Assembly (NCBI GenBank): GCA_030432295.1
Contig: JAUIHI010000004.1
Location: 233,540-297,539, forward strand
Length of the DNA: 64,000 bases
Source of the DNA: Anaerolineae bacterium
GTDB lineage: Bacteria; Chloroflexota; Anaerolineae; Caldilineales; Caldilineaceae
Direction of reading: 5' to 3'
Positions 1 through 64,000 of the stretch are shown here, one piece after another. Numbering within the stretch: position 1 is the first letter of the stretch; each line of letters begins with the position of its first letter. Under the pieces are notes generated by a model that was not told the origin of the DNA, ran no database searches, and saw only the letters and a list, made by a program, of their open reading frames with translations. Position numbers and translations under genes: made by a program.

Positions 1-5
1 AGGAC

Positions 6-1070
6 GTGATGCAGGCCACAGCCAGCGCAGCAGCAGAATGGGGTGCAAGCGGCCTTCCCCTGGCGGCGCGGGCTGGACTGGAACGGGCGCGCTTCCAAAA
101 TCGGCTGGGACGCTACCGGCCGGCCATTGAGACAGCCCAACGGGCAGTGGCATTGGCGGAGAGAGTCAATGACCGCTGGGCAGACGGTATGGGCCACATC
201 CTGTGGGGTGAATCTCTGTGGCGGCTGGGGGAGTACGCAACTGCCCGGCAGCAGCTGACCCACGCCCTCGCCCTTGCAGAAGGGATGGCCCCAGAGAGTG
301 TCCAGGCGGAGGATGCGACCCAAATTGTGGGCTGGTGTCACCATCACTTGGGCATCATCGACGACATTCAAGGCCGCTATGCCAGCGCCCTCGACCATTT
401 GCAGCAGTCATGTGCCGCGTGGCAGACAATCGATAACGCACAGGCGTTGAGCAACAGCCTCAACAGCGTTGCCATTGTGCGCTATCATCAAGGCGATCTG
501 CCAGCAGCCCAGCAGGCCATGGAACAAGCCCTGGCAATCGGTGAACAGATCGATGACCGCCATCGCCAGGCAAACCTGATCAACAACCTGAGTATGATCG
601 CTACTGAACAGGGCAATTATGCGGATGCCCACTACTATTTACAGCAGGGGCTGAACCTGGCTGTGGCGGCCGGGGATGTCTATGTGCAAGGAGTTCTCTA
701 TAACAACCTGGGTAAAAACTATCGTCTGCTGGGTGATTTCGATGCTGCCGAGGAAGCATTGGCCCAGGCAATGCAGATTGTGGAGCCAATTGGTGATCCG
801 ATGTTGCGGGCGACTGCGCTATTCTATCTGGCCGACACGAAACAAGCGCGCGGAGAGAGCAAAGAGGCCGAGTCCTACTATCGACAAGCGTTGGAAATCG
901 CACGGCGGGACAAGCTGGAGTACATTGCGTGTGAAATTTTGATCGGCCTGGCCGGGCTTTGGCGTGCCACAAAGGCCGCCCAGGCCAGAGAATATGCAGC
1001 CCAGGCCATTGCGTTGGCAACGAAACTCAAAAATCCTGAACTGCTGAAGCGCGCACAGGCCATTCATTGA
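6..1070 (+). CDS. TPR-repeat protein, probably the C-terminal part of a larger regulator
   Basis: The whole 354-residue product is helical tetratricopeptide-like repeats of about 40 residues (for example NSLNSVAIVRYHQGDLPAAQ and LYNNLGKNYRLLGDFDAAEE), of the type used for protein-protein contacts. No enzymatic motif is visible. The frame is open to the first base of the window and the first start (GTG 6, followed by ATG 9) has no visible ribosome binding site, so the gene is probably 5'-truncated. In this phylum such TPR blocks are commonly the C-terminal sensor part of BTAD/SARP- or LuxR-type NB-ARC regulators, and an NB-ARC protein follows downstream. That link is inference. TPR assignment is firm; the regulator role is a guess. 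Confidence 0.75.
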   Translation: MMQATASAAAEWGASGLPLAARAGLERARFQNRLGRYRPAIETAQRAVALAERVNDRWADGMGHILWGESLWRLGEYATARQQLTHALALAEGMAPESVQAEDATQIVGWCHHHLGIIDDIQGRYASALDHLQQSCAAWQTIDNAQALSNSLNSVAIVRYHQGDLPAAQQAMEQALAIGEQIDDRHRQANLINNLSMIATEQGNYADAHYYLQQGLNLAVAAGDVYVQGVLYNNLGKNYRLLGDFDAAEEALAQAMQIVEPIGDPMLRATALFYLADTKQARGESKEAESYYRQALEIARRDKLEYIACEILIGLAGLWRATKAAQAREYAAQAIALATKLKNPELLKRAQAIH

Positions 1071-1172
1071 GTTATTGGCAAAGGTTCCGCGCGGCTCCAC
1101 CACCCATCCTCCTTATTGTCCTCGCTGGTTCTTCGATTATTCTCCAAAAAATTTAGTGTTCCCACCGCTTTT

Positions 1173-1310
1173 CTGTATTGGTCAGGTAGATGTTGAAACT
1201 TAACGCAAAGTCGCAGGGACGCAAAGGGCGCAGAGAACAGCTTTGCATCTTTCGATCTTTGCGCCATTGCGTTGAGGATCGGCAGTTCAAGCTGTTGTTG
1301 ACCAATACAG
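1173..1310. repeat. Palindromic element with flanking direct repeats
   Basis: The 138-bp block is bounded by perfect 12-bp inverted ends, CTGTATTGGTCA at 1173-1184 and TGACCAATACAG at 1299-1310. Inside are the arms of an AACGCAAAG / CTTTGCG type repeat, also present near 44930-45008. It is flanked by imperfect 14-bp direct repeats, TTCCCACCGCTTTT (1159-1172) and TTCCTACCACTTTT (1311-1324), 12 of 14 identical, which look like a target duplication. No coding sequence is seen. It fills most of the gap between the TPR gene and the NB-ARC gene. Confidence 0.6.
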
Positions 1311-1343
1311 TTCCTACCACTTTTCGTGGCTAAAGCGCCACTT

Positions 1344-1376
1344 GGAAGCGCTTTGGAAGCGTTCACTCCCTATACT
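1344..1376 (+). promoter_or_regulatory. Promoter with SARP-type heptamer direct repeats (P1)
   Basis: Two identical heptamers GGAAGCG lie at 1344-1350 and 1355-1361 with a 4-bp spacer (11-bp period), followed after 9 bp by a -10 hexamer TATACT at 1371-1376. An equivalent arrangement is found at 2579-2611. Activators of the SARP/BTAD family are known to bind heptamer repeats with this period about 8 bp upstream of the -10 box. Assignment to that family is inference. Confidence 0.6.
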
Positions 1377-1440
1377 GAATATCATCCCCGTCGCAGCCGC
1401 TGAACATAAACCGCGCAGATACGCAGATTTCAAATCATAC

Positions 1441-2526
1441 GTGAGAGCCATTCTTGTGGTCGGTCCCGATTCCCCTCTTCCGCCGCGCGCACGGCCAGCG
1501 TCCACCCATAACCTGCCCCCTGATTTTGATCCCTTCATCGGGCGCGAGGAGGAACGCCGGGAGATCCACGCCAGCCTGGACCAGCGCTCAACCCGGCTTG
1601 TCAACCTGTGGGGAATGGGTGGCGTGGGCAAGAGCCGCCTGGCAATTGCCATCGCTCAGGAACGTCTGCACCGCTACCCGGAGGGTGTCTGGCTGGTGGA
1701 GCTGGCGGAGATGAAGCCGGGCAAGCTGGACCAGACCAGGGAAATGGCGGTAGCTATCGCCGCTGCCCTGCAGCTACCCTGGCGGGAGGGTGCGAACGCC
1801 AAAGCCCAGTTGCTCGGTCATCTGGCAGGGCGACGGACACTGCTGGTGTTGGACAGCGTGGAGCGGTTGGCCGGGGATGGCCTGCCCTTCCTCGTCTCTG
1901 TGGCCGAGCGCTGTCCCGGTGTGGACCTGCTGGCGACCAGCCGGGACGCACCGCCGCCCGGCCTGGGCCCCACCTTTCCTTTGACCGGGCTGGCCTATCC
2001 ACCCAGCCACAACGACAATGACAATGACGACGACAATGACAAGCAGCCATGGGAAGCGGTGGAACTCCTGACGGTTCGCCGCGCCCAGCACTGTTGGGCG
2101 CCTCTTACCCGGGCCGACCAGAGGGCCATCCGCCGCATCTGCCGACTGGTGGAGGGGCTGCCCCTAGCCCTGGAACTGGCCGCAGCCCAGACCAAACAGA
2201 TGAGTCTGCCGGAGATCGCCGCCGCCCTCGAAAGCGGTCTGGAGATACTATCTTCCCCTCTGCGGGATACACCAGCCCGCCAGCGTAGCCTGGCCGCGGC
2301 CCTGGCCGATTCCTGGCAGCGTCTGCCCCCGGACCTGCAAGGATGTCTGGCCCGGCTGGCCGCGCTGGACGCAGAGTTCAGCGCGGCCACAGCCCGACGC
2401 GTGGCAAGGGCAACACCGGGGCAGCTTGCCGCTCTGTGTAACCGATCCCTGCTGATACACCAAGTGTCGGAAGACCTTTACCGGCTGCACCCAGCAGTGC
2501 GGACTTTCATAGAGCGGAAAGAGTAG
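1441..2526 (+). CDS. NB-ARC (STAND) ATPase without fused sensor or effector domain
   Basis: Contains a full set of NB-ARC ATPase motifs: P-loop GMGGVGKSR, Walker B RTLLVLDS, the LLATSRD sensor segment and the GLPLALELAAA motif, then a winged-helix region ending at 2526. STAND ATPases switch state on ATP binding and normally carry a C-terminal repeat sensor and an N-terminal output domain; neither is fused here. The open frame reaches back to TTG 1342, but that would overlap promoter P1, so GTG 1441 (361 residues) is preferred; the choice is uncertain. A microsatellite-like stretch at 2008-2044 encodes an Asn/Asp run (HNDNDNDDDNDK) between conserved motifs. It could be part of a multi-protein regulator with the upstream TPR protein. 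Confidence 0.75.
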   Translation: MRAILVVGPDSPLPPRARPASTHNLPPDFDPFIGREEERREIHASLDQRSTRLVNLWGMGGVGKSRLAIAIAQERLHRYPEGVWLVELAEMKPGKLDQTREMAVAIAAALQLPWREGANAKAQLLGHLAGRRTLLVLDSVERLAGDGLPFLVSVAERCPGVDLLATSRDAPPPGLGPTFPLTGLAYPPSHNDNDNDDDNDKQPWEAVELLTVRRAQHCWAPLTRADQRAIRRICRLVEGLPLALELAAAQTKQMSLPEIAAALESGLEILSSPLRDTPARQRSLAAALADSWQRLPPDLQGCLARLAALDAEFSAATARRVARATPGQLAALCNRSLLIHQVSEDLYRLHPAVRTFIERKE

Positions 2527-2578
2527 GAAAGTCTCATTGCACCTGCTCGCTTCCACTTCTGCGATGCCCCAGCGCTGT

Positions 2579-2611
2579 GGAAGCGTTTTGGAAGCGCTGG
2601 CTGAGTACACT
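2579..2611 (+). promoter_or_regulatory. Promoter with SARP-type heptamer direct repeats (P2)
   Basis: Heptamers GGAAGCG at 2579-2585 and 2590-2596 (4-bp spacer), then 9 bp, then a -10 like TACACT at 2606-2611. Geometry and sequence match P1 exactly. It lies about 200 bp upstream of the secreted metalloprotease start, implying co-regulation with the NB-ARC gene. Confidence 0.6.
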
Positions 2612-2809
2612 GGGTGATAGATCCTATAACAATAGAAATAACCCACTTGTCAACCGCCCGATGTCTGAAAGTAACCATCCGTCTACTTACAGAGATAAAT
2701 CGTGTGTAATACCTTATGTCAGGATACGCGTGGTGATGGAACATCCCTTGTCCTCTGTACTCGGCTTTCATTGCTCTTTATTTTAACTCTGACCAAAAGG
2801 AGATTCTCT

Positions 2810-5800
2810 ATGCACCAAAGAATATCCGTTACCATATGTACGTTGGCTTCGTTGTTCGCATTATTAGTCCTTACCGTGGCGGTCAGCCCCGGTATCACCC
2901 AGAGTGCCTATGCTGATACTTTTGCCAGCATCTCAGCCAGGACGATGAACAGCTTCGCAGGTTCGCTCATCCTGACCAGTCACGGGCCGATGCCCCACGC
3001 TGTGGGTGTAGACATGGGCCAAATCATCACGGCGACATTCAGTTCGGACGTAAACGCGGGCAGCGTGACCACCCACACCTTCACTGTGCGCAGCAGTCTG
3101 CGTGGCCTCTTCACCAGCACGGCCACAGTCAGCGGCGCTACCATCAGCGTAGACCCCACCCGTAACTTCTTTACGGGTGAGCAGGTAGAGGTGGTAGGCA
3201 CGTCGGGAGTCCAGGGGACGAATGGGGATACGCTCGCGCCTGTCCAGTGGAGTTTTCGTGCGGGTGCGGTGACGAATCGATGTGTGGCAGGCTTCACGGA
3301 CATCGGCGCGTCCATCGCCAACATCGACTTTGGCAGCGTGGCCTGGGCCGACTACGACGGCGACGGCGACCTGGACATTCTGCTCAGCGGCCGCACGGCC
3401 AGCGACGACTCGGATGCAACGCTCATCTACCGCAACGACGGCGGCGGCAACTTCACCGACATCGGCGCGGGGCTGGTCGGTCTCAAATGGGGCAGCGTGG
3501 CCTGGGGCGACTACGACAACGACGGCGACCCGGATGTGCTGGTGACAGGCACCGAAGGAGCGACCAACACCAACAACAGCATACCCGTCACCCGCCTCTA
3601 CCGCAACGACCGCGGGACTTTCGTCGAGGTCAACAGTGGCATCGCTGGCTACTGGCAGCAGAGCGCTGTGGCCTGGGGCGACTACGACAACGACGGCGAC
3701 CTGGACATTGTGCTGGCCGGTCGGGGTAGCGATGCCCGCATCTATCGCAACGACGGCGACGATACATTCAGCGACATTGCTGCCGGTCTGCCAACCCTGT
3801 GGATGGCCAGTGTTGACTGGGGCGACTATGACAACGACGGCGACCTGGACCTGCTGCTCACCGGTGAAGTAGCCAATACAAATACATTTGTCAGCCGGGT
3901 CTACCGCAACGACAGCAGCGCATTCACCGACATCGGCTCCGGACTGGCAGGGGTCAGGCGCGGCAGCGCCGATTGGGGCGACTTCGACAACGACGGCGAC
4001 CTGGACATCCTTCTCACTGGCGCAGTCAGCGCCAATTCCTATGGATCATTCATCTATCGCAACGACGGTGGTGGGGTCTTCACTGACATCAACGCTGGCC
4101 TGGTTGCCATCCACAACAGCGGCGTGGCCTGGGGCGACTACGACAACGACGGCGATCTGGACGTGCTCTGGGCCGGCGCGGACAACAATGTGCAGGCAGG
4201 CATCCACCGCAACAACGGCGACGGCACATTCACCAATATCAACGCCGGTTTGCAGAAGGTCAACTACGCCGCCGTGGCCTGGGGCGACTACGACAACGAC
4301 GGCGACCTCGACATCCTCCTCACCGGTCGCGTCACCAACATCGTCTTCGTGGCAAAGCTCTACCGCAACGACGACTGTGGGGCAACCTCGACGCCTACCC
4401 CGACGCCCACGCCGAGCCGCACGCCGACGCATACGTCTACAGTGACGCCCACGCCGAGCAGCACACCGACGCATACATCTACAGTGACGCCCACGCCAAG
4501 CAGCACACCGACGCATACCTCTACAGTGACGCCCACGCCAAGTAGCACGCCGACGCATACATCTACAGTGACGCCCACGCCAAGTAGCACATTGACAAGT
4601 ACGCCGACGGCTACGCCCACGCCAAGTAGCACGCCGACGAATACGCCTACGGCCACGCCCACGCCCACGCCCACGGGCAATTTAACCATCCGGCGCGTGG
4701 AAGTCTCTCAGGCGATTCAAGACACCAATAACAGTGTGCCTCTGGTGCGGGGACGTCCGGCTGTGGCCCGAGTCTATGTGGAGAACGCGGGTACCAGCCC
4801 GGTATCGGGCGTAGAGGTGCTGTTGCACGGATCCAGCGGCGGCGTGGCCCTGGCGGGTTCGCCCCTGCATCTGACAAACCAGACAATCCCGGTGGATATT
4901 GTAGAGACAAACCTGGCCCATACTATCAATTTCAACCTGCCCGCCGGCTGGCTCAGCAATAGCATGCTGACCCTGCGGGTCGAAATGAAGTTGCCGGGCA
5001 GCCAGCGCGCTGGGGACCAAAGCGCGAGTCTGAGTAGGGAGACGACCCTCCAGGTGGTTGCTGTACCCTCTCTGGAGGTGGTGCTTATCCCCATCGCCTA
5101 TCAACACAAAGGCCAGGGCACTATCTACCGGCCTAATATCAATGCTGACAATGTCTTCGGTCTCAAGGGGCTGAAGGAGGTCTACCCCATTCCCGGCGTC
5201 ACCATCACGCGGCACGAGGAATACTACTTCGATGGCGCGTTGGGCAGTGCTCTCTCCGATGCTTCGGGCGATGACTGTGGCAAGGGTTGGAATGATCTTC
5301 TAGGTGAATTGAGCAATCTGCGGGTACAGGAACGGCCCAGGGAAAGCTCTTGGGGCAACCCCACTGTACGGCCTCTCTACTACGGCGTCCTACCTATGGA
5401 AGCCTCCTGTTGGGGCGGTCTGGCCTATCGACCTGGTGCCGCCGGTATGGGCCTGGTGGATCAATACCTAGTGGCCGCCCACGAAGTTGGACACAATTTG
5501 GGCTTGCGCCACATTGAGTCCAGCGTCTGCGGCGCTTCTCCCGCCAAACCCGATGCCAGCTATCCCCATGCCCAATCCAGCATCGGGTATGTCGGGTTGG
5601 ATGTGTTCTCCATGCGCACCTACGATCCGGCAATCTATCGAGACTTCATGTCCTACTGTTGGCCTCAGTGGGTATCGGACTTTGGCTACAAGAAATTGAT
5701 GAATGTGATGACTGGCAGCCTGGCGCAGGCCCAGAGTCTGGCCGATCAGAACACAACGGACGAGACAGTTCTGCTGGTCTCCGGTGAGATTTCCGGGACA

Positions 5801-6634
5801 GCCAAAACCGGCGACCTAGGTAACGCCATCCAACTGGAAACAGATGCGGTGGTGACGGTTCCCGGTGCGGGCAATTACAGCCTGAAGCTGAAATCCGCCG
5901 ATGCTACCATCCTGTTCGACTACGCCTTTGAGCCGGTGGATTCTTCGGAAGGCGATGAACTTCCCCTGGGCTTTGGCTTCAATGTTCCAGCCCATGCCGG
6001 TCTGGATCGCATCGAACTCTGGTATCAGAATCAACTGCTGGATACGCTGCTCGCCAGCGCTACGCCTCAAATCTCTGCCACCTTCCAACTGGATGGCGAA
6101 TCCTTCACCGTCAGTTGGACAGTTCAGGGCACGCCGGATGTAGCCATTTCCCTGCGCTACAGCGCAGATGGCGGCTCCACCTGGAAGGTACTGGCCCAGG
6201 GACTCACAGGCAATAGTTTCAGCGGTTCCAAGAGTGCGCTGTCGGCTTCTCAAAATGGTCTCTTGGAAGTAATCGCGGTGGACCGCACCACCAAAGCCAG
6301 CAAATCACTGGAACTTGGCCCGGTCTCGGACAAAGCTCCCTCGGTCGGCATCGATCTGGAGGATCCGTTACGAGTAAATGTCGGCCAATCGGTGCTCTTG
6401 ACCGCCGTGGGCTTCGACTTTGAGGACGGATCCCTGCCCGAGACAGCCTTTACCTGGAGCGACGCCGCCGGGAAGGTACTGGGCACAGGCAGCCAACTGG
6501 AGCTGGCGAACGGCCTGGCTTTCGGCGAACACACCTTCCGTGTGACAGTGCAGGATTCGGCCAACAACAGCGCCAGCGATAGCATTACGATCCAGGCGGG
6601 TGAGCGTATCTACTTGCCTTCTATCAACAAATAA
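2810..6634 (+). CDS. Secreted metzincin-type metalloprotease with FG-GAP/VCBS repeats
   Basis: ATG 2810 is chosen because AAAAGGAG lies 8 bp upstream and a signal peptide follows (positive start, [14 protein letters not shown] core); upstream codons of the frame are ignored. Order of the 1274-residue product: Big_5-like domain (about 55-140), seven FG-GAP/VCBS repeats with [20 protein letters not shown] calcium loops (about 160-523), a Thr-Pro linker (about 527-623), a beta domain, a protease domain with H891-E-V-G-H895-N-L-G-L-R-H901 and Met-turn FMSYC (M947), C-terminal Ig-like domains, and the tag IYLPSINK. The HExxHxxGxxH plus Met-turn defines a zinc metzincin fold. Substrate is unknown; the calcium-loop repeats suggest a cell-surface or matrix role. 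Confidence 0.85.
4403..4570 (+). repeat. Tandem 42-bp repeats encoding a Thr-Pro linker
   Basis: Four units of 42 bp start at 4403, 4445, 4487 and 4529, each encoding about 14 residues of the [14 protein letters not shown] type, and then grade into diverged copies to about 4675. They form the flexible linker between the FG-GAP repeats and the protease part. Near-identical units suggest copy-number slippage. Confidence 0.85.
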
Positions 6635-6640
6635 CCTGTA

Positions 6641-6702
6641 GGGCGGGCTGGGCATCCTGACCTCACCCGCGTGGGATGTCCCCGCCCGCCATCGCAGCTT
6701 TT
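6641..6702 (+). terminator. Probable terminator hairpin after the metalloprotease gene
   Basis: GGGCGGG at 6641-6647 can pair with CCCGCCC at 6681-6687, supported by the inner pair GGCATCC and GGGATGTC, followed by CTTTTC. The arms are imperfect, so confidence is moderate. Confidence 0.4.
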
Positions 6703-6847
6703 CGGACAAGAATGGAAAGGTTGAGCAACAAAAGACAAAACCGCGCAGGTGGGCATTCCCGGTCAGCCGGGATGGGTAGGTTTGGGGTGATGTAAAGGAA
6801 AATTTTGTGCAAATGCAATGTAAATACAATCGCAGAGGAGAATTCAG

Positions 6848-9304
6848 ATGAACCGTACCATTCCCATTGTCACTCTCACCACGGCATTGCTGCTGGGGTT
6901 GCTGTTCTCTGTGCTGAATACCGACCAATCCCAGGCCACAGCCAATGACGTCAGTTGGGAGTCGCTAGGACCTGAAGGTGGACCTGTGAACGTTCTGGTG
7001 GTCCATCCCACCACACCCACAACCCTCTACGCGGGGACAAATGCTGGCGTCTTCAAAAGCACCGACAGCGGCGCAACCTGGGCATCCGCCAGCAACGGCC
7101 TGACTTCTACTCAGATTGACGATCTGGTTATTGACCCAATCACAACGACAACCCTCTATGTCGGAACATCTGGTGGTGTATTCAAGAGCATCAACGATGG
7201 TGCCAATTGGCTCGCGATGAATACAGGTTTCCCAACTGGCACCAATCCAGTCAATGCGTTGGCGATCGATCCAACTGCGCCCGCCACGCTGTATGCGGGC
7301 ACCACTCGCGGTGAGTTATTCAAAACCACTGATGGCGGGGCGATGTGGAGCGAAGTATTCAATAGCAATACCCAAAATTGGGGCATTGTGGTTAATCCCA
7401 CCGCCCCCGGCACGATTTATGCCGCCATGTGGGGCACTGGCGGCGGTGTGTTGAAGAGTACGGATGGTGGGGCGACCTGGAATCCGGTGAACAGTGGCTT
7501 GAGTAACACCAGCGCCAAAGCTTTGGTGATGGACCCTTCTCAAACAAACACACTCTACGTGAGTCTAAATGGAGCAGGAATCTATAAGACCACCGACGGT
7601 GGAAGCAACTGGACCCAGATAAACAGCGGTCTGGGTACGCTTGGGCGCTATGCGACAGCGCTGGCCATTGACCCACAAAATGCCAGTACAATATATCTGG
7701 GCGCACCGGATGATGGAGTGTACAAAACCATGGATGGCGGTGCGAATTGGAGCAAACTCAACAACAGCCTAAGTTATTTTGGAGTGAAAATCAACCATCT
7801 GATGGTTGATCCCGCCGCCTCGACAACCGTGTATGCCGGGATGAATGACGGTGTGTATAAGAGCACTGACAGTGGCAACGGCTGGGTCCAGACTACCAAA
7901 GGACTGAATAACATCTCAATTCAGGACATGGAGATTCATCCGACCATATCTACCACCATCTATGTTGGAACCGGTAGCAACGGCGTATACAAGAGTGTCG
8001 ATGGAGGCATGAGCTGGAGCGACATAAACAGCGGTTTGACCAATCCCGTAATCTACGACCTGGCGATCGACCCCATTACGACTACAATTCTCTATGCTGC
8101 GACCGGAGGCAACGGTGTCTTCAAAAGCAGCGACAGTGGGGAAAACTGGAACTTGGCCAGCCAGGGACTGCCTTTCAACCCCTTTGTTCATGTATTAGCG
8201 ATTGATCCAAAGACACCAACCACCCTCTATGTCGGCACACCTGACGGTGTGTACAAGAGCAGCAACGGTGGGGCGAACTGGGCTATGACCAGCAACGGGT
8301 TGCCCAGCAATCCGTGGGTATACAAGCTGGTAATTGATCCGAGTACGACGACGACTATCTATGCCGGCACATCCGTAGGTATGTACAAGAGTACCGATGG
8401 CGGAAGCAGTTGGAATGCCATCAACAACGGTCTACCCCCATCAACTGCGATTAATGGGCTAGCCATCGATCCAACCAATCCCTCTACCCTTTACCTGGGC
8501 TACTATGCCGGTGTCTACAAAAGCAGTGATGGCGGAGCCACCTGGAGCGCTGCCAACCAGACATCGAACTTCGTCTACATCTATTCTCTGGCCATCGACC
8601 CAAGCACACCTTCTACTGTATACGCGGGGTCCTCTGGCAAAGGTGTATTCATGAGCACTGACGGTGGGATAAGCTGGAATGCCGTCAACGGTGGGCTGAA
8701 GGATTCCTACGTCAACACTTTAGCCATTCACCCGGCTCAACCTGACACTGTTTATGCTGGCACGCTCGGCAGCGTATTCAAAGGGACGGTGGGCGGCACA
8801 CTAGCAATCACAGATGGCAACGGCGACGGCATCCCCGACGACCAGCAGGCGAATGTGGAGACCTTCCGCAGCGAGACGGGCAATGCGGTGACGCTGGCTG
8901 CCCCAGCGGGCGTGATCCTGAGCAACGTGCAGGCGATGCCCCCCACGGTGGCCCCGCCTGCCAATGTGGGCCTGCCCCAGGGGCTGATCGGCTTTGAGGC
9001 CGCAGGCATCAGCGCTGGCGGCAGTATGAGTATTACGCTCATTTTGCAGCAGGGAGCCACCGCCACCAGCTACTGGAAGTACGGGAAGACAGTGGACAAT
9101 CAGACCGATCATTGGTACGAGTTCCTCTTCGACGCGGTCAGCCAGACTGGTGCCATCATCAACGGACGCACGATTACCCTCTACTTTGTAGACGGGCAAC
9201 GGGGCGACAGCGACCTGACCGCCAACGGTGTGATCACTGATCCCGGCGGCCCAGGCGGTGTGACTCTGGACAACTTCGTCTGGTTGCCGATGATGCAACG
9301 GTAG
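6848..9304 (+). CDS. Secreted Asp-box (BNR/sortilin-like) repeat protein with choice-of-anchor U domain
   Basis: Starts at ATG 6848 behind AGAGGAG. A signal peptide (MNRTIPIVTLTTALLLGLLF) is followed by about 14 repeats of roughly 43 residues carrying Asp-box motifs such as VFKSTDSGATW and the strand LAIDPTTPTTLYAGT. These form a beta-propeller of the sialidase/VPS10 type. Residues about 651-805 (DGNGDGIPDDQQ through TLYFVDGQRGDSDLTANGVI) match the choice-of-anchor U domain seen near the C-terminus of exported proteins. The chain ends VWLPMMQR, a variant of the C-terminal tag of its neighbours. No catalytic sialidase residues were identified, so it is more likely a binding or surface protein than an enzyme. 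Its signal peptide is clearly homologous to that of the gene at 10031. Confidence 0.8.
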   Translation: MNRTIPIVTLTTALLLGLLFSVLNTDQSQATANDVSWESLGPEGGPVNVLVVHPTTPTTLYAGTNAGVFKSTDSGATWASASNGLTSTQIDDLVIDPITTTTLYVGTSGGVFKSINDGANWLAMNTGFPTGTNPVNALAIDPTAPATLYAGTTRGELFKTTDGGAMWSEVFNSNTQNWGIVVNPTAPGTIYAAMWGTGGGVLKSTDGGATWNPVNSGLSNTSAKALVMDPSQTNTLYVSLNGAGIYKTTDGGSNWTQINSGLGTLGRYATALAIDPQNASTIYLGAPDDGVYKTMDGGANWSKLNNSLSYFGVKINHLMVDPAASTTVYAGMNDGVYKSTDSGNGWVQTTKGLNNISIQDMEIHPTISTTIYVGTGSNGVYKSVDGGMSWSDINSGLTNPVIYDLAIDPITTTILYAATGGNGVFKSSDSGENWNLASQGLPFNPFVHVLAIDPKTPTTLYVGTPDGVYKSSNGGANWAMTSNGLPSNPWVYKLVIDPSTTTTIYAGTSVGMYKSTDGGSSWNAINNGLPPSTAINGLAIDPTNPSTLYLGYYAGVYKSSDGGATWSAANQTSNFVYIYSLAIDPSTPSTVYAGSSGKGVFMSTDGGISWNAVNGGLKDSYVNTLAIHPAQPDTVYAGTLGSVFKGTVGGTLAITDGNGDGIPDDQQANVETFRSETGNAVTLAAPAGVILSNVQAMPPTVAPPANVGLPQGLIGFEAAGISAGGSMSITLILQQGATATSYWKYGKTVDNQTDHWYEFLFDAVSQTGAIINGRTITLYFVDGQRGDSDLTANGVITDPGGPGGVTLDNFVWLPMMQR

Positions 9305-9345
9305 AAGGACGTTGTGATGGGGATGCTAGACGGATAGAATAAAGA

Positions 9346-9382
9346 GTAGGGGCGTGAAAGTATCACGCCCCTACTTCTTTTC
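9346..9382 (+). terminator. Rho-independent terminator
   Basis: Perfect 12-bp arms GTAGGGGCGTGA (9346-9357) and TCACGCCCCTAC (9363-9374), 5-nt loop, then TTCTTTTCC. A near-identical terminator follows the gene at 10031 (13401-13433), part of a duplicated cassette. Confidence 0.85.
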
Positions 9383-9395
9383 CAGTAGCCTCGTG

Positions 9396-9625
9396 CAAGA
9401 ACCGCAAGGAGACGCCTCCGTGCCCTCAACACCCAGCCCCTCCCCCTTCCCCGGACCTGCCATACCACTGGCTGGGAACCCTAGCTGTGGGCTACGGACG
9501 ACCCGGCAGCACTGACTTTCCTGACAAAATTGCGGGACGCCACCCATAACTACTACACGAATACTGGCAGTTGGCGGCACGGCTACTGGACGATGCAGGA
9601 AGCCCATCACCGACGATTCTGAACT
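9396..9625 (+). pseudogene. Decayed copy of the 5' part of the 450-residue gene at 13476
   Basis: Segments match the gene at 13476 in order but with deletions and frameshifts: leader and start region (9381-9420 with 13438-13480), 'CCCCGGACCTGCC', 'GCTGGGAACCCTA' (9473 with 13633), and GGCGGCACGGCTACTGGAC (near 9571 with 13734). No open frame survives. It sits directly behind the terminator of the Asp-box gene, in the same position the intact gene has behind the 10031 gene. Confidence 0.75.
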
Positions 9626-9655
9626 ATACCCCGTCCTGTCGTCCTGTCCAGTCGT

Positions 9656-9684
9656 TTGACAGATCACTGCTGATTTATTATGAT
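9656..9684 (+). promoter_or_regulatory. Near-consensus sigma-70 promoter in decayed region
   Basis: TTGACA at 9656-9661, 17-bp spacer, TATGAT at 9679-9684. The next intact gene starts 350 bp downstream at 10031. It may serve that gene with a long leader, or be left over from a lost gene. Apart from this promoter and the two gene remnants, nothing is recognised between 9305 and 10030. Confidence 0.5.
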
Positions 9685-9923
9685 GGGCCTGCTCAACCGG
9701 ATAGAAGCTTCTATGAATAAGTACATTCGGCACTAAAATCAGCCACCCCCCTCTCCTACTAATTGCCGGTTTTGCGCCATAAAAATACAAAAAAAGTAAA
9801 AGCAATTCTCTGCATCGCTCTGTCTCTGCGCATCTGTAATGGCCCAAATGAGGATGGAAAGAGCAGAACGCAGATAAACACCGAGGGACGCGGATTTTTG
9901 CCTATGAACCCGTGTCTACCCGG

Positions 9924-9978
9924 GCAAATCACCGTGCAGACGGGCGCTCGTATCTATTTGCCCGCACTCAATCGATGA
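9924..9978 (+). pseudogene. Orphan C-terminal remnant of a secreted tagged protein
   Basis: The last codons of a small open frame encode QITVQTGARIYLPALNR followed by a stop and CCTGT. This closely matches the end of the metalloprotease at 2810 ([17 protein letters not shown], stop, then CCTGT). No signal peptide or body is present, so this looks like the tail of a deleted third member of the secreted family. Confidence 0.6.
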
Positions 9979-10030
9979 CCTGTTGTAGTGTGATTGCAAA
10001 GGCATATTGCCCCAGTTCAAGGAGAATTCG

Positions 10031-13000
10031 ATGAACCGCTATGTTCCCATAGCCACATTATTCGCAGCCCTGCTATTGGGTATTCTGGCATTCGCGCTGA
10101 ATACCGCCCAGTCCCATGCCACAGGCATTGACACAGGCAGCAACCAACCCAGCCTGGATATGTCCACCAATTCAGAGGTTGCTCCCACATCTGTCCTCAG
10201 TACTTCCCAGCAGGTCTATGTCTTCAGTAGCGGTAACACCACCACAGACCAGCGCATCCTGGAAGTACTTAGCTCGGGAGGATTCAGCCCAACGCTTGGG
10301 ATACAACCCGGCGAATTTACAGGCTCACAGGTCGACTTGACTCTGTTTGCCGCGGTTGTGCTGCAACACAGCCACAACTGGCCCAATAGCATCTTACCCG
10401 TGGCGGGCGAAAACAGTCTGGTGGAGTACGTGCAAAATGGCGGTGGTCTCGTCACTGCCGAGTGGATTATCTGGCGCTATGGCTCCTTAGGCACTTCGAC
10501 TTCGCCGATTTCCGCCATCTTGCCCGCCACATATACATACTGCTGTGGGGGGGCTGATACTACTTATGTTGTTGATACGCCGGACGCAGTCATCAATGCA
10601 GGCTTGCCAAATAGCTTTGATTTGAAATTGACTACTCTCGGCGGTTATGAGACTGGCCTTGATCCCAAACCAGGGGCCACCGCATTCTATAGCAGCACTA
10701 CGACAGGCCACAGCGGGTTGGTTGGCTGGGAAATCGGCACGGGTCGCGTTGCCAGCTTCTCCAACTTGATGACCAGTGTTGAGCTAGCAAGCGCTGACCT
10801 GGCAAGGCTACTTAACAATACTGTGAACTGGGTGGCGGGCCAGTCTTCCCTCCCCAACCGCATCTTCCTCTCCAAAAAGGTGGGGCTGGATGGGAGCTGT
10901 GATCGCTTTCGACTGAATATGACAGCGGGCACGGAAGTAACCTATTGTTACGAAGTGATCAATCGCAGCGCCCTGACCCTTACACAGCACACCCTCACCG
11001 ACGACAAGCTGGGCACACTGATCAACAACGCAGCCTTCACCCTCACTACCGGTGAGAGTTCGCGCTTCACCACGACCGCAGTCATTGACGCAGACACGCT
11101 GAATGTGGCGACCTGGACTGCCCAGGACGCAGCGGGAACTGTGATTTCAGATACGGCCCAGGCCTATGTCTCCATCGCCAAAACGGATTTGATGGTCTAT
11201 AAATCCGTCTACGCTCCCTCGATTGTGGCGGGAGACGAGCTGACCTACTACATTTACTATCGCAACAAGTCCAGTGTGGCCGCCCAGAATGTGGTGATCA
11301 GCGACACCCTGCCGACGGAATTGACCTTTGTCAACTCAGGTGTGCATTGGACAGTTGGTTCCCAATCTGTCGTCACCCAAACCAACGGCAATGTGGCCTT
11401 GTGGACCATATCCAATCTACCGGCCTGGTCCTATGGTCATTTGACCCTCACAGCCCGTGTCGCGGATACAGCAGCCATCGATACAACCATCAGCAATCCG
11501 GTGACGATCCGTTCCAGTACAGATGATGCAAATCCTGCTGACAACAGCTATACCCATACGGCTCAGGTGAAAGCGAGTACACGCGACCTCGCGATTGAGA
11601 AGCGGGTTTACGGTTCCCCACAGCCAGGAAACACCATCAACTACTACATCTACTATCGAAACATCGGCAACCGCACCGTCGATAATATTCTCATCACCGA
11701 CACCCTGCCCAGCGGCCTAACGTATCAATACCACTACGACTACAATCGTGGCACGACTATGCAGACTGTCGGTGACGATCTGGTCTGGTCCCTTGGCTCT
11801 TTGGGGCCGTATCGCACGGGCTATCTCTATCTGACCGTCAACGTGACCGATACGGTAACGGCAGGTACGGTTCTGACCAACGCTGTCCGCATCTCCGGCG
11901 CAGGAACAGACGTAGACCTCGACAACAATTCCGATGTGGTCACAAGCACTGTGATTGTCCCCGGTCGTATAACCGGAACTGTGGCGATGGACGACGGCAC
12001 ACCCCTGCAATGGGCTACCGCCTATGCCTATCAGAATACGCCGCCCTATGCCCGGGGCTGGGCACGGACCGATGCCAGCGGCCAGTACGACATTGGCGGC
12101 CTGCCCGCTGGCAACTACTTCGTCTATTTCTACAGCCAACTGGGCAACGAAGTCTATGACGATGTGACCACCACCGTCAGCGCCACGCTGGTAAGCGTGA
12201 CTTCCGGCCAGATCACACCAGACATCAATGCCCGCTTCGCTCCGCCAGCGCCACCAAAGGCGTCGGTCGACGCTGGCAACAACTACGTATATGTTGACCC
12301 CAGAACCGGTGAATCGCGCATCTGGATCAACCGCAGCAATCCATCGGATCTGACCATCTCCAAGGTGATTACCTGTAGCGGCAATATCACCCCAACCAAT
12401 GTGACACTGGTGTTCGAAACGACCAGCAGTGGAACGTACGAATATCCTATGACGGGCAGCGGAGACACCTACACAGCGACGATTCCTGCCGGTGACCTGA
12501 CCCGCGGCACGATTGCGGTTGATTATGAATGTGACGGCACCGAGGTCCATGAGGTGGTCGGGCACGGCCTGATCGACCCCAGCGGCTTCATCACCGATTC
12601 AGAGACGGGCGACCCCATTGTGGGCGCTACTGTCCAGCTATTCACCATTGATGGCTGGGTGCCAAAGACCGGTCCTGCGGATACTCGACCCAACACCTGT
12701 CACACCGTCGATAGCCGTCCGTCGGTCTGGAACGATATGCCGCCTGCGCCGCTGATCGGTCGCCTGGGCAACCCCCTGGCCGATCCCCAGGAGATCGACC
12801 CGGTCCAGAACCCGCTGCTGACGGACAACACTGGCTACTACGCCTGGGATGTGGCCGCAGGTTGCTGGTACATTGTAGTCACAGCGGACGGCTACGAAAC
12901 CCGGATCAGCCCCGTTGTGGGTGTCCCGCCAGAGGTCACCGATCTGCACCTGACGATGAAGAAGATCGGCTCTGCGGAAGTCTCCTTCGGCAAAGCCAGC

Positions 13001-13354
13001 TACACGGCCAGCGAGAATGGCGGCACTGTGCTGATCGACCTCATCCTCAGTGACATCACCCAATCGGATGTGACTGTGACCATCGCCAGCAGTGATGGTA
13101 CAGCCCAGGCAGGCAGCGACTATACCGCTATCAACAGTACTGTGACCATCCCGGCAGGTCAACCTTCCGCCAGCGTGAGCATTAGCTTGCTCGACGACGA
13201 CACCGTTGAGGGCAACGAAACCCTGACTTTGACACTGAGCAATCCTGTCAACGCCAAACTCGGCGCGATCAGCAGTGCAACGCTGACTATTGCCGATGAT
13301 GACAAAGCGGCTTCGCTTAACTATCCCATCTATCTGCCGACTGTAATCAGGTAA
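10031..13354 (+). CDS. Secreted DUF11 / carboxypeptidase-regulatory / Calx-beta protein
   Basis: ATG 10031 has AAGGAGAATTCG upstream and a signal peptide (MNRYVPIATLFAALLLGILAF); the frame's earlier TTG is ignored. After a ThuA/GATase-like N-terminal domain (QVYVFSSGNTTTDQRILEVL, GGGLVTAEW) come two DUF11 repeats (about 385-645; YYIYYRNKSSVAAQNVVISDTLP and YYIYYRNIGNRTVDNILITDTLP), carboxypeptidase-regulatory-like modules (about 646 and 852) and a Calx-beta domain (about 981-1085; VTVTIASSDGTAQAGSDYTA, DDDTVEGNETLTLTL). It ends IYLPTVIR. The modules point to an extracellular adhesive or structural protein. Its 5' and 3' ends match those of the gene at 6848, although the bodies are unrelated. 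Confidence 0.8.
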   Translation: MNRYVPIATLFAALLLGILAFALNTAQSHATGIDTGSNQPSLDMSTNSEVAPTSVLSTSQQVYVFSSGNTTTDQRILEVLSSGGFSPTLGIQPGEFTGSQVDLTLFAAVVLQHSHNWPNSILPVAGENSLVEYVQNGGGLVTAEWIIWRYGSLGTSTSPISAILPATYTYCCGGADTTYVVDTPDAVINAGLPNSFDLKLTTLGGYETGLDPKPGATAFYSSTTTGHSGLVGWEIGTGRVASFSNLMTSVELASADLARLLNNTVNWVAGQSSLPNRIFLSKKVGLDGSCDRFRLNMTAGTEVTYCYEVINRSALTLTQHTLTDDKLGTLINNAAFTLTTGESSRFTTTAVIDADTLNVATWTAQDAAGTVISDTAQAYVSIAKTDLMVYKSVYAPSIVAGDELTYYIYYRNKSSVAAQNVVISDTLPTELTFVNSGVHWTVGSQSVVTQTNGNVALWTISNLPAWSYGHLTLTARVADTAAIDTTISNPVTIRSSTDDANPADNSYTHTAQVKASTRDLAIEKRVYGSPQPGNTINYYIYYRNIGNRTVDNILITDTLPSGLTYQYHYDYNRGTTMQTVGDDLVWSLGSLGPYRTGYLYLTVNVTDTVTAGTVLTNAVRISGAGTDVDLDNNSDVVTSTVIVPGRITGTVAMDDGTPLQWATAYAYQNTPPYARGWARTDASGQYDIGGLPAGNYFVYFYSQLGNEVYDDVTTTVSATLVSVTSGQITPDINARFAPPAPPKASVDAGNNYVYVDPRTGESRIWINRSNPSDLTISKVITCSGNITPTNVTLVFETTSSGTYEYPMTGSGDTYTATIPAGDLTRGTIAVDYECDGTEVHEVVGHGLIDPSGFITDSETGDPIVGATVQLFTIDGWVPKTGPADTRPNTCHTVDSRPSVWNDMPPAPLIGRLGNPLADPQEIDPVQNPLLTDNTGYYAWDVAAGCWYIVVTADGYETRISPVVGVPPEVTDLHLTMKKIGSAEVSFGKASYTASENGGTVLIDLILSDITQSDVTVTIASSDGTAQAGSDYTAINSTVTIPAGQPSASVSISLLDDDTVEGNETLTLTLSNPVNAKLGAISSATLTIADDDKAASLNYPIYLPTVIR

Positions 13355-13400
13355 ACGGTAGCAGGAAGTTGTGATGAGAAAGATAGAAGGATAGAATAAA

Positions 13401-13440
13401 GAGTAGGGGCGTGATGCATTCACGCCCCTACTCTTTTCCA
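13401..13440 (+). terminator. Rho-independent terminator
   Basis: Perfect 14-bp arms GAGTAGGGGCGTGA (13401-13414) and TCACGCCCCTACTC (13420-13433), 5-nt loop, then TTTTCC. Same hairpin as at 9346. Confidence 0.88.
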
Positions 13441-13475
13441 GTAACCTCGTGCAAGAACCGCAAGGAGACGCCTCC

Positions 13476-14828
13476 GTGCCCATCTACAGCCAGCCCGTCG
13501 TCCATTCCCCGGACCTGCCCACTGCCTGTGAGCGCTTTGTGGCCGATGTGGGCGACTGGGTACGCGATTGCATCCGGCGCTACGCCGACGCGCCGCCCAC
13601 GAATGTCCACGACCAGGCCACCTACACCACCAGCTGGGAACCCTATCTGCTCGCCACGGGCGACCCGGAAGCTCTGGGCTATTTGGCAAAGTTGCGGAAT
13701 GAAATTTGTGTTCACTACACGCAGACCGGCCAGTGGCGGCACGGCTACTGGACTATGCACGAGGCCCATCACGGCACAGAACACTTCGAACTCTTTCTCG
13801 GCTTTTTGCAGCGGGTCTTGCCCGACGACCCGGAGACAACCCGCCAGCTTCAGGACGCGGCCGAACATGTGGGCAACTGGTCGGCGGAGGTGTCGGACTG
13901 GTTTAACTGGGAGCGACGACGCTTCCACTCCCTCTTCTTCGGTGCGGATGGCGTGCGCGCTGAATCGGGGATGGAGATCAATTCGCCAGACCATCTGCGC
14001 CTGGTGAATATCTGCCTACTGGCCGCGGGTGCAGAGCTGCCAGGTTTTCCGAAACCTGGCAGCTCTATAGAACATTACATTGACCTCGCCATTCTCTATG
14101 CAGGGGAGTGGGCAGATGCTATTCTGGCCGAGGAACGCCTGCCATTGGCCCTGACGCCAACGGGCACACTCTACGACTTTGACGGCGCAAACGAGGCGGT
14201 CTACCGCTCCTTTATGGGCGAAGTCTCCGGTCTGGAATCGCCGGTGGACCGGGCCGAGAATTTCCTGGGGTCCGACGCTATCAACACCTTTCTGCGCTTG
14301 TGGAAAGAGAGCGGTCAGATGCGCTTTCGTCAGGCAGCCGAGCGCCTGCTCGATCTCCTCGTCACCCAACTCGACGATCCCGACGCGGGCGCAGCCGCGG
14401 ATGCTGTGCGGGCATACCGGCGCTGGACTGCTGACAGCCGCTACGACGCGGCTGTTTTGAAGGCAGTGGCGACTCTCGAACCCAGCGCTGTTCGTGAGCT
14501 AACCCTGGACACGGACTTCCGCCTGGACCACCGCCCTTCCGGCGTGGGCAAGCGCTCGGACATGCCCCGCTGGCTGGAGGATGGCGCGCCCCGTCGCCAC
14601 AACCCCATCACACTGCTGGTAGCTGCCGAAATACGCCGGGACGAAAAGCTGGCAACCGCGACCGTCGATCTCGCCCGCGCCTATTTTTTGTTGGCTCGCC
14701 GAGCCTTTCCAGATGGCCGGGAGCACGGCTGTGCAGCCCGCACAGTCAGCGCTATCGCCCGGGGCCACGGGCGGGAAAACCACGCGGGGATGACGACGGC
14801 AGTCCTGGCACCGGCCCTGAGATGGTGA
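13476..14828 (+). CDS. Unrecognised 450-residue protein, probably alpha-helical toroid, at head of carbohydrate cluster
   Basis: GTG 13476 is chosen because AAGGAG lies 9 bp upstream. The sequence is helical with conserved-looking aromatic/His segments (TSWEPYLLATGDPEALGYL, HGYWTMHEAHHGTEHFELF, YDFDGANEAVYRS, SDMPRWLEDGAPRRHNPIT) that resemble the spacing of (alpha/alpha)6-toroid polysaccharide lyases or hydrolases. I cannot name a family. No signal peptide is seen. An insertion at 14034-14065 encodes GAELPGFPKPGSS from a dispersed palindromic repeat shared with pbpC. It is followed 69 bp later by an enolase-superfamily gene and a sulfatase, so a role in processing a sulfated or uronate sugar is inferred. 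Confidence 0.6.
   Translation: MPIYSQPVVHSPDLPTACERFVADVGDWVRDCIRRYADAPPTNVHDQATYTTSWEPYLLATGDPEALGYLAKLRNEICVHYTQTGQWRHGYWTMHEAHHGTEHFELFLGFLQRVLPDDPETTRQLQDAAEHVGNWSAEVSDWFNWERRRFHSLFFGADGVRAESGMEINSPDHLRLVNICLLAAGAELPGFPKPGSSIEHYIDLAILYAGEWADAILAEERLPLALTPTGTLYDFDGANEAVYRSFMGEVSGLESPVDRAENFLGSDAINTFLRLWKESGQMRFRQAAERLLDLLVTQLDDPDAGAAADAVRAYRRWTADSRYDAAVLKAVATLEPSAVRELTLDTDFRLDHRPSGVGKRSDMPRWLEDGAPRRHNPITLLVAAEIRRDEKLATATVDLARAYFLLARRAFPDGREHGCAARTVSAIARGHGRENHAGMTTAVLAPALRW
14034..14065. repeat. Family F palindrome inside a CDS
   Basis: Arms GAGCTGCCAGGTTT and GAAACCTGGCAGCTC around a short loop. The core is shared with 60547-60584 in pbpC. Confidence 0.75.
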
Positions 14829-14897
14829 GAGGCTAGACCTCTCCCCTCATCCCACTCCTTACATATAATCGACCCCCAAAACGAAGCCAAAAGAGCA

Positions 14898-16358
14898 ATG
14901 AAAATTCTCTCCACCGACCTTCACATCCTCACTCTCCACAACCGGCTGCCCTTCCGCTATGGCATCGCCACAATGACAGCCGTGCCCCATCTCTTTGTGC
15001 GCGTCCTGCTGGAGGTGGACGGGCAGGAGCGTTGGGGTATCGCAGCCGACAGCCTGGCCCCCAAGTGGTTCACCAAAAATCCGGACAGTTCCTTCCGGGA
15101 CGAAATCGACGATATGCTGGCGGTGATCCGCGCTGCTTGTGACTACGCGCAAAACGCAGGTGAGCAGCCAACCGTCTTCGACCTCTGGCAGCGGGTCTAT
15201 CAGCAGCAGAAAGCCTGGGCCGCGGCCACCCCCCACCCGCCACTACTCTGGGGACTCGGACCCGCGCTGGTGGAACGGGCGCTGATCGACGCCTTTTGCA
15301 AAGCCACAGGCCAACCCTTCGCCGAAGCCCTAAGCGCCAACCGGCTGGGCATCCGTCTGGACGCCATCCACCCGGAACTGGCCGGGCTTGCCCCTGCGGA
15401 CCTGCTGCCAGAGAAGCCATTGGAACGGGTGAGCGTCCGCCACACCATCGGCCTGATCGATCCCCTGACCGACGACGAAATCGCCCCAGCAGATCGACAG
15501 ACCGATGGATTGCCCCACTCCCTGGCTGCCAACATCGACACCTACGGCCTGACCCACTTCAAACTCAAAATCGGCGGGGATGTGGCCGCAGACCGGGCGC
15601 GATTGGCCCGCATTGCCCGGCTGTTGGACGAGCGGGGGATCGACTACCGCTTCACCCTCGACGGCAACGAGCAGTACCGCTCCGTGGCCGACTTCCGCAG
15701 CCTGTGGGAAGGACTCACAGCCGACCCGGCCCTTGCCTCCTTTCTGCAACGGCTGATCTTTGTGGAGCAGCCCCTGCATCGGGACGTGGCCCTGAGCGAA
15801 GATACCGCCGCTGCCCTGCTGGCCTGGGACGAACGCCCCCCGCTGATCATCGACGAGTCCGACGCTACGCTGGACAGCGCGCCCATCGCCCTCTCCAGCG
15901 GCTATGTAGGGACCAGCCACAAGAACTGCAAAGGGGTTTTCAAAGGCATCGCCAACGCCTGTCTCATTCGCCACCGGCAGAAAAACGACCCAAACCAGAC
16001 CTACATTCTCAGTTGCGAGGACCTCTCGAACGTCGGCCCAGTGGCCCTGCTGCAAGACCTGGCAGTGGTGGCCAGCCTGGGCATCAGCCACGCCGAGCGC
16101 AACGGCCACCACTACTTCGCAGGACTCTCCCATCTACCCGCAGAGCAGCAGGCGGCTGTACTGTCCGCACACAGCGATCTTTACCGCCAGCACACAACCG
16201 CGGACGGGCGCAGCTTTCCCAGCCTGGCAATCGAAGAGGGCAGCATTTCGGTTGCCAGCGTCGTGGCCGCACCCTTTGGCCTGAACCCACCCTTCGACCC
16301 GACGATCTTCCCGGAGGCCAGCGAGTGGTCGTTTGCGTCCCTGGGGCTTGAGGGATAG
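14898..16358 (+). CDS. Enolase-superfamily enzyme (mandelate racemase/muconate lactonizing type)
   Basis: The C-terminal barrel shows the superfamily signature in order: FKLKIGGD strand with lysine, FTLDGNEQY (metal-binding Asp), IFVEQPL (metal-binding Glu) and PLIIDESD (third acidic ligand), then a C-terminal HAERNGHHY segment. These enzymes abstract a proton alpha to a carboxylate, commonly as sugar-acid dehydratases or racemases. The product has 486 residues, longer than the roughly 370-400 typical of the group because of extra N-terminal sequence. Substrate cannot be read from sequence. Its place between the toroid-like protein and the sulfatase suggests an acid-sugar substrate. Confidence 0.8.
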   Translation: MKILSTDLHILTLHNRLPFRYGIATMTAVPHLFVRVLLEVDGQERWGIAADSLAPKWFTKNPDSSFRDEIDDMLAVIRAACDYAQNAGEQPTVFDLWQRVYQQQKAWAAATPHPPLLWGLGPALVERALIDAFCKATGQPFAEALSANRLGIRLDAIHPELAGLAPADLLPEKPLERVSVRHTIGLIDPLTDDEIAPADRQTDGLPHSLAANIDTYGLTHFKLKIGGDVAADRARLARIARLLDERGIDYRFTLDGNEQYRSVADFRSLWEGLTADPALASFLQRLIFVEQPLHRDVALSEDTAAALLAWDERPPLIIDESDATLDSAPIALSSGYVGTSHKNCKGVFKGIANACLIRHRQKNDPNQTYILSCEDLSNVGPVALLQDLAVVASLGISHAERNGHHYFAGLSHLPAEQQAAVLSAHSDLYRQHTTADGRSFPSLAIEEGSISVASVVAAPFGLNPPFDPTIFPEASEWSFASLGLEG

Positions 16359-16399
16359 GATAAGGCTGATTTTGGGTTTCTTTTGAGAAGACAGGCCAG

Positions 16400-16518
16400 T
16401 AGTGTCGTGTCATGGCAGATCTGATAGAAACCCGAGGAGCGAGCACGCCCTCGTGCGGCCCGGACCGGCACGAGGGCCTTGACCCTTCATCCATTATTTA
16501 ATGCTTGACACGACAGTA
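16400..16518. mobile_element. MITE-like element with TA flanks
   Basis: A 119-bp block starts TA-GTGTCGTGTCA (16400-16412) and ends TGACACGACAG-TA (16506-16518). The 11-bp terminal inverted repeats differ only at the outermost base, and TA dinucleotides flank both ends as in IS630/Tc1-type insertions. An internal hairpin with perfect 10-bp arms GCCCTCGTGC/GCACGAGGGC occupies about 16448-16478. There is no coding capacity. It ends 20 bp before the sulfatase start. Confidence 0.6.
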
Positions 16519-16538
16519 GGCAGACGAGGCAGAAGCCG

Positions 16539-18056
16539 ATGAGCACAGCAAAACCAAACATCATTTACATCCTGGCCGATGATATGGGCTACGGGGATGT
16601 CAGTTGCCTGAACGAGAACTCCAAAATTCGTACAACCCACCTGGATCGCCTGGCCGCAGAGGGCATGAAATTTCGGGACGCCCATTCCTCCTCTGCCGTC
16701 TGCACGCCCTCCCGCTACAGCATTTTGACCGGCCGCTACAACTGGCGTTCCACCCTGAAACAGGGGGTCAAATGGGGCTACTCCCGCCCGCTGATCGAGG
16801 AAGGACGCACAACCGCGGCCTCGTTCCTCAAACAGCACGGCTATCGGACGGCCTGCCTGGGCAAGTGGCATTTGGGCTGGGATTGGGGCACCCAGCCAGA
16901 CGCACCAGAAACAGCGGAAGCGCTCCTGGACACCCCGGAATTTGAAGGCGAGCATATCGATCTCAGCCAACCCATCCAGAACGGCCCCACCGCGGTTGGC
17001 TTCGACACCTTCTTTGGCATCAGTGCCTCCCTGGATATGCCCCCCTACGTTTACATTGAAAACGACCGGGTCACCGCCCAGCCCGACCGAATTGTGCCGG
17101 AAAGCGGCGGCAAAGAGATGTGGCGGGCCGGCCCCATTGGACCCGACTTCGAGCATCGGGAAGTGCTGCCCCTGCTGACCCGCAAGGCGGTTGCCTACAT
17201 CGACGAACAGGCCAATGCAGATGCTCCCTTCTATCTCTACTTTCCGCTGCCAGCACCCCACACGCCCATCCTGCCGACCGCAGAATTTGTGGGCAAATCG
17301 GGCACAAACAGCTACGGCGATTTCTGTTTGCAGGTGGACGATCTGGTCGGCCAGCTAATGACAGCCCTGGATCGCAACGACATCGCAGACAACACAATCC
17401 TCATTTTCACCAGCGACAACGGCTGCTCCAACCGGGTCGATTTTGCCGAGTTGGCTACCTTTGGGCACAATCCCAGCTACGTTTTCCGGGGCCACAAGGC
17501 CGACATCTACGAGGGCGGCCACCGCATTCCGCTGATCGTCCGCTGGCCTGACGCGATCAAACCCGGCTCCGTCTGTGACGAAACCGTATGTCTGGTCGAC
17601 TTCCTGGCCACCTGCGCCGACATTCTGCACGACACGTTGCCGGACAATGCAGCCGAGGACAGCGTCAGTAATCTGCCCCTGTGGAAAGGCGAATCGCTGG
17701 ATACCTCCTTGCGGGAAGCCACCGTCCACTCCTCCATCGATGGCTCGCTCTCCATCCGCAAAGGGCGTTGGAAGCTGGAGATGTGTCCCGGCTCTGGCGG
17801 CTGGAGCTTTCCCCGACCCGGCCCGGAATGTGAAGGCTTACCGCCTATCCAGCTTTACGATCTGGCAGCCGACATCGGCGAGCGCGCCAACATCTCCTGG
17901 GATCAGCCTGCGGTCGTCGAAGAGTTGACCGAACTGCTGACCCGCTATATTCGCAATGGCCGCAGTACCCCAGGCACGGCTCAACAGAATGCCGACGATA
18001 TTATCTGGCCTCAACTTTGGTGGATCGCTGACAAATCAAGAGAGGCAAAATCTTGA
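16539..18056 (+). CDS. Type I sulfatase (arylsulfatase family)
   Basis: The N-terminus NIIYILADDMGYGD supplies the metal-binding Asp pair. The signature C55-T-P-S-R59 in AVCTPSRYSILTGRYNW is the formylglycine-forming motif, and HLG and the later FTSDNGC segment are typical of the alkaline phosphatase fold. It hydrolyses sulfate esters, probably from a carbohydrate given its neighbours; the anaerobic or oxygen-dependent maturase is not in the window. Length 505 fits the family. No signal peptide is apparent, so the substrate may be desulfated in the cytoplasm. Its stop overlaps the next gene by 4 bp. Confidence 0.9.
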   Translation: MSTAKPNIIYILADDMGYGDVSCLNENSKIRTTHLDRLAAEGMKFRDAHSSSAVCTPSRYSILTGRYNWRSTLKQGVKWGYSRPLIEEGRTTAASFLKQHGYRTACLGKWHLGWDWGTQPDAPETAEALLDTPEFEGEHIDLSQPIQNGPTAVGFDTFFGISASLDMPPYVYIENDRVTAQPDRIVPESGGKEMWRAGPIGPDFEHREVLPLLTRKAVAYIDEQANADAPFYLYFPLPAPHTPILPTAEFVGKSGTNSYGDFCLQVDDLVGQLMTALDRNDIADNTILIFTSDNGCSNRVDFAELATFGHNPSYVFRGHKADIYEGGHRIPLIVRWPDAIKPGSVCDETVCLVDFLATCADILHDTLPDNAAEDSVSNLPLWKGESLDTSLREATVHSSIDGSLSIRKGRWKLEMCPGSGGWSFPRPGPECEGLPPIQLYDLAADIGERANISWDQPAVVEELTELLTRYIRNGRSTPGTAQQNADDIIWPQLWWIADKSREAKS

Positions 18057-19444
18057 GCAGCCTTCGCAAACCCACCACCCGCGCCGGCGTCATCGGAACC
18101 GGCCACTTTGCCACGGCAGTTGTCACCCAAAGCGAATCGATGACCGATTTGCAGGTGGCTGCTGTGGCCGACCTGAATCCGGAAGCTGCCCGCCGGGCCT
18201 TTCGCCTGGCCGGTGTGCCCGACGACGCCATCGCCTTCTGCGAAAACCGGGCCGAAGCGCTGGCTGCACTGGAAAGGGGCCAGCGGGCGATTGTCGAGGA
18301 CGCGCTGCTGCTGATGGACCTGCCTGTGGATGTGATTGTGGAATCCACCGGCGTGACGGAAGCGGGCGCGCGCCACGCCCAGGCCGCCATTGCCGCGGGC
18401 AAGCACGTGGCGATGGTCAGCAAGGAAACGGACAGCGTCGTCGGGCCGATGCTGGCCCATCTGGCCCGACAGGCCGGGGTGAGCTATACGCCGGTGGACG
18501 GGGACCAGCACGGCCTGCTCATCGAACTGGTGCGCTGGTGCCGGATGCTGGGGCTGGAGGTGCTGGCCGCGGGCAAAGCCAGGGACGGCGAATATTTCTA
18601 CGACCGCACAGCCCTGGAGGTGCGGGGCGGCGAGTACGTGCTGCGCCTGCGCAGCCGGGACAGCCGCTGGCTCGCGCCCCTGCGTCCACTCAATCTGGCC
18701 GGGCAGTTGCAGGAGCGGATGGACTTTCTGGCCCCTCTGCCCGGCGTGGGCGGCTGGGACCTGACCGAACTGGTCATCGCGGCCAACGCCCTCGGCCTGC
18801 GCCCGGACGATCCATTCGACGGAACCGGCGGCGGACAACTCCACGGCCCCGCACTCTACACCACCGAAATCCCCGGCGTCTTCTGCCCCAGGGAAATGGG
18901 CGGCATTCTGGAAAACCGGGGCGTCATCGAAGTCCTCACCTCCCTGCGCATCCCGGAAGCCGCGGGGCTGGGCGGCGGCGTCTTCGCTGTTGTCCACGCC
19001 GACACCGACTATTCCCGGCAGATTCTCGCCACCAAAGGCTGTCTCGCCAATGCCAGCGGCGACGCGGCTCTCATCTACCGCCCCTATCACCTCTGCGGGG
19101 TGGAGACACCTGCCACACTCCTGGCCGCGGCCCAATCCGGCCATTCCACCTATGATGAAAGCTACCGTCAGAAGTGGGATGTGGTGATGGTGGCTCGTCG
19201 GGACCTGGCCGCAGGGGAGACGCTGGGCACGGATCACAGCCCGGATGTGGAGGCGCTGATCGCCCCGGTCCAGTCCATCCACGACGACGGGGCCTGGCTG
19301 CCGATTCATCTGGGCAGCGGCCTGCAACTGCGGCGGGATGTGCCAGCAGGCACGCCGATCCCAGTGGGCGCGGTGGAACGACCCGCTGGTTCGGTCCTCT
19401 GGACGTTGCGCCAAGAACAGGAAAAAATATTGGGCATTGGATAG
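18053..19444 (+). CDS. NAD(P)-dependent oxidoreductase, homoserine dehydrogenase-like, with C-terminal SAF domain
   Basis: Rossmann start RAGVIGTGHFATAVV, followed by VVAD and VDVIVESTGV strands, then a long catalytic half and a C-terminal SAF segment (VARRDLAAGETL ... LRRDVPAGTPIPVGAV). TTG 18053 overlaps the sulfatase stop (TTGA), so translation is probably coupled. Related proteins act in sugar-acid metabolism, but the reaction here is unknown. The last residues (ILGIG) are encoded by the left arm of a dispersed repeat (19428-19443), so the native C-terminus may have been replaced. Confidence 0.7.
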   Translation: MSSLRKPTTRAGVIGTGHFATAVVTQSESMTDLQVAAVADLNPEAARRAFRLAGVPDDAIAFCENRAEALAALERGQRAIVEDALLLMDLPVDVIVESTGVTEAGARHAQAAIAAGKHVAMVSKETDSVVGPMLAHLARQAGVSYTPVDGDQHGLLIELVRWCRMLGLEVLAAGKARDGEYFYDRTALEVRGGEYVLRLRSRDSRWLAPLRPLNLAGQLQERMDFLAPLPGVGGWDLTELVIAANALGLRPDDPFDGTGGGQLHGPALYTTEIPGVFCPREMGGILENRGVIEVLTSLRIPEAAGLGGGVFAVVHADTDYSRQILATKGCLANASGDAALIYRPYHLCGVETPATLLAAAQSGHSTYDESYRQKWDVVMVARRDLAAGETLGTDHSPDVEALIAPVQSIHDDGAWLPIHLGSGLQLRRDVPAGTPIPVGAVERPAGSVLWTLRQEQEKILGIG

Positions 19445-19498
19445 TTGACGGTGGCACGGCGTGTGCCACACTACAAAATATCCAATACCCAATATCTG
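19428..19498. repeat. Family D palindrome (TATTGGGTATTGG type)
   Basis: Left arm ATATTGGGCATTGGATAG overlaps the end of the SAF-domain gene; right arm AATATCCAATACCCAATAT lies at about 19476-19494. The loop holds a second perfect palindrome, GTGGCAC/GTGCCAC. Other copies: near 21775 (partial), 38248, 58214 and 58853. Confidence 0.8.
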
Positions 19499-19529
19499 CT
19501 TCCCTACCAGACGAAAGGAGTCCCACCCA

Positions 19530-20687
19530 ATGAACGGCTCAAATTCCGACCGGGCCTACTGGCTCACTGTTCTGGAACGCATCGCCCGGCCACTGCTCGA
19601 AGCCGGCGCGGTTGGCGAACTGCGGGCGCGTATGCCCATCGAACACCGACCCGAAAGCACTGACCGCCACCGCTTCGCCCATTTGGAAGCAGTGGGTCGT
19701 CTGCTCTGTGGCATTGCCCCCTGGCTGGAATTGGAAGGATTGTGCGGCCCAGAGGAGGCCCGGCGCGCGGAGTTGGCCGAACTGTCCAGGCGCACAATCG
19801 CATTCGGCGTGGACCCGGATTCACCCGATTTCTTCAATTTCAGCTACGACTACCAGCCGATTGTGGACGCGGCTTTTCTGGCCCAATCCTTCCTGCGTGC
19901 GCCCAACACTCTCTGGCAGCCCCTCTCGGACAAGACGAAAGCGCAAGTGCTGGACGGCCTGCGTGCCACCCGCACCCGCAAACCGGGCTTCAGCAATTGG
20001 CTGCTCTTTGGCGGGGAGATCGAAGCGTTTCTCTATACAGTGGGCGCACCGGACTGGGACCCTATGCGGGTGGACTACGCCCTACGCCAGCACGCCCAGT
20101 GGTATGTGGGGGACGGTCACTACAGCGACGGCGTAGAGTTCCACTGGGATTACTACAACAGTTTCGTCATCCAGCCGATGCTGATCGATGTGTTGACGGC
20201 TGTGCGGGGTGTCTACGCGCAGTGGGATGTGATGATGCCGGCTGTCCAGGAACGGGCCACCCGTTACGCGGCAGTGCAGGAGCGGCTTATCTCACCAGAG
20301 GGAACCTACCCGGCGATTGGGCGCTCTTTGGCCTACCGTTTCGGCGCGTTCCAGTCCCTGGCCCAGTCCGCTCTGCTCCACAGCCTGCCGGAGGAAGTGA
20401 CACCCGGCCAGGTGCGGGCCGCGCTCACCGCCGTCATCCGCCGCCAGATGGAAGCACCGGGAACCTTCGACGCCGATGGCTGGCTGACCGTCGGCTTCTG
20501 CGGCCACCAGCCGGGGATTGGGGAGACGTACATCTGCACAGGCAGCCTCTACCTCTGCGCGGCGGGCCTGCTGCCCCTGGGCCTGCCCCCGTCGGACCCA
20601 TTTTGGGCCGACCCGCCCGCGATGTGGACGAGTCAAAAGGCGTGGGGCGGGGTGGATATGCCGACCGATCATGCGCTGGGACATTGA
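19530..20687 (+). CDS. DUF2264 family protein
   Basis: ATG 19530 is preferred because AAAGGAG lies upstream; the frame extends further back only through repeat sequence. The 385-residue protein carries features of the DUF2264 family: YWLTVLERIARPLLE, HLEAVGRLLCGIAPWLELEG, DPDSPDFFNFSYDYQPIVDAAFLA and NNWLLFGGEIEAFL-like segments, and DGHYSDGVEFHWDYYNSFVIQPM. The family is thought to adopt an alpha-toroid fold and to act on carbohydrates; its reaction is not firmly known to me. It is the last plus-strand gene of the sulfatase cluster. Confidence 0.75.
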   Translation: MNGSNSDRAYWLTVLERIARPLLEAGAVGELRARMPIEHRPESTDRHRFAHLEAVGRLLCGIAPWLELEGLCGPEEARRAELAELSRRTIAFGVDPDSPDFFNFSYDYQPIVDAAFLAQSFLRAPNTLWQPLSDKTKAQVLDGLRATRTRKPGFSNWLLFGGEIEAFLYTVGAPDWDPMRVDYALRQHAQWYVGDGHYSDGVEFHWDYYNSFVIQPMLIDVLTAVRGVYAQWDVMMPAVQERATRYAAVQERLISPEGTYPAIGRSLAYRFGAFQSLAQSALLHSLPEEVTPGQVRAALTAVIRRQMEAPGTFDADGWLTVGFCGHQPGIGETYICTGSLYLCAAGLLPLGLPPSDPFWADPPAMWTSQKAWGGVDMPTDHALGH

Positions 20688-20688
20688 C

Positions 20689-20733
20689 ACGTGCTGCGTG
20701 CTCCGTAAACATTCCGCGGAGCACGCAGCACGT
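20689..20733. terminator. Palindromic hairpin between convergent genes (family L)
   Basis: Perfect 17-bp arms, ACGTGCTGCGTGCTCCG at 20689-20705 and its complement at 20717-20733, with an 11-nt loop. It sits between the ends of the DUF2264 gene and the minus-strand dehydrogenase. It lacks a U-tract, so it may be a repeat that doubles as an RNA end hairpin. Confidence 0.6.
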
Positions 20734-20742
20734 AGCAAAGAA

Positions 20743-21741
20743 TCACGCCAAAAACTTCGCCCGCGCCTCTGTAATTTCGTACTCCATCGCTTCCCCAGCC
20801 AGAAAATGACGCAACTCTTCCACCATTGTCTGGCCCATGCGTCGGCATTCGTCGTCCATCGCGCCGGCGATATGGGGCGTCAGGACGACGTTCGGCAGAT
20901 CGTAGAGAGGCGAACCTTCCACAGGCGGCTCCGGATAGGTCACGTCCAGAATCGCCCAGAGATCGGGCCGTTCCTGCAGCACAGCAATCATCTCCGGCTC
21001 CCGCACAATTGCGCCGCGAGAGGTGTTGATGAATGTGGCGTTCTCTTTCATCGACGCAAAGTGCGCGCCGGTAATCATCCCGACGGTCTCTGGCAGCCAG
21101 GGCGTGTGCAGGGAGACCACATCCGAACGGCGGAAGACATCCTCCAACCCGACCAGTTCCACGCCCAGCTCGGCGGCATCCGCGGCGCTGGCAAAGGGGT
21201 CGTGGACGATCACCTGCACGTCCAGAATTTGCAGCACCTTCGCCACCCGTCGCCCCACCTGCCCCAGCGAGACCAGACCAACGGTACTGCCATACGTTCC
21301 AGGGATCGGCGTCTTCTGCACCCAACTGCGGTTCTCGCGGATGGAACGGGAGTAGTGCCAGCCCCGCTTCAGGCTAAAGATGACCTGGGCCAAAGTATAC
21401 TCGGAGACGGGCACAGCGTTGGCCCCGTAGGCGCTGGTCACCCGCACGCCCCGCGCCCAGGACGCATCGGTCACAATTTTCTTGACCGAACCAGCCCCGT
21501 AAAAGAGCGCTTTCAGATTGGGCGCGGCGGCCAGGAATTCTTCGTTCATTTCGGACATTCCCCAGCCGGAGAAGATAACCTCCACATCGGCCAGGACCGA
21601 CGGATTTTCCAGCACAGACTGGACATTCTGGGGCGGGGCGACAAACTCCACCAGTTCGGCCAGGGCAGACTGCTGGGCAGGGCCGTAGATTTTGGGCAGT
21701 GCGTCGGGGCGCAGGAGATAGATGGCACGTGGCTTGGGCAT
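20743..21741 (-). CDS. D-isomer-specific 2-hydroxyacid dehydrogenase
   Basis: The 332-residue product shows the NAD fold GLVSLGQVGRRVAK, then the three catalytic positions of the family: Arg in NTSRGAIV, Glu in DVTYPEPP and His in LTPHIAGAM. It reduces a 2-oxo acid or oxidises a D-2-hydroxy acid with NAD(P)H. It lies convergent with the sulfatase cluster and is likely its sugar-acid reductase, which is inference. The SDR gene lies upstream on the same strand with a repeat-filled 90-bp gap. Confidence 0.88.
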   Translation of the reverse strand: MPKPRAIYLLRPDALPKIYGPAQQSALAELVEFVAPPQNVQSVLENPSVLADVEVIFSGWGMSEMNEEFLAAAPNLKALFYGAGSVKKIVTDASWARGVRVTSAYGANAVPVSEYTLAQVIFSLKRGWHYSRSIRENRSWVQKTPIPGTYGSTVGLVSLGQVGRRVAKVLQILDVQVIVHDPFASAADAAELGVELVGLEDVFRRSDVVSLHTPWLPETVGMITGAHFASMKENATFINTSRGAIVREPEMIAVLQERPDLWAILDVTYPEPPVEGSPLYDLPNVVLTPHIAGAMDDECRRMGQTMVEELRHFLAGEAMEYEITEARAKFLA

Positions 21742-21787
21742 GGGTTGGGGTTCCTTTGGGTGGTAGAGAGGATTTGGATATTGGGTT

Positions 21788-21884
21788 ATCGATATGACGA
21801 CGGACGATAGATGATAGACGAACGGGAGGTGTCAATCGTCCGTTTTCGTTCGTCTGTCGTCCGTCGTCTGCCGTCTGCTTTCAG
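21788..21884. repeat. Family H palindrome spanning an SDR stop codon
   Basis: Left arm at 21791-21818 (GACGACGGACGATAG...) and right arm at about 21847-21875 (GTTCGTCTGTCGTCCGTCGTC region) are imperfect reverse complements. The right arm encodes the C-terminal RRQTTDDRRTKTDD of the SDR. A partial family D motif (GGATATTGGGTT) precedes it. Confidence 0.65.
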
Positions 21885-22704
21885 CGAAGCGGCGGCGGCG
21901 GATTTTTGTGGCCTGGAGCAGCCCCCATTCAAAAAGGCCGGGGAAAAGCTGCGCGCCCAGGACGATCAGCCGGTCAAACAGGGTAATGTAGACCTCCCGC
22001 TCCCGGCGGCGGATGGCCTTGACCACCCGGCGGGCGACTCGCTCGACGGGCACACCGCGCAGGGGCGCGTGGCGCTCACCCTGCATATCCTCCACACCGG
22101 GCACGCTGATGCGGGAATGGGCGGCAAATTCCGTGTCGGTCAGGCCGGGGCAGACGAGGACGACGGCAATGTTTTCGCTTTTCAGTTCGGCCCGGGCCGC
22201 GCCGCTGGCCCCGTGCAGTGCGTATTTACTGGCACTGTAACCGCCGCCCAGGGGCTGGGGAAATTTGCCCACAATACTGCCGATGTTGACAATCACCCCG
22301 TCGCCCTGGCTGCGCATGTGGGGGACAGCGGCATACATAGCCGCGACTGGTGCAAAAAAATTCACGGCAAAGGTGGCGTGCAAGTCGTCAGAACGCAGCC
22401 CAGCCATATCGCCGTAGATGCCCCCGCCCGCGTTGTTGACCAGAATGTCCAGTCGGCCCCAGCGTTCGATAACCGCCTCGACCATTGCCGCCACCTGGCC
22501 TTCGTCGCTCAAATCCACGGGCAGGGCGATGGTTTCCACGCCGTAGCGCTGGCGGAGATCGTCCGCCAGTTTTTCGATGGCGCCCTGGCTGCGCGCGACC
22601 AGGGCCACGTGACAGCCCGCCTCGGCCAGCGCCGTAGCAATCGCCGCTCCTATTCCCCGGCTGGCTCCCGTCACCAGCGCAATTCGTCCCCGTAGCTCTT
22701 TCAT
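21832..22704 (-). CDS. Short-chain dehydrogenase/reductase (SDR)
   Basis: Classical SDR motifs: TGASRGIG cofactor loop, NNAGGG, the catalytic Ser in VNIGSIVG and YSASK (Tyr-x3-Lys). Length is 290 residues. The C-terminal tail RRQTTDDRRTKTDD is encoded by a dispersed repeat rather than by conserved SDR sequence. Substrate unknown. Position upstream of the 2-hydroxyacid dehydrogenase suggests a linked sugar or fatty substrate pathway, but this is only context. Confidence 0.85.
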   Translation of the reverse strand: MKELRGRIALVTGASRGIGAAIATALAEAGCHVALVARSQGAIEKLADDLRQRYGVETIALPVDLSDEGQVAAMVEAVIERWGRLDILVNNAGGGIYGDMAGLRSDDLHATFAVNFFAPVAAMYAAVPHMRSQGDGVIVNIGSIVGKFPQPLGGGYSASKYALHGASGAARAELKSENIAVVLVCPGLTDTEFAAHSRISVPGVEDMQGERHAPLRGVPVERVARRVVKAIRRREREVYITLFDRLIVLGAQLFPGLFEWGLLQATKIRRRRFAESRRQTTDDRRTKTDD

Positions 22705-22746
22705 TCAAAACTCTCTATTCGCTATTCACCGTTCGCTATTCAGCAT
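22702..22746. repeat. Family I repeat (CGCTATTCACC type)
   Basis: Short direct iterations of CTATTCGCTATTCACCG upstream of the SDR start. Related sequence is seen near 30165-30185. No gene is present. Confidence 0.5.
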
Positions 22747-22798
22747 AGCGCTCTGCCCCAAATCCGGCAACTTTCCCCGCCGGGAATTGCCTCTGTAT

Positions 22799-22827
22799 TT
22801 GGTCACTTTCGCGCAGAAAGGTATACT
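22799..22827 (+). promoter_or_regulatory. Promoter of the disulfide-formation operon
   Basis: TTGGTC at 22799-22804, 17-bp spacer, TATACT at 22822-22827, about 50 bp before the DsbA-like start. Confidence 0.55.
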
Positions 22828-22879
22828 GTAGAAAGTTATATCCCTGAATCTCCCAACCAAATGAGGTCAAAGAGAACAA

Positions 22880-23602
22880 ATGGCCGAACGTTCAAGAACA
22901 TCCCGTCCTGTATCTGCCGCAGCCACACCCGGCAAGAAAAAACCGCCCACCGGTCTTCTGCTGATTGGCGGCGCGGCAATTCTGGTCGTGATCGTCGTGA
23001 TTGCCTATGTGATTGCCAACCAGCCAGCACCTGCGGTCGCCACCGACTATAATGAAGTCCCCGTCGAATGGATCGATCGGAATAGCATTGGCAACCCGGA
23101 TGCAGTCGTCGTCCTGCAGGGCTGGGAAGATTTCCCCTGCCCGGCCTGCGCCAGTTGGAATCAGACTGTCAAGCCCCGATTGCTGGACGACTATATCAAA
23201 GCGGGCAAAATACGCCTGGAGTATCACTACTTCCCCCTGAGCCAGCACGAACCGGGGGCCAGTGTATCCGCCCAGGCAGCGGAGTGCGCGGCGGATCAGG
23301 GCGCATTCTGGCCCATGCATGACAAACTCTTTGCCGGGCAGAATTCGGGCGCGGCCGCATTCTCTGCCGAGCGGATGATCACCTATGCGGAAGATTTGGG
23401 GCTGGACAGCCGGGTATTCACCCAATGCCTGACCGGACAAGAACATTTCCAGGCCGTGCAGGCATCCTTGAGCCAGGCCGTGAGTCTGGGACTGAACAGT
23501 ACGCCGTCCCTGCTGATCAACAATCAGCTAGTGGACAACCCAATGGATTATGCGGCCGTCTCCGCTGAAATCGACAGGCTCCTGGCTGCCGCAGGCCAGT
23601 AG
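22880..23602 (+). CDS. Membrane-anchored DsbA-like thiol oxidoreductase
   Basis: A basic N-terminus and one membrane segment (about 26-46, GLLLIGGAAILVVIVVIAYVI) anchor a thioredoxin-fold domain outside the cell. The active site is C87-P-A-C90 in FPCPACASW, and the cis-proline loop is TPSLLINN. This matches the DsbA-like Thioredoxin_4/BdbD group, which introduces disulfides into exported proteins. The next gene encodes its probable oxidant, a DsbB homologue, 17 bp downstream, so the two form a unit. Confidence 0.85.
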   Translation: MAERSRTSRPVSAAATPGKKKPPTGLLLIGGAAILVVIVVIAYVIANQPAPAVATDYNEVPVEWIDRNSIGNPDAVVVLQGWEDFPCPACASWNQTVKPRLLDDYIKAGKIRLEYHYFPLSQHEPGASVSAQAAECAADQGAFWPMHDKLFAGQNSGAAAFSAERMITYAEDLGLDSRVFTQCLTGQEHFQAVQASLSQAVSLGLNSTPSLLINNQLVDNPMDYAAVSAEIDRLLAAAGQ

Positions 23603-23619
23603 AAGGATACGCAGAAGTG

Positions 23620-24528
23620 ATGGAATCGTCTACATCCACTGGTCGGACGGGTAGCTGGGCACTCTATATCGCATTGCTGGCCGCGTGGACAGCGATGCTG
23701 GGCAGTCTCTACTTCAGCGAAGTGCGGGGCTATGTGCCCTGCGCCCTCTGCTGGTATCAGCGGATTTTGATGTATCCGTTGACCGGGCTGATCGCTTTTG
23801 GCATCCTGCGCCGGGATCGCCATCTGCCCTTTCTGGTGCTGCCCTTTTCCCTGCTGGGGCAAGGGGTTTCCACGTACCACTACCTGATCCAGAAGACGAC
23901 GATTTTCGGTGGGCCAACAGCCTGCGCGGCGGGCGTGCCCTGCACAACTGCCTGGATCAACTGGCTCGGTTTCATCACTATTCCCTTTCTGGCGATGATC
24001 GCGTTCCTCATCATCACTATCGCCGTCCTGACCGCCTATTACAGCGACCAGCCCAGCGAGAAAAACCGAATGCCAGTGCGCTGGCCGGTGGTTGCGATTA
24101 TTGCTCTGGCTCTGCTGATCTACGGCGGTGTCTACGGCCAGGCCCAGGCGGCCAAAGAGGCAGCAGCGACTGCCCTGCCGGTGACCGTTCTGGAAGGGAC
24201 CGAAGACGCTGAGCACAATCCGGTGGAACCAGCCGCGCCCTCGGCGACGTTGGAGGAGGGCAAACTTCTGTATGCCCAAGCCTGCGCCGCCTGTCACGGC
24301 CCCAACGGAGAAGGCATTGTGACATTGGGGAATACACTTGTCGCCTCCAAGTTTCTGACGACAAACGACGACGCGGCGGTGCTGGCGATGATCCGGGCCG
24401 GACGGGAACCGAACGCAGCGGACAATGCCAGCGGTGTAGCTATGCCTGCCAGCGGCGGTCGCCCGGATTTGACGGATACGCAGTTGACTGCGATTATTGG
24501 CTATATTCGCAACGGACTTCCCCAATAA
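23620..24528 (+). CDS. DsbB/BdbC-type disulfide oxidase fused to a cytochrome c domain
   Basis: Residues 1-175 form a four-helix DsbB domain with C41-A-L-C44 in YVPCALCWYQR and a second pair in CAAGVPC. A further membrane helix (about 153-175, VVAIIALALLIYGGV) is followed by a class I cytochrome c domain with C222-A-A-C225-H226 and an axial Met in VAMPASGG. Ordinary DsbB proteins are about 170 residues and pass electrons to quinone. The fused haem domain suggests that electrons from disulfide formation go to, or through, a cytochrome. ATG 23620 is used; GTG 23617 is adjacent. The gene lies in an operon with the DsbA-like gene. Confidence 0.82.
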   Translation: MESSTSTGRTGSWALYIALLAAWTAMLGSLYFSEVRGYVPCALCWYQRILMYPLTGLIAFGILRRDRHLPFLVLPFSLLGQGVSTYHYLIQKTTIFGGPTACAAGVPCTTAWINWLGFITIPFLAMIAFLIITIAVLTAYYSDQPSEKNRMPVRWPVVAIIALALLIYGGVYGQAQAAKEAAATALPVTVLEGTEDAEHNPVEPAAPSATLEEGKLLYAQACAACHGPNGEGIVTLGNTLVASKFLTTNDDAAVLAMIRAGREPNAADNASGVAMPASGGRPDLTDTQLTAIIGYIRNGLPQ

Positions 24529-24542
24529 GAGAGTATTCTTCT

Positions 24543-25346
24543 GTGACAAATATGGCACGCCGCTTATTGACGATCCATCTAACGCTGCTCATTCTGGCAC
24601 TGGTAAGTGTGCTGTGGCTGCCCGCGCCCTCTGCGCTGGCCCAATCCGGGCCGGGGATCACATCGCCCGCCACGGGTAGCAGTGTGCGGGGCAGTGTGGC
24701 TGTACGGGGCACGGCCAGCAGCGACTCCTTCGCCCGCTACGAACTCTACTTCAAGCAGGAACCCAGCGGCGACGAGTCGTATATCTGGTTTGCTGGCAAC
24801 ACAGCCCAGGTTTTTGACGGCGAATTGGGCACCTGGCAGACGGGCGATCTGGCGCCGGGAACCTACACCCTGCGTCTGCGCATTGTGCGGCCCGACGGCA
24901 ACTACGGCGAATTCTTTGCCCGGGACCTGCGGGTGAATCTGGAAGCGCCCACACCCACGCCCACAGAAACGCCCACCGGACCGACGCCCACGCCGATTCC
25001 CATCGACACGCCCACGCCCATCACCCAGCCCACGCCGGTGGTTGTCTCGGTGGACCAGCCCGATCTGGCCGAACCGACACCGACCCCCACGCCGGAACTG
25101 GTAGCACTGAACAGCGGTGGCGACAGTCAATCGGCCGTGGCCGATGAACCGCAGGCCGTGGGTTCTACAGAAGCCGTGAGCGAAGGAAATGCGATTACAC
25201 GCGAGTTGAGCGCTGCGGTTTCGCTGGACAGGCTAGGAGATCGCTTCTTCACAGGTGCGCGCTGGGCCGCGGGAATTTTCTTGCTCGTCTTTGCAATTTT
25301 TGCGGCCAAGCGCCTGATTCAGTGGGCACTGGCCCGGGCAGGCTGA
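24543..25346 (+). CDS. Exported Ig-like protein with Pro-Thr stalk and C-terminal membrane anchor
   Basis: A signal peptide (LLILALVSVLWLPAPSALA) is followed by an Ig-like module (ITSPATGSSVRGSVAVRGTAS ... GTYTLRLRIVRPDGNYGEFF), a Thr-Pro linker (about 140-190) and a C-terminal membrane helix (FLLVFAIFAAKRLI). GTG 24543 has AGAGAG about 8 bp upstream; ATG 24552 is the alternative. It follows the DsbB-cytochrome gene by 14 bp and may be a client or partner, though nothing shows this directly. Function unknown. Confidence 0.7.
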   Translation: MTNMARRLLTIHLTLLILALVSVLWLPAPSALAQSGPGITSPATGSSVRGSVAVRGTASSDSFARYELYFKQEPSGDESYIWFAGNTAQVFDGELGTWQTGDLAPGTYTLRLRIVRPDGNYGEFFARDLRVNLEAPTPTPTETPTGPTPTPIPIDTPTPITQPTPVVVSVDQPDLAEPTPTPTPELVALNSGGDSQSAVADEPQAVGSTEAVSEGNAITRELSAAVSLDRLGDRFFTGARWAAGIFLLVFAIFAAKRLIQWALARAG

Positions 25347-25520
25347 CGATTGCTCTGTCCTGGCAGACAGAAACCTGCCCTACAATTAAAGCGTTGAAAT
25401 CGAACCCTCCCACAGGCCATTGCGCCCGTGAGAGGGTTTCCGGCGTTGATCGAAAAGATGAACTTTCTACAAAAAATAGTGCGCTGGGTTCAGCCCCGCG
25501 CACAAACCGAAGAGAATGGT

Positions 25521-26141
25521 ATGGCAGACGTAAAAATGATCGTGGGCCTGGGCAATCCCGGCCCCCAATATGCGCGCAATCGGCACAATCTGGGCTTTCA
25601 GGTCATCGACATTCTGGCCCGCCGCCACAATATCGATCTGGGCCGCAGCCAGAATAAAGCCCGTTACGGGGATGGCTGGATCAGCCAACGGCGCACGCCA
25701 GACCCGGCCGATCCGTTTGGTGGGCTGGCCGAGCGGCAGAAGGTGCTGCTGGTCAAACCGATGACGTATATGAACAACAGCGGCCAGGCCGTCGGCCCGC
25801 TCATGCGCTACTTTGATGTGGATGTGGCAAATCTGCTCGTCATCCACGACGACCTGGACCTGGCCTCGGCCAAACTGCGTCTGCGTCCCGGCGGCAGTTC
25901 CGGCGGGCAGAACGGGATCAAATCGATCATCCAGCATCTGGGCGGCGCGCAGGAATTTGGCCGGGTGCGCATGGGTATCGGTCGCCCGCCCGGACGGATG
26001 AACCCCGCAGATTATGTGTTGCAAAATTTCAGCGCAGCGGAAGAGGAAGAGTTTGCTATCCTGCGGGAGACCACCGCTGACGCAGTAGAATACTGGCTGT
26101 TTGAAGGCATCGAAGTGGCGATGAATCGATTTAATGGATGA
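25521..26141 (+). CDS. pth: Peptidyl-tRNA hydrolase
   Basis: Start [26 protein letters not shown] contains the conserved N and catalytic His of bacterial Pth. [18 protein letters not shown] and [13 protein letters not shown] complete the family motifs. It frees tRNA from dropped peptidyl-tRNA. ATG 25521 gives the usual N-terminus; ATG 25458 is open in frame but would add an unconserved extension. A 10-residue insert ([18 protein letters not shown] region) precedes the KVLLVKP strand. Confidence 0.93.
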
Positions 26142-26156
26142 TAAACTGATAGGGTT

Positions 26157-26290
26157 GATCAGCGCCGGTTGAGTAGGCGGGTGCTTTTCCCCGCCGTATC
26201 GAAACCAAGCGGGTAAACCCTATTATCGTTCAACCCGTTCGCTAGGTTTCGATACGCCTCGAAGACTCGGCTACTCAACCAGCGCTTACT
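26157..26290. repeat. Family G repeat (TATCGAAAC type)
   Basis: Contains CGCCGTATCGAAAC near 26190 and its inverted partner GTTTCGATACGCC near 26247, plus GGTTGAGTAGG and CTACTCAACC outer arms. A diverged copy lies at 31413-31570. It fills the whole gap between pth and mfd. Confidence 0.7.
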
Positions 26291-26308
26291 ATCCTGGATC
26301 GACAATTC

Positions 26309-29300
26309 ATGAAACTTAACGGCCTACTACCCATACTGCACAGACTCCCTGCCTACACACATCTGCTGGACACTGGCAGCAACGCGCCGTTGGCACTGAT
26401 ACGCGCGGCCCGTCCATTTCTGGCCGCGGGATTGGCGACGGACAGTCCTGGCCCAGTAGTTATCCTCACTGGCAGCAGCGAGCAGGCCCAGCAGTGGGTG
26501 GAAGGGATCAGCCACTTTCTGACCCCCGCGGATGAGGGCGGCCCGCCTGTGCTGCTCTACCCGGAGCCGGACAGTCTGCCCTTCGAGCGCATCGCATGGA
26601 CCGACCGCACCCGCCAGTCCCGACTGACCGCGCTGGCCGCGTTGCAGAGCAAATCCGGCCCGCCGCCGATTGTCGTCGCACCGACCCGCGCCCTGCTGCA
26701 AATGACCCTCCCGGCCAGGGACCTACGGCTTTCCCTGCGCCCCCTTTCTGTGGGCGGCGTCATCCGCCTGAACGAGACACTGACCCGCTGGGTGGAGTCG
26801 GGCTATGAACCCGCGGAGGTGGTGGAGGAGCCAGGCCGCTTTGCCCGGCGCGGTGGTCTGGTGGACATCTGGCCGCCCAACCTGCCCTATCCCATCCGCA
26901 TCGACCTCTTCGGCGACGAAGTGGAGAGCCTGCGCGTCTTTGACCCCAACACCCAACGCACAGAACGAAAGGTGAACCGGGTTGAAATCGGCCCCGGCAG
27001 CGAAGCACTGACTAAATACAGTGACAGAGTGACAGGCTGGCAGGGCGACAAGATGCCAGGCGAGTCGCCAGTCACCAGTGACCAATCTCCACTCCCCAAT
27101 CCCCAGTCCCCTCTCCTGGCCGACCCCAATGTGCTGCTGGCGATCCGGGATGAGATCGCCAACGAACTGGACCTGCTGGCCCAGGGGCGCAGCTTTCGGG
27201 GCATAGAGTGGTATCTGCCCCTTTTCTACGCCCAGCCCGCCTCCCTGTTGGATCACCTGCCGGCCAACGCTAAACTGCTGATCGACGACGGCACGGATTT
27301 CACCACCCGGCTACACGAAGCTGACGAGCGAGTGCAGCAGCTTCGCTACGAACTGGGCCGCAGCGGGGAACTGCCCGCGGGCTTCCCGTCCAGTTTTTTC
27401 AGTGGCGAGGAGATGCTGGCGGCGGTGCAGGCGCGTCAGCCCATTCTGCTCGGCTTTGGCGATCTGGTGGGCCGGGCCGACAGCGAACCCTCACCCCTGG
27501 CCCGAAGTTTTGTCCCTGGCCCCCGCTTCGGCGGCAAGAGCAAAGAGATCGTCCAGGCCATTGGCAAAGCTGTGGCCGCGGGCGATCAGGTGGTGCTTCT
27601 CACCCGCCAGGCCGCGCGGATGCAGAACGATCTGAACGAAGCATCCATCCCCGCAGACCTGCGCGCCGATCTGTCCGCCCCTCCCGGCGCAGGCGTCACA
27701 ATTGTGCAGAGCGTCCTCTCCGAAGGGTTTGTGATGCAAGGGGCGAGGGGCGAGGGGCGAGAGACAGATGACGAATCCCAATCCGCAACTCGCAATTCGC
27801 CCCTCGCAAATCTCCACCTCCTCACCGACGCCGAACTCTTTGGCTGGCAGAGCAGCGGTCAGCGCAAACGGGCCAAGACCCGCTCATCGGTGGCCCCGGA
27901 ACTCTTCTTCGCCGATGTCAAGGCCGGGGAGTATGTGGTGCATATGGAGCACGGCATCGGCCTCTACGAGGGGCTGGTGAAGATCGAACTGAGCGGCGTG
28001 GCCCGGGAGTATTTGCAGGTTAGCTATGCCCAGAGCGACAAATTGTACGTGCCAGTGCATCAGGCCGACCGGCTCAGCCGCTATGTGGGCGCAGGGGACA
28101 GCGGCATTCCGCCCGCCATCACCCGGCTGGGCACGGCGGACTGGCAGACTGTCAAAGAGCGGGCCAAGAAGGCGGTGGAGGAGATCGCGGAGGATTTGCT
28201 CGTCCTCTACGCCGAGCGGGAACTGGTGACGGGTCACGCATTTGGGAAAGATTCGGCCTGGCAGGAGGAGATGGAGGCTGCCTTCCCCTTCCAGGAGACC
28301 GAAGACCAGATACAGGCCATCGGCGAAGTCAAGCGGGATATGGAGTCGGAAGAGCCGATGGACCGGATTATCATCGGCGATGTGGGCTACGGCAAGACGG
28401 AAGTGGCCGTGCGCGCGGCCTTCAAAGCGGTGATGGACGGCAAACAGGTGGCCGTACTCGTGCCCACGACGGTCCTGGCCCAGCAGCACCACCGCACCTT
28501 CAGCCGTCGCCTGTCCCAGTTCCCGGTCACAGTCGAGGTGCTCTCCCGCTTCCGCACGACCGCCCAGCAGACCAAAATTTTGCAGGGCATCCGGGAAGGC
28601 AGTGTGGATATTGTGGTGGGAACCCACCGGCTGCTCAGCAAAGACCTGGACTTTCACGATCTGGGGCTGCTGGTGGTGGACGAGGAGCAGCGCTTTGGGG
28701 TCTCTCACAAAGAGAAGCTGAAGCAGATGCGCAAGCAGGTGGACGTGTTGACCCTCAGCGCAACGCCCATTCCCCGCACCCTACACATGAGCCTGAGCGG
28801 CGTGCGGGATATGAGCACCATCAACACCCCGCCCCAGGAACGGCTACCTGTGCGCACAATTTTGTCAGAATACGACGACAACCTGGTCAAACAGGCCATC
28901 CAGCGGGAGATCGACCGGGACGGCCAGGTCTTTCTGGTGCATAACCGGGTGCAGGGCATCGAACAGATTGCGGCGCGAGTGCGGCGGCTGGTCCCGGATG
29001 CACGGGTGGAGGTGGCCCACGGCCAGATGGCGGAGCGGGGGCTGGAAGATGTGATGATGCGTTTCTCCGAGGGGGAGATCGATGTGCTGGTCTCGACGAC
29101 GATTGTGGAGAACGGGCTGGACATCCGCCGGGCCAATACGATGATTATCAACCGGACGGACCACTTCGGCCTGGCCCAGCTCTACCAGTTGCGGGGGCGG
29201 GTGGGCCGGGGTGCGGTGCGGGGCTACTGCTATCTGCTGCACGACAAGCACAAATCCCTCACCTTCGATTCGCGACGACGGCTGGAAGCGCTGATTGAGA

Positions 29301-30115
29301 GCAGCGAGGAGTTGGGCGCGGGCTTCCGCATAGCCATGCGGGACTTGGAAATCCGCGGTGCGGGGGAATTGCTGGGGGCGCGCCAGCACGGGCAGATCGC
29401 CAGCATCGGCTTCGATCTCTACACCCGGCTGCTGACCCAGGCGGTCAACGAACTGCGGCGCAAGAAGAGTCAGTTTGAGAAGGCCGAGGCGCGAGAAAAT
29501 GGAACCACAAAGACACAAAGGCACGAAGATGAAGACAATAATCTGAGTCTGGACCCGGACGAAACATCCAATCCGCAACTCGCAACTCGCAATTCGCTCC
29601 CCTTCGATCTGGACGACCCGCTTGCCCCGGCAGTGACGCTGGATTTGCCCCTGCTGGCCGAGATTCCTGACACTTATGTGCAGGAGGAAGGGCTGCGCCT
29701 GCAACTCTACCGGCGCATTGCCGGGCTAAACAGCCGGGCCGAGATCGACGCCATGCGCCAGGAGTTGCTGGACCGCTTCGGCACGGACGAGGAACGGGAT
29801 GGCTTGCCCATGCCGGTGGAAAATCTGCTCTATCAAATCCTCATCAAAATCCTGGCCCTGAAGGCGGGGATTCTCAATATCGGGCGGCGGCGGGAGCAGA
29901 TCGCCATCCGCAAGGAGGGGTTGAGCGACGCCCAACGGCGCAGTCTTCAGACCCGTCTGCGTCGGGATTTGGGACATATGAGCGACGAGGGTGAGTTTAT
30001 CCCCCAGAATGGGCTGCACGTGGGCCGGGAAGCGGTCTACCTGCCCATCGACGAGGACGACTTCTGGCGGGTGCTGCTGGTGAAGGCGTTGGAGGCGTTG
30101 CGGGTGGAGGCTTAG
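26309..30115 (+). CDS. mfd: Transcription-repair coupling factor Mfd with three repeat-derived insertions
   Basis: Removes RNA polymerase stalled at lesions and recruits UvrA. The UvrB-like N-terminal module ([14 protein letters not shown]), the RNA-polymerase-interacting domain ([33 protein letters not shown]), helicase motifs [27 protein letters not shown] and [14 protein letters not shown], and the C-terminal TRCF domain are all present. The 1268 residues exceed the usual 1150-1180. The excess lies in three stretches, about 238-269, 475-501 and 1061-1098, whose DNA is made of dispersed intergenic repeats kept in frame ([45 protein letters not shown] plus [11 protein letters not shown]). 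All catalytic motifs are intact, so the protein should work. Confidence 0.95.
27013..27117 (+). repeat. In-frame repeat insertion 1 in mfd
   Basis: Composed of a GTGACAGAGTGACAGG-type stretch and a CCAGTCACCAGTGACCAATC / CCCCAATCCCCAG stretch, unlike Mfd sequence of other bacteria and resembling the repeat at 30120-30185. Confidence 0.6.
27736..27810 (+). repeat. In-frame repeat insertion 2 in mfd
   Basis: GGGGCGAGGGGCGAG is followed by CAATCCGCAACTCGCAATTC (27779-27798) and CCCCTCGC. The left and right parts are roughly complementary. The CCGCAACTCGCAATTCG core recurs at 29569-29598 in the same gene. Confidence 0.7.
29491..29605 (+). repeat. In-frame repeat insertion 3 in mfd (family A plus ATRNS type)
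   Basis: AACCACAAAGACACAAAGGC begins a 27-bp stretch that matches the intergenic copy at 47896 at 25 of 27 positions. It is followed by CAATCCGCAACTCGC iterations, as in insertion 2. Confidence 0.75.
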
Positions 30116-30125
30116 GAGTGTGACC

Positions 30126-30173
30126 AGTGAGCAGTAATCAGTGGAGAAGCAAGTCCACTGATTACTGCTCACT
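30126..30173. terminator. 20-bp-arm hairpin between convergent mfd and MFS genes
   Basis: AGTGAGCAGTAATCAGTGGA at 30126-30145 pairs perfectly with 30154-30173 around an 8-nt loop. The right arm overlaps the last codons and stop of the MFS gene. It belongs to the same repeat type as insertion 1 of mfd and probably ends both transcripts. Confidence 0.65.
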
Positions 30174-31334
30174 ATTCACTGCCAACTCCCGCCGCTGGGC
30201 CACGGCAAACACCGCCATACAGAGCGCGCCCAACACCGGCGCGACCAGCAGCCAGCGCAGGGCCGCGTCCAGCCCGATGCGATCGGCCAGCAGGCCGGTG
30301 ACCGACGCGCCCAGGCCCCCCGGCCACCAGCCCAACCCCATCACCAGACCCGAAGCCAGGGCAAGTCCTTTAGGCCAGACTTCCTGCGCCAGCACCACCG
30401 CGGTGGGGAAAGTACACCCCAGACAGAACCCAATCCCGCCCAGAAAGACGGCCTGCGTCAGCCCGCTGCTGTTGAGATAGAACCAGTAGAGGGGCGAGAG
30501 CAGGGCCAGACAGACGATCAGCACCTGCCAGCGCCCCACCCGATCCGAGAGTGTGCCCCCAGCCAGACTGCCCAGGCCGATACAGATGGAGAGTAAAAAG
30601 AGCATCTGCGCGGCGTCGGCCACTGTGCGCCCCTGGCCTTCCAGCCAGACGGGCAGGTAGGAGGTGAGGGAAAACTGAAACCAGGAGCGGGTCATCACCG
30701 CCAGGGTGAGCAGCACCAACCCGGCCACAAAGCCGTTGCCCGCTTCGGCCTGGGATTTGCGGTGGCTGGCCTGTTCCCCGGCATCTTCCCGGCCCAGTCC
30801 AAAGAAGAGCAGTCCCCCGGCCAGCAGAGCCAGGGGCAGCAGAATCGTCGTGCCCGCCAGACCGAAGGCGGCCAGCCCCGCGGCCATCAGCACTGGGCTG
30901 AGCGCACTGCCCAGATTGCCGCCCACGGAAAAGAAGGAGACGGCCAGCCCCTTCAAGCCACGGGTGGCTTTACTCACGACAGCCGCGCCCGCGGGGTGAA
31001 AGGCCGCGGACCCCAACCCGGCCAGGGCTACAATCCCTAGCAGCAGCCAGTAGTCGGTCGCCAAGCCCACCAGCCCCATCAGCAGCCCCAGCCAGAGCAC
31101 ACTGAGCGCCACCACCCGCCGTGCATCCCAGCGGTCGGTGAAAAAGCCAAAGATCGGCTGGGCCAGAGAACTGGCCGTCGTCGCCACCAGTCCAATGACA
31201 CCCAATTGGGCGAAGGAGAGATCGAATTTCGTCAGCAGCAGCGGGTAGATGACTGGCAGGTATTGGTGGAAGACTTCCAACAGCATATGGCCGAGGGAGA
31301 CAAGCAGAATAGCGGCGAGCGGGCGACGGGTCAC
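30162..31334 (-). CDS. Major facilitator transporter, fosmidomycin-resistance (Fsr)-like
   Basis: Twelve hydrophobic segments in 390 residues, with the MFS loop motif GFFTDRWDARRVVAL after helix 2 and the Fsr-like segments LLEVFHQYLPVIYPLL and GLGSAAFHPAGAAVV. The family exports drugs or small metabolites by proton antiport; the substrate here cannot be read. The C-terminal ELAVNSEQ is encoded by the hairpin repeat at 30126-30173. It is convergent with mfd. Confidence 0.82.
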   Translation of the reverse strand: MTRRPLAAILLVSLGHMLLEVFHQYLPVIYPLLLTKFDLSFAQLGVIGLVATTASSLAQPIFGFFTDRWDARRVVALSVLWLGLLMGLVGLATDYWLLLGIVALAGLGSAAFHPAGAAVVSKATRGLKGLAVSFFSVGGNLGSALSPVLMAAGLAAFGLAGTTILLPLALLAGGLLFFGLGREDAGEQASHRKSQAEAGNGFVAGLVLLTLAVMTRSWFQFSLTSYLPVWLEGQGRTVADAAQMLFLLSICIGLGSLAGGTLSDRVGRWQVLIVCLALLSPLYWFYLNSSGLTQAVFLGGIGFCLGCTFPTAVVLAQEVWPKGLALASGLVMGLGWWPGGLGASVTGLLADRIGLDAALRWLLVAPVLGALCMAVFAVAQRRELAVNSEQ

Positions 31335-31412
31335 AGGGGACGGCCTTTCGGGGGTGATGGATCAGGGCAATCGCGAGTTGGGAAGTAAGGGAGTGAATCC
31401 GCCGATTGAGCG

Positions 31413-31570
31413 GTGTCCTGAGCCTGTCGAAGGGTAGGCGATAAGGCTACTTTCCTTGAGCGTTCAGATCCCATCGCCGTATCGAAATCCAGGATTCGCG
31501 ACCGTTCGGCCCGACTGGGCTTCGATACACCGCCTGAAGGCGGCACTCAGCCGGCGTCGGTCCTCACTAC
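31413..31570. repeat. Family G repeat copy
   Basis: Holds TGTCCTGAGCCTGTCGAAGG, CGCCGTATCGAAA and GCTTCGATACACCGCCTGAA, a diverged form of the 26157 repeat. Together with a promoter it accounts for the 349-bp gap between 31335 and 31683. Confidence 0.65.
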
Positions 31571-31609
31571 CACCTACTCGCGATTGCCCTGGTGATTGAT
31601 ATACAGCGG

Positions 31610-31637
31610 TTGACCCTACTACCTTTGGCAGTATACA
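31610..31637 (+). promoter_or_regulatory. Promoter of the DinB-ankyrin gene
   Basis: TTGACC at 31610-31615, 16-bp spacer, TATACA at 31632-31637; the start codon follows at 31684. Confidence 0.55.
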
Positions 31638-31683
31638 ATGGGCTTAGCGAGATGAAAAGTCCCCACCACAGCGAGGCAACCCA

Positions 31684-33078
31684 ATGACCCTCTCCCAATT
31701 GACCCAATCCGTCGAACACCTGGCCGCGGCCTCCGTCCATTTGACTGATGCCGAACTGGCCAGCGGCGCATTTGCGTGGGGCGATTACGGCGGCGTGCGT
31801 ATGGCCTTACTCGGCACAGCCCAGGATTTAGACGCGCTGGCCGCCTCTCTCCACGTCCAACGGGCAGCGGCTGGCAACCCACCCACCCGCGTCCATCGGC
31901 TGTTGGCCCACCACCGGTCCGCCTACCGGGATTTGCAGGGACTGCTGGAAGGCATCGAACCGGCAGAACTCACCCGCGCTCCTGCCCAGGGCGAGTGGTC
32001 TGTGATGGAAGCCTTCAGCCACATTGACAGCGCTGAGCGGAATTTCTTTATCTCCATTTTGGCCGGGTTGGACGCGCAGGTGCAGGGCACAGCCGCGGCT
32101 ATGCCCCCCCGCGAGCAGCGGGCCGGGATTCTGGCAGAAGCGAACCCAGCGCCAACCGCGCACGCAGACCCGGCAGAGCGGTTGGCGGCCTACGCCCGGC
32201 TCCACTTTCTGGTCGAGGAAAAACTGGCCGGGCTGAGTGACGCGCAATTGGAGGCCCGTTCGCCCTTCTGGGAGCCGGAGCAGTCTTCGGTCGCCTTCCG
32301 AATTGGGCGCTTCACAGCGCATCTGCGCGAGCACACTGTGCAGGCAGAAAAGGCCCTGCTGGCATTGGGCCACATCCCCGGCGAGGCCCGGCTGCATATC
32401 CGCACACTCTACAGAGCGCTGGCGCGTGTGGAAGGCGCGCTGATAGGCGCTGCGGATTTGACGGCTGAATGCACTGGCTTGGCGGAGACGGTCGGTGGGC
32501 GGGCGGGGGCTGCGGTTGAGGCTGTGGCCGACAGCGCCGCTCTGATCGACGCCATCCGCGCCGGGAACGCTGAGGGGGTAGACGCTCTTCTGGCCAAGAA
32601 CCCACTACTGGCCGACGCCAGCGACGCCAACCAGCAGTCGGCGGTGATGGTAGCGGCCTATGCCCATCAGTTTGCCATCGCACAAATGCTGCACAAGGCC
32701 AGCGCTGAGCTGGACATCTTCTCTGCCGCAGCTATCGGCTATCTGCCCGAAGTAGAGGAGTATTACGACTGGAACCCGGCCACAATTGATTGGTACGCCA
32801 AAGACGGCTTTACGCCCCTACAACTGGCCTGCTACTTTGGCCAGGCCGAAGTAGCTCTCTGGCTGATTGAAAAGGGTGCAAACATCCACGCCGTGAGCAA
32901 AAATGGGGCCACATTGCAGGCGATTCACGCCGGGGTGGCGGGGCGGAACCCAACGATTGTACGGGCGCTGCTCGATGCCGGTGCCGATTTGAACGCGCAA
33001 CAGGCAGGTGGATTCACCCCGTTGATGGCCGCGGAGCAGAACGGGGATGGAGAGATTGCGGCGATGTTGCAGGGCTGA
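31684..33078 (+). CDS. DinB-like four-helix domain fused to ankyrin repeats
   Basis: Residues about 60-230 form a DinB/DfsB-type helical bundle (VHRLLAHHRSAYRDLQGLL, GEWSVMEAFSHIDSAERNFF, VAFRIGRFTAHLREHTVQAEKAL) with His residues at positions expected for metal binding. Residues about 285-464 hold ankyrin repeats (NAEGVDALLAKNPLLADA, GFTPLQLACYFGQAEVALWLIEKGANI, NPTIVRALLDAGADLNAQQAGGFTPLMAA). DinB-fold proteins are often thiol-dependent transferases or hydrolases; the ankyrin part suggests a protein partner. The N-terminal 60 residues are helical and unassigned. Specific function unknown. Confidence 0.72.
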   Translation: MTLSQLTQSVEHLAAASVHLTDAELASGAFAWGDYGGVRMALLGTAQDLDALAASLHVQRAAAGNPPTRVHRLLAHHRSAYRDLQGLLEGIEPAELTRAPAQGEWSVMEAFSHIDSAERNFFISILAGLDAQVQGTAAAMPPREQRAGILAEANPAPTAHADPAERLAAYARLHFLVEEKLAGLSDAQLEARSPFWEPEQSSVAFRIGRFTAHLREHTVQAEKALLALGHIPGEARLHIRTLYRALARVEGALIGAADLTAECTGLAETVGGRAGAAVEAVADSAALIDAIRAGNAEGVDALLAKNPLLADASDANQQSAVMVAAYAHQFAIAQMLHKASAELDIFSAAAIGYLPEVEEYYDWNPATIDWYAKDGFTPLQLACYFGQAEVALWLIEKGANIHAVSKNGATLQAIHAGVAGRNPTIVRALLDAGADLNAQQAGGFTPLMAAEQNGDGEIAAMLQG

Positions 33079-33171
33079 ACCTCTCCCTTCTATCCCCGGC
33101 AATATCTCACCAGCAATTTCTATTGTGATACCCGATGGCTATGCGTTTCGCACCCATTTATCAAAATCTGT

Positions 33172-33303
33172 ACTGATCAGCAGGATGATTAAACAAAAAA
33201 TGGGACGCTGATTCACGCAGATAAACGCTGATCCAGAGGCAAAAATCTGCGTTTTTCAGCGTTTATCTGCGTCCAACTTTTTCACCATCAGTCTGATCAC
33301 CAC
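33172..33303. repeat. Nested palindrome: family N arms around a family B core
   Basis: Outer arms TGATCAGCAGGATGATTAAA (33174-33193) and TTTTTCACCATCAGTCTGAT (from 33278) enclose inner arms built of ACGCAGATAAACGCTGAT and CAGCGTTTATCTGCGT. The same outer arms near 44896 enclose a different core. The right outer arm is read as the C-terminus of adenosine deaminase. Confidence 0.75.
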
Positions 33304-34366
33304 ACCATTTATCAAAATCAGCCAAAAGTGCGCGCTTCAGGCCCGGCTCCGCATAGGAAGCCAGGAATGCGTTGCGGGCAATGCGGATCAGATTGGCCTT
33401 GTTGTAGCCAAAAGTATCCGACAGCAGACGGTACTCATCCAGCAGGCTGGTGTTGAAAAGGGGCGGGTCGTCGCTGTTGATCGTGACAAACAGCCCCATC
33501 CGGTCCAGATGGGGGAAGGGGTGCTGCTCGGCGCTGGAATAGACGCCCAGGCAAACATTACTGTAGGGGTTGATTTCCAGGGGAATCTGCCGCTCTTGCA
33601 GATGCAGGAGCAGGGCCGGGTCTTCCAGTGCCCGCACCCCGTGACCGATACGCTCCGCGCCCAACGCGTTCAGCGCCCCCCACACGCTGGCCGGGCCTTC
33701 CATCTCCCCGGCGTGGGGCAGGGAGTGCAGACCCGCCGCTTTGGCCTTTGTAAAGGCGTGGGCAAAGGGTTCCGGTGGCGCGCCCACTTCGTTTCCCCCC
33801 AGACCAAAGCCGATGACACCGTACTCCATCCCATAGAGCGCCTGGGCCAGGGTCGTATCCGCCGGAAAAGGGTCATAGGGCCTGCCCGGCTTCAGGCTGA
33901 CATTGCGGGGAATGTCCACCACCCAGCGCATCTCCACGCCAAAATCCCGACGTGCCCGTTGCCGCCCATCCTCCAGCCCCGCAAAAATCTCTTCAATCGA
34001 AATCTCTTTGCCCTGCAAATGGGTGTGGGTGAAGGTCGTAATCGTACATTCCCGGTAGCGGATGCCCTGGGCCGCCATATCCTCGCCGTTGCGATAGGCG
34101 ATGGTGGAGAAATCCTCGCCGGTGCGCAACAACTCCTGAATCGCACAGAAAATATCGACGAAGTGGTCGAAATCCCGAAAGACAAACCAGCGCCGCAGGG
34201 ACTCCTCATCCTGGGCGGGCAGGCTGTCCAGTCGCCCGTGGACCGCGGCCAGTTCCAGCACAGTGGCCGGCTGGATGGCTCCTTCCAAATGGATGTGGAG
34301 TTCGGCTTTGGGCAGGGCACGCAGGAAGTCAGTGATTGAGGGCAGGCTGACGGCGGCAGGTGGCAT
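33263..34366 (-). CDS. add: Adenosine deaminase family hydrolase
   Basis: Metal-binding HIHLEGA, catalytic segments SLPHAGE, ERIGHGVRAL and NSDDPP, and FGYNKANLIRIARNAF are diagnostic for adenosine (or adenine) deaminase, which converts adenosine to inosine in purine salvage. ATG 34366 gives 367 residues, close to the usual size; the frame stays open far upstream only because it is antisense to the next gene. The final residues (about GDQTDGEKVGRR) are encoded by a dispersed repeat, so the original C-terminus has been changed. Confidence 0.88.
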   Translation of the reverse strand: MPPAAVSLPSITDFLRALPKAELHIHLEGAIQPATVLELAAVHGRLDSLPAQDEESLRRWFVFRDFDHFVDIFCAIQELLRTGEDFSTIAYRNGEDMAAQGIRYRECTITTFTHTHLQGKEISIEEIFAGLEDGRQRARRDFGVEMRWVVDIPRNVSLKPGRPYDPFPADTTLAQALYGMEYGVIGFGLGGNEVGAPPEPFAHAFTKAKAAGLHSLPHAGEMEGPASVWGALNALGAERIGHGVRALEDPALLLHLQERQIPLEINPYSNVCLGVYSSAEQHPFPHLDRMGLFVTINSDDPPLFNTSLLDEYRLLSDTFGYNKANLIRIARNAFLASYAEPGLKRALLADFDKWCGDQTDGEKVGRR

Positions 34367-34408
34367 TTGTGGTATACTTTCGCAGCTAGTGATTGGCTCG
34401 ATACAGAC

Positions 34409-34437
34409 GTTATACCATTCCGCCCGACAGGGGTCAA
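34409..34437 (-). promoter_or_regulatory. Promoter of adenosine deaminase gene
   Basis: On the minus strand TTGACC (34437-34432), 17-bp spacer, TATAAC (34414-34409), about 43 bp before the start codon. Confidence 0.6.
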
Positions 34438-34438
34438 T

Positions 34439-35794
34439 TTGTCTTCCAAAGCGTCCGAACGCCTCTCCTATATTGTTCGCTGGACAGGCCACATCCCCCA
34501 ATCTGTGCTCACCCTGCGGTTGTTGACCGACCGGTTGCCCTCCGCGCGCGCCTTTCTCTCGCTGCTGGTTACGCTTAGCATTACCCTCAGCTTTGTGGGT
34601 GGAAGCGCAGCCAGCGACGGCCAGGCCCGCTTCCAGACTATCGGCGCGCTGGTAGGCAGCCGGGCCTTTAGTCTGGTCGGCTGGGAATGGCAGGCGCTGG
34701 GCGAGAAGATCCAAAGCTGGCGGTCTGGGGTGGGCGCGGGGCTGACCACCGAGCAGGAACGAGCGGTGGTGTTGGGCTATATCGAAGGGATGCGCCGGGT
34801 GCGCACGGCCCAGGAACGGGTCAACCGGCTGGTGAGTTTGGATGCTGCCCCGGATGAACTGGCCCAGGCCCGCAGCGATCTGGCCGATCTGCGCCAGAGG
34901 CAAGCAGGCCGTCGCCCCCTGGCCGAGGCGGTGATCCAGCGCCAGGTGGGGCAGATGCTCATCGACACCGGTCTGGGCATCAATGGCGCGCCTGTGCCGC
35001 CGGTCAACTTCACATTTACTGAGCCGCCCCAAATCCTCATCATCAGCCCCCGCCAGGAGATTCGTAACGTCTACGCCCGGATGCTGGTCCCGGACATCGA
35101 CAGCGCGGAGGCGGGCCAAAAAGAGGGGGCCATCGCAGCCCAGACCGATTACTCCGCCTACATCACAAAAATCGGCGGGCTGGGGGCCTACCCCACAATG
35201 GTGGTGGAGAGCACAAACATCGAATGGCTGGTCTCCACAGTGGCCCACGAATGGGTGCACAACTATCTGACCCTTTTCCCCCTGGGCATGCGCTTTGGCA
35301 GCAGCCCGGAACTGACGACCCTCAACGAAACTGTGGCCGATATTGTGGGCGACGAAATCGGGCGGCGGGTGCTGCTCCACTTCTACCCGGAATTTGCGCC
35401 CAGACCCATCCGCCAAGCCCAGACCCAGACAGCCCCCACCCCTGCCGAGCCGGAAGACCCATCGGTCTTCGACTTCAACCGGGAGATGGGCAAGACCCGA
35501 CGACAGGTGGACGAACTGCTGGCAAATGGCGATTATCTGGCCGCCGAGCAATATATGGAGAGCCAGCGCCAGGTCTTTGTGGAGAACGGCTATCACCTGC
35601 GGGTGCTGAACCAGGCCTACTTCGCCTTTCACGGCAGCTACGCCACCGGCGGGGCCAGTTCCAGTCCCATCGGCGCGCAGTTGCAGGAGCTACAACGAAA
35701 AACCCCGGACGACATTGCCGGATTCCTGCATACCGTGCGCTGGTTCACCAGCGCGGCGGATTTGGCGCGGGTGCTGGAGATGGCAAAGCCATGA
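34439..35794 (+). CDS. Membrane-anchored zinc metalloprotease-like protein
   Basis: A hydrophobic N-terminal segment (AFLSLLVTLSITLSFVGGSAAS) suggests export or anchoring. HEWVHNYL supplies a HExxH zinc site, and the downstream LNETVADIVGDEIG could give the third ligand, a gluzincin-like pattern. TTG 34439 is a tentative start: the frame opens at 34367 directly against the adenosine deaminase start, and no in-frame ATG precedes the hydrophobic segment. A possible -10, TATACT, lies at 34373. The stop overlaps the sfsA start (ATGA), so the two are translationally coupled. Substrate unknown. Confidence 0.68.
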   Translation: MSSKASERLSYIVRWTGHIPQSVLTLRLLTDRLPSARAFLSLLVTLSITLSFVGGSAASDGQARFQTIGALVGSRAFSLVGWEWQALGEKIQSWRSGVGAGLTTEQERAVVLGYIEGMRRVRTAQERVNRLVSLDAAPDELAQARSDLADLRQRQAGRRPLAEAVIQRQVGQMLIDTGLGINGAPVPPVNFTFTEPPQILIISPRQEIRNVYARMLVPDIDSAEAGQKEGAIAAQTDYSAYITKIGGLGAYPTMVVESTNIEWLVSTVAHEWVHNYLTLFPLGMRFGSSPELTTLNETVADIVGDEIGRRVLLHFYPEFAPRPIRQAQTQTAPTPAEPEDPSVFDFNREMGKTRRQVDELLANGDYLAAEQYMESQRQVFVENGYHLRVLNQAYFAFHGSYATGGASSSPIGAQLQELQRKTPDDIAGFLHTVRWFTSAADLARVLEMAKP

Positions 35795-36591
35795 ACATCC
35801 CCTTCCTCGTCGAACCGGCTACCTTTCTGGAACGCCCCAACCGCTTTGTCATCCACGCCCGGCTGCACAGCAGCGGCGAAGAGGTGCGCGCCCACTGCCC
35901 CAATCCGGGGCGAATGCACGAACTGATGATCCCCGGCGCGACGGTCTATATTGACAAAGCTGGCGATCCAAAGCGGCGCACACCCTACACCCTGCGCTTT
36001 ATCGAACACCCGGCCAACGGCCAACTGATCAGCCTCAACACCCAACTGCCCAACGACCTCTTTGCCGAAGGACTGGCCGACGGCTTCTTTGCCCCTTTTA
36101 CCGACTACACGAATCACCAACGCGAGGTCACTCTGCCGCCACCCGCATCGGCCGCAGAAAAATCAGCGGCAATCCATCCAAATCACAAAAATCTGCGTCC
36201 AGCCAAAGGGGTGACCAGCCGCATCGACTTTCGTCTATCCGCGGCGGATGGCCGGGTTTGCTGGGTAGAGACAAAATCGGCTACCCTAGTATACGAGGAC
36301 GGACGGGCCTACTTTCCCGACGCGCCCACCGAGCGCGGCCGCCGCCACGTGGAGGAGTTGGCGTATTTGGCCGCGACCGGCGTGCGGGCAGCGGCGCTGC
36401 GGACAGCGGTCGTCTTTATCATTCAGCGGCCCGACGCCATTTCGATTGCGCCCAATCGGGAGACCGACCCGGCCTTTGCCGACGCCCTGGCCCAGGCCCA
36501 GGAACAGGGCGTGGAACTCTACGCCTACACCTGCGGCGTCACCACCAGCCGGGTCTGGCTGGAACGGGAAGTGCCGGTGGTAGTAGGTTGA
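35791..36591 (+). CDS. sfsA: SfsA family DNA/RNA nuclease-like protein with repeat insertion
   Basis: Family motifs are clear: FLERPNRFVIHARL, HCPNPGRMHEL, SRIDFRL, WVETKSATLV and the C-terminal CGVTTSRVWL. SfsA was described as a sugar fermentation stimulation factor in E. coli and has a PD-(D/E)XK-like fold. ATG 35791 overlaps the upstream stop by 4 bp. Residues about 122-138 (AEKSAAIHPNHKNLRPA) come from a dispersed repeat inserted between conserved blocks, leaving motifs intact. Confidence 0.88.
   Translation: MNIPFLVEPATFLERPNRFVIHARLHSSGEEVRAHCPNPGRMHELMIPGATVYIDKAGDPKRRTPYTLRFIEHPANGQLISLNTQLPNDLFAEGLADGFFAPFTDYTNHQREVTLPPPASAAEKSAAIHPNHKNLRPAKGVTSRIDFRLSAADGRVCWVETKSATLVYEDGRAYFPDAPTERGRRHVEELAYLAATGVRAAALRTAVVFIIQRPDAISIAPNRETDPAFADALAQAQEQGVELYAYTCGVTTSRVWLEREVPVVVG
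36155..36202 (+). repeat. Family B repeat inserted in sfsA
   Basis: CAGAAAAATCAGCGGCAATC ... AAAAATCTGCGTCCAG matches the pattern of the intergenic copy at 45049-45090 (TTTATCAGCGGCAATCTG ... GAAATCTGCGCC). Confidence 0.72.
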
Positions 36592-36599
36592 GAATTTGG

Positions 36600-36735
36600 G
36601 ACGCAGATGAACGCAGAAAACGCAGATTTTCACCTCTGGATCAGCGTAAATCAGCGTCCAGCCTTTTCCGCTATCACCTGACCAGCACAGAAATCCGTTT
36701 TTATCAGTGTCCATCAGCGTTCATCAGTGGCTATT
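36600..36735. repeat. Family B repeat cluster
   Basis: ACGCAGATGAACGCAG, AACGCAGATTTTCACC, CAGCGTAAATCAGCGTCC and TATCAGTGTCCATCAGCG iterate through the gap between sfsA and the AAA ATPase gene. Confidence 0.7.
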
Positions 36736-36741
36736 TTCTGC

Positions 36742-38229
<1,488 letters not shown>

Positions 38230-38247
38230 GGAAGGTCGAGTGGGCAG

Positions 38248-38275
38248 GGGAGGTATTGGGTATTGGATACTCCAA
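38248..38275. repeat. Family D half-copy upstream of the IS element
   Basis: GGAGGTATTGGGTATTGG followed by ATACTCC; only one arm is present. Confidence 0.55.
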
Positions 38276-38315
38276 GTCAATTCCACTTTTACAACAGGAT
38301 ATTCTAAACTCAACG

Positions 38316-40157
38316 TTCGGTGAAATTGGACAGGAAAAGAGAGAATATTGATACTCGTCAGATATGACAAAAATAGACGAGAAGGCACCAAGAATAGAAC
38401 GGGTAGATGACATACCAGTCATCTATGGATTGCTAGAGCGAATGGGCATCCAAATTATCACAGATGGAGCCATCACGCCCCACGGGAACTGGACAGGAAT
38501 CAGTCCGGGATGGGTGGTCACCTTGTAGTTGACCCATATTCTGAGCGAGAAAAATCACCTGATGGAACCGGTGCAACAGTGGGTAAGCCGCCATCTGATA
38601 ATATTGACCCGACTGAGCGGTCAGCCAGTACGGGCGTTGGACTTTGCAGACGATAAGCTGGCTATTTGCCTGCGAGAACTGAGCGGAGCCGGGATTTGGC
38701 AAGCCATCGAAAACCAGTTAGGCATGCGACTGATTCGGGTCTATGACCTGAGAACCAACGTTCTGAGACTGGATGCAACCGTGGGCACAGTCAACCACAA
38801 CCCGGAAAATGGCAGCCTGTTTCAGGTAGGCAAAGCCAAAAACGGACTGTACGAGACCCAGTTCAAACTGATGATGGCCAGCCTGGACCCCCTGGGACTG
38901 CCCCTGGTGGTGGATGTGAAGCCAGGCCACCAGGCTGACGACCCGCTCTACATTCCCAGCTACCAGCGGGCCAAGCAGATAGTAGAGCACGACGGCATCC
39001 TGGTGGTAGGCGACAGCAAAATGAGTGCCTTGACGACCCGGGCCACGATTGTGGCGGGGCAGGACAGCTATCTGGTGCCCCTGGCCGACAAGAAAGACGA
39101 ACCCCACCTGCTTGCCCAGGAACTGGCGGCCTGGCAGGAACGCAAGGCAGAGGCAATACCCATCTTCCGACCCGAAGATATGCCTGCTGACGGCGGGAAG
39201 CCGGAGCCAGAACTGGCGATTGCCCGGGGCTTCGAGGTGACACGTACCCGTAGCGTGTGGTTGGATGGGGTAGAAATCACCTGGGCGGAACGGCTGCTGG
39301 TCGTCCAGTCCTACAGCTATAGGCAGAGCATCCTGGCCGGGTTGCGCCAACGGCTGGAGAAAGCAGAGGCCGCCTTCCTGGCCCTGACTCCTCCTCGTCA
39401 GCGGGGCAAGAAACAGATAATCCAGGAGGCCAAACTGCTCTCTGCCATTGCACAGATCGAAAAGAAGTACCGGGTGCAAGGGTTTTTCCACTACGACTAT
39501 CAAGCCGAGACGACTGAGCGGCAGGTGCGTGGCTACAAAGAGACAGATGCCCGTGTGGAATGCCAGGTGCGCTATCAATTGACCGTCAGTCGCCAGCAAG
39601 AGGCCATCGAAAAGGCAGAATGGGAGGCTGGCTGGCGCATCTATGCCACCAATGAAATCAGCCAACGGCTTTCTCTGCCCCAGGCTGTAGCCGTTTACCG
39701 GGACCAGATTATTGAAGAAAACGTTTTTCGCCGCCTGCACGGCAAAATGCTCTCCATCACCCCTCTCTATGTCCAACGAGAGGATCATGCCCAAGGGTTG
39801 GTCCACCTTCTCACCCTGGCGGCCAGACTTTTGGCCTTGGGTGATTATCTGGCCCGGGAAGCTCTGGCCACACTGGGCGAAGAACTGACCGATGTCTATG
39901 CTGGCAACCCCAATCGGGGCACTACACGACCTACCAGTGAGCGCATGTTCAAGGCCTGTGACGGGATTGACCTGGTCATTTTCCCTAAAGATGGCCGCAC
40001 ATCCACCTTTTTGACCGGCTTGAGGCCGGTTCATCAACGCATTCTGGCTCTACTTGGCTTACATTCAGATACCTTTGCCACCCTGCAATCTGCCTGAACA
40101 AGGGAGTACCCTATCTTATGCACATATTCACCTGATTTTCTGCTTGACGTCACCCAA
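38316..40157. mobile_element. IS1634-type insertion sequence (ends uncertain)
   Basis: A single DDE transposase gene (pseudogene 38364-40097) fills the element. TTCGGTGA...GAATAT at 38316-38347 and the reverse complement of 40124-40157 (TTGGGTGA...GAATAT) form imperfect inverted ends of about 34 bp. A CAGGATA match further out on both sides suggests the true ends may lie slightly outside. No target duplication was found by eye. Confidence 0.5.
38364..40097 (+). pseudogene. IS1634 family transposase interrupted by one in-frame TAG
   Basis: ATG 38364 opens a DUF4277-like N-terminus (RVDDIPVIYGLLERMG, HGNWTGISPGWVVTL) that stops at TAG 38526-38528. The same frame continues directly as LTHILSEKNHLMEPVQQWV for 522 residues to 40097. 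The region where the stop falls normally reads WLT, so a TGG to TAG change is the simplest cause. The DDE domain shows LDATVGTVNH and VVGDSKMS acidic positions and a late acidic region. Combined length (about 577) fits the family. It is probably inactive unless the stop is suppressed. Confidence 0.8.
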
Positions 40158-40296
40158 TTTGGTTGCCCTATCCTGCCTGGTTGGCCCTGGATTATCGTTT
40201 CAGTGACCACTACTTCTTGTCTTGTTTGTTGCCACTTCGCTTTCGGCTTCAATTCTCTATTTCAGCTACGATATGCCCGAACTCACAGTCTAAACA

Positions 40297-40701
40297 ATGG
40301 AATTAGGCGAACTGTTTGCAGCAATGACAATCGCTGGTGCATTTGTGATTGCATTGTTCATCAAAATATGGCTTCTGAAAGATTTTGCGATCTCGCGTCG
40401 TTTTGTGCTTGCCGGCCTTTCCAGCGCGATCACAGCCATCCTTTTGGTCGCCATCATATATTTGTTGTTACAAGTAGAAGAGATGAACGCATGGGTTTTG
40501 TGCGGGGCAACTGTCATTATTCCCGCACTGATTGATGGTATACTTTTGAGTACCCTTGTAGACCGAGGCTTACCCACTGTCAATTCGCTTGAAAAATACG
40601 TTGTCTTCAGTTTGATAGCTTATCTGGCTGCGTTATTTCTGACTTATGCTGGAGGTATAATTCTCTGGATTGTAGTTTCGATTTGGTCCACATTTCGATG
40701 A
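40297..40701 (+). CDS. Small four-helix membrane protein, unrecognised
   Basis: The 134-residue product has about four hydrophobic segments (AAMTIAGAFVIALFIKIWLL, FVLAGLSSAITAILLVAIIYLLL, WVLCGATVIIPALIDGIL, YVVFSLIAYLAALFLTYAGGIILWIVVS). No family is recognised. Its DNA is visibly poorer in G+C than neighbours, and it sits just downstream of the IS element, so it may have been acquired. The start lacks a clear ribosome binding site. Confidence 0.55.
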   Translation: MELGELFAAMTIAGAFVIALFIKIWLLKDFAISRRFVLAGLSSAITAILLVAIIYLLLQVEEMNAWVLCGATVIIPALIDGILLSTLVDRGLPTVNSLEKYVVFSLIAYLAALFLTYAGGIILWIVVSIWSTFR

Positions 40702-40843
40702 ATCTGCCGCTCTTGTAAGCGACAAATTTCCCCCGGCCTGTTCAACCTTTGGCAGCAATGCGCTCAGCGGCCCACTCAGCACTCACATCATCCAGCTTGG
40801 CGCAATATACCACCAACAAACAATCATTTCAACGGTCAGATGA

Positions 40844-42865
40844 ATGTCCCAAGAACGCTTTGAATGGCTCGAAATCCCCGACGGGGTAGAGAGCGAAACA
40901 CAAACGAAAGATAAATCACCGGAGGCGGTGCTGGGCAAACGCTGCCCCCAGTGCAATTGGCTGGACGAAGAGACCGCGACGGTCTGCTTCCGCTGCGGCC
41001 ACCGCTTCCACATGGACCAGAAAATGGCCGCGGCCATTGAGTCCCTGGGCATCAGCCTGCCCCCCCGCCTCATCGAAACGACCCAAAATCTGGAAAACTT
41101 TTTCCGCATCCACGGCAGACAGCAGCCCCCCGGCCCGTTGGACCACTACCAGCTACGCCTACAGGCCGAACAGTTGCGTCTGAGCCAGGGCTTCGACCAT
41201 CTGATCTGCCTGGAAGATATCGCGGTGGAGCACTACGAACACCAGTTGGAGACGGCCCTGCGCGCCCTGCGTGAGATGCGGGGCCGGGCACTGTTGGCCG
41301 ACGAAGTGGGGCTGGGCAAGACGATTGAAGCCGGGATTGTGATGAAAGAGCTGATCGAGCGGGGGCTGGTGCGCTCGATTCTGGTACTGACCCCCGCCTC
41401 CCTCACCGAGCAATGGCGGGAGGAGTTGTCGGCCAAATTTCGGGAGGAATTCACCGTCATCGACAGCCTGGCCCAGTGGGCCGGCGCTGACGGCGCGGAT
41501 GGCGCGGCCACAGCCGAGAGCGGGCGCTGGCTGATGAGCCTGGACCGGGCCAAAATGAAAAGGTACAGCGAGGCGATTTTGCAGCGGGAGTATGACCTGC
41601 TGATTGTGGACGAGGCCCACAAACTGAAGAACCGCAGCACTTTGGCCTGGAAGTTCGTCAATCAGATTCGCAAACGCTATGTGCTGATGCTGACCGCCAC
41701 GCCGGTGCAGAACGATCTGATGGAACTCTACAGCCTCATCACAATCCTCTCCCCCGGCCAGTTGGGCACAGTGCGGGGTTTCCGCCGCCACTTCCTGGAG
41801 CAGTCCGACGCCCGCCAGCCCAAGAACGCCCCGGCCCTGCGCCGTCTGCTGGGCGATGTGATGATCCGCAACCGGCGCAGTTCGGTGGATGTCACATTCC
41901 CCCAGCGCCGGGCCGCCATCTACCACCTGAGCCTGAGCGAAGCTGAATGGCAACTTTACACTGCTGTCACCGACTACATCCGCCGCCGCTTCCGCGACCC
42001 GGAGAGCGACAAGCATCTGCGCCTGACGCTGATTATATTGCAGAAAGAGCTTTGCAGCAGTCCCCAGGCTCTGGCCCAGACAATGGCGAAGATGGCCGAC
42101 GACCGTTCCTACAGCGATCCGGTGCGGGCCGAGTTGAACGGCTTTCTGGCCCTGGCCCGCTCCATTCCTCTCCCCCGCAAACTCATCGCGGTGGAGGAGA
42201 TTCTGCAAAAGTTCCCCGGCAAATTTCTCATCTTCACCGAATACCGGCAGACACTGGAAACGATTGTCTCCCATCTGGCCGGGCTGGGCATCAGCGCAGT
42301 GGCCTTTCACGGCGGGCTGAATATCAGCCAGAAAGAGGCGGCCATCGACCGCTTCCGCACAGAGGAAAATGACGGAGAAGCCAACGGGGAAAGTACCGGG
42401 GGCGTGCGGGTGCTGGTCAGCACAGAGAGCGGCGCGGAGGGGCGCAATCTCCAATTCTGCCACCAGTTGATCAACTACGACCTGCCCTGGAACCCCATGC
42501 GGGTGGAGCAGCGCATTGGCCGTCTGCATCGCCTGGGCCAGGAGAGCGACGTGACGATCTTCAATCTGAGCTGCCACGAAACCATCGAAGCCTATATCGT
42601 CGATCTGCTGGCCCGCAAAATCCGTATGTTCGAACTGGTCATCGGCGAACTGGACCTGATCCTGGGTGGGCTGGAAGGGGCCGACTCCTTCGAGGATATG
42701 CTGCGCCAGGCCTGGGAAGCCGCGGAGAGCGAGGACGATTTGCAGGAGCGACTGGAAACTGTGGGCACTTTGCTGGAGCAGGCCCGGCGCAAATACGAAC
42801 AGGTGCGCGAAAACAACGCCCAGTTGGACCGCATTTTCGACAGCCCCGGCGCACATTCTCAATAA
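40844..42865 (+). CDS. SNF2-family DEAD/DEAH helicase with N-terminal zinc ribbon
   Basis: Residues 34-51 hold a C34-x2-C37...C48-x2-C51 zinc ribbon (CPQCNWLDEETATVCFRC). The SNF2 core follows: ADEVGLGKTIEAGIVMKEL, VLTPASLTEQWREEL, LIVDEAHKLKN, LTATPVQNDLMELYSL, then the C-terminal lobe FLIFTEYRQTLE, VLVSTESGAEGRNLQ and EQRIGRLHRLGQ. The overall order resembles RapA-like remodelers of protein-nucleic acid complexes. Length 673. No partner gene (methylase, nuclease) adjoins it, so there is no sign of a defence operon here. Confidence 0.9.
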   Translation: MSQERFEWLEIPDGVESETQTKDKSPEAVLGKRCPQCNWLDEETATVCFRCGHRFHMDQKMAAAIESLGISLPPRLIETTQNLENFFRIHGRQQPPGPLDHYQLRLQAEQLRLSQGFDHLICLEDIAVEHYEHQLETALRALREMRGRALLADEVGLGKTIEAGIVMKELIERGLVRSILVLTPASLTEQWREELSAKFREEFTVIDSLAQWAGADGADGAATAESGRWLMSLDRAKMKRYSEAILQREYDLLIVDEAHKLKNRSTLAWKFVNQIRKRYVLMLTATPVQNDLMELYSLITILSPGQLGTVRGFRRHFLEQSDARQPKNAPALRRLLGDVMIRNRRSSVDVTFPQRRAAIYHLSLSEAEWQLYTAVTDYIRRRFRDPESDKHLRLTLIILQKELCSSPQALAQTMAKMADDRSYSDPVRAELNGFLALARSIPLPRKLIAVEEILQKFPGKFLIFTEYRQTLETIVSHLAGLGISAVAFHGGLNISQKEAAIDRFRTEENDGEANGESTGGVRVLVSTESGAEGRNLQFCHQLINYDLPWNPMRVEQRIGRLHRLGQESDVTIFNLSCHETIEAYIVDLLARKIRMFELVIGELDLILGGLEGADSFEDMLRQAWEAAESEDDLQERLETVGTLLEQARRKYEQVRENNAQLDRIFDSPGAHSQ

Positions 42866-42870
42866 AGCAG

Positions 42871-42933
42871 AAGAAACTGAGTTTTTGCGGCTTGACCAGC
42901 CTACGCAAGGGTCAGCAAAAAACTCAGTTTCTT
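42871..42933. terminator. Hairpin (family J) after the SNF2 gene
   Basis: AAGAAACTGAGTTTTT (42871-42886) pairs with AAAAACTCAGTTTCTT (42918-42933), with an inner pairing TTGACC/GGGTCAG. It lies 5 bp after the SNF2 stop and can act as terminator. Confidence 0.6.
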
Positions 42934-42963
42934 CGCGCAATGGATGATTGGATGATCCCTTAC

Positions 42964-42992
42964 TTGACAGAGGCACGCCAGTTGTCTATAAT
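42964..42992 (+). promoter_or_regulatory. Perfect-consensus sigma-70 promoter
   Basis: TTGACA at 42964-42969, 17-bp spacer, TATAAT at 42987-42992. It is the only fully consensus promoter found in the window and points to the 69-residue gene at 43148, leaving a leader of about 150 nt. Confidence 0.8.
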
Positions 42993-43005
42993 GCAACCGG
43001 TTGCA
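42992..43005. promoter_or_regulatory. Palindromic operator TGCAACCGGTTGCA
   Basis: A perfect 14-bp palindrome starts at the last base of the -10 hexamer and covers the transcription start. Its central CG with AACCGGTT is the pattern of LacI-family operators. Binding would block the strong promoter. No LacI gene is in the window. Confidence 0.6.
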
Positions 43006-43147
43006 CAACTCGAACCAGTGCAACTGGCAAAAGCGAAAGCGGTTTTACCGCCACTTTCAATGCCTTTGTCGTCGTGTCTTGATGGGCCGCAGATGCGTCC
43101 CATCCCATTAAAACAGGAAGCCACTGAACTTTCGGAAGGAGGCTCCT

Positions 43148-43357
43148 ATGCTGTTGTATCAATATGAAGCCCGCTCGATCTACGAGGAACGACTGCGGGA
43201 AGCTGCGCTGGAACGCAAGGCCAGGATGCTGCGCAAGCACCAAGCCCAGTCCCAGACCAATCCGCACCACCTTTCCCACCTGAAAGCCCGTGTCGGGGAC
43301 AATCTGATTGCCCTGGGTCACAGGCTCAAGCGGGAAGAGGAACTGGTCTACGGCTAA
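43148..43357 (+). CDS. Small basic/acidic helical protein (69 residues), unrecognised
   Basis: ATG 43148 has a strong AAGGAGG upstream. The product (MLLYQYEARSIYEERLREAALERKARMLRK... LKREEELVYG) is highly charged and helical, with alternating Glu/Arg that could form a short coiled coil. No signal peptide, membrane helix or Cys cluster. It is driven by the consensus promoter at 42964 and closed by a terminator at 43486, so it is a single-gene, probably strongly and conditionally expressed unit. Function unknown. Confidence 0.65.
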   Translation: MLLYQYEARSIYEERLREAALERKARMLRKHQAQSQTNPHHLSHLKARVGDNLIALGHRLKREEELVYG

Positions 43358-43485
43358 TCCGGTGCTGGACACCGGCCCGTAACGTAGGGCAGTGGGGCAA
43401 AAGCCCCGGCAATGACGCCCAGTGAATAACAACTGAACAAACAATAAAATAACTGTGAGCCAGTTTCTGTGATAGAAACTGCTTG

Positions 43486-43516
43486 GAGCGCCGGGTCAAT
43501 GGACCCGGCGCTCTTT
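43486..43516 (+). terminator. Rho-independent terminator
   Basis: GAGCGCCGGGTC (43486-43497) and GACCCGGCGCTC (43502-43513) form perfect 12-bp arms with a 4-nt loop, then TTT. Confidence 0.85.
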
Positions 43517-43543
43517 CGTATCAGGTACATCCTATCCACTCAT

Positions 43544-43572
43544 TTGCATCCCCGGCCCGGCCCGGATACACT
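43544..43572 (+). promoter_or_regulatory. Possible promoter of the M20 gene
   Basis: TTGCAT at 43544-43549, 17-bp spacer, TACACT at 43567-43572; start codon at 43629. Confidence 0.4.
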
Positions 43573-43628
43573 GTAACCGAACACCGATTCAGCAACTTGA
43601 TTGCCTGCAATATCAAAGGAAGCCGCCC

Positions 43629-44834
43629 GTGACAACCCTTCAAGAACGCATCAACGCCGAAGCCCAGGACCTCCAGCCCCAGCTTATCAACTGGCGGCGG
43701 GACTTCCACGCCCACCCGGAATTGGGCTTTCAGGAGACACGTACCGCCGGCATCGTGGCCGAGCATCTCCACGATTTGGGGCTGGAAGTCAGCACCGGCA
43801 TCGGCAAGACCGGTGTGGTGGCGATGGTGGAGGGCGACGGGGCCGACGAAGACGCGCCGACGATTCTGCTCCGTTTTGATATGGACGCCCTGCCTATTCT
43901 GGAGGAGACCGGTCTGCCCTTCGCCTCCCAGAATCCAGGAGTGATGCACGCCTGCGGTCACGACGGCCACACAGCGATTGGGATGGGTGTCGCCCGGCTG
44001 CTGGTCAAGCACCGGCAGCATCTGAATGGCCGGGTGAAGCTCGTCTTTCAACCAGCGGAGGAGGGCGTCGGCGGCGCATCCGCGATGATTGCTGACAAAG
44101 TGCTGGAAAATCCCAAACCAGCCGCGGCCTTTGCCATGCACCTGTGGAGCCGCCTGCCGCTAAACCAGGTGGTGGTCCAACCCGGTCCACTCTGGGCGGC
44201 TGCGGATAAGTTCGATCTGGTCATCCACGGCAAAGGCGGCCACGGCGCAACCCCCCACGACACCATCGACGCAACCCTCATCGCCAGCCAGATTGTAGTG
44301 GCATTGCAGAGCATTGTGGCCCGCAACGTCAACCCCACGGATACAGCAGTGGTGACTGTGGGCAGCTTCCAGAGCGGATCGGTAGGCAATGTCATCTCCG
44401 AAAAAGCTGTCTTGCAGGGGACTGTGCGCAGTTTCGACCCGGAGGTGCGCTCGATGCTCCACCGGCGCATCGACGAAGTGGCCGCAGGCATCTGCCAGGC
44501 ATTTGGGGCCACCCACGAATTCAGCGTGCCCGGCGGCTGCCCGGCGGTCGTCAATTCGCCCGAGGGTGCGGCGCTGATGCAGGGGGTGGCCGAAGCCGTC
44601 GTCGGCCAGGAGCAGGTGGCCCAGATTGCGCCGATGATGGTGGGCGAAGATATGGCCGAGTTTCTCAACCGCGCGCCGGGCTGCTTTGTCCTCGTCGGCG
44701 CGGCCAGCCCGGAGACCGGCCCCTTCAGCCCCCACCACAGCCCCACCTTCGACTTCGACGAGCGGATGCTCTCCACGGGGGTGGCGTTGATGGCGAACAC
44801 GGCCTTTGCCTGGCTGGACGAGCAGACGGGATAG
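43629..44834 (+). CDS. M20 family amidohydrolase (hippurate hydrolase-like)
   Basis: Metal-binding DFHAHPELGFQE, FDMDALPI, HACGHDGHTA, FQPAEEG and the C-terminal SPHHSPTFDFDE are the M20D set used by hippurate, N-acyl amino acid and IAA-amino acid hydrolases. The dimerisation insert HGKGGHGATPHDTIDA is present. GTG 43629 follows AAAGGAAG. Length 401 fits. It cleaves N-acyl or peptide amides in the cytoplasm; the exact substrate is unknown. Confidence 0.88.
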   Translation: MTTLQERINAEAQDLQPQLINWRRDFHAHPELGFQETRTAGIVAEHLHDLGLEVSTGIGKTGVVAMVEGDGADEDAPTILLRFDMDALPILEETGLPFASQNPGVMHACGHDGHTAIGMGVARLLVKHRQHLNGRVKLVFQPAEEGVGGASAMIADKVLENPKPAAAFAMHLWSRLPLNQVVVQPGPLWAAADKFDLVIHGKGGHGATPHDTIDATLIASQIVVALQSIVARNVNPTDTAVVTVGSFQSGSVGNVISEKAVLQGTVRSFDPEVRSMLHRRIDEVAAGICQAFGATHEFSVPGGCPAVVNSPEGAALMQGVAEAVVGQEQVAQIAPMMVGEDMAEFLNRAPGCFVLVGAASPETGPFSPHHSPTFDFDERMLSTGVALMANTAFAWLDEQTG

Positions 44835-44849
44835 GCAAACAGCGTAGAT

Positions 44850-45090
44850 GGGACGCTGATGCCGCTGAAGAAGATGATTGACGCAGATCTTGTGCTGATC
44901 AACAGGATGATGAAACGTTATTTTTCAACGCAAAGATGCAAAGACGCAAGGACGCAGAGGAGAACCCATAAATCTTTGCATCTCTGCACCTTTGCATCTT
45001 TGCGTTGAAAATTTCACCATCATTTTGATCACTACAGATTGACGCAGATTTTATCAGCGGCAATCTGTGGTTTCTGCGAAATCTGCGCCC
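44850..45090. repeat. Triple-nested palindrome (families B, N and C)
   Basis: From outside in: B arms (GATTGACGCAGATCTT near 44877; AGATTGACGCAGATTTTATC near 45036), N arms (TGATCAACAGGATGATGAAA at 44896-44915; TTTCACCATCATTTTGATCA at 45012-45031), and C arms (TTCAACGCAAAGATGCAAAG from 44934; TTTGCATCTTTGCGTTGAA near 44991). The N arms match those at 33172. With the promoter and operator below it accounts for the whole gap before the GntR gene. Confidence 0.75.
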
Positions 45091-45133
45091 TATTTCCCGT
45101 TGAGAACGGAAACAAATTTCGGCTGCCGCGAAA

Positions 45134-45162
45134 TTGACTTTTTTTGGGCTGTTTTCTATACT
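45134..45162 (+). promoter_or_regulatory. Promoter of the GntR-family regulator gene
   Basis: TTGACT at 45134-45139, 17-bp spacer, TATACT at 45157-45162. Confidence 0.65.
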
Positions 45163-45177
45163 TAATAGACGGTCTGA

Positions 45178-45194
45178 TTGATTGGATCAATCAA
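45178..45194. promoter_or_regulatory. Candidate autoregulatory operator
   Basis: Perfect inverted repeat TTGATTG-GAT-CAATCAA just downstream of the predicted transcription start. Size and symmetry fit a GntR dimer site, so autoregulation is plausible. Confidence 0.5.
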
Positions 45195-45278
45195 ATCAAT
45201 TGTTTCTATAAAAATTGTTTCTGGCTCTTCGCCGAGTCGAGGTGCCAGGTTCTGGGTTCCAGCAACGGCGCAAACCCC

Positions 45279-46001
45279 ATGTCCCAACTCAGGATCGAGT
45301 CCGATTTTCTCCGCTATCTCCTTGCCCAGGGCTGCACGCCCGGCGGCCGCCTACCCTCCCTCAACGAAATCAGCAACGAAATTGGTATCAGTGTTGGCAA
45401 ACTGCGCGAGCAATTGGAAGTTGCGCGGGTGCTGGGATTGATCGAGGCCAGCCCCCGTCGGGGTATCCACTACACCGGCTACGACTTTCTGCCTGCTGTG
45501 CGCCAGAGCCTAATGTTCGGCCTGAACCTGGACCGCCATCTCTTCGATAGCTACAGTGCCCTGCGCGGCCATCTGGAGATCGCATTCTGGGACGAGGCGG
45601 TGGTGCGGTTGACAGAGGACGACCGCCAGCGGCTGGGCCAGCTTGTGGCAGGAGCCTGGGCCAAATTGCAACACGGACGTATCCAGATTCCCCACGCCGA
45701 GCACCGGGCCTTTCACATGACGATCTTTTCCCGGTTGGACAATCTGTTTGTCACCGATCTGCTGGAAGCCTATTGGGATGCCTACGAAGCCGTAGACCTG
45801 AACACCTACGCCGACTACCGCTATCTGACCGCGGTCTGGCGCTATCACGAGCAGATCGCCGACGCCATCACGGCTGGGAATTTTGCCACAGCCAAGCAGT
45901 TGCATCTCGACCACATGTCCCTGCTGGGCAGCCGTGGCGTGCCATTCGACAGTGACCCATTGCCAGCGGGGAGACTGCTCCCCACCCAGGCAAGCCCATA
46001 A
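45279..46001 (+). CDS. GntR-family transcriptional regulator, FadR/FCD-like
   Basis: The N-terminal winged helix is recognisable (GGRLPSLNEISNEIGISVGKLREQLEVARVLGLIEASPRRGIHYTG). The C-terminal helical domain has the FCD-like FHMTIFSRLDNLFVTDLLEAYWDAYEAV and YRYLTAVWRYHEQIADAITAGNF segments, with His residues that could bind metal and an acid ligand. ATG 45279 gives 240 residues; the frame upstream runs through the promoter and operator. It is followed 48 bp later by korA, so control of the 2-oxoacid oxidoreductase is likely. Confidence 0.85.
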   Translation: MSQLRIESDFLRYLLAQGCTPGGRLPSLNEISNEIGISVGKLREQLEVARVLGLIEASPRRGIHYTGYDFLPAVRQSLMFGLNLDRHLFDSYSALRGHLEIAFWDEAVVRLTEDDRQRLGQLVAGAWAKLQHGRIQIPHAEHRAFHMTIFSRLDNLFVTDLLEAYWDAYEAVDLNTYADYRYLTAVWRYHEQIADAITAGNFATAKQLHLDHMSLLGSRGVPFDSDPLPAGRLLPTQASP

Positions 46002-46049
46002 CATAGCGCTCTACATTTCTGTTCTTTTCCTGAATGCAAGGAGACCCCC

Positions 46050-47882
46050 ATGACAATTGCAGTGCGAGAAGCGCCGGCCCGTCCGGCAGAAGCAGCCGAG
46101 AACGTGAACGATTTTGCCATCAATGTGGCAACGGCCAACGGCTCCGGCAGCCAGACCAGCAACGGCGTGCTGGTGCGTGCCCTCTTCAAAATGGGCATTC
46201 CGGTCACGGCCAAGAACCTCTTTCCCAGCAATATCCAGGGCCTGCCCACCTGGTATATCATCCGCCTGAGCAAAGATGGCTATACCGGGCGGCGGGAGAC
46301 TATGGAAGTCCAGGTCTGTATGAATGGGCGGACGGTGGCCGAGGATATGGCCCAGGTGGCCCCTGGCGGTATCGTCCTCTACGACGATTCCCTGCCTGTT
46401 GCGGCCCGGCGCAAGGATGTCACCTACTATCCCATGCCGGTCAAGGAACTGGTCAAGGCCGCAGACCTGCCCTTCGCCCTGCGCGATTATGTGGCAAATA
46501 TGGTCTATGTGGGTGTGCTGGCCCATCTGTTGGAGATTGATCTGGACGAGATCGAAGCCGCCCTGCTCTGGAATTTTGAGGGCAAGCCCAAGCCCGCCAA
46601 ACTGAATATGGATATGGTCAACCGGGCCTTTGCCTGGGCCGAGGAAAATCTGACCAAAACCGACGGCTTCCGGGTAGCGCCGATGACCGGCTTCAACGAG
46701 GGCAAAATTATGGCCGACGGCAACACCGCGGCGGCCCTGGGCGCTATCTTTGGTGGGATGACCGTCACCTCCTGGTATCCCATCACCCCGGCCTCCAGCT
46801 TGGCCGAGAATGTGTCGAAATATGCGCCGAAACTGCGCACAGACCCGGACACAGGCCAGGCCACCTATGCAGTCATCCAGGCCGAGGACGAACTGGCCGC
46901 GATTGGGATGGTCGTAGGCGCGGGCTGGGCCGGGGCACGGGCCATGACCAGCACCAGCGGTCCCGGCATGAGTCTGATGGCTGAATTTGCCGGTCTCGCC
47001 TACTTTGCCGAGATTCCCGCTGTGGTCTGGAATGTGCAGCGGATGGGGCCAAGCACGGGTCTGCCCACCCGCACGGCCCAGCCGGATATTCTTTCGGCCT
47101 ACTATCTAAGCCACGGCGACTGCCGCCACGTGGTGCTTTTCCCGGCCAATCCCGCCGAATGTTTCGAGTTTGGGGCCACCGCCTTTGATCTGGCCGAGCG
47201 GCTGCAAACGTTGGTGCTTGTCCTCAGCGACCTGGACCTGGGCATGAATGTCCACATCACCGAACCCTTCGCCTACCCGGAGAAGCCTATGGATCGGGGC
47301 AAGGTGCTGAACGCGGACGAAATCAAAGCGCTGAATGGCAGTTGGGGCCGCTACAAAGATGTGGACGGCGACGGCATCGGCTATCGCACCCTCCCCGGTA
47401 CGCCCAATCCGGCCGCGGCCTACTTTGCCCGGGGCACAGGCCACAACGAATATGCGGTCTACAGCGAACGCTCGGAGGACTGGGAAGCCAACCTGTTCCG
47501 CCTGCGCCGCAAGTTTGACACCGCCCGCACACTGGTTCCCGGACCGGTCGTGGAGACTGACAACGACGCGGAGATCGGCATTATCAGCCTGGGCAGCAAC
47601 GACGGCGCGGTGCAGGAAGCCCGCTCCCGGCTGGCGGCCCAGGGCATTGCCACCAGCTATCTGCGCCTGCGCGCCCTGCCCATCGGGGCCAGCGTGCGCG
47701 ACTTCATCCACAGCTACTCGAAGGTATTTGTGGTGGAAGCCAACTTTGACGGTCAGTTGCACAACATTCTGACCACCGAAGAACCAGCCCAGGCCACAAA
47801 ACTGTTCTCCCTGGCCAAGTGTGATGGGCTGTCGCTGAGCGCCCGTTTCATCGCCGAGGGTGTGGCGGCTGGTATCAACTAA
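46050..47882 (+). CDS. korA: 2-oxoacid:ferredoxin oxidoreductase, fused gamma-alpha subunit
   Basis: The gamma domain (about 20-200) begins GSGSQTSNGVLVRALFKMGIPVTAKNLFPSNIQG. The alpha pyrimidine-binding domain follows (MADGNTAAALGAIFGGMTVTSWYPITPASSLAE, AEDELAAIGMVVGAGWAGARAMTSTSGPGMSLM), then the C-terminal domain (IGIISLGSNDGAVQEA, VFVVEANFDGQLHNIL). The enzyme oxidises a 2-oxo acid such as 2-oxoglutarate to the CoA thioester, passing electrons to ferredoxin, or runs in reverse. AAGGAG precedes ATG 46050. It pairs with korB at 48010. Confidence 0.92.
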   Translation: MTIAVREAPARPAEAAENVNDFAINVATANGSGSQTSNGVLVRALFKMGIPVTAKNLFPSNIQGLPTWYIIRLSKDGYTGRRETMEVQVCMNGRTVAEDMAQVAPGGIVLYDDSLPVAARRKDVTYYPMPVKELVKAADLPFALRDYVANMVYVGVLAHLLEIDLDEIEAALLWNFEGKPKPAKLNMDMVNRAFAWAEENLTKTDGFRVAPMTGFNEGKIMADGNTAAALGAIFGGMTVTSWYPITPASSLAENVSKYAPKLRTDPDTGQATYAVIQAEDELAAIGMVVGAGWAGARAMTSTSGPGMSLMAEFAGLAYFAEIPAVVWNVQRMGPSTGLPTRTAQPDILSAYYLSHGDCRHVVLFPANPAECFEFGATAFDLAERLQTLVLVLSDLDLGMNVHITEPFAYPEKPMDRGKVLNADEIKALNGSWGRYKDVDGDGIGYRTLPGTPNPAAAYFARGTGHNEYAVYSERSEDWEANLFRLRRKFDTARTLVPGPVVETDNDAEIGIISLGSNDGAVQEARSRLAAQGIATSYLRLRALPIGASVRDFIHSYSKVFVVEANFDGQLHNILTTEEPAQATKLFSLAKCDGLSLSARFIAEGVAAGIN

Positions 47883-47895
47883 CTTAACAGAAGAG

Positions 47896-47990
47896 AAACC
47901 ACAAAGACACAAAAGCACAAAGAAAAGCAATAGTTGAGATAAAATCTTCTCTTTGTCCGTGTCTTAGAGACTTTGTGGGTAGCTCTACAT
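47896..47990. repeat. Family A palindrome between korA and korB
   Basis: Left arm AACCACAAAGACACAAAAGC (47897 on) and right arm CTTTGTCCGTGTCTTAGAGA...TTTGTGGGT. The left arm is the same sequence found in frame in mfd at 29503. Confidence 0.72.
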
Positions 47991-48009
47991 TCTATAAAGG
48001 AAGCAAACG

Positions 48010-49086
48010 ATGAGTACAAGTGCACAAGAAATGGTCGCCAAACGGGCTGCGTCTGCTGCCCGCGCAGTGACCCCCAAAGTCAACCCACTGGGGCTGGAAA
48101 AGAACGACTACAAAGGCCGCCCCTCCACCCTTTGCAAGGGCTGCGGCCACGACAGCATCAGCCAGCGCATTATGAACGTAGCCTGGGAATTGGGTCTCGA
48201 CCAATCCCAGGTGATCAAAATGAGCGGCATTGGCTGTTCCAGCAAGACACCCGCCTATTATCTGGGCTGGAGCCACGGCTTCAACGGCGTCCACGGGCGT
48301 ATGCCTTCTATTGCCACTGGCGCGATTGCCGCCAACCAGAAGCTGACCTGCATCGGTGTGGGCGGCGACGGCGACACCGCCTCTATCGGCATCGGCCAGT
48401 TCAAACACGCCATGCGCCGCAACCTGCCGATGGTCTACATCGTGGAAAACAACGGCGTCTATGGCCTGACCAAAGGCCAGTTTAGCGCCACCGCAGACGA
48501 CGGCCAGACATTGAAGTATCAGGGCGTCAACCATCTGCCACCCCTGGACATCTGTCTGGAAGCCCTGGCCGCCAACGCCACTTTCGTGGCCCGCAGCTTT
48601 GCCGGCGATCCCAAGCAGGTGGAAGCCCTGCTCAAAGCTGCGCTCAGCCACCGGGGCATCGCGGTCATCGACATCATCAGCCCCTGCGTCACCTTCAACA
48701 ACCACGACTCGTCGACCAAAAGCTACGGCTATGGCAAAGAACACGAGATTCCCCTGCACGAGCTGAGCTACGTGCCAGCCATCCACGATGAGATTGAGAT
48801 TGAGGAGTATGAGGGGGAGTTGGAGGTGGAACTCCACGACGGCGCCAAGATTGTGCTGAAGAAGTTGGACGAGAGCCACGACCCCACCAGCCGCGGGGCT
48901 GCTTTTGACGCAATCGATCGTGCCCACCAGGAGGGCAAATTCCTGACCGGCCTATTCTACGTTTCGGAAGAGCAGCCGGATATGCTGGAGATGCTCCACC
49001 TGACCGGCACGCCCCTGGCCCAGTTGCCCACAGAGAAGCTGCGCCCCAGCCGGGAAGCGTTGGCAGAGTTGATGGCGGGGTTCTAA
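48010..49086 (+). CDS. korB: 2-oxoacid:ferredoxin oxidoreductase beta subunit
   Basis: Carries the thiamine diphosphate site: STLCKGCGHDSISQRI, MSGIGCSSKTPAYY, HGRMPSIATGAIAA, GVGGDGDTASIGIGQFKHAMRRNLPMVYIVENNGVYGLTKGQ (GDG...NN motif). Length 358 fits, with a C-terminal extension of about 60 residues beyond the core. It needs korA for a working enzyme. AAAGGAAG precedes the ATG. Confidence 0.93.
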   Translation: MSTSAQEMVAKRAASAARAVTPKVNPLGLEKNDYKGRPSTLCKGCGHDSISQRIMNVAWELGLDQSQVIKMSGIGCSSKTPAYYLGWSHGFNGVHGRMPSIATGAIAANQKLTCIGVGGDGDTASIGIGQFKHAMRRNLPMVYIVENNGVYGLTKGQFSATADDGQTLKYQGVNHLPPLDICLEALAANATFVARSFAGDPKQVEALLKAALSHRGIAVIDIISPCVTFNNHDSSTKSYGYGKEHEIPLHELSYVPAIHDEIEIEEYEGELEVELHDGAKIVLKKLDESHDPTSRGAAFDAIDRAHQEGKFLTGLFYVSEEQPDMLEMLHLTGTPLAQLPTEKLRPSREALAELMAGF

Positions 49087-49111
49087 ACCGCGCAGGAGCG
49101 ATGACCCAAAG

Positions 49112-49157
49112 AACCAAAAAGGGCCGGATTGCAAGTGCAATCCGGCCCTTTTTGGTT
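49112..49157. terminator. Bidirectional terminator between korB and plsC
   Basis: A perfect palindrome with 22-bp arms (49112-49133 and 49136-49157) centred on AGTGCA-type loop bases. It has A-runs on one side and TTTTTGG on the other, so it can stop both converging transcripts. Confidence 0.88.
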
Positions 49158-49158
49158 T

Positions 49159-49815
49159 CTATCGATCCCCATACCGCCCCCGCAGCTCCACCGGAAGCAG
49201 ACGGGCGATGGCGTACATCAGTTCCACGCTCTGGTGCTGGACAGCCGCGGCGTCGTCCGGGTCGCCGGTGAAGTGGATCGGCTCACCAAAGCGGACGACA
49301 ACGTGGGTGCGGCGCAGGGGGTTATTCCACTCCCTGTGCAGTTCGGGGATGCCGATGACAGCGGAGGGGACGAGGGGTGCGCCAGCCAACGCAGCGATGC
49401 GCACCGCACCACTTTTGGCCCGTCCCAGCGGGCCGCCTTTGTTGCGGGTCCCTTCCGGGAACATCCCCAGCACTTGGCCTTCCCGCACCAGTTGCAGGCT
49501 GTGATCGATGGCTGCGGTGTCCCGTTCCCCCCGGCGGATGGGAAACGCGCCCACGGAACTGATCAGCGCGGAAAACCAGGGCTGAAACTCGAATAACTCC
49601 TGCTTCGCCATATAATAAATCTGCCTCGGCGACGCGTAGCCCAGGGCCACCACATCCACACCGCCAGGGTGGTTGCAAGAGAGGACCGCGCCACCAGTCT
49701 GGGGCACATTCTCCCGCCCCTCGATTTTGATCGAGCCAAGCAGCGGCATCACCCCGCTCACAATCAAATGGCAGATTTTCCAGGCAGTCGTCGAGTCTTT
49801 TGGGGGCCAGGGCAT
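49159..49815 (-). CDS. 1-acyl-sn-glycerol-3-phosphate acyltransferase family protein
   Basis: Acyltransferase motifs of the PlsC family: NHPGGVD (HxxxxD, here NH-P-G-G-V-D), the AFPIRRGERD strand and FPEGTRN. Length 218 is usual. It would transfer an acyl group to lysophosphatidate or a related acceptor at the membrane. It ends in the shared terminator with korB. Confidence 0.85.
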   Translation of the reverse strand: MPWPPKDSTTAWKICHLIVSGVMPLLGSIKIEGRENVPQTGGAVLSCNHPGGVDVVALGYASPRQIYYMAKQELFEFQPWFSALISSVGAFPIRRGERDTAAIDHSLQLVREGQVLGMFPEGTRNKGGPLGRAKSGAVRIAALAGAPLVPSAVIGIPELHREWNNPLRRTHVVVRFGEPIHFTGDPDDAAAVQHQSVELMYAIARLLPVELRGRYGDR

Positions 49816-49898
49816 GGGCGGTGGGTTCCTGAATGTTTGGCTTTGGGATTTGTATTCATGCCCATTTCGGGCACAATCAGCAACGAAAAACGGAAGCT

Positions 49899-49963
49899 GA
49901 TGACGCGGAAAGGGTGGACTGACGCTGATTTAATCAGCGCATATCAGTTGTTTCCGCGTCATC
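49899..49963. repeat. Nested palindrome upstream of plsC
   Basis: Outer arms GATGACGCGGAAA (49899-49911) and TTTCCGCGTCATC (49951-49963) are perfect over 13 bp. They enclose the perfect inner palindrome CGCTGATT-T-AATCAGCG (49923-49939), a family B core. Confidence 0.75.
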
Positions 49964-49980
49964 CGCGTCCTATCTTCCGG

Positions 49981-50259
49981 TCAGTTGAGGCCAATGGAAA
50001 ACATCGTTTCCAGATCGTGGCGGGAAAAGGCCCGGAAAGCGATGAGCGTTTCGGTACTGACAATCGCGTCGATAGAACGAATCTGCTCCGTGACCAGTGT
50101 GGCCAGATCGTCGTTGGTGACCACCCGAATGATCACCACCAGATCGTAGCGCCCACCCACAGAATAGACTTCCGACACGCCAGGCAGATCGGCCAAAGCC
50201 TCGGCCACAGACGGGATGCTGTCCCGCTTCACATTCATCAAAATCACCGCGTTGACCAT
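49981..50259 (-). CDS. Stand-alone Lrp/AsnC ligand-binding (RAM) domain protein
   Basis: The 92-residue chain VNAVILMNVKRDSIPSVAEALADLPGVSEVYSVGGRYDLVVIIRV matches the effector-binding/dimerisation domain of Lrp/AsnC regulators but has no DNA-binding helix-turn-helix. Such single-domain proteins are thought to sense amino acids and modulate full-length regulators. ATG 50259 is preferred over the adjacent GTG. Confidence 0.82.
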   Translation of the reverse strand: MVNAVILMNVKRDSIPSVAEALADLPGVSEVYSVGGRYDLVVIIRVVTNDDLATLVTEQIRSIDAIVSTETLIAFRAFSRHDLETMFSIGLN

Positions 50260-50299
50260 CACAAAACCCTTTCTTTGGAAAGTAGCCCAACTCCACTAT

Positions 50300-50400
50300 A
50301 AAAAGGCGAAATCTCCCGCTAAGACGCAGAGAAATTCAGGAGAGGAATCCGCTTTTATCCGCGTTCATCAGAGTTCATCAGTGGCTGGAAAGGCTTTTTG
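50300..50400. repeat. Family B repeat fragments
   Basis: CGCTAAGACGCAGAGAAATTC, CCGCGTTCATCAGAG and TTCATCAGTGGCTGG iterate in the gap upstream of the RAM gene. No gene is seen. Confidence 0.5.
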
Positions 50401-50430
50401 AAGGAGACTCAGCCCTGCCTTTGGAAAAGC

Positions 50431-50475
50431 AATCAGCAGGTGGCTGCCATCGAACGGGGCAGCCACCTGCTGATT
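50431..50475 (-). terminator. Terminator of the alpha-2-macroglobulin gene
   Basis: AATCAGCAGGTGGCTGCC (50431-50448) pairs perfectly with 50458-50475 around a 9-nt loop. On the minus strand it is followed by GCTTTTCC. Confidence 0.7.
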
Positions 50476-50504
50476 GTAGAGCAACTATCCAGATAGTACA
50501 AGCG

Positions 50505-53500
50505 TCAATCGGTCACTGTAAAGAGCGCTCCATCACTCCGCCCCCACACATCCGGGAAGTACATCAACTCGGCCCGGGCCGGCAGCACCCGATACTCGCC
50601 GGGGATGGCGGCCCGCACCTGGAAGGTATACTCGTAGCTGCCCGCGGCCAGGTGATCCGCAAAGAGCGCTGCCTTCTCGTCCCGGATGTCAGTACGGGTG
50701 GGAACCCAATAGCGCCACCAGAATTCCCGCCAGGGGTCCACAGCATCTGTGCCAAAGGCCGGCCCGGTGAATTCGTTGCTGGTAGTGGCCAGGGCCGGGT
50801 CGATGGCTTCGGTCCCCGCGGGGATGGGCACTTCCAGCAAGAGAAAGTGGGCATCCGTTGGCACATTCAGGCTGACGGTGACGCTGAGCACATCGTCCAC
50901 CGCCGCGCTGCTGGCCGGTTGACCGTCCGCGGATAGGATGCGGCGGTTGACCACCAGCCCCCGGTCACGGGCGGAGATGGCCGTGGCGTCCAGGAAGTAG
51001 CGCAGTTGCGCGGTGTAGTAAAGCTGTCCGCTGTCGTTGCTGCGGCCCAGTTGCAGGCCATTGGCTTCGTAGCGCAGCAGATCGGCCACCTGGGCTTGCA
51101 ACGAAATCGCCTCGTCCACATTGGCCCGATCCACACTGCCCGCGCCCAACTCCTCGCCGTTCAGCGTCACCTGCCAGTCATAGACCCCTTCCAGTTCGCC
51201 GCTATTTTCCATCCAGCCGGTCAGGGCGATGATGGCCCAGGCATTCTCCTGGGTGGTGGACCAGCGCCCGCTTTGCCGCGCGTTCATCATCCAGCGCACG
51301 GCCTGGGGCAGAAGCGGATCGTCCGGGCGCAGACGGTTGAAGGCGTAGAGCACAATCGCAGTCGTGCGCAGGTCGGTGTTCATCGACCACCAGTCGGTCT
51401 CCGTCTCCTGCCAGTGTGCGCCACTGGCCGAAAGCGCCGCCTGTCCGGCGATGTCGTCCAGCAGCGTCTGCTCCCGGCTGTCCTCGCCTTTCACATCCAC
51501 TTTGTCCAGGGCCAGGGCCAAGAGTGCCTTGCCGTAGATGTCCAGCCGCTCCCGCTCGTCGTAGAGGGTGCTCATCCGCCCCGGATCGCCCTTGCCCATC
51601 TCGGCCAGAACAAAGTGGGAGAAGGCCATCTGGTTGAGGGTGTACCACTCCTCGATATGGGACGGGGGCAGCCAGTTCAATTCCAGGAAGCCGATGCCGT
51701 TGACCAGTGTGTCGTTGGGCACAGGATAGCCCGCCTCTTTGGCCGTCCACAGGCTCCACAGAACGTAGCTGGAAATGTAGCGGTCGCTCATCAGATTGGC
51801 CCACCAGCCCCAGCCCCCGTCCGGGTTCTGCCAGTTGACCAGCTTTTGCAGACCCACACTCAACTGTGCTTCCAGATCGGCCTGAAGGGTCGGATTGTCC
51901 ACGTCCAGCCGGGCCAGGGCCAGGGATGTGACCAGATTGGGCAGGAAGCGGCTGACCGTCTGCTCCACACACTCGTAGGGGTAGTGCTTCAGATAGTCCA
52001 GCCCGCCCAGCATTCCTGCGGCCAGGCTCGGTTCGACGACGACACTCAGTTCGCCGTTCTCTGTGGCCGCGGCAGGCACGCGGATGGCTTCCAGTCGACC
52101 CGTTGCGGGGACGCTGCCCGATGTGCCGACGACTTCCGGCGTCTCGTAGCGCTCCACAGGCAGGGTGAGTTTCACCGCGTCACTGAAACCCCCACCCTGG
52201 CCCTCCCCCGTTTCAGGGGAGGGGGAAGTGGTTGCCGAAAAAACAATCTCCACATTCTCGACTTCCGGGCCGACTTCGATCACCCGGTACATCTCTACCT
52301 GACCGGCCACATCCAGCCCGGCAGTGATCGGTTCGTTGCCGCCGACAAATGTCGCGCCCTGCACATGGGCAGTAAGCGTCACATCGCCCATAGCGCTGTT
52401 GGTAGTGTTCTGGGCCAGCACGCCGATGCGCACCCGATCCCCCGCGGTGAAGAAGCGGGGCAGAATCGGTCGCAGAAGCAATTCTTTGCTGGCGGTCAAA
52501 TCGTGAAAGGCGTCGCCCACCCGCGTGTCGTCGCTCACCCCGCGCACGGCCAGCCGCCAGGTGGTCAGATTGTCGGGAAGGGTGACGCTGAAGGTGGCAA
52601 CCCCGTCTGCATCCGTCACCAGCACGGCCCGCCAGAGCGCGAGGTCGGCGAAGTTCTGGCGCAGGCTGAGTGCCCCTTCGGGTCCACCACCGCCGCCGCC
52701 TTTGCCTCCTTCGCTCAACTGCTGGTTGAGCCGGTCCTGATTGATCGTCAGCAGCGCTCCCATGGAAACACCCAAAGGCAACTGGTAGTAGAACTGGTCC
52801 ATCAGCGAACGGTTGTCCCCCGTGGCCAGACTGAGTACCGCCTTGTCCACCAGCGCCACACTCAGTTCAGCACCAGAGACGGCCTCGCCGCTGTAGTCGG
52901 TGACGGTCAGCGTGTAGGTTACCGTATCCCCCGGACGGACACCCCCACCCCGACCCTCCCCCGTTCCAGGGGAGGGAGAAGAGGTCTCGATGTCAATGGA
53001 CAATTCCTTCTCCCCTGCGTCCACAGGCAGGAGAACATAGCCGACCCGCATGGCCGGGGTGGGATTGGTCTCGTCCACACCCTTCACCAGCACAACGCTG
53101 ACGTAGACATTTGGGATATGTGCGCTGCTGATGGGAATTTCCAGGGTCTCGCTGTTGCCTTCCAGCACCCGTACGCTGCGCTCCAGAATGCCGCCCTGCT
53201 CCAGTGTGATCAGGGCATTGACCGGACCAGTGAAGGGGCTGGGAATGAGAATTTTGGCTGTGTCGCCGGGTTCGTAGCTCTTCTTGTCCGCCACCAGTTC
53301 CAGCCGGTCGTTGTTGTCCCGGGGCCAGGCCACAAAGCCGCTCTCGCCGCTGCTCACCCAGACAAAGACAGCGCTGCTGGTCGGGTTGCCAGCGCCGTCC
53401 TGCCCGGCGACGGCGACCAGATATTGGCCGCCTGTTTCCGGCGTCCACAGGAGTTCGCCATTGCCATCGCTGTCGGTGGAGGCCGTGCCCGTGTAGACCG

Positions 53501-56500
53501 GCGTCTTATCCACGCTCGTCTCCCAATAATAGGAGCCATCCGCGGCCTGGGCATAGACACTGTTCCAGCGGTAGTCGTAGACGATCACATCCAGGCTGGC
53601 GTCGGTCACTGGCTGGTTGTCCGGGGTCAGGCTGACCAGATCGAAGCCCAGTTCGCTGCCCGCCACGCCCACATATTCCTGTGGGCTGACGCCGATGTAG
53701 AGTTGGCTGCGATGGACGGGTACACTTATGCGCCCGCTCACCCACTGGTTGGACGGAGACTGGACAGTCACATCGAAGGTCCAATTCTGGCTGCGGCTGG
53801 CCTGGGCCAGTTCCGCCGGGACTTCGATAGTCAGCCGTCCTTCGCTGTCGGTGACGCCTTCGCCCTCCTGCATCAGACCGCCGGGGAAGCTGCCAAAGGG
53901 ATCGCTGCTCTGGTCGTCCAGTTCCACCGGCTCGAAGCTGTAGTAGCGGCCCGCGGGCGCATCGGCCCAGAAATGATAGTAGGGTTCGGCCAGCAGCCGC
54001 CAGGTGACAGGCGCATCCGCCAGAGGACCACCGCTGAAGTAACGGGCCTCCACAGGGATTTGCACAGTCTCGCCCTGGACGTATGCGGGCTGGGCGCTGT
54101 TTACGCTGATCTCAAATTCGGGTGCCCGGTATTCGGCCACCTGGAAATTCGTATTGCCATAGGCCGAACGGTCGCCGGAGAGGGGAATGCGCACCTCCAC
54201 GCCGTAATAGCCCGTGGCCGCAGCGTTGGCCAGGGCCAGTTCGCCGTTGACTGTGCCGTGCTCGTTGACGGGAAACTCCCGATCCACCAGCACATTACCC
54301 CGATCATCCCGAATGGTCACCCAAACCGGCATACCGACCGGCGGCAGTTCATAGGTGTCGTTCTGGATGAGACGGACAATCCCCTTCCAATAGACAGTCT
54401 GGCCGGGGCGGTAGATGGGCCGATCCGTGTAGAAGGCGCTGCGTACTTCATCGCCTTCCAGCATTGTAAAGAGATCCCACTGCCAGGCCCCAATGCCGTC
54501 TTCCCAGGCCGAGGAAGTCAGGGCGAAATGTTCGTCGCCCGCCTGGCCGCTGACAGCAATCACAGGCAGCCAGGGCTGTTCCCGGTTCAAGGGGACAGCA
54601 GCAGCACCCATTCCGTCGCCATCAGTCTGGGCAGAGCCAACCTGCTGGCCCTCTTCCCAGAAGCTGACCGACTGATCCGCCACGGGTGCGCCTGTCGCCA
54701 GTTCGGTCTGCCACACCAGACCCTCGCCTGCGCCGGATCGCTTCAGCAGCAGATTGTCATTGCTGAGAACAATCATCGCCTGGGCGGTGCGCTCGGCTTC
54801 CGGATCGGACGAAGGCGGCAGCCCCACTTGCAGGAGGTAGACGCCTGTGGGCAGCCGCTCGCCTTCGCTGTCGGTGAGGGCGAAGACGTGCTGGCCCAGC
54901 TCGTTGACTTCCGCCGGTGTAGCTACACTCTGCTCCCAGACCAGAAACTCCGCTGGATTGGGGTGCTGATAGTTGCGCCAGACCTGCCACTGGTCCTGGC
55001 TGAGCAGGCGGAAGACTTCGCTTTCGGGCAGGCCATAGAGCGCGATATCCAGGCTGGGCATATTGCGATAGAGCAGGCTGACCCGGCTGTCGGTGTAGGC
55101 ACTGAAATGGGTAAACTGGGGCAGGCCCAACTGGACCAGCGACGGTCGGTCGCCAGTGGTGAAGCTGATGCTGACGTCGTCGCCCAGGCTGTTGCCGTAG
55201 ATGTCGGCGATGGCCCCGCCCAGTGTAACCGTATAGGAGTGGCGGGGCTGCATGGCCCAGTTCAGATAGAGTTCGTTGCTATAGGGCGAGAAATAGCTGT
55301 AGACAGTGGTTTCGGTAATGGCCGGGCTGAGCGTCACATTCTCCAGAACCGTTGTGATGCTCAGGCTGCCGGTGAAACGAATCGTCACGCCCGCGTCGGT
55401 GGAGACCCCTTCCCGACCGTCCTGGGGGTCGCTGCTGGCAATGCCGGGCAGACCGACCACCTGAAAACTATCCCGCCATTCCTGGCGCAGGTTGCCCACG
55501 CCCGAAGCAGAGAGAGCATCTGTGCCCACAATAACCAGATAGAGTTTGCCGAATTCCAGCGGCTCGTCCGGGGTAAATGTAAAGCTATCCCCTGCCGCTG
55601 TCCATTCAAACGTACCGGCCACTGTTCCGCCATCCCCCTCTGCATAGATAAGTTGGAAAGCAGCTTCGCTGCTGGGCTGATCCATCGGCTGGCTGAACTG
55701 AACAGCCACAGTGCTGTCCGGGGCCACATCCAGCGCGCCGGACGGGGTGGTGCCGATAACCACCGGCGCGGCGGTGGTGAAGCTGAATTCGGTCGGGTCC
55801 AGGGCCAGGGCATCACCGGCCAGGGACTCTATGCCCGTGACAGCCACTTTGTAGGCAGTGGCCCCGGCCAGCCCCTTCTCCGGCTGGAAGCGATAGACGC
55901 TGGTGTTGACCCACGCGCCTGTGCCTGGGGTGGCTGGCTCAATCGTCAGCGGATTGGGCAGACCGGCCTGGTCGTCGATGCCGCTGAGGGGCACAACCGG
56001 CTGGTTGAAGATCACAACAATCGGCGAATTGGCGGCTACTGCTTCGCTGCCGTCGCTGGGCTGGGTGCTGGTCACTTTGAAGGGCGCGGGGCTGACCAGT
56101 TCGACGCTCGCTTCCCCGGATAGTGCGCGGCCATCAGCCGACATCACCTGCGGGCCGAGGGTGAAACGGTAGCGAGTATCGGGAAGGGGCGCTTCTTCCA
56201 GGGCGTAGGTAAGGGTTGCACCGTCCACCTCGGCCACACCGCCCACAGCGGGTTCAACAGTCAAACCCGCCACACTGGCCGGGTCCAGATCGCTGTCGAA
56301 GGTGAAGACGACCGCTTCGCCCCGCCAGGTCGCGCCGTCGGCAGGCTCGGTGGAGAGCAACAATAGGGGCAGATCCGCATTGGGAATGGGGTCTGCGGAT
56401 TGGCTCACAGCGGACGTCGGTGTCGCGCTCGCAACCGGCGCGGGCGTGTCGGTAGCTGTGGGTTGCGCAGGCGTGGGTTGCGCAGGCGTCGAGGTCGATG

Positions 56501-57887
56501 TGGCAGTGTCGGCCACAGCCGCGGGTGCAGCCGCGGCTGTGTCCGCGGCTTCCTCGACAGGTGTGGGCGTCTCATCCGCCTTCTGCTTGGGCGAAATGGA
56601 AAGGGAGAGCACTACCTTCTGATCCGTAGCTGTAGCGGTCGCTGTGGGAACAGGCGTCGCGGTCGGCTCATTGGTCGCTGTGGATGTGGCCGTCGGTTCC
56701 GCTGTGGGCGTCTCTGTCGGCAACGGCGTCGCAGTTTCGGTTGGGGTCTCTGTGGATGTAGCAGTCGGTTCCGCGGTAGGCGTGTCCGTTGGCAATGGGG
56801 TCGCGGTTTCGGTCGGCGTCTCGGTTGGAACATCCGTCGCGGTTTCCGTCGGTTCCGCGGTAGGCGTCTCCGTCGGCAATGGGGTCGCGGTTTCGGTGGG
56901 AACTTCGGTTGGGATTTCTGTCGCTGTCGGTTCCGTCGTCGTGGTTTCGGCAGGTGCTGCGCTTGTCTCGCCCGCAGGCTGTGTGACCGTCTCGGACATC
57001 GGCCCACTGGCGGCGATGTCTCGCTGCTCAGCCACTGCCGCGGCAATCTGAGCGGCGATAGGCGGCACAGTAGCCGACGCGTCTGGCGTATCCACCAGAC
57101 TCTCCGGTGCATTCTCCTCTGCATTTTCCGGTGTGTCTGGCGCAGACTCATCAGCAGAAGAGTCACCGGCTGGAGAAGCGGGCGCCTCGGAAGCGGTCGT
57201 TTCAGAAGCGGTCGCCTCGGAAGTTGGCTCTTCTGTAGCTACCGCGGTAGGTTCGTCTGTAGAGGTAGCCATCGGCTCAGCCGTGGCTGTCGACGCCGAT
57301 TCTTCCGTCGCTGTTGCAGTTGCTTCGTCCGCAGGTGTGGCTGTGGATTCTTCCGCTGCCGTAGCAGTCGCTTCGTCCGCTGGTGTGACGGTGGATTCGT
57401 CTGTGACAGTCGCGGTCTCATCAGTTGTGGCTGTCGACACCGGTTCTTCCGTTGCCGCAGCAGTCGGCTCGTCCGCTGGTGTGGCGGTGGATTCGTCTGT
57501 GACAGTCGCGGTCTGATCAGTCGTGGCTGTCGACGCAGATTCTTCCGTCGGTTCAGATGTAGACGCAGCAGTCGGCTCGTCCTCAGGTGTGGCGGTGGAT
57601 TCGTCTGTAGCTGTCGCAGTCGCTTCGTCGGCAGCTTGGGCAGCCGAGACCAATGACCAGGACGAAAGCCCAATCCACGCGGACGGCGGCGCGGGGGTGA
57701 AGGCCGGGATGGGGGTACTTACCTCGGCCAGAATATCCGCGGAACGGGTGGGCAGGGTTCCACCTTCTCTGAGCGGGACGAGGGTGGCCGTAGGCGGCAC
57801 TGTGACAGGCTGGGGCGCACACGCGCTGATCAGCAGGGCCAGGACAAGGCCCAGAACAATTGTTATTCTTTGGGTTTGACTTCTCAT
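50505..57887 (-). CDS. Bacterial alpha-2-macroglobulin lipoprotein with long Thr/Glu/Pro stalk
   Basis: ATG 57887 is chosen for its GCAGGAG upstream and the lipoprotein signal VLGLVLALLISAC. A low-complexity stalk of Thr/Ala/Glu/Pro/Asp repeats (about 80-500) leads into Big_5 and MG domains, then a thioester domain with C1973-V-E-Q1976 in YPYECVEQTVSRFLPN, the CxEQ motif that forms the internal thioester trapping attacking proteases. Total 2460 residues, longer than the roughly 1600-1900 common in the family because of the stalk. Two in-frame repeats (SPSPGTGEGRGGG and SPSPETGEGQGGG) interrupt linker regions. It lies 44 bp behind pbpC, the classic pairing for periplasm or envelope defence. 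Confidence 0.92.
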   Translation of the reverse strand: MRSQTQRITIVLGLVLALLISACAPQPVTVPPTATLVPLREGGTLPTRSADILAEVSTPIPAFTPAPPSAWIGLSSWSLVSAAQAADEATATATDESTATPEDEPTAASTSEPTEESASTATTDQTATVTDESTATPADEPTAAATEEPVSTATTDETATVTDESTVTPADEATATAAEESTATPADEATATATEESASTATAEPMATSTDEPTAVATEEPTSEATASETTASEAPASPAGDSSADESAPDTPENAEENAPESLVDTPDASATVPPIAAQIAAAVAEQRDIAASGPMSETVTQPAGETSAAPAETTTTEPTATEIPTEVPTETATPLPTETPTAEPTETATDVPTETPTETATPLPTDTPTAEPTATSTETPTETATPLPTETPTAEPTATSTATNEPTATPVPTATATATDQKVVLSLSISPKQKADETPTPVEEAADTAAAAPAAVADTATSTSTPAQPTPAQPTATDTPAPVASATPTSAVSQSADPIPNADLPLLLLSTEPADGATWRGEAVVFTFDSDLDPASVAGLTVEPAVGGVAEVDGATLTYALEEAPLPDTRYRFTLGPQVMSADGRALSGEASVELVSPAPFKVTSTQPSDGSEAVAANSPIVVIFNQPVVPLSGIDDQAGLPNPLTIEPATPGTGAWVNTSVYRFQPEKGLAGATAYKVAVTGIESLAGDALALDPTEFSFTTAAPVVIGTTPSGALDVAPDSTVAVQFSQPMDQPSSEAAFQLIYAEGDGGTVAGTFEWTAAGDSFTFTPDEPLEFGKLYLVIVGTDALSASGVGNLRQEWRDSFQVVGLPGIASSDPQDGREGVSTDAGVTIRFTGSLSITTVLENVTLSPAITETTVYSYFSPYSNELYLNWAMQPRHSYTVTLGGAIADIYGNSLGDDVSISFTTGDRPSLVQLGLPQFTHFSAYTDSRVSLLYRNMPSLDIALYGLPESEVFRLLSQDQWQVWRNYQHPNPAEFLVWEQSVATPAEVNELGQHVFALTDSEGERLPTGVYLLQVGLPPSSDPEAERTAQAMIVLSNDNLLLKRSGAGEGLVWQTELATGAPVADQSVSFWEEGQQVGSAQTDGDGMGAAAVPLNREQPWLPVIAVSGQAGDEHFALTSSAWEDGIGAWQWDLFTMLEGDEVRSAFYTDRPIYRPGQTVYWKGIVRLIQNDTYELPPVGMPVWVTIRDDRGNVLVDREFPVNEHGTVNGELALANAAATGYYGVEVRIPLSGDRSAYGNTNFQVAEYRAPEFEISVNSAQPAYVQGETVQIPVEARYFSGGPLADAPVTWRLLAEPYYHFWADAPAGRYYSFEPVELDDQSSDPFGSFPGGLMQEGEGVTDSEGRLTIEVPAELAQASRSQNWTFDVTVQSPSNQWVSGRISVPVHRSQLYIGVSPQEYVGVAGSELGFDLVSLTPDNQPVTDASLDVIVYDYRWNSVYAQAADGSYYWETSVDKTPVYTGTASTDSDGNGELLWTPETGGQYLVAVAGQDGAGNPTSSAVFVWVSSGESGFVAWPRDNNDRLELVADKKSYEPGDTAKILIPSPFTGPVNALITLEQGGILERSVRVLEGNSETLEIPISSAHIPNVYVSVVLVKGVDETNPTPAMRVGYVLLPVDAGEKELSIDIETSSPSPGTGEGRGGGVRPGDTVTYTLTVTDYSGEAVSGAELSVALVDKAVLSLATGDNRSLMDQFYYQLPLGVSMGALLTINQDRLNQQLSEGGKGGGGGGPEGALSLRQNFADLALWRAVLVTDADGVATFSVTLPDNLTTWRLAVRGVSDDTRVGDAFHDLTASKELLLRPILPRFFTAGDRVRIGVLAQNTTNSAMGDVTLTAHVQGATFVGGNEPITAGLDVAGQVEMYRVIEVGPEVENVEIVFSATTSPSPETGEGQGGGFSDAVKLTLPVERYETPEVVGTSGSVPATGRLEAIRVPAAATENGELSVVVEPSLAAGMLGGLDYLKHYPYECVEQTVSRFLPNLVTSLALARLDVDNPTLQADLEAQLSVGLQKLVNWQNPDGGWGWWANLMSDRYISSYVLWSLWTAKEAGYPVPNDTLVNGIGFLELNWLPPSHIEEWYTLNQMAFSHFVLAEMGKGDPGRMSTLYDERERLDIYGKALLALALDKVDVKGEDSREQTLLDDIAGQAALSASGAHWQETETDWWSMNTDLRTTAIVLYAFNRLRPDDPLLPQAVRWMMNARQSGRWSTTQENAWAIIALTGWMENSGELEGVYDWQVTLNGEELGAGSVDRANVDEAISLQAQVADLLRYEANGLQLGRSNDSGQLYYTAQLRYFLDATAISARDRGLVVNRRILSADGQPASSAAVDDVLSVTVSLNVPTDAHFLLLEVPIPAGTEAIDPALATTSNEFTGPAFGTDAVDPWREFWWRYWVPTRTDIRDEKAALFADHLAAGSYEYTFQVRAAIPGEYRVLPARAELMYFPDVWGRSDGALFTVTD
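52189..52229. repeat. Family E repeat in A2M
   Basis: CCCCCACCCTGGCCCTCCCC / GGGGAGGGGGAAG palindrome; about 90% identical to the copy at 52941. Confidence 0.72.
52941..52980. repeat. Family E repeat in A2M, second copy
   Basis: CCCCCACCCCGACCCTCCCC / GGGGAGGGAGAAG. Both copies encode SPSPxTGEGxGGG on the gene strand. Confidence 0.72.
56380..57650 (-). repeat. Low-complexity stalk-coding repeats of A2M
   Basis: Degenerate units encode DESTATPADEATATATEES and, nearer the body, TPLPTETPTAEPTATSTETP. Roughly 420 residues with no fixed unit length, likely disordered and extending the protein from the membrane. Confidence 0.8.
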
Positions 57888-57931
57888 CGTTCCATCTCCT
57901 GCGGCGGGGATCACCAGAAATTGCGTATACG

Positions 57932-60619
57932 TTATTCTACCACAATTGAAATGACTTCCGTACGTTCAGTTGGTCCACCTGCGTTCTGTTCGCCTTCCAG
58001 CCAGAAGCGATGGGGACCGGAGGCCAGTTGCCACCAGCTTTCGACGGCGGTGGCCTTTTCCGCCTGGGCGATCACTTCCCCATCCACCAGCAGACGCAGG
58101 CTGTGCCAGACGCCACCGCTGGCATAACCCCGCACGGGCAGCCGCTGCCGCTCTGCGGGCACGCCGGGATGAAGGGCGTAGGCCGAATTGGGCGTCGGTG
58201 AAGTGATAGTCAGGGGTGGGGTATTGGGTATTGGATATTGGGTATTGGGTGGGGATGTATTGCCCACGAAATATCCAATATCCAATACCGGAATTCCCTG
58301 AGATTTCATCCAGTCCGCGTACTCTGGGCCGAGATTCCAGTAGACCCGTTCGCTGATGCGGGCGGCGGGTGTCTCCGCGTCGGCAAGCTGGCCGGTCGCC
58401 CGGTCGATGGCGACGCGGACAAACTGATCGTCGGGACGGGTCGGCTCTGTGCCGGCGATGAAATTTTCCCGGCGCAGGCGCGGGCATTCCTGGGTGGGTA
58501 GCAGCCCGCTGGGCGCACAGATGGTGACCTCTGCAACAGTGGCCGGGCGGGTGAAAGCAGGCGGCGCTGTGGGGTGCGCGGCCAGCATTATATCCCGCCA
58601 GATCGGCCCAGCGCCGTCGATGCCGGTGACGCCCACCATCGGGCTGTTGTCCGCATTGCCCACCCAGACCCCCACCAACCGCTGACTGGAAAAACCGACC
58701 GTCCAGTTGTCCCGCCAATCCGTCGTCGTCCCCGTCTTGGCCGCGGCGGGGAAGGGCAATTCCACCACCGATCCTTCGCCAAAAGCAGGCAACCGGGCGA
58801 TGGGGTCCGAGAGGATGTCAGTGATGAGGAAGGCGGTCGCGGGTGAAATGACGGTTGGGGATTGGATATTGGGTATTGGGTATTTGGGTAGTGACGATTG
58901 CACGCTGGATGCCAAATATCCAATATCCAATATCCCTTTTGGTTCGAGCCGATAGCCGCCTGACGGAAAAACCCCATACGCCGCGGTCAAATCCAACAAC
59001 GAAACTTCCCCACCGCCGAGGGTGAGGGCCAGGCCGTATTCGCCGGTGAAGCTGCCGATGCCCGCAGCGCTGGCTATGCTTTGCAGGGTAGTCACACCGA
59101 TGCGTTGCAGCACTTTCACAGCGGGGATGTTATAGCTGTTGGCCAGGGCCTCCCGCACAGTCACCGGGCCGTGATAGCGCAGGTCATAGTTTTCCGGGCG
59201 ATAGGCTCCGGAATCGCCAAAAGAGCCGTTGGCGGCCACCGCGGTCCCCCGCCCGCCCGGAAAAGCCGTGGGCAGATCGGCCAAAATCGAGGCGGCGGTG
59301 AGGGGTTCGACCCCGGCCTGGCGGCTCCATTCCGGGTCCAGCGCGGCCGCGTAAGTCAGGGGTTTGATAGCACTGCCCGGCTGGCGCTGGGAGAGGACCG
59401 CGTTCACATTGCCCTGGTTCGACTCGTCGAAATAGTCCGGGCTGCCCACCATCGCCAGAATCTCACCACTGGCCGCGTCCAGCACAATCGCCCCACCGTT
59501 ACGGGCCACTGCGCTATTGCCGGCCACTTCTGTGCCCGGATCGCATTCAGTCTGCCCGCTTGTGCCCTTCTTCTGCCCCTGGGGAAGACAATTCAATTGG
59601 GCCAGACGGCGAGTGACCGCGGCCTGGGCCTGGCGCTGCAACCCCAAATCGAGGGTCGTGCGCACTTCCAGCCCGCCGTCCCGCAGCCGGTCCACCCCCA
59701 CGGCCCGCACCAGTTGGTCCTGAATGTACATGACAAAATGGGGCGCTTCGATGGCGAAAAGCTGGGAACGGTAGCGCAGGGGTTCGGCCGCGATCTGGTC
59801 GGACTCGGCCTGGGTGATAAAACCCGCGTCTGCCATCAGACGCAGAACAGTCAGTTGACGGTTCTTGGCCGTCTCCGGGTCGGCAAAGGGATTGTAGCCG
59901 GTCGGGTATTGGATCAGCCCGGTGAGCAATGCGCACTCGGCTCGGCTCAGTTGGGCCCCGGGTTTGGCAAAAAAGTTTTGGGCCGCGGCCTCCAGGCCAA
60001 AGGCAAAGTTGCCGTAGTAGGTCTGGTTGAGATAGAGACGCAGCAGTTCGGCTTTGCTGTAGCGCAGTTCCAACTGGAGGGCCAGCACCGCCTCGCGCAG
60101 TTTGCGGTCATAGCTCTGGACGTAGCGTTCCTCCGGCTCCATCAGCACCGAGCGGGCCAATTGCTGGGTCAGGGTGCTGGCCCCGCTGACAATCGCACCG
60201 TCCGCGCGCCAGTTCTGCCAGAGCGCCCGGCCAATCGCCAGTGGGTCCACGCCGGGATGCCAGAAGAAGCGACTATCCTCCGTGGCCAGGGTCGCCTGGA
60301 CACAGGCGTCGGGGATACCCGCGATGCCATAACGGCTGCCGGGCGCGGCATCCGCGGCCAGGTCAATCTGCTTGCCCGCGTTGGGGTCCAGCACTTCGTA
60401 GAGCAGCCGCCCGTTGCGGTCCAGGATGCGGGTGGTGGGGCGCACCAGCCGGGATTCCAGATCGTCCACAGAGGGTAGTTCGGCCAAAATTGTCAGACGC
60501 AGGGCCAGCAAGCCGCCCAGGAAAAGGAACAGAATCAGGGCAAGCCAAAACCTGCCAGGTTTTCTGAAACCTGGCAGGTTTTTTCGGATGCGGGGGGCGG
60601 GCGTCGGTGTTGTGTTCAT
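57932..60619 (-). CDS. pbpC: Penicillin-binding protein 1C (transglycosylase/transpeptidase)
   Basis: A membrane segment ([17 protein letters not shown]) is followed by a glycosyltransferase domain ([45 protein letters not shown]), a transpeptidase domain with S416-A-I-K419 (PGSAIKPL), SYN (NSYNIP) and KTGTT, and a C-terminal BiPBP_C-type domain, which together define PBP1C. ATG 60619 is used. Three dispersed repeats lie in frame: [10 protein letters not shown] before the membrane segment, [11 protein letters not shown] before the KTG box, and [11 protein letters not shown] before the C-terminal domain. It is first in a unit with A2M. Confidence 0.93.
58214..58298. repeat. Family D palindrome in pbpC, copy 1
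   Basis: Left arm GTATTGGGTATTGGATATTG and right arm AATATCCAATATCCAATACC enclose a loop of about 30 bp. It is read in frame as part of the linker to the C-terminal domain. Confidence 0.8.
58853..58940. repeat. Family D palindrome in pbpC, copy 2
   Basis: Left arm GGATTGGATATTGGGTATTG and right arm AAATATCCAATATCCAATAT, loop about 35 bp, within the transpeptidase region upstream of the KTG box. Confidence 0.8.
60547..60584. repeat. Family F palindrome in pbpC
   Basis: AAAACCTGCCAGGTTTTC / GAAACCTGGCAGGTTTTTT; shares its core with 14034-14065. It encodes [12 protein letters not shown] just before the membrane helix. Confidence 0.78.
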
Positions 60620-60730
60620 CACCCGTATAGACGATGGGGGACGGGCGGAAGTTCCGGGGGATGACAACGATTGGGGAAGAACGCGCGGATGGCTGGCCGC
60701 GGCTTTGGCGAACGGTCTGTCGGCGGAGGA

Positions 60731-62134
60731 TCAGACAAAGCGCATCTGCGCCCCGTCCACTTCGGCGTGCAGGCGCAGATGGACCGGGGCCACAGGCCGA
60801 CCGCCCGCGCCAGCCTCCATCTGCCCCCGACCCGCCTCCACCGCGGCCGGGATGCTGGCTCCGTCGGCCAGGCTGCGATAGAAGCCACTGGCAAAGCGAA
60901 TGGCAGATCCGTCCTCCACTTCATCCCCCATCCCCACCACACAGGGGATGGCCTGGAGCAGCGCGTCGGCCAGGTCATCGCTCCAACAGGCGTTGAGCAG
61001 CACACAGCGCACACTCCCCGGCCCGGCCAGCAGACGCACCAGACCGCCCGGCGACACCGCCACACTGTAGCCCTGGCCGTCTTCCAACAGTAGATGGGAG
61101 TCGGCCGCGTGGCCGCTGAAATGGACCAGACCGGGCCGGTGGCGCAGGAGCGCGTCCAGCAGATCGTCGCTGCGCACAGCCCAACGCTGTGCCAGCCGGA
61201 AGCGCCGGGCGTAGCGTCCCAGCCGCAGGGCGTCGTCTACGCCCCGGGCCTCCGCGTCCAGGCGCAGACGCTCGGCATCCAGCGGATTGGCGGCCAGAAA
61301 GAGGAGCGTGACCGGCGCTGGGGTCGGGGCCGCCGCGGCCGCTGGGGACGGCCCACCGATGTAATTGACCACACGGGCATGGCCGCCGCTCTGGGCGTGG
61401 GCGGAGTAATGATAGCTGGTGATTGCCAGGGGCTGGCCCCGGCTGTCGAAGGGGAGAGGAGCCTGCTGGGGCGGACGGGCCAGCGCGGAAATCTGGGCTT
61501 CCAGACGGGCGAGTTGGGCCTGGGGAGCGACCGGATCGCTCCAGGCGGCCAGGAGTTGGGTGAAGTTGTCGATCCGGGCCAGCAGATCGGCGCTATTGGC
61601 GGCCAGTCCCTGGAGCAATTGGCCGTGAAAGGCCCGCCAGGCCCCGTCGTCCCCAATCAATTGACGCTGAAAGGCCACAGCGCAGGCCGGCAGCAGTCGC
61701 TCGGTCAGAAATTCCACCTGGCGGGGGTCGTGGCCGTGGAGTAGGGCCGCCAGCGCGCTGGCTGTGCGCCGACGGATATCCGCCAGGCCCGTCATATCCG
61801 GGGGGATGGCCCCATCGGCCACCTGGCCCGCGTAGGCAGCCACCAGCCCAAAGGCGCGGGAGCCCCCACGGGGATCGACTGTACGCCGGTATTCCTCTTC
61901 CAGGCTGGCCACACTTTCGCCCAGAGCCCGGGCATAGGCGTCGGCCAGGGGCGTGCGCGCCGGGCCAAGGCCAGCCCAGAGCTCAGCCAGCCCCCCAGAG
62001 AATCCCCCAGACAACCCTTCAGCCAGCCAGTTGACGCCGACCCCGGCCGCCGTGGCGGTGAGGGTGGCCTGGCCGGCCGCGATGCCCATCCCGGCCAGGA
62101 GTGCGCCCGCCAGCAGCTTTGTGGTATTGGTCAT
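60731..62134 (-). CDS. CHAT-domain (caspase-like) protease
   Basis: The C-terminal half is a CHAT peptidase: LLFLAANPLDAERLRLD entry strand, catalytic H342 in LVHFSGHAADS and C383 in CVLLNACWSDDLADAL, then VVGMGDEVEDGSAIRFASGFYRSLADG. The N-terminal 240 residues are helical with a hydrophobic, Gly/Ala-rich start (LLAGALLAGMGIAAG) and carry no known name; they may be a membrane or effector-adaptor region. ATG 62134 has GAGGAG upstream. The neighbouring TPR gene upstream on the same strand may encode its sensor. CHAT proteases are often activated by STAND or TPR partners in conflict or death responses. Confidence 0.85.
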   Translation of the reverse strand: MTNTTKLLAGALLAGMGIAAGQATLTATAAGVGVNWLAEGLSGGFSGGLAELWAGLGPARTPLADAYARALGESVASLEEEYRRTVDPRGGSRAFGLVAAYAGQVADGAIPPDMTGLADIRRRTASALAALLHGHDPRQVEFLTERLLPACAVAFQRQLIGDDGAWRAFHGQLLQGLAANSADLLARIDNFTQLLAAWSDPVAPQAQLARLEAQISALARPPQQAPLPFDSRGQPLAITSYHYSAHAQSGGHARVVNYIGGPSPAAAAAPTPAPVTLLFLAANPLDAERLRLDAEARGVDDALRLGRYARRFRLAQRWAVRSDDLLDALLRHRPGLVHFSGHAADSHLLLEDGQGYSVAVSPGGLVRLLAGPGSVRCVLLNACWSDDLADALLQAIPCVVGMGDEVEDGSAIRFASGFYRSLADGASIPAAVEAGRGQMEAGAGGRPVAPVHLRLHAEVDGAQMRFV

Positions 62135-62159
62135 TGAGTCTCCTCGCCTCTTCCGTTCC

Positions 62160-62671
62160 TGCCGCAAGCTAATTGTGGATTAAGAATTAAATCAGGGAAC
62201 AGCCGTAGATCGGTTTTGAACCGCGCAATCAGGGAAGGACCGGCAGATGTGCGGTAAGAAACCGCATCTACGATTACCGGAGTAATTTCTTGATTTCCAA
62301 ACAGGCCACACGACGGGCTGACACCGGTAACGACGAAAATCATCTACAGATGACACAGATTTTCACAGATTGAATCCGTGTGAATCTGTTCAATCCGTGT
62401 TTATCCGTGTCCTTATTTTCACATCAGCTTGGGTTACGGACCGCAAGCGAATTGAAGATTCAATAAATGATCGGGGAACCGCTGCCGTATTGCGCCGCTG
62501 CCGTATTGCGCCGTTGCGGTATTGCGCCGCTCCAGCCGGGTCCGTGACCCGGCGGCCCAACGAGAGGTGTAACAGTTGCCGCGTCACGCCGCTGGTCACG
62601 GACCAGCGGGGAGCCTCACATTGCTGGATTAATTTTTTAATCTCCAAACAGCTTGGGTTACAGGCTACAAG
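62160..62671. repeat. Repeat-filled gap between CHAT and TPR genes
   Basis: About 510 bp without a gene. It contains ACACAGATTTTCACAG / AATCCGTGTGAATCTG iterations of family B, the motif TTGGGTTACGG-CCGCAAGC three times (near 62163, 62430 and 62650-62690), and a tandem 16-bp repeat (separate entry). Confidence 0.6.
62481..62528. repeat. Three tandem 16-bp units
   Basis: GCTGCCGTATTGCGCC occurs twice exactly and once with two changes (GTTGCGGTATTGCGCC). Confidence 0.8.
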
Positions 62672-63896
62672 CTAATTGCTTGGGTTACGGGCCGCAGCCA
62701 ACTGCTCTGTCAATTGGGGCAGACGGGCCGCGTCGGGTTCCAGGGCGCGGGCCTGTGCCAGGGCATCTGCGGCTTCGTCCAGACGGCCCAGTTCGATGAG
62801 CATCCCTGTGCGGTTGCGCTGCCACATGGCAAAATCGGGCTGCAGGGCACAGGCCCGCTCGAAGGCGGCCAGGCTGGCGGCTTTGTCGCCCCGGTTGTCC
62901 AGGGCATTGCCCAGGCTGTTGTAGTCGCTGGCGGCCTGACGGCCCAGAGCCGCCCAGTCCAGACCGGGCAGACCCTCGGCTTCCCCGGCCAGGAGTTCTT
63001 CGCCCAGGGCGGTGATGGCCTGCCATTCGTCCACAGCCGGATTTTCCGCGTCCGCGGCCTGGAAGAGGGTCTGGTAGTGCTGGACCTGCTCGGCAAAGGC
63101 CGCCAGCCGGGTCCGGTCGTTGTCGCTCATAGAGCCAGCCGCGGCCGCGGCCTGCTGAAGTTGACGGAAGCCCTGCAAACGGGCGTCCAGCCCCTCGGCT
63201 TCGTCGTCGTTGCCCTGGGCGCGTGCCTGGTGGATGCGGGACTCCAAAGCCTGGGCAAAGGCTTCCTCCATCTCGGAGGGCAAGCTGCGATAGAAGGCCA
63301 GCATCTGCTCGCCGTCGGCGATGCGGGCAAAGGCGGTCAGCAGACCCGCCATCGCATTCCGGGCCAGGGATTCCGGGTTCTGGGCGGCCATCCAGTCGGT
63401 AAAGGCTTGCGCCAGCTCCGGGTCATTCTCCAGGGCAGCAGCCAGGCTGGCCTCATCGCTGACCCCGGCCTGGCGCAAGCGTTCCTGAAGGGCGTCCGGC
63501 ATGGTAAGTCCGGTCTTGTCCTCCCCTTCCTCTGCCAGCCAATCGGGCAGAGGACCCAGCCCCAGTTCGGCCCAGAAGCCGCCGAAATCCGGGCCGCAGG
63601 CGGCGGCCACACCCTGCATGACGCGCCGGGCGATGGACAGATAGGGCGCGTGCTGCACCTGCTCGAAAATCGCTAACGCTTCTGCCGCGCATTGGATAGC
63701 CTGGCGCAGTCGTCCCCCCCGATCTTCCCCCGGCAAGCTCGCCAAATCACTCAGCAGATTAGCCCGGTTGTTCTGGGTCTGAGCGTAGGCCAGGGGCACA
63801 TCCCGCAGCTTTTCCAGCGCTTCGTCGTAGGCCGCCAGGGCCTGGCGCAGTCGTCCCCCCCGATCTTCCCCCGGCAAGCTCGCCAAATCACTCAGA
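62672..63896 (-). CDS. TPR protein with 47-residue SDLASLPGEDR repeats, 5' end disrupted
   Basis: Begins (in the minus direction) with two repeats of the SDLASLPGEDRGGRLRQAL-x-YDEAL kind, whose DNA includes an identical 55-bp segment 141 bp apart (63700-63754 and 63841-63895). About 250 residues of helical, acidic sequence follow, then a C-terminal TPR pair (DYNSLGNALDNRGDKAASLAAFERACALQPD). No credible start codon is visible: the frame continues to the window edge, but upstream of about 63896 it reads unlike TPR. The gene is probably truncated or frame-shifted at its 5' end. It lies upstream of the CHAT protease gene and could be its sensor partner. Confidence 0.6.
63700..63895 (-). repeat. 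DNA-level direct repeats in TPR gene
   Basis: 55 identical bases at 63700-63754 and 63841-63895, period 141 bp (47 codons). This indicates recent duplication or gene conversion. Confidence 0.85.
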
Positions 63897-63902
63897 GCCT
63901 GT

Positions 63903-64000
63903 TTAAATATTACTGGCTCTGAGGGCCAGGGGCAGGAATTCGACCCGCTCACACAGACGCAGAGCGTTCTCTCTGTCCGCCACGACTGCGTCCGGGGCAA
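63903..64000 (-). pseudogene. C-terminal remnant resembling an NB-ARC domain, cut by window edge
   Basis: In another minus frame the last 98 bp read APDAVVADRENALRLCERV then EFLPLALRASNI and a TAA stop at 63905-63903. LCxxVExLPLALxA is the pattern of the NB-ARC GLPLA motif. The stop lies only a few bases before the TPR repeats begin, as if an NB-ARC-TPR gene had lost sequence and frame at this junction. This is a short match, so confidence is low. Confidence 0.35.

Follow-up and report, generated by a model that had tools for sequence, protein, structure and literature searches.

Gene-less shell elements with exchangeable palindromic cores, nested in palindromes and in one another, in a Caldilineaceae genome

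Palindromic elements of the 64-kb window

The window, that is, the whole 64-kb stretch of DNA analysed here (G000:C39:233540-297539), belongs to a 6.72 Mb assembly of 61 contigs and contains three copies of a short element, termed a shell, in which inverted ends enclose a palindromic core. At the focal site, a 146 bp shell (NC, 44891-45036) consists of N ends at 44891-44916 and 45011-45036 with a C core between them, the palindrome of the core (AACGCAAAGATGCAAAG and its partner) occupying 44922-45011 with inverted arms at 44922-44959 and 44974-45011. The shell is bordered by two forward-strand copies of a 15 bp target duplication, GATTGACGCAGATCT at 44876-44890 and GATTGACGCAGATTT at 45037-45051, which agree at 14 of 15 bases, and it interrupts, near the centre, a bare B-type imperfect palindrome at 44850-45096 (right edge approximate; palindrome-centre score 11). 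The two flanks of the shell, when joined, align with a bare palindrome elsewhere (L131) over 91 bp that include the join, at 82%. The original prediction had read this arrangement as three nested pairs of arms, with B outside N and N outside C; the outer layer stands in part, as a separate palindrome around a shell whose entry is marked by the 15 bp duplication with its one mismatch.

The second shell (NB, 136 bp, 33169-33304) is flanked by exact 15 bp duplications (33154-33168 and 33305-33319) and carries a B core, of which the unit GGACGC...GCGTCC lies at 33200-33275; these edges are approximate, and bare copies of the unit are conserved only between them. The third (136 bp, 1174-1309) has a C-like core, and its 16 bp duplications (1158-1173 and 1310-1325) show 2 mismatches. 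At 44850-45090 and 33172-33303 the arms and the order in which they follow are as had been proposed and far beyond chance, as a search of the own genome allowing up to 3 mismatches returned 164 matches to the shell end, and 3 when the reversed pattern was used as a control. N and C had been taken for separate layers. The 146 bp N+C unit is spanned in full by 35 of the 40 genome places scored (190 first-look candidates), so that at the N/C step the arrangement is one long family; the flanks of most NC copies are unrelated to one another. The proposed exchange of cores between similar arms holds, NB being a second family with the same kind of ends that is near full length in 10 of the 40 places scored (117 candidates). 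The palindrome at 49899-49963, put forward as a further nested example, turned out to be part of a bare, un-nested B2 palindrome (49885-49977) of a single family: outer pair and core are both covered in 19 of the 24 distinct places, and no shell ends were found at any of the 30 fetched loci of this 49880 type, which correspond to those 24 places because six appear on both strands.

Several other features of the window were recorded. An adenosine-deaminase-like ORF on the reverse strand (33263-35632) runs into the NB element at 33169-33304, which holds its final 14 codons (13 residues plus a stop codon). The Pfam domain of the 789-residue product stops at residue 776, immediately ahead of the NB-encoded tail; the NB insertion probably rewrote the C-terminus of this ORF. 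A lone decayed shell end (9835-9860, forward strand, score 20.0) is followed by B-like sequence. Palindromes of the TATTGGGTATTGGATATTGG type are located at 19427-19495, 58220-58289 and 58861-58935, and a copy of this palindrome elsewhere is the target of a shell (L026). The palindrome GAAGAAACTGAGTTTTT lies at 42870-42934, and another genome, G004, has a comparable hairpin beside a RAYT-like gene (L265). A perfect 22 bp inverted repeat with a 2-base gap (49112-49157) is perhaps a terminator. No matches to known RNA families were found within the window.

Ends, duplications and distribution of the shell family

Shells of this family are gene-less and share inverted ends of about 25 bp with the consensus TGTAnTGrTCAnnnnGATGrTGrAA, flanked by a duplicated target of about 15 bp. 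A set of 108 pairs of shell ends was gathered from the fetched loci without use of duplications and without requiring TGT...ACA; as the loci had been fetched for resemblance to shell elements, the counts refer to the family rather than to the genome. The best target duplication was 15 bp in 68 pairs, 16 bp in 8 and 14 bp in 2, giving a duplication of 14-16 bp in 78 of the 108, with none in the other 30. Exact duplications peaked sharply at 15 bp, with 44 cases, and no other length from 2 to 30 bp had more than 4. Five of the 108 pairs span more than 160 bp, three of which (L028, L032 and L317) join the ends of nested elements. A second set, chosen by TGT...ACA and a 15 bp duplication with up to 2 mismatches, comprised 61 verified elements after 2 of 63 candidates had been dropped for dissimilar ends. 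These range from 67 to 154 bp in length, which leaves no room for a transposase gene, and positions 2-4 and 12-14 of the duplicated target are rich in A/T. Among the loci examined, no end-bearing, duplication-flanked element longer than 154 bp was found besides a 299 bp nested pair. The 67 bp shell (L068) has lost most of its B core and still has an exact target duplication, indicating that the whole core is not needed for movement.

Shells resemble MITEs in being short and non-coding, with terminal inverted repeats and a target duplication of defined length; as no autonomous relative with shell ends was found in the loci examined, they are named only MITE-like. An rve transposase had no match in the own genome, and shell ends were found at 0 of 21 rve loci in 25 genomes, a set that does not include the shell-bearing G017 and G020; the best single end score at these loci was 12.7, whereas verified ends score at least 21.0. 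According to published accounts, the IS481 and IS1202 groups include members with TGT...ACA ends that duplicate about 15 bp of target (PMC10045372, PMC10132070). The shells are like these groups and their non-autonomous derivatives in both features, and unlike them, as described there, in being gene-less, in having palindromic cores and in having no rve gene accompanied by the ends in the genomes searched (PMC10045372, PMC10132070). The shell may therefore work like an IS481/IS1202 element, though it is not assigned as a member.

Shell ends with up to 2 mismatches are present in 17 of 41 genomes, the own genome included. All six congeners carry them, with 9 to 175 end matches each, as do two genomes of the same family (70 in G020 and 19 in G017), and each of 8 further genomes has 1 to 3 matches, which may be chance. 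A stricter end pattern, applied to a genome contig collection, returned 44 stretches, 38 of which are in Chloroflexota records (Caldilineaceae, Litorilinea-labelled and one 'Chloroflexi bacterium'); the other 6 have no second end near by. Viral contigs contained no shell ends, and the C motif was found in 5 viral stretches, none of which had shell ends on reading.

Nesting and insertion sites

Shells occur within shells. In L219, a 299 bp NC element with a 15 bp duplication (1 mismatch) contains a 137 bp NB element with an identical 16 bp duplication, NB having entered NC near one end. The reverse arrangement is seen in L028, where an NC element with an exact 15 bp duplication interrupts the B core of an NB element; the flanks of this NB element in turn read as a 15 bp duplication with 2 mismatches. 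Once joined, the two sides of the NC site match an NB copy without interruption at 91% over 115 bp. The joined site of L301 likewise matches an uninterrupted relative at 90% over 112 bp. In another species (L317) an NB element also holds an NC element, with no clear duplication seen. Nesting thus occurs both ways, NB in NC and NC in NB, with duplications at both levels. The duplications order the layers in time, so that the nesting can be taken as a record of successive insertions, testable in related strains. An orthologous empty site was sought upstream of a GntR-like gene, where the sequence differs in all six congeners read.

The position of shells relative to palindromes was scored at the verified sites. 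A palindrome-centre score of at least 11 was obtained at 15 of the 61 sites and at 34 of 2273 control positions, which were placed 150-900 bp from the site and in this test were not restricted to intergenic DNA. When the test was slid along the target, 12 of 59 sites scored at offset 0 and 10 at +/-8 bp, and 1-5 of 59 at offsets of 24-80 bp. Palindrome centres are thus favoured as shell targets, yet the majority of insertions lie elsewhere. The original proposal that elements insert into the loops of other elements is accordingly upheld for elements within elements (L219 and L028) and for a preference for centres, and not for loops as an exclusive target. Insertion into loops only was rejected, since palindrome centres account for a minority of the sites and NB, in L219, went into NC close to an end.

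Cores and mode of spread

REP-like palindromes are widespread in bacteria, and their mode of spread is only partly known. The cores carried by the 108 end pairs were labelled by motif rules made for this analysis, which gave 60 pairs with C, 26 with B, 10 with D and 4 with E, 2 with nested B and C, and 6 with other sequence. The B core ends in GCGTCC and is a possible CGTC-tagged REP, a type that bears an unpaired CGTC tag at one end; the D core (GTAGGTGCGG...CCGCACCTAC) is a GTAG-edged palindrome pair found both bare and in shells, and the E core contains hairpins of the GTAGGTC[C/G]G type.

The NB query retrieved 30 B loci, of which 14 had both shell ends, 2 had one and 14 had none; 4 of the last group (L044, L050, L051 and L056) retain shell-like sequence, and the other 10 were counted as clean. 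Alignment of the clean bare copies showed that GGACGC...GCGTCC is kept with little conserved outside, whereas shell copies run on into the ends. Two bare B units (L046 and L048) lie within a further palindrome (GAACGCGGATGACGCGGATTGGGCGGAT and its partner), with no obvious duplication. The proposed check, whether each family occurs both alone and inside others, comes out positive for B, whose bare copies have the edges seen in shells. For C, 27 of 30 loci have both ends and 3 have one, so that the case for C as an independent unit is weak. Two further C places look bare on reading (C47:222259 and C27:31191). These two bare C copies (L223 and L225) are apparently in the same position beside two similar genes.

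Of the 26 D loci fetched, three (L341, L355 and L361) were not placed and one (L343) has one end only. D is bare at 5 of 5 loci of the own genome and 5 of 5 of G017, which also holds one D shell flanked by an exact duplication (L202), and it is in shells at 6 of 8 loci of G001 and 6 of 8 of G020. The D unit flanks Y1/RAYT-like genes in the own genome (L266) and in G001 (L254), and B and C were not seen among the inverted repeats at the 6 Y1 loci examined of the 7 in the own genome (all but L269). Other RAYT-like genes (L255, L271, L273 and L259) have different palindrome families of their own at their flanks. The same REP-like unit occurring bare, beside a RAYT-like gene and as shell cargo would constitute a second route of spread.

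The reading that we favour, with reasonable though not full confidence, is that gene-less transposable shells carry varied palindromic cores and have entered palindromes and each other, likely mobilised in trans by a DDE transposase. Such an enzyme, not found here, would move the shells through their ends. A core would enter a shell as an inserted REP-like unit, in the case of D probably by means of its RAYT transposase, and the transposase of the shell would then multiply shell and core together. If this transposase prefers A/T-rich sites, which the loops of palindromes would often offer, shells would land in repeats above chance. Two kinds of small genomic parasite would in this way probably spread in part by nesting.

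Ordinary MITE families, each type being an internally deleted insertion sequence with its palindromic middle left over, cores not being acquired as units and the nesting being due to chance insertion into abundant intergenic repeats, would explain why the most similar ends usually share a core (mean nearest-end distance 4.6 within the same core, 8.7 to other cores), and would sit well with the fixed N+C family and with the majority of sites lying off palindrome centres. This origin is nevertheless unlikely. Bare B and D units have the same edges as in shells and D is tied to RAYT-like genes, which argues that the middles are not leftovers of one insertion sequence; in addition, clusters of similar shell ends include mixed cores, and palindrome centres are enriched as targets by the counts given above (15/61 against 34/2273).

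Recombination or template switching at the palindromes might instead have exchanged cores among shells, in place of an insertion of REP-like units, an explanation that we consider quite improbable. It is favoured by the tree of ends, in which the ends of the NC element of the window are close to both NB and NC ends, and by the loop of the D core, which is found in both orientations between the same ends. It leaves unexplained how four core types first arrived in shells, and the tree cannot count swaps: built on 50 columns, it needs 15 core changes where the least possible is 3, a figure that is not firm because only one of its 72 inner branches is well supported. The D-core loop was scored in six elements (L183, L198, L207, L276, L290 and L310), with one orientation in 2 of 6 and the other in 4 of 6, which indicates rearrangement between the palindrome arms, as though these permitted inversion of the loop. 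That the outer palindrome, N and C are one long composite repeat copied as a unit is scarcely credible, as N+C is truly one unit but is surrounded by a target duplication of the outer layer, most NC copies lie in unrelated flanks, and both NB in NC and NC in NB occur. The idea of a fixed three-layer composite was accordingly kept for N+C and discarded where the outer layer and NB/NC are concerned.

Returning to mobile shells that acquire REP-like cores, a stronger form, entertained only tentatively, is that two unrelated parasites feed each other, DDE-type shells with a preference for palindrome centres dropping into REP-like repeats and REP-like repeats, one of which is RAYT-linked, into shells. 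If this were true, an open-ended, reciprocal Russian-doll spread would extend across the Caldilineaceae, in which the core can change without loss of the mobility of the shell.

Parts of this picture have close precedents, which are compared here on the basis of the available portions of the cited papers. The insertion sequences IS1397, ISKpn1 and IS621 target REPs (PMC1525189), and the shells are like them in landing, as a transposable element, within palindromic repeats, and unlike them in being gene-less, in themselves carrying palindromes and in having a minority of insertions at centres. REP dimers within palindromes are described in A. variabilis, T. roseum and H. neapolitanus (PMC3733652), where an outer palindrome likewise surrounds REP units; each outer palindrome is reported with a single REP family in the portion available, whereas the shell is mobile, as judged by its 15 bp duplications, and has several cores. 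QMITE2 of Coxiella burnetii is a MITE with a GTAG REP and a target of IS1111 (PMC5896051; reviewed in PMC10969869). It matches the shells in being MITE-like, in containing a REP-like unit and in being itself entered by another element, and differs in that one MITE with one REP is described, whereas shell cores vary between copies and shells enter each other (PMC5896051). The D core is like RAYT-associated REP/BIME sequences (PMC2817692) in being a GTAG-edged palindrome pair flanking RAYT-like genes, and unlike them, on the text available, in also being found inside a duplication-flanked shell, with B and C unseen beside such genes.

The published record thus already includes insertion sequences within REPs, REPs within palindromes and a MITE with a REP inside it, and the view that the nesting mode as such was undescribed gives way to these precedents (PMC3733652, PMC1525189, PMC5896051). 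What appears to be new is one shell with exchangeable cores and mutual nesting: in the titles and abstract openings of the open-licence papers searched, no description was found of one shell family combining the two, nor of shell elements in Caldilineaceae. A further instance of nesting was observed in G020 (L191, L345, L348 and L351), where one hairpin of the D core holds a second, GTCCGACCGCAGCGGTCGG-like palindrome in its loop, which is another nesting layer.
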